Origin: Bacteroidales bacterium
GTDB taxonomy: Bacteria; Bacteroidota; Bacteroidia; Bacteroidales; VadinHA17
Direction of reading: 5' to 3'
DNA: 41,307 nucleotides
Assembly (NCBI GenBank): GCA_027028505.1
Contig: JALVJE010000038.1
Coordinates: forward strand, 1-41,307
Below, piece after piece: positions 1-41,307 of the stretch. Position numbers and translations under genes: made by a program. Positions within the stretch are counted from its first letter, which is position 1; every line of letters begins with the position of its first letter. The notes beneath the pieces are model-generated. The model was not told the origin of the DNA and searched no databases. It saw only the letters and a program-made list of their open reading frames with translations.

Positions 1-465
1 GTCATCCACATCGACGGTCTCATCGAACGAACGCTTTTGTATCTCGGAAGAGACCCTTATCAGCTCCCGTTGTATGTATTTCTGCGCAATGATACGGGCA
101 TGATATTCAATATGGGCCGCGGATATCACACGGCTGGTCAGCTGCGACAGATAATAAGCCCCGCCGACGAGGTCCAGTTCCTCCCGTTTCTTCAGCTCCT
201 CTTTGACCGTCAGGATATCCACAGGCCGCTGCTCACGGGCCAGTTCCTGTATGGCCGCATAGATCTTCTGGTGCACCTCAGAGTAAAAGCTCTCCGGTGT
301 CAGCAGGTCGAGCACGGCCAGGATCGCATCCTTCTCCAGCATGATAGCCCCCAGGACGGCCTCCTCCAGCTCCACCGCCTGCGGCGGCAGTTTACCCAGG
401 TCCAGACCCTCCGCCACACGCTGCATGGGGGCACTTCTTTGCTTCTGCTTTTTTTCTGCCATCAT
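1..465 (-). CDS. dnaB: Replicative DNA helicase DnaB, N-terminal part (cut by window edge)
   Basis: An open frame of 155 codons runs from an ATG pair at 465 and 462 to the edge of the window with no stop. Residues 27-43 read PPQAVELEEAVLGAIML, followed by a helical stretch containing YLSQLTSRVISAAHIEYHA, which is the N-terminal domain of DnaB. That domain forms the collar of the hexameric replicative helicase and contacts primase. The ATPase (RecA-like) domain lies outside the window. The start is supported by a TAATTTTG promoter box 18 bases upstream. The first 20 residues are a basic, low-complexity leader. It is divergent from ispE. Identification is strong; only the C-terminal two thirds are unseen. 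Confidence 0.93.
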   Translation of the reverse strand, partial: MMAEKKQKQRSAPMQRVAEGLDLGKLPPQAVELEEAVLGAIMLEKDAILAVLDLLTPESFYSEVHQKIYAAIQELAREQRPVDILTVKEELKKREELDLVGGAYYLSQLTSRVISAAHIEYHARIIAQKYIQRELIRVSSEIQKRSFDETVDVDD

Positions 466-482
466 TTGAAATATTTTCCCGT

Positions 483-490
483 CAAAATTA
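483..490 (-). promoter_or_regulatory. Promoter -7 box for dnaB
   Basis: On the minus strand this reads TAATTTTG, a full match to the Bacteroidota -7 consensus TAnnTTTG, 18 bases before the dnaB ATG. No clear TTTG is seen 19 bases further upstream. Confidence 0.55.
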
Positions 491-599
491 CGAAAACATA
501 CCCTTCCTGCCTATCCTTTTTCATCCTTTTATATAAACAAAATTTTGTTAGCCGACGGTGGAAAAATAATCCTTTTTTTGACAGATGATCCAGTCTGTC

Positions 600-690
600 C
601 CATTACCGGAATTTTTTCATTCAAAAATCAAAATTCATAAATCATAACTCAAAAATCGCCCCTCATCCTTCCTCATTCATCGATCCTTTC
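600..690. repeat. Intergenic reiterated words (ATCAAAATTCATAAATC type)
   Basis: The gap between dnaB and ispE has no gene. It contains reiterated short words such as AAAAATCAAAATTCATAAATC and TCATCCTTCCTCATTCATCG, with a spacing of about 8-9 bases, of the same style as the other intergenic repeat tracts of this window. Confidence 0.5.
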
Positions 691-692
691 CC

Positions 693-700
693 TATCTTTA
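693..700 (+). promoter_or_regulatory. Probable promoter -7 box for ispE
   Basis: TATCTTTA matches TAnnTTTG in seven of eight bases and sits 22 bases before the ispE ATG, the usual distance in this window. No -33 element is evident. Confidence 0.4.
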
Positions 701-722
701 CCCGAAAAACCACCAACCGCCC

Positions 723-1541
723 ATGATCCTTTATCCCAATGCCAAGATCAATCTGGGGCTTCATGTGCTACGACGCACTGCCAGCGGCTTCCATGATCTG
801 GAGACGGTCTTTTACCCCGTGGGATGGAGTGACATCCTGGAGGTGATGCCAGCCGGTACGGTGCGCTACCGCACCCGTCTGACGATGAGCGGGCAGTCCC
901 TCCCCGGCTCCTCTCGCCACAACCTGGTACGGCGGGCGGCCCTGCTGATGCGGGAAAGATATGGTCTCCCGCCGTTGCGGCTTCATCTGCACAAGCAGAT
1001 CCCTGCAGGCGCCGGACTGGGAGGAGGATCCTCGGATGCCTCCTTTGTCCTGAAAGCATTGAAGGATCTTTTTTCACTAAAGGCAGATGAGAAAACCCTC
1101 CGTTCCCTGGCACTCTCACTGGGCAGTGATGCTCCCTTCTTTCTCCTGAACAGGCCCGCCCTGGCCACAGGCCGCGGAGAGAAGCTCATCCCCCTTTCAC
1201 TATCGCTGGAAGGATATCATCTGCTGATCATCTATCCTGACCTTCACCTCAACACCGGCCGGATGTTCCGTCTCATTACCCCCGACGACCGGCGTCCTTC
1301 CCTGCAGGAGATCATCGCCCTCCCGCCGGAAGAGTGGCGCGGACAGCTTGTCAACGACTTTGAAGCGGTCGCAGGAAAACTCCATCCTGGCATCCCGCAG
1401 ATCATCAGGAAACTATATGACGCAGGAGCTCTCTACGCCTCCCTCTCGGGCAGCGGATCAGCTGTATACGGTATCTTCCGCAAAAAACCTCCTGAGATGA
1501 AGTGGCCGGAGAATTATAAAGTATGGAAGGATGATCGATGA
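723..1541 (+). CDS. ispE: 4-diphosphocytidyl-2-C-methyl-D-erythritol kinase
   Basis: Cytosolic GHMP-family kinase that phosphorylates the 2-hydroxyl of CDP-methylerythritol in the MEP route to isoprenoids. The 272-residue product opens with YPNAKINLGLHVL (substrate-binding lysine of the family), carries the glycine-rich ATP loop PAGAGLGGGSSDAS at residues 94-107, and has LGSDAPFFL and, near the C-terminus, SLSGSGSAVYG, both typical of IspE. Length is slightly short of the usual 280-300. It is a single gene, divergent from dnaB, with a likely promoter box at 693-700. Its last residues (VWKDDR) run directly into a reiterated GATGAATGATGAACG tract, so the repeat may have shaped the C-terminus. 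Confidence 0.95.
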   Translation: MILYPNAKINLGLHVLRRTASGFHDLETVFYPVGWSDILEVMPAGTVRYRTRLTMSGQSLPGSSRHNLVRRAALLMRERYGLPPLRLHLHKQIPAGAGLGGGSSDASFVLKALKDLFSLKADEKTLRSLALSLGSDAPFFLLNRPALATGRGEKLIPLSLSLEGYHLLIIYPDLHLNTGRMFRLITPDDRRPSLQEIIALPPEEWRGQLVNDFEAVAGKLHPGIPQIIRKLYDAGALYASLSGSGSAVYGIFRKKPPEMKWPENYKVWKDDR

Positions 1542-1783
1542 ATGATGAACGATAATCGACGAATGTCGAACACCGAATCTTGAATGTTGATTGATGATTT
1601 TTGAATTATCAGGGGAGGCTTCACGCAGAGGACGCAGAGTTTTACGCAATGAACGCAAAGAAAGGACCGTCTTTATCGGCCTGAGCCAGCACCTTGTACC
1701 ACTTTCCCTTTCGAGCTTCGCCAATCAAGCTTCAAGCTTTCTTTCCCAGCACCCAGCACCCTGCACCCTGCACCCAGATTTCC
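1542..1783. repeat. Mosaic of intergenic word repeats
   Basis: This 240-base gap between convergent genes is a patchwork of reiterated motifs: GATGAATGATGAACGATAA and GAATGTCGAACACCGAATC (1542-1590), CACGCAGAGGACGCAGAG (1622-1639) followed by ACGCAATGAACGCAAAG (1645-1661), CAAGCTTCAAGCTTT (about 1726-1740), and CCAGCACCCAGCACCCTGC (about 1747-1765). Related blocks recur at 6072-6230, 12961-13160, 21276-21530, 22915-22945 and 31130-31165. No coding potential or RNA gene is seen. Confidence 0.75.
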
Positions 1784-1785
1784 AC

Positions 1786-2133
1786 TCACTCCTTTTCCTC
1801 CTCCCTCTCCAGGAACACCACCGGCTGTCCCTTGATGACCCGCTCTCCCTCTTTTATCAGCACCTCTCCCACCATTCCGTCCAGGGGGGCCAGCAGCTGG
1901 TTCCTCATTTTCATGGCTTCCAGGATGAGAAGTTTATCCCCTTTCCTGACCTTCTGCCCTTTTTTGACATAAACTTTTACGATTGTCCCGGGAATAAATG
2001 CACTCACCACATTCTCCTGCGGTCGCTCATAGGCGGTCCTTTCCTCAAATCCTTCAGGCAGGTAGGTTTTATATTCAGTGCCATCCACGTAAAAGGACTG
2101 CTTTTCCCTTTTGTCTTTCTTTTGTTCCTTCAT
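1786..2133 (-). CDS. Biotin/lipoyl-attachment carrier subunit of an acyl-CoA carboxylase or decarboxylase
   Basis: 115-residue biotin carboxyl carrier protein. The C-terminal half is a biotinyl domain: FIPGTIVKVYVKKGQKVRKG, then LEAMKMRNQL with the biotin-accepting lysine at residue 75, and a closing GEVLIKEGERVIKGQPV hairpin. The N-terminal 40 residues are charged and resemble the short linker of Bacteroidota methylmalonyl-CoA decarboxylase gamma/carrier subunits. It starts 14 bases after the stop of the carboxyltransferase gene and is surely its partner in one operon, carrying CO2 on biotin to or from that subunit. No biotin carboxylase or membrane decarboxylase subunit is adjacent, so the direction of the reaction cannot be settled here. 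Confidence 0.9.
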   Translation of the reverse strand: MKEQKKDKREKQSFYVDGTEYKTYLPEGFEERTAYERPQENVVSAFIPGTIVKVYVKKGQKVRKGDKLLILEAMKMRNQLLAPLDGMVGEVLIKEGERVIKGQPVVFLEREEEKE

Positions 2134-2147
2134 GGCCGTCAGTTCTT

Positions 2148-3692
2148 TTAAAAAGGTGGAAGCCCATGTTTTTTCCGGGGCCCTGCAACGGATTTCTTCT
2201 CCGACACCTCGATGGCGTGCAGTAACCGTTTCCGTGTTTCGCCGGGCTCGATGACCGCATCAATGTATCCCTTGGCCGCTGCAACATAAGGATTTGCAAA
2301 TTTCGTCTTATACTCCTTCACCTTCTGTTTACGCATCTTCTCCGGGTCGGCAGCCTCTTTGATCTCTTTCCTGAAGATTATGTTGGCCGCGCCCTCCGGA
2401 CCCATGACGGCGATCTCGGCCGAGGGCCAGGCAAAGACAAAATCGGCACGCAGATGCCGTGAGCTCATGGCAATGTACCCCCCGCCGTAAGCCTTCCGGA
2501 TGATCACAGTCATTTTGGGCACGGTGGCCTCGCTATAGGCATACAACACCTTGGCGCCATGCCGGATCACACCGGCATGCTCCTGGTCGACGCCGGGGAG
2601 ATAGCCGGGAAGATCGACGAAGGTGACCAGCGGGATATTGAACGCATCACAATAGCGGATGAAAGAGGCGGCCTTGTCCGAGGAGTCCACATCCAGCACC
2701 CCGGCCATGTAAAGCGGCTGGTTGGCCACAAAACCGATGGTGCGTCCTCCCATACGACCGAAGCCGATCACCAGGTTGCGGGCCCATCCCTCCTGCACCT
2801 CAAAAAAGTCGGAATCATCCACCACAGCCCGGATCACATCCCTCACGTCGTACGGCAGCCGGGGATCTTCGGGAACAATATCCTCTATCTTATAATCCCT
2901 TTTGGGGGGCTTCCGCTCGATCATCTGGGGCTTCTCTTCATTGTTCCAGGGAATAAATGAGAGCAGCTTATGGATCTGAATGAAACACTCCTTCTCATCA
3001 TGGGCGAAGAAATGGGCATTGCCGGTGATATTGGCATGCACACGCGCTCCTCCCAGCTCCTCCATGGAGATCTCCTCTCCCAGGACTGTTTTGATCACCT
3101 CGGGACCGGTGATGAACATCTTGGAGATATTATCCACGACAAAGACGAAGTCGGTCAGGGCAGGTGAGTATACTGCCCCCCCGGCACAGGGTCCCAGGAT
3201 CACTGAGATCTGGGGGATCACCCCGGAGGCAAGTGTGTTGCGGAAAAAGATCTCTCCATAGCCGGCCAGGGAGTTGACCCCCTCCTGGATGCGGGCTCCG
3301 CCCGAGTCATTGATACCGATCAGGGGCATGCGCATCTTCAGGGCATGGTCCATGATCTTGGTGATCTTACGGCTGTGCATAAGGCCCAGGGAGCCGCCGG
3401 CCACGGTGAAGTCCTGCGCAAAGACCGCCACCGGCCGCCCGTGGATGGTACCGGTGCCTACAATGACCCCGTCGCCGTGCAGGACTTTCTTGTCCATGTC
3501 AAAATCGCGTGCTTCATGCTCGACAAAAAGGTCATACTCGTTGAAAGAGTTCTTGTCCAGCAAAGCCACGATACGCTCACGGGCCGTCAGCTTACCCATG
3601 GCCATCTGTTTCTGCACAGCTTTCTCATCACCTCCGCGCAGTACCTCCTCACGCCGTTTTTTCAGTTCCTGGATCTTTCTTTTTAATCCCAT
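2148..3692 (-). CDS. Acyl-CoA carboxylase carboxyltransferase subunit (propionyl-CoA carboxylase beta / methylmalonyl-CoA decarboxylase alpha)
   Basis: 514-residue crotonase-fold carboxyltransferase that moves carboxylate between biotin and propionyl-CoA/methylmalonyl-CoA. Two tandem ClpP/crotonase domains are visible. The N-terminal one has GGSLGLMHSRKI, INDSGGARIQEGV and GPCAGGAVYSPALTD. The C-terminal one has DLPGYLPGVDQEHAGVIRHG and AYGGGYIAMSSRHL. Length and motifs fit PccB/MmdA. The start MGLKRKIQEL is typical of the family, and a TTTG-N19-TAATCTTG promoter lies 33 bases upstream. It is transcribed with the downstream biotin carrier. In Bacteroidota this pair usually serves propionate or succinate metabolism through methylmalonyl-CoA. 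Assigning PccB rather than MmdA is not possible from this window. Confidence 0.93.
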   Translation of the reverse strand: MGLKRKIQELKKRREEVLRGGDEKAVQKQMAMGKLTARERIVALLDKNSFNEYDLFVEHEARDFDMDKKVLHGDGVIVGTGTIHGRPVAVFAQDFTVAGGSLGLMHSRKITKIMDHALKMRMPLIGINDSGGARIQEGVNSLAGYGEIFFRNTLASGVIPQISVILGPCAGGAVYSPALTDFVFVVDNISKMFITGPEVIKTVLGEEISMEELGGARVHANITGNAHFFAHDEKECFIQIHKLLSFIPWNNEEKPQMIERKPPKRDYKIEDIVPEDPRLPYDVRDVIRAVVDDSDFFEVQEGWARNLVIGFGRMGGRTIGFVANQPLYMAGVLDVDSSDKAASFIRYCDAFNIPLVTFVDLPGYLPGVDQEHAGVIRHGAKVLYAYSEATVPKMTVIIRKAYGGGYIAMSSRHLRADFVFAWPSAEIAVMGPEGAANIIFRKEIKEAADPEKMRKQKVKEYKTKFANPYVAAAKGYIDAVIEPGETRKRLLHAIEVSEKKSVAGPRKKHGLPPF

Positions 3693-3724
3693 GGTCGTTT
3701 TGATTTTTTGGTTGTATGGTAATG

Positions 3725-3755
3725 CAAGATTACAAAATCCCCTGTGATCCTCAAA
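3725..3755 (-). promoter_or_regulatory. Promoter for the carboxyltransferase-biotin carrier pair
   Basis: On the minus strand TTTG (3755-3752) is followed after 19 bases by TAATCTTG (3732-3725), which matches the -7 consensus TAnnTTTG at seven of eight positions. This suggests that the pair is transcribed separately from the upstream tgt-lptF unit, across the 130-base gap. Confidence 0.5.
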
Positions 3756-3822
3756 AACAATACTCCGAAATGTTCGGCCGTACAGATGTAGCGTATTTAT
3801 CCTGAACGGTTTACCGGAAAGT

Positions 3823-4908
3823 TTATTTGGGTGTCATGAAAAAAAGCACGGTGGCGATGACCGCAAAGATGATGTTCGGCAGCCAGGAGGCCAGCAGCGG
3901 GCTCATCGTGCCCCCGATGGCGAACTGGCTGGAGAACTGCATGAAAAAGATGTAAGCAAAAGAGAGACCTATGCCAAAACCTATCTGCATACCGATGCCT
4001 CCTTTCATCTTCCGGGAGGAAAGCGCCAGCCCCATGAGTGTCAGTATAAAAGCAGAAAAAGAAGTGGAAAAACGATCATAATAGGCGATCTCATACTCTT
4101 CGATATTCTCGGCGCCCTGCAGCCTTTGCTGGATGACAAATTCACGCAGTTCTCCCAGGTTCATGGTCTCGGTTACATTCTTGCGCTGTTCCAGGTCTGC
4201 CGGCAAAAGATAAAAAGAGGTGTCCAGCCGGTAACCCTGTTGGATGGTCTCATGAAGACTGTCGGGAAGCGTGCGTATGTAATACTGCCGGGCGGTCCAT
4301 TTTTTCTTGGCCGTATCCCATTTGACATAATCGGCCATCAGTTTGGAAAGCAACCTGCCTTTGTTATCGAAATGTTCCATCGAAAACTTGCGTCCCAGCT
4401 TGTTCATCTGCTGGTAATCCTTCATATATATATAAATGTTGGGGCGCACCTGCCGGTGGATATCAAAATTGGTAAAATATTTTGCCTTGCGGCCCACATA
4501 GACCTCTTCAAATGCCAAGCGTCGCGCATTGGCATGCGGCAGGAAATAGTTAGAGATCACGAAAGATCCGGCAGCAATGACCGCCGCCCCGAACAGATAA
4601 GGATACAACAACCGGTAAAAGCTGATGCCGTTGCTTATAATGGCTGTGATCTCCGAATTGTAGGCCATCTTGGAGGTGAAGAAGATCACACTGATGAAGA
4701 CAAAAAGCGAACTGAAAAGGATCCCGAAATAAGGAACGAAGTTAAAGTAGTAATCAAAGATGACCGCTTTCAGCGGAGCCTGGTGATCGATGAAATTGTC
4801 CAGTTTCTCGCTCAGATCGAACACCACGGCAATGCCGAGGATCAGGATCAGGGAGAAGATGAATGTCCCCAGGAACTTCTTGATAATATACCGGTCTAGG
4901 ATCCTCAT
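3823..4908 (-). CDS. LptF/LptG-family permease (lipopolysaccharide export)
   Basis: 361-residue inner-membrane protein of the YjgP/YjgQ family, the transmembrane partner of the LptB ATPase that extracts lipopolysaccharide from the inner membrane. It begins MRILDRYIIKKFLGTFIFS, the classic family N-terminus, with three membrane helices in the first 130 residues, a soluble beta-jellyroll-like periplasmic domain (about 140-260), and three further helices at the C-terminus. It starts 8 bases after the tgt stop, so the two are co-transcribed. LptF and LptG cannot be told apart by eye. In many Bacteroidota a single family member sits beside tgt, so this is a lineage-typical arrangement. Confidence 0.9.
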   Translation of the reverse strand: MRILDRYIIKKFLGTFIFSLILILGIAVVFDLSEKLDNFIDHQAPLKAVIFDYYFNFVPYFGILFSSLFVFISVIFFTSKMAYNSEITAIISNGISFYRLLYPYLFGAAVIAAGSFVISNYFLPHANARRLAFEEVYVGRKAKYFTNFDIHRQVRPNIYIYMKDYQQMNKLGRKFSMEHFDNKGRLLSKLMADYVKWDTAKKKWTARQYYIRTLPDSLHETIQQGYRLDTSFYLLPADLEQRKNVTETMNLGELREFVIQQRLQGAENIEEYEIAYYDRFSTSFSAFILTLMGLALSSRKMKGGIGMQIGFGIGLSFAYIFFMQFSSQFAIGGTMSPLLASWLPNIIFAVIATVLFFMTPK

Positions 4909-4916
4909 CAGTTTTG

Positions 4917-6047
4917 TTATAGTCTTTTCCCAAGTTTTTCGGTCATCTCCTCTTTCCAGGCAGCAAACTCCCCGGAGAGAATTTTAAGACGCGCTTCTTT
5001 TACCAACCAAAGATAGAAACTTAAATTGTGTATCGTAGCGATCTGTGCCCCCAGGATCTCCTTGGAGATGATCAGGTGACGCAGATAGGCTTTTGTATAA
5101 TAAGTGCTGTACAGGGAAGGTCCCTGCGGATCAAGGGGTGACAGATCATCCGCCCATTTCCGGTTCTTTATATTGATGATCCCCTCGTGGGTGAAGAGCA
5201 TGCCGTTGCGGCCGTTACGGGTAGGCATGACACAATCGAACATGTCCACGCCACGGGCGATGGATTCCAGGATGTTGACCGGGGTACCCACGCCCATCAG
5301 ATAACGGGGTTTTTCGCGGGGCAGCAGATCACATACCAGCTCCGTCATCCGGTACATCTCCTCCACCGGCTCACCTACCGACAGGCCGCCGATGGCATAA
5401 CCCTCAGCCGGCACCTCCCGGATGGTCCGGGCGGAAATCTCCCGCAGGTCGGGATACACACTACCCTGGACAATGGGGAAAAAGACCTGGCGATGCCCGT
5501 ATTTCGGCTCCGTGGCCAGAAAATGCTCCCATCCCCGCTCCAGCCAACGGTGGGTCAGCTCCATCGAACGGCGGGCATAGTTATAATCACACGGATAAGG
5601 AGTACACTCGTCCAGGGCCATCATGATATCGGAGCCGATCACCCGCTGGACTTCTACAACACTTTCGGGGGTGAAAAGATGCTTCGAGCCGTCGATGTGA
5701 GAGCTGAACATCGTCCCCTCTTCGGTGATCTTCCGCGTATCGGTCAGAGAAAAAACCTGGTACCCTCCGCTGTCGGTGAGGATGGGACGGTCCCATCCCA
5801 TGAAACGGTGCAGTCCTCCCGCCTTCTCCAGCACCTCCCGGCCCGGCCGCAGATACAGATGGTAAGTATTGCCCAGGATGATCTGCGCTTTCACCTCCGT
5901 TTCCAGCAGCTGCTGCGACACCCCCTTGACACTTCCCGCCGTGCCTACCGGCATAAAGATCGGCGTCTCCACCTCTCCGTGATCCGTACGCACCACCCCG
6001 GCACGTGCTTTCGTCACCTTGTCCTCACCCTCCAACAAAAAAAACAT
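4917..6047 (-). CDS. tgt: tRNA-guanine transglycosylase (queuine tRNA-ribosyltransferase)
   Basis: Exchanges guanine-34 for the queuosine precursor in tRNAs with GUN anticodons. Visible TIM-barrel motifs are ARAGVVRTDHGEVETPIFMP, LTDSGGYQVFSL, MALDECTPYP (active-site Asp), VGTPVNILESIARGVDMFDC and VMPTRNGRNG (nucleophile region). I place the start at 6047 (MFFLLEGED, 376 residues). An earlier ATG at 6089 would lie upstream of the promoter's expected start site and derive from repeat sequence. Odd point: the usual zinc ligands CxCxxC after SPLD are replaced by QGPSLYST, so the canonical structural zinc site looks absent, although the following TKAYLRHL is conserved. Confidence 0.95.
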   Translation of the reverse strand: MFFLLEGEDKVTKARAGVVRTDHGEVETPIFMPVGTAGSVKGVSQQLLETEVKAQIILGNTYHLYLRPGREVLEKAGGLHRFMGWDRPILTDSGGYQVFSLTDTRKITEEGTMFSSHIDGSKHLFTPESVVEVQRVIGSDIMMALDECTPYPCDYNYARRSMELTHRWLERGWEHFLATEPKYGHRQVFFPIVQGSVYPDLREISARTIREVPAEGYAIGGLSVGEPVEEMYRMTELVCDLLPREKPRYLMGVGTPVNILESIARGVDMFDCVMPTRNGRNGMLFTHEGIINIKNRKWADDLSPLDPQGPSLYSTYYTKAYLRHLIISKEILGAQIATIHNLSFYLWLVKEARLKILSGEFAAWKEEMTEKLGKRL

Positions 6048-6063
6048 ATCGAACACTTTGCGG

Positions 6064-6071
6064 CAAAGATA
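6064..6071 (-). promoter_or_regulatory. Promoter -7 box for tgt
   Basis: TATCTTTG on the minus strand is a perfect TAnnTTTG box 17 bases before the chosen tgt start at 6047. The region upstream is a GAACTNTGAAC repeat tract with no TTTG at the expected -33 distance. Confidence 0.6.
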
Positions 6072-6230
6072 GTAAAGTTCAGAGTTCACAGTTCATAGTT
6101 CATAGTTGGTAGTTCGTGGTTTGTGGTTCGTGCCCGCCCGGATGAACGGTTCATCCGTTCGGACGGGGTTCGTAGTTCGTAGTTGGTAGTTGGTAGTTCT
6201 TAACTTCAAGCTTCGAGCTTCAAGCTTCCA
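6072..6230. repeat. Intergenic word repeats enclosing a GC-rich hairpin
   Basis: Between divergent tgt and the glycosyltransferase. Variants of GTTCATAGTTCATAGTTGG and GTTCGTAGTTGGTAGTTGG flank the hairpin at 6133-6168 on both sides, and CTTCAAGCTTCGAGCTTCAA lies at about 6206-6227. The reiteration period is about 7-9 bases. No gene is seen. Confidence 0.75.
6133..6168. repeat. Dispersed GC-rich hairpin with the same arms as the 26-bp array units
   Basis: The element begins CCCGCCCGGA and ends TTCGGACGGGG, the same arms as the 26-bp units at 40746-40849 and 41143-41220. Its core contains a perfect seven-base inverted repeat, GGATGAA-CGG-TTCATCC. It lies alone inside a word-repeat tract, without a nearby nuclease gene. 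Confidence 0.7.
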
Positions 6231-6279
6231 TTTGTTTTCCCGGAAAATCTTTGATAAACTTGCGGCCAAACTTACGGAG

Positions 6280-7407
6280 ATGACAGAAACGGCTGTACTG
6301 ATAAAGATCCTGATGAGCTTCGCCGCAGCCATGCTGGCCGTACAGATATTTTATTACCTGTGGGTATACGGCGCTGTAGCCTTCGGCCATCTGCCACGAA
6401 AGAAGAAAAAAAGCGACGTTCCCCTCTCCGTGATCATCTGTGCCCGTAACGAGAAGGAGAACCTGAAAGAATTCCTGCCGGAGATCCTCAACCAGGATTA
6501 TCCCGATTACGAGGTGGTGGTGGTCAATGATGCTTCCGACGACGGTACAGAGGACCTGCTGAAGGCGATGGCCGGGACATATCCCCGGCTGCGTTACACC
6601 ACCATCAGCAAGGATGAGAATTTCAGTCATGCGAAAAAGCTGGCCGTTTTGGTGGGCATCAAGGCCGCAAAACATGAATGGCTGCTTTTCACCGATGCCG
6701 ACTGCAGGCCGGCGTCGCCTCACTGGATCAGCCTGATGGCACGTAACTTCACAAAAAAAACATCCATCGTGCTGGGCTATGGCAAGATCATGCCGGGAAA
6801 GGGCCTGCTGAACAATTTCGTACGTTACGAAGCCTTTTTTATCGGTCTGCAGTACCTGGGTCTTGCCCTGCGTGGCATCCCTTATATGGGCGTAGGCCGT
6901 AACCTGGCATACCGCAAGCCCCTCTTTTACGAGATCAGCCGCCAGCCTTTCTTTAATAAGGTGGTCTCGGGGGATGACGACCTGCTGGTGAACCGCTTGG
7001 GCAACAAAAGCAATACCCGTGTCGAGACCGACCCGCAGGCCCATACCCTCTCCCGTCCTCCCTCTTCCCTGAAGGAGTGGTTCCGGATGAAAAAAAGACA
7101 TATCACCACCTCGAAATATTACACGGCAGGAACCAAATGGCTGGTATCCCTCGAGATGGGATCGCGCATTCTTTTCCTGGTTGCGGTGCTCCTGCTTTTT
7201 TTTACGGGCCTGCCTCTGTGGCTCCCTGCTGCAGCTCTTTTGCTGCGATGGATCGTCATGATCATTGTCTTCGCATCTGCCGGAAAACGTTTGTCGGAAA
7301 AACAATTATTGCTATCTTCGCTGCTATATGACATGGTGATCCCATTTTTTTACGTGTCTATCTGGATATCCAATCTTTCCCGCACAGCTGAAAGAAACTG
7401 GGCATGA
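6280..7407 (+). CDS. Membrane-associated glycosyltransferase, family 2
   Basis: 375 residues from the ATG at 6280, which is preceded by ACGGAG. An in-frame ATG at 6190 lies in repeat DNA and is unlikely. An N-terminal membrane helix (about 10-33) precedes a GT-A catalytic domain with PLSVIICARNEKENL, EVVVVNDASDDGT (82-90) and the metal-binding FTDADCRPAS. About two membrane helices follow at the C-terminus (LFLVAVLLLFFTGLPLWLP and the final segment). It should transfer a nucleotide-activated sugar at the cytoplasmic face of the membrane. The substrate is unknown. Its stop overlaps the sigma-factor ATG by four bases (ATGA), so the two are translationally coupled. Confidence 0.88.
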   Translation: MTETAVLIKILMSFAAAMLAVQIFYYLWVYGAVAFGHLPRKKKKSDVPLSVIICARNEKENLKEFLPEILNQDYPDYEVVVVNDASDDGTEDLLKAMAGTYPRLRYTTISKDENFSHAKKLAVLVGIKAAKHEWLLFTDADCRPASPHWISLMARNFTKKTSIVLGYGKIMPGKGLLNNFVRYEAFFIGLQYLGLALRGIPYMGVGRNLAYRKPLFYEISRQPFFNKVVSGDDDLLVNRLGNKSNTRVETDPQAHTLSRPPSSLKEWFRMKKRHITTSKYYTAGTKWLVSLEMGSRILFLVAVLLLFFTGLPLWLPAAALLLRWIVMIIVFASAGKRLSEKQLLLSSLLYDMVIPFFYVSIWISNLSRTAERNWA

Positions 7408-8012
7408 AGAACAACAGTACAAACACGGGGCTGACAGACAATGCCCGGCAGGATATGGAACTTGTTGAGAAAGCCCTCCAGGGTGATCAGCAGGCCTATT
7501 CCAGATTGATGAGCCGTTACCGGGATGCGATCTATTACATCCTCCTGAAGATGGTCAATAACCCCACCGATGCCGAAGACCTCACCATCGAAGCTTTCGG
7601 GAAGGCTTTCCGTAACCTCAACCAGTACACGCCGACCTTCGCCTTCAGCACCTGGCTTTTCAAGATCGCCACTAACAATTGCATCGATTTTATCCGGAAA
7701 AGAAGAGCCCTGACGATCTCCATCGACCAGGATTCAACAGACAAGGACACGCTTTCCCCCACTATCCAGGAAGAGTCGCCGGACCCGGAAGAGCAGATGA
7801 TCAAAAACCAGAAAGCCAAGCTGATGCGCGATGTGGTGAACCAGCTCAAGCCCCGCTACAAGGACCTGATCATCCTGCGTTATTTCAAGGAATACTCCTA
7901 CGAGGAGATCGCCAACGAACTGGACCTCCCCCTGGGCACCGTAAAGGCCCAGCTTTTCCGTGCCAAAGAGTTGCTCTACTCTATCATGAAGAAAAAAGAG
8001 AGCAGACCGTGA
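7404..8012 (+). CDS. RNA polymerase sigma factor, ECF (sigma-70 family)
   Basis: 202 residues. Region 2 is recognisable in LMSRYRDAIYYILLKMV, DAEDLTIEAFGKAFRNL and FSTWLFKIATNNCIDFIRKR. After a short acidic linker (QEESPDPEEQ), region 4 has RYKDLIILRYFKEYSYEEIA followed by NELDLPLGTVKAQLFRAKEL, a helix-turn-helix for the -35 element. No anti-sigma gene is adjacent. Instead it lies between a glycosyltransferase and rsmG, overlapping both. Such ECF factors with housekeeping neighbours are common in Bacteroidota and their signals are often unknown. Confidence 0.92.
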   Translation: MKNNSTNTGLTDNARQDMELVEKALQGDQQAYSRLMSRYRDAIYYILLKMVNNPTDAEDLTIEAFGKAFRNLNQYTPTFAFSTWLFKIATNNCIDFIRKRRALTISIDQDSTDKDTLSPTIQEESPDPEEQMIKNQKAKLMRDVVNQLKPRYKDLIILRYFKEYSYEEIANELDLPLGTVKAQLFRAKELLYSIMKKKESRP

Positions 8013-8029
8013 AGAAGCTCGATGCTCGA

Positions 8030-8683
8030 ATGGCGAAGGGCGAAAGAATAAAAGACACTAACGGAGTTAAAATTATCCGCAAATACTTTCCTTCCCTCAC
8101 CCTCCGTCAGGAAGAGATGCTGGAGCAGGTGGCTGAGGGGCTGCGCTTCTGGAACGACCGTATCAATGTGATCTCGCGGAAAGATATCGCTAATCTCTGG
8201 GAGCATCACATCCTGCACTCCCTGACCATAGCTGCTTTTTTCCCGTTCCCTGCCGGCAGCCGCATCATCGATATCGGCACAGGAGGCGGCCTGCCGGGAC
8301 TCCCTCTGGCCATCCTCTTCCCTGACAGCCGTTTTGTCCTGCTCGACAGCATTGGAAAAAAGATCAAAGTGGTCCGGGAGCTGATCACCCTCACCGGCCT
8401 GAAGAATGCAGAAGGAATACAGGAACGGGCAGAAAAGATGCGGGGATCCTACGATTTTGTTACAGGCCGGGGGGTCACCCGCTTCAACCGTTTCTGGGCC
8501 ACCACCCGCCACCTGCTGAAAAAGCCTGACCCTGACCGGCCGGGAGGGATCCTCTACCTCACGGGAGGACAAAGTGGTGAAGAGATCCGGGTACCAGGGA
8601 AAAAGGTGGAAAAGATCGCCCTCGCCAGCCGATTCGAAGAACCTTTCTTTGCAACCAAAGAACTCCTGTGGCTGCAAACCTGA
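8030..8683 (+). CDS. rsmG: 16S rRNA (guanine-527-N7)-methyltransferase
   Basis: SAM-dependent methylase of 16S rRNA G527. The family opening is seen in [20 protein letters not shown] and [20 protein letters not shown], the SAM-binding loop in [16 protein letters not shown], then [18 protein letters not shown] and [13 protein letters not shown]. From the ATG at 8030 the protein has 217 residues. An in-frame GTG at 8009 overlaps the sigma-factor stop (GTGA) and would add seven residues; it is a real alternative because it would couple translation to the upstream gene. The frame is open much further upstream, but that part is the shadow of the sigma gene. Confidence 0.92.
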
Positions 8684-8700
8684 AAGTTTGGGATTTTTAT

Positions 8701-8730
8701 TTTGCGGAATAAAAAAAAACATTACTTTTG
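8701..8730 (+). promoter_or_regulatory. Promoter for rpmH
   Basis: TTTG (8701-8704), an 18-base spacer and TACTTTTG (8723-8730) make a near-ideal Bacteroidota promoter. The start site would be about 8736, giving a leader of nearly 60 bases that contains the hairpin at 8747-8769. Confidence 0.7.
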
Positions 8731-8746
8731 CAACCTGTTTTGAAAA

Positions 8747-8769
8747 ACCCCAACGGGTTGTTTTTTTAA
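8747..8769 (+). terminator. Terminator-like hairpin in the rpmH leader (possible attenuator)
   Basis: AACCC-CAAC-GGGTT forms a five-pair stem with a tetraloop, extended after one mismatch by A-T pairs, and is followed at once by GTTTTTTT. It lies downstream of the rpmH promoter and upstream of the rpmH ATG. It therefore either ends rsmG read-through weakly or attenuates rpmH transcription. Confidence 0.45.
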
Positions 8770-8792
8770 CCGGAACATTAAGATACCAGGAT

Positions 8793-8951
8793 ATGAAAAG
8801 GACATTCCAGCCTTCAAAACGCAAGAGAAAGAACAAACACGGTTTCCGTGAGAGAATGGCATCGGTGAGCGGACGCAAGGTGCTGGCACGCCGCCGCCAG
8901 AGAGGCCGCAAGAAACTGAGCGTTTCCGACGAGCCCAGGCATAAGGTCTGA
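8793..8951 (+). CDS. rpmH: 50S ribosomal protein L34
   Basis: 52-residue, highly basic protein beginning [20 protein letters not shown], followed by [20 protein letters not shown]. This is diagnostic for L34 of the large ribosomal subunit. The ATG at 8793 follows AGGAT. The C-terminal tail ([12 protein letters not shown]) is a few residues longer than in Escherichia coli, as in other Bacteroidota. It has its own promoter at 8701-8730 and a terminator at 8994-9032. It is not next to dnaA or rnpA, the classical position, which is not unusual in this phylum. Confidence 0.97.
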
Positions 8952-8993
8952 GGCCCGCGGTCCGCATAATCTGATAAAGCAACGATCAAAAAG

Positions 8994-9032
8994 AAGCAGG
9001 AACCGGATCCTATCCGTGTTCTGCTTTTTTTT
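8994..9032 (+). terminator. Rho-independent terminator after rpmH
   Basis: GAAGCAGGAACCGGAT pairs with ATCCGTGTTCTGC, with one bulge on each side, and is followed by eight T residues (9025-9032). It ends the rpmH transcript. Confidence 0.75.
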
Positions 9033-9067
9033 ATGCTCCCATTTCCTCCTTCCCCCGTTCATCCTTG

Positions 9068-9124
9068 CCCGCCATAGCTGATTCCTGAGTAGCTGCAAGC
9101 GTACCGAAGGACAGCGAAGGCGGG
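9068..9124. repeat. GC-bounded inverted-repeat element
   Basis: The segment starts CCCGCC and ends GGCGGG and holds internal AGCT repeats (ATAGCTGATT and GTAGCTGCAAGC). It is bounded on both sides by CATCCTT-type words. It looks like a relative of the intergenic hairpin elements at 6133 and 21418, but similarity to the 26-bp units is limited to the ends. Confidence 0.4.
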
Positions 9125-9170
9125 ATTCATCCTTCATCGTTCTTCCTTCTTTTTTTCTCCCGGATAATTT

Positions 9171-9178
9171 TATCTTTG
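9171..9178 (+). promoter_or_regulatory. Promoter -7 box for the PASTA gene
   Basis: TATCTTTG is a perfect TAnnTTTG box 41 bases before the PASTA-protein ATG. Upstream is a pyrimidine-rich tract and no clear TTTG. Confidence 0.55.
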
Positions 9179-9218
9179 CCATCACGTTTATGTAAACAGG
9201 ACTATCAATATCTCCGGT

Positions 9219-10070
9219 ATGAGTTTGGGACGTTTTCTTCTGAGCAAAACCTTTTTCAAAAACCTTTTTTACGCGATCCTCATCTCGGTGGGTCTGCTGT
9301 TGCTCACCCTGCTCTGGCTGAAGATCTACACGCGCCACGGCCAGAAAAAACAGGTACCGGACTTTTATGCCCGTACCCTGGATGAATGCCGGACACTGGC
9401 CGCCAAAAACAAATTCGTCCTGGTTGTACAGGATTCGGTATATACCCACGAGGTGCCTCCCGGGGCGGTGGTGGAACAAAATCCCAAAGCAGGATACCAG
9501 GTCAAGAAAGGCCGTAAGATCTTTCTGATCATCAATGCCATGCAACCGGAGGTGGTACCGGTGCCTTATGTCGTAGGATACTCCCTGCGCCAGGCCAAGG
9601 CCCTCCTCGAGGCGGACGGTTTTCATGTGGGCAGGATCACCTATGTCCCTGATCTGGGGATCAACAACGTGCTGAAAGAGATGATCGACACTACAGAACT
9701 GCACGCCGGCGATTCCCTGGTCAAAGGAACGGAGATCGACCTGGTGCTGGGCAAAGGCCTCAGCAACCAGAAGACCATCCTGCCCGACTTCACGGGGATG
9801 AACCTGAAAAAAGCCGAAGAGACCATCATCAGTACTGCCCTGAACATGGGGGCTGCTGTTTACGATACTACGGTACACAACGCTGATGACTCGGCCCAGG
9901 CATTTGTATGGAAACAGAATCCCGTCTACGAGGAGGACAAGCGGGTGCCCATAGGCAGCCCGGTCTACCTGTGGCTCTCCCTCGACTCCGCCCTCCTGCC
10001 CGTGGATTCTACGCTGCTTGAAGAACCGGTCGATACGATCCCGGAAACTACCAAACCGGATGAAAAATAG
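9219..10070 (+). CDS. PASTA-domain membrane protein
   Basis: 283 residues: a short cytoplasmic N-terminus, one membrane helix (about 17-36, ILISVGLLLLTLLWLKIY), then three extracytoplasmic PASTA repeats (about 42-108, 113-178, 185-255) with typical VPYVVGYSLRQAKALLEADG and LPDFTGMNLKKAEE openings and VVEQNPKAG or VWKQNPV closings. The tail is acidic and Pro/Thr-rich. PASTA domains bind uncrosslinked peptidoglycan or muropeptides. There is no kinase or penicillin-binding domain, so it is a stand-alone PASTA protein. Its gene overlaps the next by 11 bases and lies near ddl and rluD, a neighbourhood seen in many Bacteroidota. A role in sensing or binding peptidoglycan is an inference. Confidence 0.9.
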   Translation: MSLGRFLLSKTFFKNLFYAILISVGLLLLTLLWLKIYTRHGQKKQVPDFYARTLDECRTLAAKNKFVLVVQDSVYTHEVPPGAVVEQNPKAGYQVKKGRKIFLIINAMQPEVVPVPYVVGYSLRQAKALLEADGFHVGRITYVPDLGINNVLKEMIDTTELHAGDSLVKGTEIDLVLGKGLSNQKTILPDFTGMNLKKAEETIISTALNMGAAVYDTTVHNADDSAQAFVWKQNPVYEEDKRVPIGSPVYLWLSLDSALLPVDSTLLEEPVDTIPETTKPDEK

Positions 10071-11925
10071 ACTCCTGACCATATTCCTTTCCCTCCTGCC
10101 CCTTTTTGCTCTGGCCCAGGAAAAGGTGGTACCCCTGCAGGTCAATGGGGAGGTCCGGCAGTTGTGGGAACACCGCTCGACGGCCAAGAGCCGTCTGGCC
10201 GCCGACACGCTCTCCCTGCCTTTCATGGATGATTTCTCCTCGCTCTCCGGCTATCCCGATCAGCGGTTGTGGAGCGACAGCAATGTCTATGTCAACGGCA
10301 CCTATGGCGTCGACCCCCCGACCCTCGGTGTCGCCACACTGGATGCCATCGATAAAAAAGGTCAGCTCTACCCGGATGCTATCCATTTCCCCTTCATCGC
10401 CGACCACCTCACCTCCCGCCCTCTCGACCTGGACTATCCACCTGCCGCCAATATCTACCTGAGCTTCTTCTACCAGGCCAAAGGCATTGCCGACCCGCCG
10501 GAACGGGATGACTCCCTTTGTGTTGACCTGTGGGCTCCCCTGCAAAAAAGATGGATCACGGTCTGGAACACCGGCGGCGACACCCTCACCCCCGACACGG
10601 TCAAGCCTTTCCGGCCGGTCATCCTGCCGGTCAGCGACACGGCCTTCCTCCACAAAGGGTTCCGCTTCCGCTTCCGCAACTATGCCAGCATCTCCCCTCC
10701 GCAGAGCGACCCGGGGGCCGTAGGCAACTGCGACCAGTGGAACATCGACTATGTACTTCTGGACCGCAACCGTTTTGCGTACGATACGGTGATGCACGAC
10801 GTGGCCATCGCCAGTCCGCTTCATTCCCTGCTCAACACTTACCAGGCCATGCCCTGGAAGCAGTTCCGGGAGTCATTCCTCTCCGAAATGGGCGACTACC
10901 TGCCCCTCACCTACCGCAACAACGACACCGTGGTGCGTAATGTCACCCGCCAGTTCGTCATCGAGGACCTGTATACCGGCCAGGTGGTCCACCAGTACAC
11001 CGGCGGAGCGACCAACATGCCCCCGCACACCACTACCACCTACAACTCCACCCTGATCTACACCTACCAGTCGCCGGCCCCCGACTCGGTCACCTTCCGC
11101 GTTCGCGGCTACCTCATCTCCGACGATTTCGACCCCAAGATCAACGATACGGCGGACTATTACCAGACCTTTAAAGACTATTTTGCCTACGACGATGGCA
11201 GCGCCGAGGCCGGTTACGGCGTAAGCGGCACCGGTACCTCCAACACGGCCGTGGCCATACGTTTTCATTCCTTCCGCCAGGATACTCTGCGCGGGGTGCG
11301 TCTCTATTTCAATGAGGCTTACGAGCAGGCCAACCATACCTCTTTTAACATCGGTGTGTGGAACGATGACCTGGGCAACCCCGGCGAGCTGCTCTACATG
11401 CAATACAGCGTTATGCCCGCCTTTACCGACAGCCTTAACCGTTTTGTCGAATACCGGTTCGACTCACTCGTCATTGTTCCGGAGGGGGATTTTCATGTAG
11501 GCTGGCGGCAAAATTCCGAAGTTTTCCTGAATATCGGTTTCGACCTCAACCTCGATCACAGTGACAAGGTACGGTTCCTATTCAACGGGCAGTGGTGGCC
11601 CTCGGCCATCAAAGGCACGATCATGCTACGGCCCGTGACGGGCAGTGATGTGATCACCTCTGCCCCTCCGCCGCCCGTAGCATCACAGCCTTCGTGGCGG
11701 GTTTATCCCCTGCCGGCCTCCGGACTCCTGCATATCGATTATGGTGACACTCCCCCGTCCGACGCCACCTATCTGCTGTTCGACCTCTCAGGCCGGGCAG
11801 TCTTCGAGCACCGGGGCTTTACCCGGGAGATCCTCCTGCCCACCCTGCGCAACGGTCTTTACCTGCTGGTGATCCGGCAGGGGGATCAGGCCGTTTTCAG
11901 CACCAGGGTCCCTGTCCTGCACTAA
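10060..11925 (+). CDS. Secreted protein with type IX secretion C-terminal sorting domain
   Basis: 621 residues from the ATG at 10060, which overlaps the PASTA stop by 11 bases. A clear signal peptide (MKNRLLTIFLSLLPLFALAQ) is followed by beta-rich extracellular sequence with no domain I can name; it is rich in Asp, Tyr and Thr, and PFMDDFSSLSGYPDQRLW resembles exported Bacteroidota surface proteins. The last 75 residues (WRVYPLPASGLLHIDYG, LLFDLSGRAVFEH, LRNGLYLLVIRQG) are a type A T9SS sorting domain. The protein should cross the outer membrane through the type IX system and be anchored or released. Coupled translation with the PASTA gene suggests a cell-surface role. Confidence 0.88.
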   Translation: MKNRLLTIFLSLLPLFALAQEKVVPLQVNGEVRQLWEHRSTAKSRLAADTLSLPFMDDFSSLSGYPDQRLWSDSNVYVNGTYGVDPPTLGVATLDAIDKKGQLYPDAIHFPFIADHLTSRPLDLDYPPAANIYLSFFYQAKGIADPPERDDSLCVDLWAPLQKRWITVWNTGGDTLTPDTVKPFRPVILPVSDTAFLHKGFRFRFRNYASISPPQSDPGAVGNCDQWNIDYVLLDRNRFAYDTVMHDVAIASPLHSLLNTYQAMPWKQFRESFLSEMGDYLPLTYRNNDTVVRNVTRQFVIEDLYTGQVVHQYTGGATNMPPHTTTTYNSTLIYTYQSPAPDSVTFRVRGYLISDDFDPKINDTADYYQTFKDYFAYDDGSAEAGYGVSGTGTSNTAVAIRFHSFRQDTLRGVRLYFNEAYEQANHTSFNIGVWNDDLGNPGELLYMQYSVMPAFTDSLNRFVEYRFDSLVIVPEGDFHVGWRQNSEVFLNIGFDLNLDHSDKVRFLFNGQWWPSAIKGTIMLRPVTGSDVITSAPPPPVASQPSWRVYPLPASGLLHIDYGDTPPSDATYLLFDLSGRAVFEHRGFTREILLPTLRNGLYLLVIRQGDQAVFSTRVPVLH

Positions 11926-11936
11926 AAACCACCGTC

Positions 11937-12965
11937 ATGGCTGAAGAGCTTAACGAACAGCAGGAACTATATGAACACCATCGTTTTGTCGTCGACCCCG
12001 GGCAGAGCCTCCTGCGCATCGACAAGTATCTGCTGAACAAGCTGGAGAACGTGAGCCGCACGCGCATACAGCATGCCGCCACGGCCGGCAACATCCTGGT
12101 GGACGGCAAGGCCGTCAAACCCTCCTACCGTGTCAAGCCCGGCGAGGTGATCACCATCGTCCTGCCTCACCCACCACGCGAGACAGAGATCATCCCCGAG
12201 GACATACCCCTCGACATCCTCTATGAAGATGACGACCTGCTGGTGGTCAACAAGCCGGCCGGCATGGTGGTTCACCCCGGCTACGGCAACTACAGCGGCA
12301 CCCTTGTCAATGCCCTGGCCTGGCACCTGAAGGATGTGCCGGGGTTCAACAAAGGAGACATACGTGCCGGTCTGGTCCACCGCATCGACAAGAACACCAC
12401 CGGCATCCTGGTGGTGGCTAAAAACGAGATCGCCCAGAACAAGCTGGCCAGACAGTTTTTCTATCACACCATACATCGCCGCTATACGGCCATCGTCTGG
12501 GGCATCCCCCCGGAAAAGGAAGGGACCATCATAGGCCATGTGGGACGCAACCCCAAAGACCGTACGAAGATGTACGTCTTCCCCGACGGCAGCCAGGGCA
12601 AAGAAGCCGTCACCCATTACCGCGTGCTGGAAGAACTGGGCTACGTCAGCGTGGTGGAATGCCGTCTCGAGACCGGCCGCACCCACCAGATCCGTGTACA
12701 CTTCCGGCACATCCGGCACCCCCTCTTCAATGACGCCGAGTACGGAGGCGACAGAATACTTAAAGGTACCACCTTCAGCAAATACCAGCAATTCGTCAGG
12801 AACTGCTTTAAGATCCTCCCCCGCCAGGCCCTCCACGCCCGCTCTCTGGAATTCGTGCATCCCAGCACCGGAAAGACCCTGTCCTTCGAATCCCCCCTGC
12901 CCGAAGATATGCAGCAAGTCATCGAGAAATGGCGAAACTATCTGGAAGGGCGAAGGGAAGGATGA
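11937..12965 (+). CDS. rluD: RluA/RluD-family 23S rRNA pseudouridine synthase
   Basis: 342 residues. An N-terminal S4 RNA-binding domain (LLRIDKYLLNKLENVSRTRI, NILVDGKAVKPSYRVKPGEV) is followed by the catalytic domain with DDDLLVVNKPAGMVVHPG and the signature HRIDKNTTGILVVAK, whose Asp (residue 151) is the catalytic residue. RTHQIRVHFRHIRHPL and PRQALHARSLEFVHP are further RluD-type motifs. It should make pseudouridines in helix 69 of 23S rRNA or a related site. It starts 11 bases after the T9SS gene. The last residues (EGRREG) merge into a GAAGGGCGAAGGGAAGGATGA repeat. Exact RNA target among RluA, RluC and RluD is inferred from overall resemblance. Confidence 0.9.
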   Translation: MAEELNEQQELYEHHRFVVDPGQSLLRIDKYLLNKLENVSRTRIQHAATAGNILVDGKAVKPSYRVKPGEVITIVLPHPPRETEIIPEDIPLDILYEDDDLLVVNKPAGMVVHPGYGNYSGTLVNALAWHLKDVPGFNKGDIRAGLVHRIDKNTTGILVVAKNEIAQNKLARQFFYHTIHRRYTAIVWGIPPEKEGTIIGHVGRNPKDRTKMYVFPDGSQGKEAVTHYRVLEELGYVSVVECRLETGRTHQIRVHFRHIRHPLFNDAEYGGDRILKGTTFSKYQQFVRNCFKILPRQALHARSLEFVHPSTGKTLSFESPLPEDMQQVIEKWRNYLEGRREG

Positions 12966-13165
12966 ACGATGAATGACGAACATTCGAATATCGAATAAAG
13001 AATTGAATTCTTTAAAAGATGAGATCGTACAGACGCAATTCATTGCGTCTCGCCCCAAATCCTGATTCAATCATCGCGTCATTAACACCCTTTCAGACTG
13101 TATTAATCGTCCACCTGGCAGGCTTTAACCTGGAACATGAAACATGGAACTTGGAACATTTTTTT
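12961..13165. repeat. Intergenic word repeats with a GACGCAA hairpin
   Basis: First part of a 351-base gap without a protein gene. It holds GATGAACGATGAATGACGAA and ATTCGAATATCGAAT (12961-13000), the perfect hairpin AGACGCAA-TTCA-TTGCGTCT (13031-13050), and GGAACATGAAACATGGAAC followed by TTGGAACAT (about 13132-13160), then a T-rich run. The GGAACATGAAACATG block recurs at 22923-22945. Confidence 0.75.
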
Positions 13166-13203
13166 GTTTTTTTCCTTTTTTTTATTATTTTCACCTAATA
13201 AAA

Positions 13204-13263
13204 AATAGGTATTTAAATATCTATTTAATTGCCTATTAAAATACCTATTTAAATAGGTATTTT
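13204..13263. promoter_or_regulatory. AT-rich palindromes upstream of the AbrB-like gene (candidate operator)
   Basis: 13238-13263 is a perfect 26-base palindrome with arms ATACCTATTT and AAATAGGTAT. The adjacent 13204-13237 segment forms a second, imperfect palindrome of the same words (AATAGGTATTTAAATA and TATTTAATTGCCTATT). A candidate -7 element TACCTTG lies at 13274-13280, so the perfect palindrome covers the place of the -33 element. Confidence 0.55.
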
Positions 13264-13316
13264 TAATTACATGTACCTTGAAAAACCCAGAATAACCTAA
13301 ACCAAAACCTATTGTT

Positions 13317-13505
13317 ATGGCCAGAAGAAAATTATCCAAGAGACACATCCGTAGTCTGCTGAAACTCGGTGGTGGCAGCAGTTACGGCATCAGTCTTCCC
13401 CGCGAGGAAGTAGAAGAGTTCGGCTGGAAAGCCAAACAGAAACTGGTAGTGGAAAAGTACGGCAACGGCCTGTTGATCCGCGACTGGAATGATGATAAAA
13501 AGTGA
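13317..13505 (+). CDS. Small AbrB/MazE/SpoVT-fold DNA-binding protein
   Basis: 62 residues beginning MARRKLSKRHIRSLLKLGGG. The segment SSYGISLPREEVEEFGWKAK followed by QKLVVEKYGNGLLIRDW (21-57) fits the swapped-hairpin AbrB fold, where a short GxSxxIxLPxE strand-loop precedes WK-x-GQKLVVE. The basic N-terminal 17 residues may add DNA contacts. No toxin gene follows, so it is not an obvious antitoxin; the next gene, 26 bases on, is ddl. The AT-rich palindromes just upstream could be its own operator, since AbrB-fold regulators bind such DNA and often autoregulate. That link is inference. Confidence 0.7.
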   Translation: MARRKLSKRHIRSLLKLGGGSSYGISLPREEVEEFGWKAKQKLVVEKYGNGLLIRDWNDDKK

Positions 13506-13531
13506 AAGATGATCGCACATAGCACTGGCAC

Positions 13532-14509
13532 ATGAAAAAGATCGCGGTCCTGGCCGGGGGGTATTCCTCCGAATACGGCATCTCGCTGAACAGTGCGGAG
13601 CAGGTGATCCGGCATCTGGACAAGAGCCTCTACGTCCCTTACCTGATCATCATCACCCGGGAGCAGTGGTACTGGGAGTCGCCGGAGGGAGAAAAGATCC
13701 CTGTCGACCGGAACGATTTTTCCATATCTGCCGGGGGTGAGAAGATCCTTTTTGACGGTGTGCTGATCGTCATCCACGGCACACCGGGCGAGGATGGCAG
13801 GTTGCAATCCTATTTCGATCTGCTGGGCATTCCCTATGCGGGTTGTGATGCGTTTGTCTCAGCGCTTACCTTCAACAAGTATGCCTGCAAGGTCTTTCTG
13901 GAGAAGTACCACATAGCCACGGCCCCTTCCCTGCTGATCCGCTACCGCAAAGGATGGATCGCTCCCGATACGGAGGGTATGAAATACCCGCTTTTTGTCA
14001 AGCCCAACACCAGCGGCTCCAGCTTCGGGGTCTCCAAAGTGCATGATCCTTCCGGGCTGACCGCCGCTATCCGGGAGGCTTTCCGCGAAAGCAACGAGGT
14101 GATCATCGAAGAGTTCATAGAAGGCACGGAGGTGTCCTGCGGGGTGCTGAAGAGTGAAAAGAATGAGATCATCTTCCCTCCTACCGAGATCGTCAGCAAG
14201 AAAGATTTCTTCGATTACGAGGCAAAGTACACCGAAGGGATGGCCGAGGAGATCACGCCGGCCCGCCTGCCGGACCATCAGCTGGAGAAGATCCGCGAGA
14301 CCGCCTCTTACATCTATTCCGTGCTGGGATGCAAAGGCGTGGTGCGCGTCGATTTTATTTTGCAGGATCACACGCCCTATTTTCTGGAGATCAACACCAT
14401 CCCCGGTCTGAGCAGGGAGAGCATCATCCCCCGTCAGGCACAGGTGTTCGGTATCGGCATGAAAGATCTGCTGAATATCGAGCTGGAAGATCTGTTCACT
14501 CAGCGCTGA
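13532..14509 (+). CDS. ddl: D-alanine--D-alanine ligase
   Basis: 325-residue ATP-grasp ligase making the D-Ala-D-Ala dipeptide for peptidoglycan. Seen: MKKIAVLAGGYSSEYGISL at the N-terminus (serine of the EHxIS-like loop replaced by SSEYGIS, as in other Bacteroidota), HGTPGEDGRLQSYFDLLGIP, YPLFVKPNTSGSSFGVSKV (ATP lysine), EVIIEEFIEGTEVSCGV, and VVRVDFILQD and FLEINTIPGLS for magnesium binding. It begins 26 bases after the AbrB-like gene and probably shares its transcript. Its 3' end overlaps the convergent gcvP gene by 14 bases. Confidence 0.95.
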   Translation: MKKIAVLAGGYSSEYGISLNSAEQVIRHLDKSLYVPYLIIITREQWYWESPEGEKIPVDRNDFSISAGGEKILFDGVLIVIHGTPGEDGRLQSYFDLLGIPYAGCDAFVSALTFNKYACKVFLEKYHIATAPSLLIRYRKGWIAPDTEGMKYPLFVKPNTSGSSFGVSKVHDPSGLTAAIREAFRESNEVIIEEFIEGTEVSCGVLKSEKNEIIFPPTEIVSKKDFFDYEAKYTEGMAEEITPARLPDHQLEKIRETASYIYSVLGCKGVVRVDFILQDHTPYFLEINTIPGLSRESIIPRQAQVFGIGMKDLLNIELEDLFTQR

Positions 14510-17363
14510 AATTCTCGAGATCTGAGGCTGAGCAGAGCAGGTGCCGGTCGCCCCAGGCCTCATCCACGCGGCTGACCGCAGGCCAGAACTTGTTCTCTTC
14601 CACCCACCCGAGAGGGAAGACCGCCTGACGGCGTCCGTACGGATGGGTCCACTCTTCGGCCAGCGCCACCCCCTGGGTGTGCGGTGCATTTTTCAGCACA
14701 TTGTCTTCGGCATCGGTCCGGCCTTCCTTCACCTCCATGATCTCGTCATAGATCTGTTTCATGGTCTCCACAAAACGGTCCAGCTCGGCTTTCGACTCGC
14801 TCTCGGTGGGCTCCACCATCAGCGTACCATGTACGGGGAAGGAGAGGGTGGGTGCGTGAAATCCGTAATCCATGAGGCGCTTGGCAATATCCGTTTCACT
14901 GATGCCTGTTTCGTGTTTGAAGGGACGGCAGTCGAGGATCATCTCATGTCCCACATACCCGGTCTCACCGGTATAAAGCGTTTTGAAATGATCTTTCAGG
15001 GCCGCTGAGATATAATTGGCGTTCAGTATCGCCACTTTGGTAGCTTTGGTGAGACCCTCGCTGCCCATCAGGCGTATGTAGGCATGGGATATCACCAGGA
15101 TCTGGGCGCTGCCGTAGGGAGCCGCCGAGATGGTATCATGCGAGCGGGCACCGCCCGTATGCACCACCGGATGGCCGGGCAGGAAATCCGTCAGGTGTTC
15201 GGCCACAGCTACGGGTCCTACGCCGGGACCGCCGCCGCCATGGGGTATCGCGAAGGTCTTGTGCAGGTTCAGATGACACACGTCAGCCCCTATGGCGGCG
15301 GGACTGGTAAGCCCTACCTGGGCATTCATGTTGGCACCGTCCATATACACCTGTCCGCCGTAACGGTGTATGATCTCCGTCATCTCTTTGATGCGGCTCT
15401 CGAAGACACCGTGCGTGGAGGGGTAGGTGACCATGAAAGCCGCCAGCCGCTCCTTATGTTCTTCGGCCAGGCGGGCCAGTGAGTCCACGTTGATGTTACC
15501 CCGCTCGTCACAATCGACCACCACCACCTGCATGCCGGCCATCACCGCGCTGGCGGGGTTGGTGCCGTGAGCCGACGAGGGGATCAGCACCACATCACGC
15601 TGCGTCTCGCCCCGTGATTCCAGATAACGCCGTATGATGGTCAGACCCGTGTATTCACCCGCCGCCCCGGAGTTGGGCTGAAAGGTAATGCCGGCAAAGC
15701 CCGTGATCTTCAGCAGGTCCTCCGTCAGATCGCCGATAATACGGCGGTACCCTTCCGCCTGTTCTGCAGGCACGAAAGGATGCAGGGCTGCGAACTCAGG
15801 CCAGCTCACCGGGATCATCTCCGCAGCAGCATTCAACTTCATGGTGCAGGAGCCCAGTGAGATCATCGAATGGGTCAGGGAGATATCCCTGCGCTCCAGC
15901 TTTTTCATATAACGCATCATCTCCGTCTCGGAGCGGTAACGGTGAAAGACCTGCTGCTGCATGAACGGGGAAGTACGCAGCAAGGCCTTGTCAAACCAGA
16001 TCCGTCCTTCCGTCACTTCCGACGCCGGTTTCTTTTTCCCGGCCGCGCCGGCAAAGACCTCCAGCAAATCTTCCATATCTGTGGGGAGGGTGGTCTCGTC
16101 CAGGCTGATCATGACAAAACCGTCATAATAGTAGTTCAGGTTGATCTCTTTCGCCAGCGCCAGTTCCCGGATCTTCTCTTTCTGCTCCGCCGTCACGCGT
16201 ATCTTCAGCGTATCGAAGAAAGTGTCATTCACCTGTTCATACCCCAGGCTTTTCAGGCCCTCATGGAGGGTTCCTGTCAGGGAGTGGATATTCTCCGCCA
16301 CCCTTTTCAGTCCTTCGGGGCCGCGGTACACGGCATAGAAGCCGGCCATGGTGGCCAGCAGGGCCTGGGCCGTACAGATATTAGAGGTGGCTCTTTCGCG
16401 CTTGATGTGCTGTTCGCGGGTCTGCAGGGCCATGCGGAGGGCCGGTTTCCCCTGTGCGTCGCGTGTCACCCCGATGATCCTTCCCGGCATGTGTCTTTTG
16501 TATCCCTCTCCGGCCGCGATGTACCCCGCATGGGGACCGCCGAAGCCCATGGGCAGTCCCAGCCGCTGCACCGAGCCCACCACCACATCGGCGCCCCATT
16601 CGCCGGGAGGCGTCAGCAGGGCCAGGCTCAGGATATCCGCCACGGCGACCACCGGCACATTCGCATCATGCATCTTTTCCGTCCACGCCCCAAGATCATG
16701 CACCACCCCGTCGCTGTCGGGATACTGGACCAGAGCGCCAAACAGATCCTCTTCCGCCGTCATCGTCTGCCAGGAGCCTTTCACCAACTCTATACCGCGG
16801 GCTTCGGCCCGGGTGCGCAGGATGGCTAGCGTCTGGGGGAAGACTTTCTCATCCACGAAAAAACGGATCACATTTGCTTTCACCTGGGCCCGGGGACGGG
16901 CATGGAAAAGCATCAGCATGGCCTCGGCTGCCGCCGTGCCTTCATCCAGCAGGGAGGAGTTGGCCAGGGGCAATCCGGTCAGCTCGATGATGGCCGTCTG
17001 AAAATTGAGCAAAGCCTCCAGACGTCCCTGCGAGATCTCGGCCTGGTAGGGAGTATAAGAGGTGTACCAGGCAGGGTTCTCCAGGATATTGCGCTGGATC
17101 ACCGGCGGGAACAATGTATTGTAATAGCCCATGCCGATGTAGGAACGGTACAGCCTGTTCTGCGAGGCGATCGCTTTGATGTACCGCTGATACTCCGCCT
17201 CGGTCATGGCGGCGATCTCCGGAAATTCTTCAAGACGTATATCGCGGGGGATAACCTTATCGATCAGGGCATCGAGGGACTCTTCGCCGACGGACCGGGC
17301 CATCTCTTCGGTCTCCTGCTTGCGGGGACCCAGATGACGGTCCATAAAATGTTCTGTTTTCAT
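14496..17363 (-). CDS. gcvP: Glycine dehydrogenase (decarboxylating), P protein of the glycine cleavage system
   Basis: 955 residues, full length for the single-chain P protein. PLP-dependent enzyme that decarboxylates glycine and passes the aminomethyl group to the lipoyl arm of H protein. The N-terminal half starts FMDRHLGPRKQETEEMARSV with YYNTLFPPVIQRNILENPAW. The C-terminal half has TFQPNSGAAGEYTGL, SAHGTNPASAVMAG and LNLHKTFAIPHGGGGPG, whose lysine binds PLP. The rest of the system (T and H proteins) is not in the window. A TACTTTTG promoter box lies 26 bases upstream. No glycine riboswitch fits in the 65-base gap to the next gene. It is convergent with ddl, with a 14-base overlap. Confidence 0.96.
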   Translation of the reverse strand: MKTEHFMDRHLGPRKQETEEMARSVGEESLDALIDKVIPRDIRLEEFPEIAAMTEAEYQRYIKAIASQNRLYRSYIGMGYYNTLFPPVIQRNILENPAWYTSYTPYQAEISQGRLEALLNFQTAIIELTGLPLANSSLLDEGTAAAEAMLMLFHARPRAQVKANVIRFFVDEKVFPQTLAILRTRAEARGIELVKGSWQTMTAEEDLFGALVQYPDSDGVVHDLGAWTEKMHDANVPVVAVADILSLALLTPPGEWGADVVVGSVQRLGLPMGFGGPHAGYIAAGEGYKRHMPGRIIGVTRDAQGKPALRMALQTREQHIKRERATSNICTAQALLATMAGFYAVYRGPEGLKRVAENIHSLTGTLHEGLKSLGYEQVNDTFFDTLKIRVTAEQKEKIRELALAKEINLNYYYDGFVMISLDETTLPTDMEDLLEVFAGAAGKKKPASEVTEGRIWFDKALLRTSPFMQQQVFHRYRSETEMMRYMKKLERRDISLTHSMISLGSCTMKLNAAAEMIPVSWPEFAALHPFVPAEQAEGYRRIIGDLTEDLLKITGFAGITFQPNSGAAGEYTGLTIIRRYLESRGETQRDVVLIPSSAHGTNPASAVMAGMQVVVVDCDERGNINVDSLARLAEEHKERLAAFMVTYPSTHGVFESRIKEMTEIIHRYGGQVYMDGANMNAQVGLTSPAAIGADVCHLNLHKTFAIPHGGGGPGVGPVAVAEHLTDFLPGHPVVHTGGARSHDTISAAPYGSAQILVISHAYIRLMGSEGLTKATKVAILNANYISAALKDHFKTLYTGETGYVGHEMILDCRPFKHETGISETDIAKRLMDYGFHAPTLSFPVHGTLMVEPTESESKAELDRFVETMKQIYDEIMEVKEGRTDAEDNVLKNAPHTQGVALAEEWTHPYGRRQAVFPLGWVEENKFWPAVSRVDEAWGDRHLLCSASDLENFSAE

Positions 17364-17388
17364 GGAATGATATTAAAATGTGCCGGGC

Positions 17389-17396
17389 CAAAAGTA
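17389..17396 (-). promoter_or_regulatory. Promoter -7 box for gcvP
   Basis: TACTTTTG on the minus strand is a full TAnnTTTG match, 26 bases before the gcvP ATG. A TTTG lies upstream, but only 14 bases away, so the -33 element is uncertain. Confidence 0.55.
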
Positions 17397-17428
17397 GGAA
17401 AACACAGCGGCAAAAAAAACCACAATTA

Positions 17429-18085
17429 TCACCTTTCGAGGAAATCCAGGAAGGGGTTGCTCCGGATCTCTTTGCCCACAGTGGTCTCGGGCCCATGACC
17501 GGGAAAAATGAGCGTATCCTCCGGCAGAACGGTCACGATCTTTTCCGTGATGCTTTTCACCAGCAGGTCATAATCACCCCCCGGCAGGTCTGTACGGCCT
17601 ATACTGCCGTTAAAAAGCACATCTCCCGAAAAAAGCAGACCGGTCTCGGGATGATAATAGGCCACACCACCCGGAGAATGGCCCGGCAGGTGGATCACCT
17701 GCAGGGAAGTATCTCCGAAAGAGATCTCTTTTTCAGGCAAAGCCCGGACCGGCGGAAGGTCTTTGACAGGAAAAGAGAAGATCTCCCCCTGGGAAGGCAC
17801 GGTCTCGTAAATGCCGTTATCTGCAGGATGCAGCAGGGGATCCAGACCGAACTCCCTGGCAAAGAAAGGAGCTCCGCAGACATGATCCAGGTGGGCATGG
17901 GTAAGTAGCACATGCTCAGGCTGCAGTTTCTTTTCACGGATGAAAGAGAGGATCTCCTCTTCTTCTTCTCCGGTATAGCACCCCGGGTCGATGATCACAC
18001 AGGCGCCCTGACCGTCATATACCACATACGTGTTCTCCATGAAAGGATTGAACACAAACTTTTTTACCTCCACCGATCTTTTCAT
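17429..18085 (-). CDS. MBL-fold metallo-hydrolase (glyoxalase II-like)
   Basis: 218 residues with the full metallo-beta-lactamase metal site: THAHLDHVCG (62-71), LPGHSPGGVAYYHPE, FSGDVLFNGSIGRTDLPGG, and FPGHGPETTVGKEIRSNPFL at the C-terminus. The compact length and NPFMENTYVVYDGQGACVII opening match the YcbL/GloB-like group, hydrolases of S-acyl-glutathione or related thioesters. True substrate is unknown. Its ATG overlaps the pcm stop by four bases (ATGA), so the two are one operon with pcm first. Confidence 0.9.
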   Translation of the reverse strand: MKRSVEVKKFVFNPFMENTYVVYDGQGACVIIDPGCYTGEEEEEILSFIREKKLQPEHVLLTHAHLDHVCGAPFFAREFGLDPLLHPADNGIYETVPSQGEIFSFPVKDLPPVRALPEKEISFGDTSLQVIHLPGHSPGGVAYYHPETGLLFSGDVLFNGSIGRTDLPGGDYDLLVKSITEKIVTVLPEDTLIFPGHGPETTVGKEIRSNPFLDFLER

Positions 18086-18762
18086 GCTCCTTTTCCGTTG
18101 CCGTTGTTACTGGTGCCTTTCATCATAGGGACAAAGACAAAATAACCGTGTCGTGTGATCTCGATATCGTCCTTGCTGTGTTTGATCAGGCGGGTCATCT
18201 CCTGGGTGTCGCTGTCCCCCACAGGGGCCACAAGGATGCCGCCGGTCTTCAGTTGGCGGATAAGTGCTTCCGGTATTTCGGGAGCTGCCGCCGTAATGAG
18301 GATCTTGTCAAAAGGTGCAAAAGCCGGCAGGCCTTCATACCCGTCGCCGTAAAAGAAACGGGGATGGTATCCCAGCCGTGTGAGAAGGGCCTGGGCATTG
18401 AGGAAGAGCTCTTTCTGTCTTTCTATGGTGAAAACGCGGGCACCCATCTCGAGGAGAATGGCTGCCTGATAACCCGATCCCGTGCCTATCTCCAGCACCT
18501 TATCTCCTTTCCGGATGTCCAGCAGGGAGGTCTGAAAAGCCACGGTGTAAGGCTGCGAGATGGTCTGCCCCGCTCCGATGGGAAAAGCCTGGTCTTTGTA
18601 GGCAAAGTCCAGGAACCCGGAAGCCATGAAGAGATGCCGGGGCACTTTGTTGATGGCCTCCAGCACCGCTTCGTTGGTGATGCCCTTGGACCGGAGCTCT
18701 TCGACAAGCTTTTTTCTCAGGCCTTTGTGCCTGTAGTTATCCTCCAGATCATTGTACTTCAT
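18082..18762 (-). CDS. pcm: Protein-L-isoaspartate O-methyltransferase
   Basis: 226 residues. SAM-dependent repair enzyme that methylates isoaspartyl residues in damaged proteins. Motifs: VPRHLFMASGFLDFAYKDQA, FPIGAGQTISQPYTVAF (substrate pocket), KVLEIGTGSGYQAAILLEMG (SAM loop), RQKELFLNAQALLTRLGY and FDKILITAAAPEIPEALI. Cytosolic. First gene of a pair with the MBL hydrolase, divergent from the gene at 18860; the 97-base gap is AT-rich. Confidence 0.95.
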   Translation of the reverse strand: MKYNDLEDNYRHKGLRKKLVEELRSKGITNEAVLEAINKVPRHLFMASGFLDFAYKDQAFPIGAGQTISQPYTVAFQTSLLDIRKGDKVLEIGTGSGYQAAILLEMGARVFTIERQKELFLNAQALLTRLGYHPRFFYGDGYEGLPAFAPFDKILITAAAPEIPEALIRQLKTGGILVAPVGDSDTQEMTRLIKHSKDDIEITRHGYFVFVPMMKGTSNNGNGKGA

Positions 18763-18832
18763 GACGTGATTATCAACAATATGCCGTTAATAACTTAACC
18801 TTAAAAATATTACAAGAGATGGTCAAAAAATG

Positions 18833-18840
18833 TATGTTTG
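18833..18840 (+). promoter_or_regulatory. Promoter -7 box for the Gfo/Idh-like gene
   Basis: TATGTTTG is a full TAnnTTTG match. Transcription would start at about 18846, which excludes the in-frame ATG at 18830 and favours the ATG at 18860. Confidence 0.6.
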
Positions 18841-18859
18841 CAAAAACGACTACAAAAAT

Positions 18860-19780
18860 ATGATAAAAATCGGGGTTTTCGGCATAACCGATGAAACAAT
18901 CGCGTTGGCCGGCCGGATAAAAAAGGAAAAAGAGTTTGCCCTCACAGGGATCCATTTCTCTCCTTCCGCCGGCAGTTCTTTCCCGCAGGACCCCGGTTTC
19001 CTGGCCACCGACCCGGAAGAAATGCTCATGCGTTCGGACCTGGTGGTCTTCTCCGATCCTTATCCCGCTGATCTGCTCTTTCTCCGTGCCGCCATACGCA
19101 TGTCACGGCCCCTCTTTTTCCCGTCTACAGCACACCTTTCCTCCCAGGCTCTTCAGGAGATCCAGGCCCTGGCGCAGGAAGGGGATGTACCGGTGTATTG
19201 CTACAATCCTTTGCGCGATCATCCGCTTTTCCGGACAGCTCTGGAGAAAGCGGGGCATCCGCTCTTCACCGAGATCATACGCCACTGGCAGGCCGGCCCC
19301 GAAGGAGAACGCGATCTCACTGCCTCGCTGATCCATTCCGTGGAAGCCACGCTGCACATGAACCCCACCCGTCCGCGACGTCCTGCCGTAGGTGCCTACT
19401 TCCGGCCGGACAATGCCGCCGCCATGGTACATATACAGGCGGAGTTCAATGACGGCATGACCGCCCTGATCCGCCACGAGCTGACAGGCAACCGGAATGC
19501 TCTCCTCTGCCGGATCACAGGCGGGAACGGTACCGTCACCGCCGATCTGGAAAACAACATCCTCCGATCCCGCGGTCCGTCTTCTGTCGTCAGGAAACCC
19601 CTGAAAGGGAAACGCATCAACCCCTTGTACCCTTGTTTCCGCAACTTTGCCCTCCGGTTGGACACCCGGCCCTTTTCCCTGCTGGAAGAGCGTATCCACG
19701 CATCCCGCCTCACGGGTTATATCCTGGAAAAGATCCACAGCAAGACCCTGAGCCATCTGCCGGCCGAAAAAAACTGGTAA
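18860..19780 (+). CDS. Gfo/Idh/MocA-like protein with degenerate nucleotide-binding loop
   Basis: 306 residues from the ATG at 18860; the start is set by the promoter box at 18833. The first 120 residues look like a Rossmann fold (MIKIGVFGITDETIALAGRI, then LVVFSDPYPADLLFLRAAIR, RPLFFPSTAHLS), and the rest resembles the alpha/beta dimer domain of Gfo/Idh/MocA oxidoreductases (RDLTASLIHSVEATLHMNP). The usual GxGxxG loop is only GVFGIT and no EKP motif follows, so dinucleotide binding is doubtful. It precedes a sugar transferase by 76 bases and may act in the same glycan pathway. Assignment to the superfamily is moderate; function is unknown. Confidence 0.6.
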   Translation: MIKIGVFGITDETIALAGRIKKEKEFALTGIHFSPSAGSSFPQDPGFLATDPEEMLMRSDLVVFSDPYPADLLFLRAAIRMSRPLFFPSTAHLSSQALQEIQALAQEGDVPVYCYNPLRDHPLFRTALEKAGHPLFTEIIRHWQAGPEGERDLTASLIHSVEATLHMNPTRPRRPAVGAYFRPDNAAAMVHIQAEFNDGMTALIRHELTGNRNALLCRITGGNGTVTADLENNILRSRGPSSVVRKPLKGKRINPLYPCFRNFALRLDTRPFSLLEERIHASRLTGYILEKIHSKTLSHLPAEKNW

Positions 19781-19856
19781 GAAAAGCGCCCTCACACAGA
19801 CTATTTCCTTCCTCCTTACGTTTTATTTAATTGACCTGCGTTAGCGACCTTTCCTG

Positions 19857-21275
19857 ATGAACAAGAAAAGACAGGTGCTTCTGTATGTTACCTCTGATTA
19901 TCTGGCTGCCGTAGCAGCCTGGACCCTCTTTTTCATATACCGGAAGCTGGTCGTCGAGCCGATGAAGTTTGGTGCACCTGTGCCATTGCACCTGGATGAG
20001 AAATTCTTCCTGGGTATCTTTTTCATCCCCCTGGGATGGCTGCTGCTCCATTACCTGTCCGGATATTACCGGGATATTTACAGAAAGTCCCGGCTGCAGG
20101 AGTTTTTCCTTACTCTCCTCGTGACCCTGATAGGTGTGACCATCCTTTTCTTCCTGGTCATCCTCAATGATATCATCTCCTCTTACAGGAATTACTACCG
20201 TCTTTTCGGCGTTCTTTTCCTGCTGCAATTCTTCCTCACTTACATCCCCCGGCTGGTGATCACCTCGATCACCAACTACCGCATACACACAGGAAAACTG
20301 GGGTTCAATACCGTGATCATCGGAAGCTCGGAGAAGGCGGTGAACATCTATAAAAAAGTGAAAAGCTTCAACGGCCGGTCGGGCTACCGCTTCATCGGTT
20401 TTCTCTCCCTGAAGCCGGTAAAAGACCCTCCCATGGCCCGTTATCTGCGCTATCTGGGTCAGCTGAAAGATGCCGGTCACATCTTCGCCGGCAATCCGCA
20501 GGTGGATGAGATCATCCTGGCCATCGAGGAAAAAGAGAAAAAAGAGATCGGCTACATCCTCAACAAGCTTTTCTCGGTCCATGCCCATCTGCAGGCCATC
20601 CCCGAGCTCTATGACATTCTGGCGGGGAGGGTACGCATGTCCTCTTTTCTGGGCACCCCCCTCATCGAGATCACCCACGAGCTGATGCCGGCCTGGCAGA
20701 CGGTTGTCAAGACCCTGATGGACTATACCGCTGCCGTCCTCGTCCTGCTGCTGACCCTGCCCCTGACGCTGGTCCTCTCCCTGATCATCAAATTCACCTC
20801 GCCGGGACCTGTCTTTTTTGTCCAGGAGCGGGTGGGAAGGCATGGCAAGCCGTTCAACATCATTAAGTTCCGAACGATGTACAAGGATGCCGAAAAGGAC
20901 GGACCGGCCCTCTCTTCAGCCAATGACCCACGCATCACTCCCATCGGCCGCTTTTTACGGCGTACCCGTCTGGACGAACTGCCCAACTTCATCAATGTTC
21001 TGAAAGGGGAAATGTCACTTGTAGGACCGCGTCCCGAGAGAAAATATTTTGTCGACCAGATCCTGAAGAAGGCCCCCCATTACATTCATCTGCAAAAAGT
21101 AAAACCGGGCATCACCTCCTGGGGGCAGGTAAAATACGGTTATGCCGAAAATGTGGAACAGATGATCGACCGGATGCAGTTCGATATGATCTATATTGAG
21201 AACATGTCGCTTTATGTGGATATGAAAATCCTCTCCCATACGCTGGTGACCGTGCTGGGAGGGAAAGGGAAGTAG
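19857..21275 (+). CDS. Polyprenyl-phosphate glycosylphosphotransferase (initiating sugar transferase)
   Basis: 472 residues of the WbaP/WcaJ type. The N-terminal part has about four to five membrane helices (YVTSDYLAAVAAWTLFFIYR onward), the middle is a Rossmann-like CoA-binding-type domain (FNTVIIGSSEKAVNIYKKV), and the C-terminal catalytic domain has a re-entrant helix (LVLLLTLPLTLVLSLIIKFT), SPGPVFFVQERVG, FNIIKFRTMYKDAE, RRTRLDELPNFINVLKGEMS and LVGPRPERKYFV. It transfers a sugar phosphate to undecaprenyl phosphate, the first step of O-antigen, capsule or other exopolysaccharide. No polysaccharide cluster follows, only repeats and then thpR, so it is an isolated initiating enzyme. Confidence 0.93.
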   Translation: MNKKRQVLLYVTSDYLAAVAAWTLFFIYRKLVVEPMKFGAPVPLHLDEKFFLGIFFIPLGWLLLHYLSGYYRDIYRKSRLQEFFLTLLVTLIGVTILFFLVILNDIISSYRNYYRLFGVLFLLQFFLTYIPRLVITSITNYRIHTGKLGFNTVIIGSSEKAVNIYKKVKSFNGRSGYRFIGFLSLKPVKDPPMARYLRYLGQLKDAGHIFAGNPQVDEIILAIEEKEKKEIGYILNKLFSVHAHLQAIPELYDILAGRVRMSSFLGTPLIEITHELMPAWQTVVKTLMDYTAAVLVLLLTLPLTLVLSLIIKFTSPGPVFFVQERVGRHGKPFNIIKFRTMYKDAEKDGPALSSANDPRITPIGRFLRRTRLDELPNFINVLKGEMSLVGPRPERKYFVDQILKKAPHYIHLQKVKPGITSWGQVKYGYAENVEQMIDRMQFDMIYIENMSLYVDMKILSHTLVTVLGGKGK

Positions 21276-21530
21276 GAAGGATGAAGGATGAACGTTGAAC
21301 GCCGAATGTCGAATGTCGAATGTCGAATTTTGATTTCTGATTTCTGATTTCTGATTTTTCAGTCATTCAAGCTTCGAGTTTGCTCATCCAGCACCCCCGT
21401 ACGACCGGAATCGTCCCTGCCCGAATGAATTCGTTCAGGCGGGCGGGCGGGCAGCACCCAGCACCCTGTAACCAACCTGAAGCACTCCACACTCCACACT
21501 CCAAACTCCAAACTTTCCCAACATATCGGG
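21276..21530. repeat. Dense mosaic of intergenic word repeats
   Basis: The 262-base gap after the sugar transferase contains at least five repeat families in series: GATGAAGGATGAACGTTGAA and GAATGTCGAATGTCGAATG (21281-21325), GATTTCTGATTTCTGATTTC (21330-21356), ATTCAAGCTTCGAG (21365-21378), CCAGCACCC (21388 and 21453), a GC-rich hairpin (21418-21446), and CTCCACACTCCACACTCC with CTCCAAACTCCAAAC (21485-21515). No gene is seen. Confidence 0.8.
21418..21446. repeat. GC-bounded hairpin inside the repeat mosaic
   Basis: GCCCGAATGAA pairs with TTCGTTCAGGC, with two non-Watson-Crick positions, and the element ends in GCGGGCGGGC. Its ends resemble those of the hairpin at 6133-6168 and of the 26-bp array units. 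Confidence 0.5.
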
Positions 21531-21537
21531 TAAAGAC

Positions 21538-22098
21538 CTATCCTTTTAACCCATACCTGTGCAGCACCCTGTATTTCGGTCCTTCGGGTCTGAGGATGCT
21601 TTCGAGGAGATGGATCTCATTTACCGGCAGGCGGGTGACGGGCACGTCCCGGTTATCGGTGATCACCTCTGCAAATTTTTTCCTGTCACCGATCCATTTG
21701 ATACGGCCTATTGTGAGATGGGGGGAAAAGGGCTTGTCGGGCAGGTCAAAATCCCCCTCGATCAGCACCTCCTCCACCGTTTCTGCCAGGCGGTCCAGAA
21801 GAGCAGCCGGTTCGGTGCCAAGCCACAACACACGGGGACGCTGCAGGCCGGGAAAGACCCCCACTCCCCTGAAAGAGAGCCCGAAGGCCGGCAGCAGAGC
21901 AAGATACTGCCCGAAAAGCCGGTCAGCACGTGCAATGGCCTCCTCCTCCAGATCGCCGAAGAAATGGAGGGTCAGGTGCAGGTTCTCCGGCCTGACCCAT
22001 TTGATCTTCTCCTCTGCCAGGCCGGCACGTATCTTATCATAAAACCGTCCTATCGCCGGTTCCTGCCCCACAGGAACAGCCAGAAACACCCTTTTCAT
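21538..22098 (-). CDS. thpR: RNA 2',3'-cyclic phosphodiesterase (2H family, LigT-like)
   Basis: 186 residues with the two HxTx motifs of the 2H phosphoesterase fold: HLTLHFFGD (His 41) and HLTIGRIK (His 127). It starts MKRVFLAVPVGQE, typical for ThpR/LigT. The enzyme opens 2',3'-cyclic phosphates on RNA ends or can join 2'-5' ends in vitro. Cytosolic. It is convergent with the sugar transferase and separated from it by the repeat mosaic. Divergent from elbB with a 77-base gap. Confidence 0.92.
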   Translation of the reverse strand: MKRVFLAVPVGQEPAIGRFYDKIRAGLAEEKIKWVRPENLHLTLHFFGDLEEEAIARADRLFGQYLALLPAFGLSFRGVGVFPGLQRPRVLWLGTEPAALLDRLAETVEEVLIEGDFDLPDKPFSPHLTIGRIKWIGDRKKFAEVITDNRDVPVTRLPVNEIHLLESILRPEGPKYRVLHRYGLKG

Positions 22099-22175
22099 GG
22101 AATTACATATTTATGGTAACACATATGCAGGGAAATTTATAACTTTATGACACCAAACACAAAAATATGTAAGCC

Positions 22176-22835
22176 ATGGAAGATAAGAAAAAGTTCGCAG
22201 TGATCCTTTCCGGATGCGGTGTATATGACGGTGCCGAGATCCATGAGGCCACCATGACCCTGTATGCCATCATGAAGCAAGGCGGTGTCTATGAGATCTT
22301 CGCTCCCGACATCCCCCAGTACCATGTTATCAACCATATTACCGGGGAAGAGATGAACGAGACGCGCAATGTGCTGATCGAGTCGGCCCGTATCGCCCGC
22401 GGCAAGATCCGGCCGCTGAGCGAGTTCAATGAGAAGGATTTCGATGCCCTCATCATGCCGGGCGGATTCGGCGTGGCCAAGAACCTGAGCGATTTTGCCT
22501 TCAAAGGACCGCAATGTAATGTGAACGAAGAGGTGGCCGGTGCCATCAAGGCCATGGTTGCCGCCGGCAAGCCCATCGGCGCGCTCTGTATCTCCCCGGC
22601 CATCGTTGCCCGCGTACTGGAGGATGTGGAGGTGACCATCGGCCAGGACAAGGATACCGCCGAAGCCATCGAGGCCATGGGAGCCCGCCATGTGCAGACC
22701 ACCCACGGAGAGGTGGTCATAGACAAAAAATACAACGTGGCCACCACCCCCTGCTACATGCTCGACGCCACCATCCTGGATATCGCCGACGGCGCTATCA
22801 ATGTGGTAAAGGCGATGATGGAAATGATGGAATGA
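22176..22835 (+). CDS. elbB: ElbB-type DJ-1/PfpI protein (isoprenoid biosynthesis glyoxalase)
   Basis: 219 residues. Start MEDKKKFAVILSGCGVYDGA is characteristic of ElbB. VINHITGEEMNETRNVLIES, FDALIMPGGFGVAKNLSDFA, and the nucleophile elbow GALCISPAIVARVL (cysteine) follow, then HVQTTHGEVVIDKKYNVATT. Family members act on small aldehydes such as glyoxal and have been linked to isoprenoid output, but the physiological role is unclear. A near-consensus box TAACTTTA lies at 22140-22147. It is a single-gene unit. Confidence 0.92.
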   Translation: MEDKKKFAVILSGCGVYDGAEIHEATMTLYAIMKQGGVYEIFAPDIPQYHVINHITGEEMNETRNVLIESARIARGKIRPLSEFNEKDFDALIMPGGFGVAKNLSDFAFKGPQCNVNEEVAGAIKAMVAAGKPIGALCISPAIVARVLEDVEVTIGQDKDTAEAIEAMGARHVQTTHGEVVIDKKYNVATTPCYMLDATILDIADGAINVVKAMMEMME

Positions 22836-22860
22836 AAGTAATTAAGGCAAAAGTAATCCT

Positions 22861-22898
22861 CCTTCGTCCCGGTGTACCGGGACTACGGCGGACGAAGG
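22861..22898. repeat. Nested inverted repeat between elbB and the DUF4294 gene
   Basis: Outer arms CCTTCGTCC (22861-22869) and GGACGAAGG (22890-22898) are perfect complements. Inside lies a second perfect hairpin, CCCGG-TGTA-CCGGG (about 22868-22881). It lies between convergent genes and lacks a T-tract on either side, so it is not a standard terminator. GGAACATGAAACATG words follow at 22923-22945. Confidence 0.7.
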
Positions 22899-22951
22899 AT
22901 GAAGAGATAATGCGATCAACCTGGAACATGGAACATGAAACATGAAACTCT

Positions 22952-23557
22952 TCAGATCATCCCATACTCGATCATCAGGACGATCTGGTTGAGGACGCGG
23001 TCTTTTCCCTGCGGATCGAACTTCATCTTGAGGTCCGATCCGAAGAGACGTGCCACCGCCTGCCAGAACCCGGCATTGAAAGCTCCTTTCATCTTATCAA
23101 TGATCTCATAGGAGGTCATGCCCGTCTCGCGGTCGATCAGCTTAATGAGGATCTTGCCCTGTGAAAAGGTCATGTTCCAGATGACATCACTGTATTTGGC
23201 CTTGAGCGATTTCTCTACCTGTCTGATGTATTTCTTCTGCTCTTTTTCGGTGGGGAGAGAGTCGAGATGTGCTTCCATCTCATTCAGCAGCTCGGCAGTA
23301 AATTTTGCATAGGGATAGACCTTCTTCACGTTCCTGACATAACGGCTGTAACGCCGGTATTCCCTGCGTGTCCTGAACTTCGGCATGGGCATCACCCGCA
23401 CCTCCTCCAGGTTGACCACCGGCAGGGTATCACCATTCAGCTCCATCGAATGAAGGACCTCCGGAGCCTTTACCGTATCCTTATGGGGCAGTTCCTGGGC
23501 CCCTGCACCCACGAGCAACATGCTCCAGATCCCTGTCATGATCACCAAACGCTTCAT
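22952..23557 (-). CDS. DUF4294 family exported protein
   Basis: 201 residues with a signal peptide (MKRLVIMTGIWSMLLVGAGA, cut probably after AQ). The conserved body has NLEEVRVMPMPKFRTRREYR, then RYSRYVRNVKKVYPYAKFTA, EKEQKKYIRQVEKSLKAKYS, MTFSQGKILIKLIDRETG, and FWQAVARLFGSDLKMKFDP near the end. This matches DUF4294, a family I know only from Bacteroidota, of unknown function; exported to the periplasm. Highly basic helical middle section. Its gene is a single unit, convergent with elbB and divergent from the DUF3267 gene. Confidence 0.85.
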   Translation of the reverse strand: MKRLVIMTGIWSMLLVGAGAQELPHKDTVKAPEVLHSMELNGDTLPVVNLEEVRVMPMPKFRTRREYRRYSRYVRNVKKVYPYAKFTAELLNEMEAHLDSLPTEKEQKKYIRQVEKSLKAKYSDVIWNMTFSQGKILIKLIDRETGMTSYEIIDKMKGAFNAGFWQAVARLFGSDLKMKFDPQGKDRVLNQIVLMIEYGMI

Positions 23558-23659
23558 GATCTTCTTTCTCCCGTATCAGAATATCTTCTTCCCATACCGA
23601 TAAACAAAAAACATACCACGTCCCTTTTCCCCGGCCCGGTGAACCTGATGTAAATTTAC

Positions 23660-23667
23660 TAATTTTG
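23660..23667 (+). promoter_or_regulatory. Promoter -7 box very close to the DUF3267 start codon
   Basis: TAATTTTG matches TAnnTTTG fully and ends only four bases before the ATG at 23672, which would place the transcript start at or next to the start codon (a leaderless message). No TTTG is seen at the -33 distance. Confidence 0.4.
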
Positions 23668-23671
23668 AGGC

Positions 23672-24322
23672 ATGAGCACAAATCTCACTGTCGAAGCGTT
23701 ACAGGATGAAAAGCGGTACCGGCTTATCCTGGAGCTCCCTTACAGTGATATCCCGGATTTTGTGATGGAGCATCTGTTCCGCAAGAACGTGGAGGTCCGT
23801 TTTTTCTGGTTCTCCGTGATCCTTTTCCTGCTCATTGCCATCCGTCCCTCCATCATCTTTTTTGCTTCCGCGCCGGGGATCTTCAACACCCTCTGGTATG
23901 GTTTTCTGGGACTGGTTCTGATCCCCGTATTACTGATCCCCCTCCACGAGGGGATCCATGCCCTTGTTCTTGTGCTGTCCGGGGGACGCAATATACGTGT
24001 GGGCGCCGATCTGAAACATTTCTTTTTTTATGTCACGGCCCATCGTTACCCGGTGCGCCGCAAAGCGTTCACCCGCGTGGCCCTGGCGCCTTTTTTCGTG
24101 ATCAATACCGCCCTCTGGGTGACTGCCTGGCTCCTGCCGGGTTATCTCTCCTGGGCTTTTTACCTGGCCCTTTTCTCCCATGCCACCATGTGTGCCGGTG
24201 ATTTCGCCATGCTCTCCTTCTACAGCCGGTACCCGGGCCGTGAGATCATCACCTATGACGATGTGGACGAAAAAACCGCCTATTTCTACCTGGACACGGA
24301 CACCCCCTCCCCCCAACTATGA
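23672..24322 (+). CDS. DUF3267 family zincin-like membrane protein
   Basis: 216 residues with about four membrane helices (48-65, 75-93, 140-160, 163-182). The second helix ends in HEGIHALVLVLSGG, an HExxH zinc-protease motif at residues 92-96, as in DUF3267/site-2-protease-like proteins. The cytosolic C-terminus (REIITYDDVDEKTAYFY) is acidic. The likely role is a membrane-embedded metalloprotease or a relative that lost activity; substrate unknown. Its last residues and stop run into GAACTACGAACTATGAAC repeats. A TAATTTTG box ends four bases upstream of the ATG. Confidence 0.78.
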   Translation: MSTNLTVEALQDEKRYRLILELPYSDIPDFVMEHLFRKNVEVRFFWFSVILFLLIAIRPSIIFFASAPGIFNTLWYGFLGLVLIPVLLIPLHEGIHALVLVLSGGRNIRVGADLKHFFFYVTAHRYPVRRKAFTRVALAPFFVINTALWVTAWLLPGYLSWAFYLALFSHATMCAGDFAMLSFYSRYPGREIITYDDVDEKTAYFYLDTDTPSPQL

Positions 24323-24350
24323 ACTACGAACTATGAACTCTGAACTTTTA

Positions 24351-24358
24351 TATCTTTG
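24351..24358 (+). promoter_or_regulatory. Promoter -7 box for the POT transporter
   Basis: TATCTTTG, a perfect TAnnTTTG, 33 bases before the ATG at 24392. It directly follows a GAACTATGAACTCTGAAC repeat (24319-24347), the same repeat-promoter pairing as in front of tgt (6064-6110, opposite strand). Confidence 0.6.
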
Positions 24359-24391
24359 CCCTGTTTTTTATAAAAAACTAACACAACCATC

Positions 24392-25834
24392 ATGGCAACA
24401 ATAGGACAGGTCATCAAAAAGCTGCCCCGGGTTTTCTGGATCGCCAACTTCATGGAACTGTTCGAGCGGTGGGCCTGGTACGGCATGTACAACGCCCTGG
24501 CGCTCTATCTCACCCTCTCACGGGATACGGGCGCTCTGGGGTTCTCCGATGCAGAGAAAGGGATCATCATAGGCACCGGTTCCATGCTCCTCTATTTTTT
24601 GCCGATCATCACCGGTGCCATCGCCGACAAGATCGGTTACCGCAAGATGCTGATCCTCTCTTTCCTGAGCTATATCGCAGGATATTACATGGTAGGGCAT
24701 TTTCAGAGCTTTGGCTGGGTCTTTTTTGCCTATATCTTCCTGGCCACGGCCGGCGCTCTTTTCAAACCCATCATCTCGGCTGTGGTGGCCAAAACCACCG
24801 ACGCGGAGACCTCCTCCATAGGCTTTGGGATCTTTTACATGATGGTCAATATCGGAGGGTTCATCGGGCCTTTCATTGCCGGTCTGGTGTATGAGCTGAG
24901 CTGGGATTATGTTTTTTATATATCGATCGCTGCCATCGCCGTCAACTTCCTCATTGTACTCTTTCTGTTCCGGGAACCTGACCGTGAGGAGGAGGACAAC
25001 GGAGAGTCGCTCGGAACCAAGATCCTCAAAGCTTTTGAGAATATCATCATCACCCTCGCCGACTGGAAATATGTCCTTTTCCTGACCATCATGGTCCTTT
25101 TCTGGACGGCTTTCAACCAGCTCTATTACACCTTCCCCACCTTCATCAACGACTGGGTCAATTTTGACAAGCTGAGCTCCTCGCTGGGACTGGCGCCCGG
25201 CACCATCACGGCGGTGGGACTGACCAGCCTGGATGCTTTCTTCATCATCCTCCTGCAGCTGTTTATCTCTTCGGTAGCCATGCGTTTCAAGCCCCTCCAC
25301 GCCATGATCGTGGGAATCGTCATCCTCTCCGGAGGCCTTTTCTTCATGTTCTCCAGTCAGAACGGGTGGATCGTGATCTTCGGCATCCTGGTCTTCGCCA
25401 TCGGCGAGATGGCCAGTTCTCCCAAGTTCACCGAATATGTTGGTCGCATAGCACCGCCGGACAAGAAGGCCCTTTATATGGGCACCTCTTTCCTGCCCAT
25501 TGCCGCCGCACATTTTCTGGCCGGCCTCCTCTCCGGAAAGGCCTATGCCAACATCGGCGCCCGGTTCACCCTGCTGCAGAAAGAGGTGGCCGCACGCGGC
25601 CTCAACATCCCGCAGGTGGGAGAGCATTTCACCAAGAATGATTATATGAAGATGGCTGCTGAAAAGATGAATATGTCTCCTGCCGAGATGACGCAGTACC
25701 TCTGGTCCCATTACCATCCCAATAAAGTGTGGCTGCTCTATACGGGCATTGCCCTCTCTGCCGCTTTCTTCCTGTTCCTTTATGACCGGTATGTGCTGAA
25801 AGGGGTGGATGTTAGTAAGAACGATGATCGTTGA
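24392..25834 (+). CDS. POT/PTR-family proton-coupled oligopeptide transporter
   Basis: 480 residues, a 12-helix major facilitator. The POT signature ExxER is present in FMELFERWAWYGMY (E22, E25, R26), followed by GFSDAEKGIIIGTGSMLLYF and PIITGAIADKIGYRKMLILS. GALFKPIISAVVAKTTD and GFGIFYMMVNIGGFIGPFIA follow, the last being the PTR2 motif on helix 5. It should import di- and tripeptides driven by protons; exact substrate unknown. Own promoter. The C-terminus (VSKNDDR) runs into a GATGATCGTTGATCGTTGAA repeat. Confidence 0.9.
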   Translation: MATIGQVIKKLPRVFWIANFMELFERWAWYGMYNALALYLTLSRDTGALGFSDAEKGIIIGTGSMLLYFLPIITGAIADKIGYRKMLILSFLSYIAGYYMVGHFQSFGWVFFAYIFLATAGALFKPIISAVVAKTTDAETSSIGFGIFYMMVNIGGFIGPFIAGLVYELSWDYVFYISIAAIAVNFLIVLFLFREPDREEEDNGESLGTKILKAFENIIITLADWKYVLFLTIMVLFWTAFNQLYYTFPTFINDWVNFDKLSSSLGLAPGTITAVGLTSLDAFFIILLQLFISSVAMRFKPLHAMIVGIVILSGGLFFMFSSQNGWIVIFGILVFAIGEMASSPKFTEYVGRIAPPDKKALYMGTSFLPIAAAHFLAGLLSGKAYANIGARFTLLQKEVAARGLNIPQVGEHFTKNDYMKMAAEKMNMSPAEMTQYLWSHYHPNKVWLLYTGIALSAAFFLFLYDRYVLKGVDVSKNDDR

Positions 25835-25862
25835 TCGTTGAATGATGATCGATGAAGGGGAA
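25826..25862. repeat. Short GATGATCGTTGATCG repeat at the transporter 3' end
   Basis: Reiteration of GATGATCGTTGATCGTTGAA followed by TGATGATCGATGAAGG begins inside the last codons of the transporter gene and continues past its stop. It belongs to the same word family as 1542-1590 and 12961-13000. Confidence 0.6.
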
Positions 25863-25898
25863 GCAAAACTTTTTATATATTAGGGGAAAACTCTGCTG

Positions 25899-26399
25899 AT
25901 GATTGTTTCCCAGATCGCTGCCATGGCCCGCAACCGGGTCATAGGACGTGACAACCGTCTTCCCTGGCACATGCCGGATGACCTGGCATGGTTCTTCCGT
26001 ATCACGCGCGGACATCACATCATCATGGGCCGCAGGAATTATGAAGCCAACGGCAGAGCCCTCCCCGGCCGCACCAACATCGTCATCACCCGCAACCCTC
26101 ACTATCAGGCTCCCGGATGTGTGGTGGTACATACGATCGAAGAGGCGCTGGACTACGCCCGTCATCACGGCGAGGAGGAGGCTTTCATTGTGGGCGGCGG
26201 CCAGATCTATGCCGCCACACTGTCCCTCACCGACCGTATCTACCTCACCCTCATCGACATGGAGGTAGAAGGAGATGCTTTCTTCCCGGAGCTGGATCTC
26301 CGGGAGTGGAAGATCGTGAGCGAAGATCCCCACAAGGCAGATCAGCGCAATTCTTTTGACTACACTTTTTACATATACGAGAGAACAACCAAAAAATAA
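25899..26399 (+). CDS. folA: Dihydrofolate reductase
   Basis: 166 residues, standard DHFR length. Motifs: MIVSQIAAMARNRVIGRDNR, LPWHMPDDLAWFFRITRGHH (the Asp of PDDL protonates the substrate), IIMGRRNYEANGRALPGRTN (NADPH binding), and EEAFIVGGGQIYAATLSLTD. Reduces dihydrofolate to tetrahydrofolate. No thyA is adjacent. It is followed four bases later by a serine hydrolase gene, so at least those two genes are co-transcribed. Confidence 0.95.
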   Translation: MIVSQIAAMARNRVIGRDNRLPWHMPDDLAWFFRITRGHHIIMGRRNYEANGRALPGRTNIVITRNPHYQAPGCVVVHTIEEALDYARHHGEEEAFIVGGGQIYAATLSLTDRIYLTLIDMEVEGDAFFPELDLREWKIVSEDPHKADQRNSFDYTFYIYERTTKK

Positions 26400-26403
26400 T
26401 ACC

Positions 26404-30962
<4,559 letters not shown>

Positions 30963-31167
30963 AGGACGGGGAGGCCTGGATAAATCCATTTTGTTTCATT
31001 CAACACAGTAACCTAGACAGGATGATTTTGCGTAGCCATCCCGCCCCCTTAATCCCCTGAAGGGGAAACCCGGCACACGTAGTCATCTTACTTTAAGGGT
31101 CAGAAATAACTTCTCTTTAATCATTCACCCTTCGATTCGAGCTTCAAGATTCAAGCATCGAGCTTCT
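30963..31167. repeat. Intergenic gap with CCCCTGAAGGGG hairpin and word repeats
   Basis: 205 bases between convergent genes. It contains the inverted repeat TCCCC-TGAA-GGGGA (31053-31066) preceded by CCGCCCCCTTAA, and a tract of TCGAGCTTCAAGATTCAAGC and ATCGAGCTTC (31135-31163). No gene or T-tract terminator is seen. Confidence 0.65.
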
Positions 31168-31824
31168 TCAGGGTTTCCGCAGATGCAGATCGCTCACCCT
31201 TTCCCTGACCGCCTGCATGAAAGCTTCGCTCGGATCGGTTTTCACAGTCCGGTAGGTACTGTCCCTCTCCAGCCACAGGGGGGTATGCTCCATACGGGTG
31301 TACTCGTAATGTCCTATGAGATACTGTATCGTAGGGTATTTTTTTACCAGGTAACGCACCAGGCGGGCATTGGCTTCGATCTGCTCCGGGGTCATATTGT
31401 CTACGCCGCCGGCGCCCCCTACGTTTTCCACTCCGATGCTGTAATAGTTCAGGCCTATCACATGCCGGGCCATCCGGGTTTCCGGCATCAGACGGTAGAT
31501 GGTGCCGTCACGGTCGACAAGGAAATGTGCTGACACATTCAGCTTACCTGCTCCGGCAACAATGCCGCCGTACTGTATCGTATCAGGCTTCAGGATATTG
31601 AAAGCCTCCTCCAGGTCGTTCGTCTCGATCCAGTGCAGCACGATGATCTTCGGGGTAATGGTGATGTCCTGTACCTCCAGGCCGTAATGCTGCCGGATAT
31701 ATTCCTTCGTCAGCCGAACCCGCTCGGGGGAGAAATCAATGGGCTTGTCCACGATCTTTACCCTGTCACCCCGGCAGGAGGCCACCAGCATAACCAGTAA
31801 AAATGATCTTAAGAGCTTGTTCAT
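31168..31824 (-). CDS. N-acetylmuramoyl-L-alanine amidase, lipoprotein
   Basis: 218 residues from the ATG at 31824. The N-terminus MNKLLRSFLLVMLVASCRGD has a lipobox (VASC, Cys 17), so it should be a membrane-anchored lipoprotein. The Amidase_2 zinc site is seen in ITPKIIVLHWIETND, SAHFLVDRDGTIYRLMPE, MARHVIGLNYYSIGVENVG and YLIGHYEYTRMEHTPLW. The fold cuts the bond between MurNAc and L-alanine in peptidoglycan. A longer open frame to 31998 overlaps the symporter and is not plausible. It begins 17 bases after the symporter stop; the pairing may point to recycling of cell-wall fragments, but that is inference. Confidence 0.9.
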   Translation of the reverse strand: MNKLLRSFLLVMLVASCRGDRVKIVDKPIDFSPERVRLTKEYIRQHYGLEVQDITITPKIIVLHWIETNDLEEAFNILKPDTIQYGGIVAGAGKLNVSAHFLVDRDGTIYRLMPETRMARHVIGLNYYSIGVENVGGAGGVDNMTPEQIEANARLVRYLVKKYPTIQYLIGHYEYTRMEHTPLWLERDSTYRTVKTDPSEAFMQAVRERVSDLHLRKP

Positions 31825-31841
31825 GATCTTTTTTTGTAAAA

Positions 31842-33299
31842 TTACTTTTTTTCTCCGATGATCCACAGTCCGGCAAAGGTAATGATACCGTTCAGCAACA
31901 AGATGGTATAGCCGAAATGAAATCCCGTATACCGGATCATAAAGAGATTCAGCAGCCAGGAGAGAAGGGGTGAAAGGATCACCACCAGCGGCACCCACCG
32001 GTCCCGCACCTTTCTTCGGGTCGCCAGTCCGAAGGTGTACAGTCCCAGCAGGGGACCGTAAGTATATCCGGCGATGGCAAAGACCATATTGATGACGCTG
32101 TCGTTGTTCACAGCCCGGAACACCAGGATGATCGTGATCAGTAACAGGGAAAAGGCAATGTTCACGATGTACCTCATCCGCTTCTTCTGCCGGTCTGTCT
32201 TGTTTTCCGTATGCAGGAAGTCGGTGTAAAAGGAGGTGGTGAGGGCTGTCAGCGCCGAATCGGCAGAGGAGAAAGCCGCCGAGGCGATCCCCAGCAGGAA
32301 GATGATGCCCGCCCCCGTGGCAAAATGGTGCAACGCCAGGTCTGGAAAAACTTTATCGGTATCCGTAATATGGCCGGCAGCATCCACGGGCAGGACGATG
32401 CCGGTACGTTCAATGAAAATATACAACAGGGCTCCCAGTGAGAGGAAGATCAGGTTGGTGATCACCAGGCTGACGCTGTAAAGAAAGATGTTTTTCTGCG
32501 CCTCTTTCAGGTTGCGGCAGGTGAGACTTTTCTGCATCTCGTTCTGATCCAGTCCGTTCATGGCTACCGCCACCACAGCTCCTGTGATGAACTGCTTGTA
32601 AAAGTTCTTCCCATAGTTCCAGTCCCAGTTAAAGATCCTGGAATAATCGCTGTGGACAATGCTTTTCACCATCCCGCCGAAGGAGAGGTCCAGGGCCCGG
32701 GTGATCAGGATGATGCTGACGATCACCGACGAGAGCATCATCAGCGTCTGGAAGGTGTCGGTCCACACGATGGTCTTGATACCGGCTTTGTTGGTATAAG
32801 CCCAGATCATCAGGATCGTGATGACCACGGTCACGACAAAAGGGATGTGATAATGGTCGAAGAACGCCAGCTGCAGCACACCGGCCACCACAAAAAGACG
32901 CAGGGAAGCTCCCAGTGACTGCGAAAGAAGGAAGATCAAAGCTCCCGTCTTGTGAGAGACCACGCCGAAACGATCACCCAGCCAGGAATAGATGGAGACC
33001 AGCTTCAGGCGATAATAGAGGGGCAGCAATACCGTGGCGATGATGAAATATCCGACCAAGTAACCCAGCACAAGCTGGAAATAGTAAAAATAGGTGTTCC
33101 CCACCTCCCCCGGCACAGAGATAAAAGTGATGCCCGACAGCGAAGCCCCGATCATCCCAAAGGCCACCACATACCACGGCGATCGCCGGTTGCCGGTGAA
33201 ATAGGTCTCATTGTCGGCATGCCTGCCCGTGAAATGGGAGATCAGCAGGAGGATACCAAAATAGGCCGCAATGACCCCGAAAACGATCTTCGGATCCAT
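31842..33299 (-). CDS. Sodium:solute symporter (SSS family)
   Basis: 485 residues with about 13 membrane helices. Family features include the opening VIAAYFGILLLISHFTGRHA, the conserved NRRSPWYVVAFGMIGASLSG stretch with TFISVPGEVGNTYFYYFQLV, GAVVAVAMNGLDQNEMQKSL, and LGIASAAFSSADSALTALTT (the sodium-site serines of helix 8). Substrate unknown: this Bacteroidota subgroup is often annotated only as sodium:solute symporter. It precedes a lipoprotein amidase, so a cell-wall-derived solute is possible. A TATTTTTG promoter box lies 30 bases upstream. Confidence 0.92.
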   Translation of the reverse strand: MDPKIVFGVIAAYFGILLLISHFTGRHADNETYFTGNRRSPWYVVAFGMIGASLSGITFISVPGEVGNTYFYYFQLVLGYLVGYFIIATVLLPLYYRLKLVSIYSWLGDRFGVVSHKTGALIFLLSQSLGASLRLFVVAGVLQLAFFDHYHIPFVVTVVITILMIWAYTNKAGIKTIVWTDTFQTLMMLSSVIVSIILITRALDLSFGGMVKSIVHSDYSRIFNWDWNYGKNFYKQFITGAVVAVAMNGLDQNEMQKSLTCRNLKEAQKNIFLYSVSLVITNLIFLSLGALLYIFIERTGIVLPVDAAGHITDTDKVFPDLALHHFATGAGIIFLLGIASAAFSSADSALTALTTSFYTDFLHTENKTDRQKKRMRYIVNIAFSLLLITIILVFRAVNNDSVINMVFAIAGYTYGPLLGLYTFGLATRRKVRDRWVPLVVILSPLLSWLLNLFMIRYTGFHFGYTILLLNGIITFAGLWIIGEKK

Positions 33300-33328
33300 G
33301 AATTGTCCGTGATTTTGACAATGAAGAG

Positions 33329-33336
33329 CAAAAATA
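33329..33336 (-). promoter_or_regulatory. Promoter -7 box for the symporter-amidase pair
   Basis: TATTTTTG on the minus strand is a full TAnnTTTG match, 30 bases before the symporter ATG, in an AT-rich divergent gap. Confidence 0.5.
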
Positions 33337-33393
33337 GAATATTTGCGTTAATTTTATGTTTTTCATTCTAATGACCATTATTAAGAAATAAGC

Positions 33394-33882
33394 ATGGAAC
33401 CAGACAACCTCATCCTGCGAGCACCGGTAAATGATGATGAAAGAAAAGAAGCCGCCGCTCTCATGGCCGGAACTGATCCGTGGATCACGCTGGGGATCGG
33501 CAGGGAGCAGGTCCTGGCCACCCTGCAGGATCCGTTTTATGAAACCTGGCTCGCGCTCAGCGGGGCAGAGATCGCAGGGGTGGCGGTCATACAGATGAAA
33601 GGCGCCTGCACAGGATACCTGAAAAGCATCGCGGTAAAACAGGCCTGGCAGCATAAACATGTCGGCAGCCGCCTCATGGACTTTGTGGAGGAGAAGATAC
33701 TGGAGGTCCATACCAATGTGTTTCTGTGCGTTTCCTCCTTCAACACCTCTGCGCGCAGGTTTTATCAGAAAAGAGGCTATGAGGAAGTGGGGGTGCTGAA
33801 AGACTATCTCGTTAAAGGTTATGATGAGATCCTGATGCGGAAAAGCACAGGACCGGTATTGGCGAGTGATCCCGGGGAATAA
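33394..33882 (+). CDS. GNAT-family N-acetyltransferase
   Basis: 162 residues. Acetyl-CoA-binding motif A is YLKSIAVKQAWQHKHVGSRL followed by MDFVEEKI, and motif B includes FLCVSSFNTSARRFYQKRGY then EEVGVLKDYLVKGYDEILM, the standard GNAT ending. Substrate cannot be told. It stands alone, divergent from the symporter, and its stop is five bases from the convergent PBP1A stop. Confidence 0.9.
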   Translation: MEPDNLILRAPVNDDERKEAAALMAGTDPWITLGIGREQVLATLQDPFYETWLALSGAEIAGVAVIQMKGACTGYLKSIAVKQAWQHKHVGSRLMDFVEEKILEVHTNVFLCVSSFNTSARRFYQKRGYEEVGVLKDYLVKGYDEILMRKSTGPVLASDPGE

Positions 33883-33887
33883 CCCCG

Positions 33888-36227
33888 TCATCTTTTTCTT
33901 TTTCCGAAGATACGCCGCATGGCATCGCGGATCGACTCTTTCCGTTTCTCCCGTTTTTCGCGGCGCTGTTCCTGCTTTATCTGCCGCAGGGAGTCATTGC
34001 GCTGACGAGGGCCGAAAAGGTTACGGAAGAATCCTCTCTCCGGGTTCTCCGGGGAGTAATCGGGACAATCCATCTGCTCGCTCAGCGGATAGTAGAGAAC
34101 GGGAAAGTCGCCGGCAGCATATTTTCTCACCTGCGGATCGCTGTTCAGCTTCCTCACGAACAGGGCAAAGACCGGCAGGGCCGTATGGGCGCCCTGTCCC
34201 AGGGTGAGGGTGCGAAAATGGATCTCCGGGCTCTCGGCCCCCACCCACGTGCCGGCAACGAGACGCGGCAGGATCCCCATGAACCAGCCGTCGGCATTGT
34301 TTTGGGTGGTGCCGGTCTTGCCGGCCAGCGCATTGGGCAGGAGGTAGACACTATGCAGAGCCCGGGCTGTGCCGGAGTCGACCACCTCACGCAACATGTA
34401 CAGCATCTCAAGACTCACATCAGGCGTCAGCACCTGCTCCTCCTGCCCGGGATCAGGCTTGTACTCATAAAGGACCTCTCCTTTTTTATCCACGATCTTC
34501 GTAAGGATGACCGGATCGACCCGTCTGCCCCCGTTCACAAAAGGACAATAGGCACGGGTCAGCTCATACAGCGAGAGGGAGACGGTCCCCAGCGCCACCG
34601 AGGGCACCTCCGGGATCTCCGAGGTGATCCCCATGGCCCGGGCTTTCTCCACGACAGGCTGCACACCGGTACGGCTCACCAGCTCGGCCGTGACAGTATT
34701 AACGGAGTGCGCCAGGGCGCCTTTCAGGGAATAATACCCCTCATACTCCCCTTCGGCATTTTCGGGCGACCAGTCGTCAAATTCCGGGAAGGTGTGCCGT
34801 TCATTGGAGATGAACTCACAGGGTTTCATGCCCTGCTCCAGGGCGGTGGCATAGACGAACGGTTTAAAAGTGGAGCCCACCTGCCTGCGGGAGGTGACAT
34901 GGTCATACTGCCAGCGGCTGTGGTCCACACCGCCCACCCAGGCACGCACATATCCGGTCACGGGATCCATGGCCATAAAGCCGGCCTGCAGGGTCATGAG
35001 ATCCTGCCACAGGGAATCCAGTGGCGTATAAGTTCGACCGTCTTTCCCCTTCACGGGTGCACGCATTTTATTCAGGATCTCTGCCTCTGTCAGGCCTTCT
35101 TCTTTCAGAGCCTGATAGCGGGAGCTATTGTGCAGCGCTTTCAGGAACACTCCGGAATTTTCATCCACAGGATGCCTGCCTTTCCAGTGGTCATCGAACT
35201 CTTTCTGCAGGACTTTCATCCGTTGCTTTACGGCCTGTGACGCCGCCTGCTGTATTCCCGCATGGATGGTGGTATAGATCTTCAGGCCGTCGGTGAGCAG
35301 GTGGATGCTGTCACCGTAGTTCTCCCGGAGATACTTCTCCACCTGTACTTTCAGGTAGTCCCGGAACCAGGGAGCAATGCCGGTATTGTTGTCTATGCGT
35401 TTGTATTTCAGACGGAGGGGGGTCTGCTGCCATTTCTTCACCTCTTCCGGTTTCAGGAAACCATGCTCTCCCATCCGGCGCAGCACTATATTGCGCCGGT
35501 GCAGGGAGCGCTGCGGATGAAGGCGGGGGTTGTAGGCCGTGTTGGCAGCCAGCATCCCGATGAGGGTGGCTGCCTCGGCAGGGTTCAGCGCACCGGCATG
35601 TTTGCTGAAAAAACGGAGAGAAGCGGTCTCGATGCCGTAAATGTCCTCCCCGAAAGGTACCGTATTGAGATAGAGCATCAGGATCTGCTCCTTGTCATAC
35701 ACTTTCTCGAGACGGGCCGCTATGATGGCCTCTTTCACCTTGCTCACCAGGAGGATCGTCCACTTTTTACCGGGCCGAGGATAGAGGTTGCGTGCCAGCT
35801 GTTCACTGATGGTGCTCCCGCCTCCCTGGGCCCGCTCCCTCAAGAGGATCGTCTTCAACAGCACCCGTCCCAGACTGATATAATCGATGCCGTGATGCTC
35901 GAAAAAACGGGCATCCTCGGTGGCCACCAGGGCATGGATGACGTGGGGGGAGACCCGGTCGTTACCCACCGTCAGGCGGTTCTCCAGAAAATATCTCCCC
36001 ATCAGCCTGCCATCGGAAGAATAGACCTCCGAGGCTGTATTCTGACGGATGGATGCCAGCTGGTCACGCGTGGGGATAGGACCGAAGATGCCGGCCCACA
36101 CCAGAAAGAGGAAAAACACAAAGAGTATGAAAAAGGTCGCAGCAAGTGTGAGGAAGGCCCTGACTGCCGTCCCCTGCCAGGAGGTCTTCTTCCTGCCGCT
36201 TTTTTTTCTTTTTTTCACGCTGCCCAT
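33888..36227 (-). CDS. Bifunctional penicillin-binding protein 1A (transglycosylase/transpeptidase)
   Basis: 779 residues, class A PBP. A basic cytoplasmic tail and one membrane helix (about 22-46) precede the GT51 domain with VATEDARFFEHHGID (catalytic Glu 104), GGSTISEQLARNLYP and EAIIAARLEKVYDKEQILML. The transpeptidase has QVGSTFKPFVYATALEQG (SxxK, Ser 452), HSVNTVTAELV (SxN) and AGKTGTTQNNADGWF (KTG). It polymerises and cross-links peptidoglycan in the periplasm. The C-terminus is very basic (KRRKESIRDAMRRIFGKRKR-like), typical of Bacteroidota PBP1A. It is a single-gene unit. Confidence 0.95.
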   Translation of the reverse strand: MGSVKKRKKSGRKKTSWQGTAVRAFLTLAATFFILFVFFLFLVWAGIFGPIPTRDQLASIRQNTASEVYSSDGRLMGRYFLENRLTVGNDRVSPHVIHALVATEDARFFEHHGIDYISLGRVLLKTILLRERAQGGGSTISEQLARNLYPRPGKKWTILLVSKVKEAIIAARLEKVYDKEQILMLYLNTVPFGEDIYGIETASLRFFSKHAGALNPAEAATLIGMLAANTAYNPRLHPQRSLHRRNIVLRRMGEHGFLKPEEVKKWQQTPLRLKYKRIDNNTGIAPWFRDYLKVQVEKYLRENYGDSIHLLTDGLKIYTTIHAGIQQAASQAVKQRMKVLQKEFDDHWKGRHPVDENSGVFLKALHNSSRYQALKEEGLTEAEILNKMRAPVKGKDGRTYTPLDSLWQDLMTLQAGFMAMDPVTGYVRAWVGGVDHSRWQYDHVTSRRQVGSTFKPFVYATALEQGMKPCEFISNERHTFPEFDDWSPENAEGEYEGYYSLKGALAHSVNTVTAELVSRTGVQPVVEKARAMGITSEIPEVPSVALGTVSLSLYELTRAYCPFVNGGRRVDPVILTKIVDKKGEVLYEYKPDPGQEEQVLTPDVSLEMLYMLREVVDSGTARALHSVYLLPNALAGKTGTTQNNADGWFMGILPRLVAGTWVGAESPEIHFRTLTLGQGAHTALPVFALFVRKLNSDPQVRKYAAGDFPVLYYPLSEQMDCPDYSPENPERGFFRNLFGPRQRNDSLRQIKQEQRREKREKRKESIRDAMRRIFGKRKR

Positions 36228-36400
36228 TTCATTCTAAACTGCAATATTGGTCAAAATATTTTACACCGGAAAGACAGGAGACCCCATCTGCGCAAATACT
36301 TCGTAACACAAACCACCGATCTCCCAAATGACCATTTTTCCCATAATTATTCTTAATTTTACACGTTCTTAAATTGTTGATAACAATAAACCAAAACATA

Positions 36401-37021
36401 ATGAAAGCAAATATATTCCGTACCGGTTTCTTTCTTCTCCTGGTGACCCTTCTTCCGGGCATAAAAGGAGAGTTACAGGCCCAGACGAGGATGTCTGCGG
36501 TCATGGACTCGGCCTCCCTGAAAGACCAGTACAATTATATTCAGAAAAAGACCAGGATCTATGACCAGTTCCGGGCCATCCGGGAGGATTATTTTCAGAA
36601 GATCAAAAAGAATTCCCTGGATTCCCTGAACAAGAGCAAGAAGAAGATCGCAGAGCTCAACCAGACGATCGCCGGCCTGAACAAGGAAGTCGCCTCGCTG
36701 AAGGAGCAGCTCAAAAAGACGCAGCAGGACCTGGAGGAGGTGACCCGCACCAAAGACAGTCTTCTCTTCCTGGGCATCCGCATGAACAAGACCGCCTATA
36801 ACATCCTGATGTGGGGGATCATTGCCGGCCTGGCCATCCTGTTGGTCATCCTTTTCCTGATGTTCAAGCGTTCTCATGTGGTCACCACCCACACCAAAAA
36901 AGAGCTGAAGGAGCTGAAGGAAGAGTTCGAGAATTACCGCAAGAGCACCCGGGAGAGGATCGAAAAGATGACAATCAGCCACCACAAGGAGATCCAGAAG
37001 CTCAAGGAAGGAAGGTCCTGA
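36401..37021 (+). CDS. Bacteroidota coiled-coil, single-pass membrane protein of unknown function
   Basis: 206 residues from the ATG at 36401. A signal peptide (1-28, ending LQAQ), a coiled coil (about 75-118, KKKIAELNQTIAGLNKEVAS), one membrane helix (135-156, ILMWGIIAGLAILLVILFLM), then a charged cytosolic coiled coil (165-200, KKELKELKEEFENYRK). SLDSLNKSKK and SLLFLGIRMNKTAYNILMWG resemble a family widespread in Bacteroidota and often mislabelled tRNA (guanine-N1)-methyltransferase. I see no methyltransferase motif. It may be a membrane scaffold. The upstream box TAATTTTA (36354-36361) is one base off consensus. Confidence 0.75.
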   Translation: MKANIFRTGFFLLLVTLLPGIKGELQAQTRMSAVMDSASLKDQYNYIQKKTRIYDQFRAIREDYFQKIKKNSLDSLNKSKKKIAELNQTIAGLNKEVASLKEQLKKTQQDLEEVTRTKDSLLFLGIRMNKTAYNILMWGIIAGLAILLVILFLMFKRSHVVTTHTKKELKELKEEFENYRKSTRERIEKMTISHHKEIQKLKEGRS

Positions 37022-37570
37022 TCATCCTTTCCTAATCATTCTTTTATCTGTAAACTCAAAGGATCCTGCAGTCATATCCGGGTTCTCCGGATCATGGCTC
37101 ACAATCACCGGATCATATTGCAGTAATAATGTCCCGGGGACCGGCGTTCCGGGCCTTTTCACGAACAGAAACACTCCGGGCTGCACGATATTTATCAAGC
37201 CACCTGACTCACAGACAACCGGACCTTCTTCCAGAAAGGGCCGGACAAGCAGGAATGCTTCGCGTAGATATTCCCCGGGAGCCATGATAAAAAAAACCTT
37301 TTTGGCTCCGGCCTGCAACATAAGGGAACTGTCTTTACCTGATATACTTTTCTCTTCGAGGATGATATATCTCCCTTTTTTCTCAAAAAATATATCCTGT
37401 TGATCCGTTTCATGAAAATGGGAAGAGATCTTCATTGCTGTCACATCCTCTGATACGGAGAGTTGACGAATGATCCTGCACGCCAGCCATGTTTTCCCCA
37501 CATTCCGCCCCTCCCCTGCAATGATCAGCATATTGGGCATGGAGATCCGCTCCGGTACACTGTGTTTCAT
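37022..37570 (-). CDS. P-loop NTPase, MobB-like, function unknown
   Basis: 182 residues. A Walker A loop AGEGRNVGKTWLACRII sits near the N-terminus (residues 18-34), followed by TAMKISSHFH, which resembles the K-x-S/T-H stretch of MobB-type molybdopterin guanine dinucleotide adapters; GPVVCESGGLINIVQPGVFL is like the later strand of that fold with a missing Walker B. No molybdenum-cofactor gene is near. The stop abuts the stop of the convergent coiled-coil gene (37021/37022). An alternative start at residue 11 is possible. Confidence 0.6.
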   Translation of the reverse strand: MKHSVPERISMPNMLIIAGEGRNVGKTWLACRIIRQLSVSEDVTAMKISSHFHETDQQDIFFEKKGRYIILEEKSISGKDSSLMLQAGAKKVFFIMAPGEYLREAFLLVRPFLEEGPVVCESGGLINIVQPGVFLFVKRPGTPVPGTLLLQYDPVIVSHDPENPDMTAGSFEFTDKRMIRKG

Positions 37571-37581
37571 GATGTAATGAT

Positions 37582-37610
37582 AAAAAAATGCCGCTTACTT
37601 AGCGGCATTT
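37582..37610 (-). terminator. Rho-independent terminator after tRNA-Phe
   Basis: AAATGCCGC (37586-37594) and GCGGCATTT (37602-37610) form a perfect nine-pair stem. On the minus strand it is followed by a run of seven T residues, as expected for the end of the tRNA-Phe transcript. Confidence 0.85.
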
Positions 37611-37621
37611 CATTGTGAAGG

Positions 37622-37694
37622 TGGTGCCACCTGGAATTGAACCAGGGACACCAGGATTTTCAGTCCTGTGCTCTACCAACTGAGCTATGGCACC
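37622..37694 (-). tRNA. tRNA-Phe (anticodon GAA)
   Basis: A 73-base cloverleaf on the minus strand. Acceptor stem GGTGCCA/TGGCACC, D arm TAGCTCAGTTGGTAGAGC, anticodon stem CAGGA/TCCTG with loop CTGAAAA giving anticodon GAA, and T arm CCTGGTTCAATTCCAGG. The discriminator base is A and CCA is not encoded. It has its own promoter and terminator, so it is a single-gene transcript. Confidence 0.97.
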
Positions 37695-37713
37695 GACACT
37701 TTCTTTGGGACGG

Positions 37714-37744
37714 CAAAGCTAAATGAAAAATATTTTTTTTCAAA
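37714..37744 (-). promoter_or_regulatory. Promoter for tRNA-Phe
   Basis: Minus strand TTTG (37744-37741), a 19-base spacer and TAGCTTTG (37721-37714), 19 bases before the mature tRNA 5' end. This is the best complete Bacteroidota promoter in the window. Confidence 0.8.
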
Positions 37745-37823
37745 ATCTTTTTCACGTTCCGGAAAAATATCACGTAACCCCCTGCGATCAAGATAATTTA
37801 TCCATAATACAGGATGATTTCAC

Positions 37824-37831
37824 TACCTTTG
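37824..37831 (+). promoter_or_regulatory. Promoter -7 box for the M16 peptidase
   Basis: TACCTTTG is a full TAnnTTTG match, 18 bases before the ATG at 37850. It excludes the in-frame ATG at 37814, which lies upstream of the expected transcript start. Confidence 0.6.
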
Positions 37832-37849
37832 CCCTGCAGATCTTTAAAT

Positions 37850-39070
37850 ATGGAATATATAAGGCATGAGTTGAAGAACGGCATCCGGCTGGTGCATGCT
37901 CCCCTGGCTTCAGAGGTAGCATACTGCGGTCTGCTGTTCAATACGGGTTCGCGGGACGAGTCGGACGAGGAAGAGGGTCTGGCCCATTTCATCGAACATG
38001 TCGTCTTCAAAGGGACACAGAGGCGGAAGGCCTGGCACATCCTCAGTCGTCTGGAAGATGTGGGAGGCGAGCTCAACGCTTACACAACCAAGGAGGAGAC
38101 TTTCCTGTATGCCTCCTTCCTGAAAGAAGACCATGAGCGTGCCGTGGAGCTCCTGGCCGATATTGCTTTTCACTCTGTCTTTCCGGAATTTGAGATAGAA
38201 AGGGAAAAAGAGGTGGTCCTCGACGAGATCAATTCTTATCTCGACAGCCCCGGAGAGCTGGTCTATGACGAGTTCGAGAATATGATCTTCCCGGGCCAGC
38301 CCCTGGGCCGCTTTATCCTGGGCCGGCCGGAAAAGGTGAAGGAGATCACCCGGGAGAAAGTGGTCCGTTTTTACGAGAACAACTACTTCACCGACGAGGT
38401 GGTTTTCTGCTCGGCCGGCGACCTCCCATCAAAAAAGGTCATACGGCTCTTTGAAAAATATTTTGCCGATATCCCAACCCGCACACGCCGGACACCCCGC
38501 CGCTCCTCTTCCGGTTATGTCAGGAAGGAGGAAAGGATCCGTAAGGACACCTACCAGAGCCACTGCATCCTGGGCACGGCAGGCTATCCCGTCACCGACC
38601 CCCGCAGGCCGGCCCTTTACCTCCTCAACAACATCCTGGGGGGACAGGGCATGAACTCCAGACTCAACCTGACCCTCCGCGAAAAAAGAGGACTGGCCTA
38701 TACGGTAGAATCCTCCTACAACCCTTACATGGATACCGGCGTCTTCTCCATTTATTTCGGTACCGACCGGAAGGACCTGGAGAAAAGCATCGACCTGACG
38801 CTGCGGGAGATGAAAAAGCTCCGGGAGAAACCCCTGGGCCCCCTGCAGCTCTCCCGGGCCAAAAAACAGTTGACCGGCCAGCTCACCCGTTCGCTGGAAA
38901 ACCCTGAGAACCTGCTGGCCGGCATGGGCCGCAACCTGCTCCTGTTCAACAGGACCTTCACCCTCCGGGAGATGACCGCCGCCATTGAGAAGATCACGAC
39001 AGAAGATCTCCTTTCCATTGCCCGGGAGATCCTCGACCCTGCCACACTCTCCACCCTCATTTACTACTGA
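37850..39070 (+). CDS. M16 family zinc metallopeptidase (insulinase/processing-peptidase type)
   Basis: 406 residues from the ATG at 37850. The inverted zinc motif HxxEH is seen in EGLAHFIEHVVFKGT (His 46, Glu 49, His 50) with the third ligand in EREKEVVLDEINSYLDSPGE. The second M16 half has the R/Y loop GLAYTVESSYNPYMDTGVFS. This single-chain two-domain form matches the small bacterial M16B peptidases near 400-420 residues, which degrade peptides in the cytosol. It is followed after two bases by an O-methyltransferase gene, so they form one operon. Confidence 0.93.
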   Translation: MEYIRHELKNGIRLVHAPLASEVAYCGLLFNTGSRDESDEEEGLAHFIEHVVFKGTQRRKAWHILSRLEDVGGELNAYTTKEETFLYASFLKEDHERAVELLADIAFHSVFPEFEIEREKEVVLDEINSYLDSPGELVYDEFENMIFPGQPLGRFILGRPEKVKEITREKVVRFYENNYFTDEVVFCSAGDLPSKKVIRLFEKYFADIPTRTRRTPRRSSSGYVRKEERIRKDTYQSHCILGTAGYPVTDPRRPALYLLNNILGGQGMNSRLNLTLREKRGLAYTVESSYNPYMDTGVFSIYFGTDRKDLEKSIDLTLREMKKLREKPLGPLQLSRAKKQLTGQLTRSLENPENLLAGMGRNLLLFNRTFTLREMTAAIEKITTEDLLSIAREILDPATLSTLIYY

Positions 39071-39072
39071 TC

Positions 39073-39717
39073 ATGATCCCCTTCAACAGCTCCGGTCTGC
39101 AACGCTACCTTGATACGTTCAGCACCCCCGAAGACCCGGTGCTGGAGGAGCTCTCCCGACGCACCCACCTGCAGACCGTCTATCCGCAAATGATATCGGG
39201 CCCCCTCCAGGGCCGCCTGCTGCAGTTCATCAGCCACATGATCCGCCCTGCCCGTATCCTCGAGATCGGGACCTTCACGGGTTATTCGGCCATCTGCCTG
39301 GCTCGCGGGCTGCGGGAAGGAGGCCGGCTCATCACCCTCGAGGCAAATGACGAGTATGAAAAGATCATCCGGGAATTTTTTGAGAAAGCCGGCATTACCG
39401 GCAACGCCGAGCTGATCATCGGCAATGCCCTGCAGATCCTCCCGGAACTGAAAGGTCCGTTCGACCTTGTTTTCATCGATGCCGATAAAAAGGAGTATAG
39501 TGATTATTTTGATCAGGTGATCGGAAAGGTGGAGGCCGGCGGTTTTATCCTGGTGGACAATGTCCTGTGGGACGGGAAAGTATTATCGCCTGAGGAACGG
39601 ATGGACGAAGAGACCGCTGCCATCCACCGTTTCAACCAAAAGATCACGGCAGATACCCGTGTGGAGAATCTTCTCCTGCCCGTTCGTGACGGACTCATGC
39701 TGATCCGTAAAAAATAA
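39073..39717 (+). CDS. Class I SAM-dependent O-methyltransferase (catechol/caffeoyl-CoA OMT type)
   Basis: 214 residues. SAM-binding LEIGTFTGYSAICLARGL, then LITLEANDEYEKIIREFFEK, and the metal-binding FDLVFIDADKKEYSDYFDQV with GGFILVDNVLWDGKVLSPEE. These are the hallmarks of methyltransferase family 3 (YrrM/caffeoyl-CoA OMT). In bacteria some members methylate tRNA hydroxyuridine or small phenols; target unknown. It begins two bases after the peptidase stop and ends at a bidirectional terminator. Confidence 0.92.
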   Translation: MIPFNSSGLQRYLDTFSTPEDPVLEELSRRTHLQTVYPQMISGPLQGRLLQFISHMIRPARILEIGTFTGYSAICLARGLREGGRLITLEANDEYEKIIREFFEKAGITGNAELIIGNALQILPELKGPFDLVFIDADKKEYSDYFDQVIGKVEAGGFILVDNVLWDGKVLSPEERMDEETAAIHRFNQKITADTRVENLLLPVRDGLMLIRKK

Positions 39718-39748
39718 AAAGGGAAGAACCCGTACAGTCCTTCCCTTT
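39718..39748. terminator. Bidirectional terminator between the O-methyltransferase and the 72-residue gene
   Basis: AAAGGGAAG (39718-39726) and CTTCCCTTT (39740-39748) make a perfect nine-pair stem. T-rich sequence follows on both strands (TTTAATAAATATTC on plus; TTTTTATTTTTTAC on minus), so it can serve both convergent genes. Confidence 0.8.
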
Positions 39749-39774
39749 AATAAATATTCTTTTTCGCGTTCGTT

Positions 39775-39993
39775 TTACTCGCTGTTATTGAGACCTTCCA
39801 GCTCTCCCGTGATCTCCTTGATACGAATGGAGTTCAGCTCTTTGGAGACCGTGGTGAGATTCATCATAATGGTCTTGAACTCAGGGTAATTGCTGTATTT
39901 CTGCTTCATCACGTACATGATCTTCAAAACAGAATTCTGCAGATTTTCCGAGGTTTCAAATTCTTTCAGGTCTTTGATACTTTCCTTTTCCAT
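39775..39993 (-). CDS. Small helical protein of unknown function
   Basis: 72 residues, predicted to be nearly all helix: acidic N-terminus MEKESIKDLKEFETSENLQN, a middle with SVLKIMYVMKQKYSNYPEF and KTIMMNLTTVSKELNSIRIK. No signal peptide and no membrane segment. No family recognised. It has its own 3' terminator and an AT-rich upstream region without an exact promoter box. Codon use and frame length between two structured boundaries support a real gene. Confidence 0.6.
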   Translation of the reverse strand: MEKESIKDLKEFETSENLQNSVLKIMYVMKQKYSNYPEFKTIMMNLTTVSKELNSIRIKEITGELEGLNNSE

Positions 39994-40117
39994 GATGCTA
40001 TATTTTTTTTAAAATTATAAATTTTCTCTGAAATTTAAAAATTCTTCCTCGCCATGTTCCTGCTTTTTGCAATTTTTATGGCATAGTATTTGAACTTTTT
40101 ATGTAAAATATTTCAGG

Positions 40118-40687
40118 ATGATACGTTCCATATCATTTTTAATTTTTGTGTTATTCCTTTTTCCGGCTGCGGGATATTCTTCAAATAATATGCCATCGTC
40201 GCAAAATGACACGGTCTATTACACCCCCGGCGTTATGAAAGAAACAGCCCGTCTGTACACCGACAAAGACAACGCCAGTTCGGTGGTGATGTATGTCCCT
40301 GCCGATTCGGCAGTGATGATCCTGGACACGGCCGGTACCTATTTTCTGGTCCATTACCAGGGCATCGACGGATACATCCGTCAGAACCATGTAAAGCAAT
40401 ACAAGGAGATCCTGCAGGAGCTGACCTCGCATGCAGGCAAAGATATCGCACAACCCACGAACCGGCATGATTATCTCATACTGAAATACGGTCAGAATGA
40501 GGGCAGGAAGATATACGAACACATGATCTGGAAGGGGATGACCTCGGAGATGGTCCTGGACAGCTGGGGCAAGCCCAAGGTGATCAATCATTATACCACC
40601 TCCAACGGCTATCGCGAAGAGTGGATCTACGGCAAGCACGTGCTCACCTTCACCAACGGTATCCTTACCGGCTGGATCGCGCGATAG
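40118..40687 (+). CDS. Secreted protein with SH3-like domain and SmpA/BamE-like C-terminus
   Basis: 189 residues. Signal peptide 1-20 (MIRSISFLIFVLFLFPAAGY). Residues 41-92 fit a bacterial SH3 domain (ETARLYTDKDNASSVVMYVP, ending GYIRQNHVKQY), a fold that often binds peptidoglycan. Residues 136-189 (MIWKGMTSEMVLDSWGKPKV, then EEWIYGKHVLTFTNGILTGW) resemble the SmpA/OmlA/BamE domain, in which GMTxxxVxxxxGxP begins the first helix. Joined in this order they suggest an envelope protein. It ends 24 bases before the left border of the GIY-YIG repeat module. Confidence 0.72.
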   Translation: MIRSISFLIFVLFLFPAAGYSSNNMPSSQNDTVYYTPGVMKETARLYTDKDNASSVVMYVPADSAVMILDTAGTYFLVHYQGIDGYIRQNHVKQYKEILQELTSHAGKDIAQPTNRHDYLILKYGQNEGRKIYEHMIWKGMTSEMVLDSWGKPKVINHYTTSNGYREEWIYGKHVLTFTNGILTGWIAR

Positions 40688-40710
40688 GTGGGTAAGGGGG
40701 GGGTAATGCC

Positions 40711-40745
40711 CCATAAGGAAATTAATGGTACCCGGAGCGGGACTT
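40711..40745. repeat. Left border of GIY-YIG module: leader copy with an orphan start codon
   Basis: The 35 bases beginning CCATAAGGAAATTAATGG and ending GGAGCGGGACTTC match 41107-41142 with one missing G. At 41107-41110 the CCAT holds the GIY-YIG start codon (minus strand); here the reading frame after that ATG is unrelated DNA, so this is a leader without its gene. Confidence 0.8.
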
Positions 40746-40849
40746 CCCGCCCGGACGATCGGTCGGACGGGCCCGCCCGGTCGTCCGGTCGGACGGGCCC
40801 GCCCGGATGACCGGTCGGACGGGCCCGCCCGGACGATCGGTCGGACGGG
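40746..40849. repeat. Array of four 26-bp palindromic units
   Basis: Four units in perfect head-to-tail register, with no spacers. Each is CCCGCCCGG, five variable bases (ACGAT, TCGTC, ATGAC, ACGAT) and CGGTCGGACGGG. The arms are complementary except at one C/A position, which becomes a G/T wobble on the minus strand. It lies just downstream of the first GIY-YIG gene, separated by GAACCCGCACGG. Confidence 0.95.
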
Positions 40850-40861
40850 GAACCCGCACGG

Positions 40862-41110
40862 TCAAATATCCTCCAGAATCTTTCTCAGATAACGACGACC
40901 CGAAGCTGTTTTAAAATAACGCTCCCTCTCGAGAGCTTCCGCTCGTGTGGAGAATTTTTCGCTGTATACCAACTTCCAGGGCATATGCCCTTTGGTATAC
41001 TTCACTTTGCCCTGATTGTGCTGTTTTATGCGGGCTTCCAGATTACGTGTCTGGCCTTTATAATAGGACCCATCACGTTCGCTCTGCAGTACGTAGACGT
41101 AATAGTCCAT
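40862..41110 (-). CDS. GIY-YIG nuclease-domain protein, copy 1
   Basis: 82 residues from the ATG at 41110. The frame is open upstream to 41236, but those 42 codons are translated hairpin repeats and I reject them. Single GIY-YIG domain: YYVYVLQ (GIY strand) and SYYKGQT (YIG strand, with Lys for Ile), then NLEARIKQHN (Arg 27, His 31), WKLVYSEKF, and ALERERYFK with the candidate metal-binding Glu. Stand-alone GIY-YIG proteins of this size are abundant in Bacteroidota and are related to UvrC nuclease domains and homing endonucleases; they cut DNA or recognise branched DNA, role unknown. It is flanked by 26-bp palindrome arrays on both sides and repeats as a second copy. Confidence 0.9.
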   Translation of the reverse strand: MDYYVYVLQSERDGSYYKGQTRNLEARIKQHNQGKVKYTKGHMPWKLVYSEKFSTRAEALERERYFKTASGRRYLRKILEDI

Positions 41111-41142
41111 AAGGAAAGTTAATGGTACCCGGAGCGGGACTT
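41107..41142. repeat. Leader between GIY-YIG copy 1 and array 2 (direct repeat of 40711-40745)
   Basis: Same leader as at 40711-40745, with one inserted G (AAGGAAAGTTAATGG). On the minus strand it is the 5' leader of copy 1, ending in its ATG at 41110-41108. It has no clear TAnnTTTG box and no strong Shine-Dalgarno sequence. Confidence 0.8.
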
Positions 41143-41220
41143 CCCGCCCGGACGATCGGTCGGACGGGCCCGCCCGGACGATCGGTCGGACGGGCCCGCC
41201 TGGTCGTCCGGTCGGACGGG
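41143..41220. repeat. Array of three 26-bp palindromic units
   Basis: Three contiguous units of the same 26-bp design, with cores ACGAT, ACGAT and TCGTC; the third unit has one base change in the left arm (CCCGCCTGG). On the minus strand the array lies between the stop of GIY-YIG copy 2 and the start of copy 1, so it is both the 3' end of one gene and the 5' region of the other. Confidence 0.95.
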
Positions 41221-41232
41221 GAACCCGCACGG

Positions 41233-41307
41233 TCAAATGTCCTCCAGAATCTTTCTCAGATAACGACGACCCGAAGCTGTCTTAAAATAACGCTCCCTCT
41301 CGAGAGC
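41233..41307 (-). CDS. GIY-YIG nuclease-domain protein, copy 2 (C-terminal end, cut by window edge)
   Basis: The last 24 codons and stop of a second GIY-YIG gene. The protein end (ALERERYFKTASGRRYLRKI, then LEDI) is identical to copy 1. The 75 coding bases differ from copy 1 at two positions, and both changes are silent (GAT/GAC for Asp, AAA/AAG for Lys). The preceding GAACCCGCACGG also matches. The module therefore is a tandem duplication that continues outside the window. Confidence 0.9.
   Translation of the reverse strand, partial: ALERERYFKTASGRRYLRKILEDI

Follow-up and report, generated by a model that had tools for sequence, protein, structure and literature searches.

Small GIY-YIG nuclease genes of Bacteroidia beside tRNA genes: putative tRNA-targeting homing elements with hairpin-broken tRNA remnants

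The constant partner of a group of small GIY-YIG nuclease genes in Bacteroidia is a tRNA gene and not the hairpins that are frequently found near them. In this work we have analyzed two tandem modules from a Bacteroidales bacterium, in which such a gene adjoins an array of palindromic units, together with related loci of other genomes. The module probably constitutes a minute element that targets a tRNA gene; it would encode a putative tRNA-targeting homing nuclease, and the element as a whole would restore the tRNA. This view has been built from comparisons of occupied and unoccupied loci, from the structure of the broken tRNA copies that accompany the nuclease genes and from the distribution of both over the protein tree.

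Organization of the modules and of the tRNA-Leu locus

The window is the whole of contig C38 (41,307 nucleotides) from a home genome of 3.38 Mb in 275 contigs. At its right end lie two modules of the same internal order, a 26-bp hairpin array, a 12-base link and a GIY-YIG gene, and the window ends with the contig inside the second of them; both the repeated order and the second copy running off the edge had been described in an earlier sequence-only reading and are confirmed. A tandem-repeat search (scores 173 and 128) likewise confirmed the arrays of 26-bp palindromic units, four at 40746..40849 and three at 41143..41220, and the reported 82-codon GIY-YIG gene corresponds to an open reading frame at 40862..41110 on the minus strand (82 codons and a stop) that matches the Pfam GIY-YIG family with E 2.9e-18. 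The second copy of the gene (41233..41307, minus strand) is cut by the contig end and retains its last 24 codons and the stop. The modules start with CCATAAGG at 40711 and 41107, and the spacing of 396 bp consists of 104 bp of array and 292 bp of other sequence, so the period of 371 bases plus 26 per unit proposed earlier was wrong. The array strand folds better than 200 of 200 shuffled sequences (z -3.67). A CRISPR array was considered and rejected, as the 26-bp units abut without spacers.

The GIY-YIG gene has minus-strand orientation, and in the direction of its transcription it is followed by the link, the array and finally the leader, which is the stretch that opens the module on the forward strand. 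Link and leader are both present as the sequence-only reading had it; what it did not recognise is that both are pieces of the 3′ end of a tRNA-Leu gene. The end of contig C121 carries a complete tRNA-Leu(TAA) followed by the start of the same GIY-YIG gene, with the domain match starting 19 bp past the tRNA, and sequence comparison identified the window link as the 5′ side of the T-arm of this tRNA and the leader as the remaining T-arm together with the acceptor strand and CCA. In minus-strand orientation the window gives GTGCGGGTTC, the array and AAGTCCCGCTCCGGGTACCA; the array interrupts the T-loop of a tRNA-Leu remnant (GGTTC^array^AAGTCC), presumably separating C56 from A57 in standard tRNA numbering. 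In module 1 the first part of the remnant (40850..40866, minus strand), which is the former link, comprises the end of the variable arm and the 5′ side of the T-arm to GTTC and overlaps the stop codon of the nuclease gene. The second part (40726..40745, minus strand), most of the former leader, runs from AAGTCC to CCA and is 100% identical to tRNA-Leu positions 68-87. Comparison with the intact tRNA-Leu placed the two parts of the module 2 remnant at 41221..41237 and 41123..41142, also on the minus strand.

A 189-aa gene at 40118..40687 (plus strand) serves as the syntenic anchor of this locus. Its homologues in the same-genus genome G006 and the same-family genome G010 have a tRNA-Leu(TAA) without a nuclease gene at a distance of 155 and 58 bp, respectively, and both genomes carry their GIY-YIG matches on contigs other than the one with this unoccupied tRNA-Leu. 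In the same-genus genome G004 a contig starts inside a hairpin array within a tRNA-Leu remnant, at the same site as in the window, and in the sister genome G001 the comparison at this locus runs into the end of a contig. By synteny, the order in the home genome would likely be intact tRNA-Leu, nuclease, remnant with the three-unit array, nuclease, remnant with the four-unit array and the 189-aa gene; contigs C121 and C38 are unjoined, and further copies may lie between them. The intact tRNA-Leu is identical to the remnant over the shared stretch, which counts against the explanation favoured here.

That the tandem is an assembly artefact, a single module echoed where the contig terminates, is barely credible. 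The substitutions and the different array lengths by which the two copies are distinguished speak against an echo, even though C38 and C121 both terminate inside the gene and thus inside the repeat, and tandem modules have been found in several other genomes at positions internal to contigs, among them the four-copy tandems of L198 and L207, which lie within contigs of 3.3 Mb and 596 kb, respectively.

Nuclease genes and their tRNA neighbours

Residues Y6, Y17, G19, R27, H31, E63 and K67 of the window protein are invariant in an alignment of 35 relatives, and conserved GIY-YIG residues point to DNA cutting. The nearest solved structures by sequence, PDB 1zg2 and 1ywl, are UPF0213/YhbQ-like small GIY-YIG proteins of the same size class; the longer group of proteins among the loci analyzed differs in lying away from tRNAs. 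A length of 82 aa leaves no separate DNA-binding domain, which weighs against the homing explanation, and the modules examined (window, L003, L265 and L290) have space for the nuclease gene alone.

Besides the window, the home genome contains five GIY-YIG matches. Four of them are small (one with an internal stop) and are located 19 to 306 bp downstream of a same-strand tRNA gene, for Leu, Arg, Ala and Met, and the fifth is a 464-aa frame with no tRNA nearby (L005). When 60 genomes, the home genome included, were searched with the window protein, 40 gave matches; of the 65 loci drawn from this search, 60 in addition to the 5 of the home genome, 36 have a tRNA no more than 300 bp away, always on the same strand (36/36), and 39 have one within 1 kb. 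A profile, A1, matched in 198 of 295 sampled Bacteroidia genomes, and in a second set, composed of the first A1 match of the first 60 non-home genomes by E-value, a tRNA is present within 300 bp at 52 of 60 loci, on the gene's strand in 52/52, and within 1 kb at 55. As a control, a tRNA was found at 0 of 30 Y1_Tnp loci of the same class, each of 1.9 to 3.4 kb. A further 80 loci with named records, which were found with one protein and overlap the other sets in part, have a tRNA within 300 bp in 57 cases (57/57 on the gene's strand) and within 1 kb in 65, the numbers being 39 and 44 among the 45 loci flanked by 400 bp or more on each side. Here tRNA-Pro makes up 52 of the 57 tRNAs, in records that include Flavobacteriaceae, Cyclobacteriaceae, Chitinophagaceae, Sphingobacteriaceae, Saprospiraceae and Balneolaceae, and one Elusimicrobia record has the gene at a tRNA-Ser.

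Exceptions amount to 33 of 134 loci of the first sets, whose best GIY-YIG match lacks a tRNA within 1 kb. In ten of them, the window included, a tRNA fragment still adjoins the gene, as read from the output, and two represent one tandem locus whose tRNA is more distant. The other 21 include 13 in a group of longer proteins, which we take to be YhbQ-like, four in the clade around L088 and one, L099; that some GIY-YIG groups occur away from tRNAs counts against the explanation proposed here. An Rfam search of 18 loci gave only tRNA and tmRNA above the curated score, and a second search added three matches, all below it.

Two arrangements of the neighbouring genes may be recorded separately. At L099 it is a tmRNA (786-1181) and not a tRNA that precedes the nuclease gene, on the same strand and at a distance of about 320 bp. 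At L086, L098, L100 and L109 the nuclease gene precedes the tRNA, and its last codons and stop are encoded by the tRNA 5′ end, as in the ending ...GVAQPG within a tRNA-Pro.

Other origins of the gene were also considered. A known anti-phage defence system was rejected, since PADLOC gave two weak matches (the better with E 0.0058 over 35 residues, the other with E 0.015). Among the phage records 21 match the window protein, with no T-even phage among 20 of them. A phage origin was rejected on the grounds that IMG/VR yielded a single locus (49% identity) without an ARAGORN tRNA, that the one Rhizobium phage relative examined out of the 21 records has no annotated tRNA within 1.5 kb, and that the PHROGs search gave no match. 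The plasmid DNA search was likewise without a match, and the plasmid protein search returned 7 records at 41-45% identity.

tRNA remnants, hairpins and protein lineages

Two forms of the locus have been distinguished. In one an intact tRNA is located upstream and a partial copy bearing the tRNA 3′ end downstream of the gene, and in the other, its mirror image, a partial copy bearing the 5′ end is upstream and the intact tRNA downstream. Among the 103 loci that have a tRNA at a distance of up to 500 bp (L173 and L207, which are the same place, both counted) an extra partial tRNA copy is present in 95 by a loose cutoff used without a control; most of these fragments are identical to the intact tRNA over the shared stretch, which counts against the favoured explanation. 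Under a strict rule that demands a terminal tRNA fragment on the far side of the gene, a remnant is found in 68 of the 103 loci, and the 35 loci without one are likewise a point against it. A hairpin, defined as a perfect stem of at least 6 bp beginning no more than 3 bases from the broken end, is present at the break in 53 of the 68 strict remnants, and in 43 of the 68 it attains p 0.05 relative to shuffled versions of the same sequence. The named set gave a strict remnant in 18 of 63 loci (the 45 others again counting against the explanation) and a hairpin at the break in 14 of the 18, for an expectation of 1.1 from shuffles. A link of the nuclease family to hairpins, as the sequence-only reading had suggested, is thus borne out. 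At L311, L332 and L271 hairpin-bearing remnants missed by the strict rule are visible by eye.

The hairpins vary between genomes, and they are inserted into a tRNA arm or replace it. By automated labels 19 of 28 pure insertions are at a tRNA loop, and of the nine remaining ones several, left uncounted, are at a loop-stem boundary by eye. Covariation within the hairpins was left out as evidence because they had been preselected for perfect stems.

It is improbable that the remnant is instead a functional tRNA-like RNA and RNA the substrate of the protein, which could then be, for instance, a toxin against tRNA that has an RNA partner. The remnants at L290, L311 and L332 are nearly whole tRNAs with one arm swapped for another hairpin, in which a cloverleaf-like fold could persist, and the PADLOC matches are weak only; against it, many remnants are mere fragments, the breaks fall in different arms and the conserved GIY-YIG residues, as known from the family, suggest DNA cutting.

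The distribution of these features was followed on a tree of 115 proteins built from 83 columns, a weak tree with 55 of 112 inner branches open, and compared with label shuffling, which ignores genome relatedness. The tRNA isotype changes 39 times among 88 labelled proteins (shuffled mean 65.7, lowest 59, 0/300 as low), the side on which the tRNA lies 16 times among 88 (mean 23.2, 1/300 as low) and the hairpin position class 14 times among 46 (mean 21.7, lowest 17, 0/300 as low), two of the position labels, for L001 and L003, being hand-set. The T-loop micro-position, with 3 changes against a shuffled mean of 5.2 and 7/300 as low, is only suggestive, given its 18 hand-set labels. From the low counts of changes it follows that protein lineages hold to one tRNA and one hairpin position, and a lineage-bound position is what a putative cut-site scar predicts.

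Empty orthologous sites, which the sequence-only reading had advised looking for, were found at the tRNA-Leu loci of G006 and G010 described above and at a tRNA-Arg locus. The tRNA-Arg(CCT) locus is occupied in the home genome (L003) and unoccupied in its sister G001, which is 85% complete and has no GIY-YIG match; the flanks of the two genomes align over 1420 and 1139 bases with identities of 93.5% and 91.7%, respectively. On the right side the homology resumes at tRNA index 56, immediately past the hairpin. On the left side it enters a 5′ tRNA fragment, where the home genome has a second hairpin, and G001 itself bears part of the tRNA 5′ end, 15 bases long, as an extra copy ahead of its tRNA-Arg, so that this site is less than pristine and its left boundary imprecise. 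The 3′ remnant agrees with the G001 tRNA in 18/18 bases, whereas the intact tRNA beside the nuclease differs from it in 8 of 73 and is identical to the tRNA of G002, G003, G006 and G010, genomes whose flanks are much less similar to those of the home genome or do not align. The plainest reading of these comparisons is that the native tRNA-Arg was probably split and that an intact tRNA of another allele arrived with the nuclease. G004, with a related element at the tRNA-Arg locus, also has the 18 bases of the remnant, so there is a small chance that the remnant was transferred with the element, although the flank downstream of the remnant continues as in G001. A distinct replacement allele has been established at this one locus only.

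Dispersed hairpins, proposed mechanism and known systems

Following the advice of the same reading, the unit was searched for in the home genome. With up to 3 mismatches the pattern gave 22 matches on both strands and the reversed control 0, which is beyond chance; seven matches are within the window, and those outside it are on contigs without a GIY-YIG match. The sequence CCTGCCTRCCGGCAGGCAGG, which forms a hairpin in several remnants, was matched 49 times in forward orientation in the home genome and occurs in 23 of 60 genomes, among them G001 and G031 with 19 and 13 forward copies, neither of which gave a GIY-YIG match in the search with the window protein (85% and 76% complete, respectively). 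Hairpins on contigs free of GIY-YIG genes and in relatives without a detected nuclease mean that a nuclease-driven spread, as suggested earlier by analogy to RAYT, is not supported. In many loci a hairpin does adjoin the nuclease gene. With the hairpins dispersed away from the nuclease and the tRNA as the constant partner, we nevertheless consider very unlikely a nuclease counterpart of REP/RAYT, in which the enzyme would recognise its own hairpins and cause them to grow or spread. Judged from their distribution, the hairpins appear to be a host repeat family common to the tRNA elements that does not require the nuclease.

REP/RAYT systems combine dispersed palindromes with Y1_Tnp transposase genes. 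The present case resembles them in that the palindromes are dispersed between genes and the home genome has three Y1_Tnp matches, and it differs in that the window locus has no such transposase, that the tested palindrome words were found near 0 of the 3 home-genome Y1_Tnp loci (2.4-3.3 kb around each) and that the constant partner is a tRNA. These data bear on a rather doubtful alternative, namely that two independent phenomena overlap: GIY-YIG genes would simply lie beside tRNAs, and REP-like palindromes, moved by another system and uninformative on the nuclease, would land in the remnants because these are unconstrained and offer loop-like or TTC^RA targets. Such an overlap agrees with the hairpin copies on contigs and in relatives that lack GIY-YIG genes, with the Y1_Tnp genes of the home genome and with several dispersed copies that by eye are also at TTC^AA. 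It agrees as well with locus L010 (contig C132, minus strand 1660-1331), where a hairpin array interrupts the 5′ remnant of a tRNA-Pro and an intact tRNA-Pro follows closely downstream, without an intervening nuclease gene, an arrangement that counts against the explanation we prefer. It is harder to reconcile with hairpins at the break of so many remnants in many genomes and with unrelated hairpin sequences, with the frequent replacement of a whole tRNA arm rather than insertion, with a hairpin position class that tracks the protein tree and with the lack of these palindromes around the three Y1_Tnp matches.

Units without a nuclease gene of their own were also seen at L087, L169 and L200, as tandem hairpin-bearing tRNA remnants upstream of an intact tRNA. 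Some dispersed palindromes (L002, ~1319-1357; L010, ~920-970; L018-L023) seem to be nested, one hairpin lying within the loop of another, or to form compound hairpins with a GAGGATCC link.

For the tRNA-targeting element itself we propose the following mechanism. The nuclease would cut one arm or loop of the target tRNA gene, in the window case the T-loop after GTTC, and repair from an element-bearing copy would introduce both the nuclease and the sequence needed for an intact tRNA to remain. The tRNA end displaced in this way would persist as the remnant, and the hairpin in it would separate the halves of the cut site and so preclude re-cutting; the hairpins of the elements are similar to palindromes that the host itself has in dispersed form. 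Further rounds of cutting, with recombination between tRNA copies, could give rise to tandem modules, as reported for SegB of phage T6. More tentatively, and with somewhat less than even confidence, we suggest that these may be widespread chromosomal selfish elements of minimal size (about 300-500 bp, one bare GIY-YIG gene and tRNA sequence). They would interrupt essential tRNA genes and provide an intact replacement, as a natural form of cleave-and-rescue, with each protein lineage bound to one tRNA species and one arm and with the hairpins at the cut site as immunity scars of the displaced tRNA ends.

According to a report on phage T6, SegB is a free-standing GIY-YIG nuclease that adjoins tRNA genes and cuts within them, with the cleavage motif RAWTSGAAC (23/83 sites), and it drives tandem amplification of a tRNA-segB repeat via recombination (PMC13096335). 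The other strand of this motif, GTTCSAWTY, is T-loop-like; by our own count it fits the G001 tRNA-Arg T-loop at 8/9 positions and the window tRNA-Leu at only 7/9, and the hairpins at both loci split the T-loop motif after GTTC. The phage nuclease and its tRNA link are thus already known. The present loci share with SegB of T-even phages the GIY-YIG nuclease beside tRNA genes and the tandem tRNA and nuclease repeats, and are distinguished by bacterial chromosomes, a protein of 82 aa without room for a second domain and with a predicted cutting activity, one gene per tRNA locus and hairpin-broken tRNA remnants. In a literature search of titles and abstract starts, with most subscription journals and bioRxiv outside its scope, chromosomal tRNA-splitting nuclease genes with hairpin scars were not found.

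Two further systems offer a comparison. Integrative elements target tRNA 3′ ends and restore them, and the loci studied here resemble them in the insertion at a tRNA gene, the intact tRNA that is kept and the partial copy on the far side, and are unlike them in a module that fits the nuclease gene alone, in the existence of 3′-end and 5′-end forms and in the hairpin at the break. Cleave-and-rescue gene drives are engineered and, like the proposed elements, combine a nuclease with an intact copy of its essential target, whereas the elements proposed here would be natural and a distinct replacement allele is known for one locus only. Should our interpretation be true, a large gene family of unknown role would gain one as tRNA-targeting homing elements, tRNA genes would gain a new class of parasite and the repeat expansion reported for SegB would reach beyond phages into bacterial chromosomes. 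With both occupied and unoccupied sites available, the homing idea can be tested directly.

A separate observation concerns a conserved structured element upstream of tRNA-Leu(TAA), present at L006 (~905-1344, in three tandem copies), L217, L219, L220 and L224, the ends of which mimic the tRNA-Leu 5′ end. It gave no Rfam match up to E 0.1, and the consensus fold of 7 sequences has 30 pairs, 12 of them kept with two-sided changes; the element is possibly a new leader RNA.
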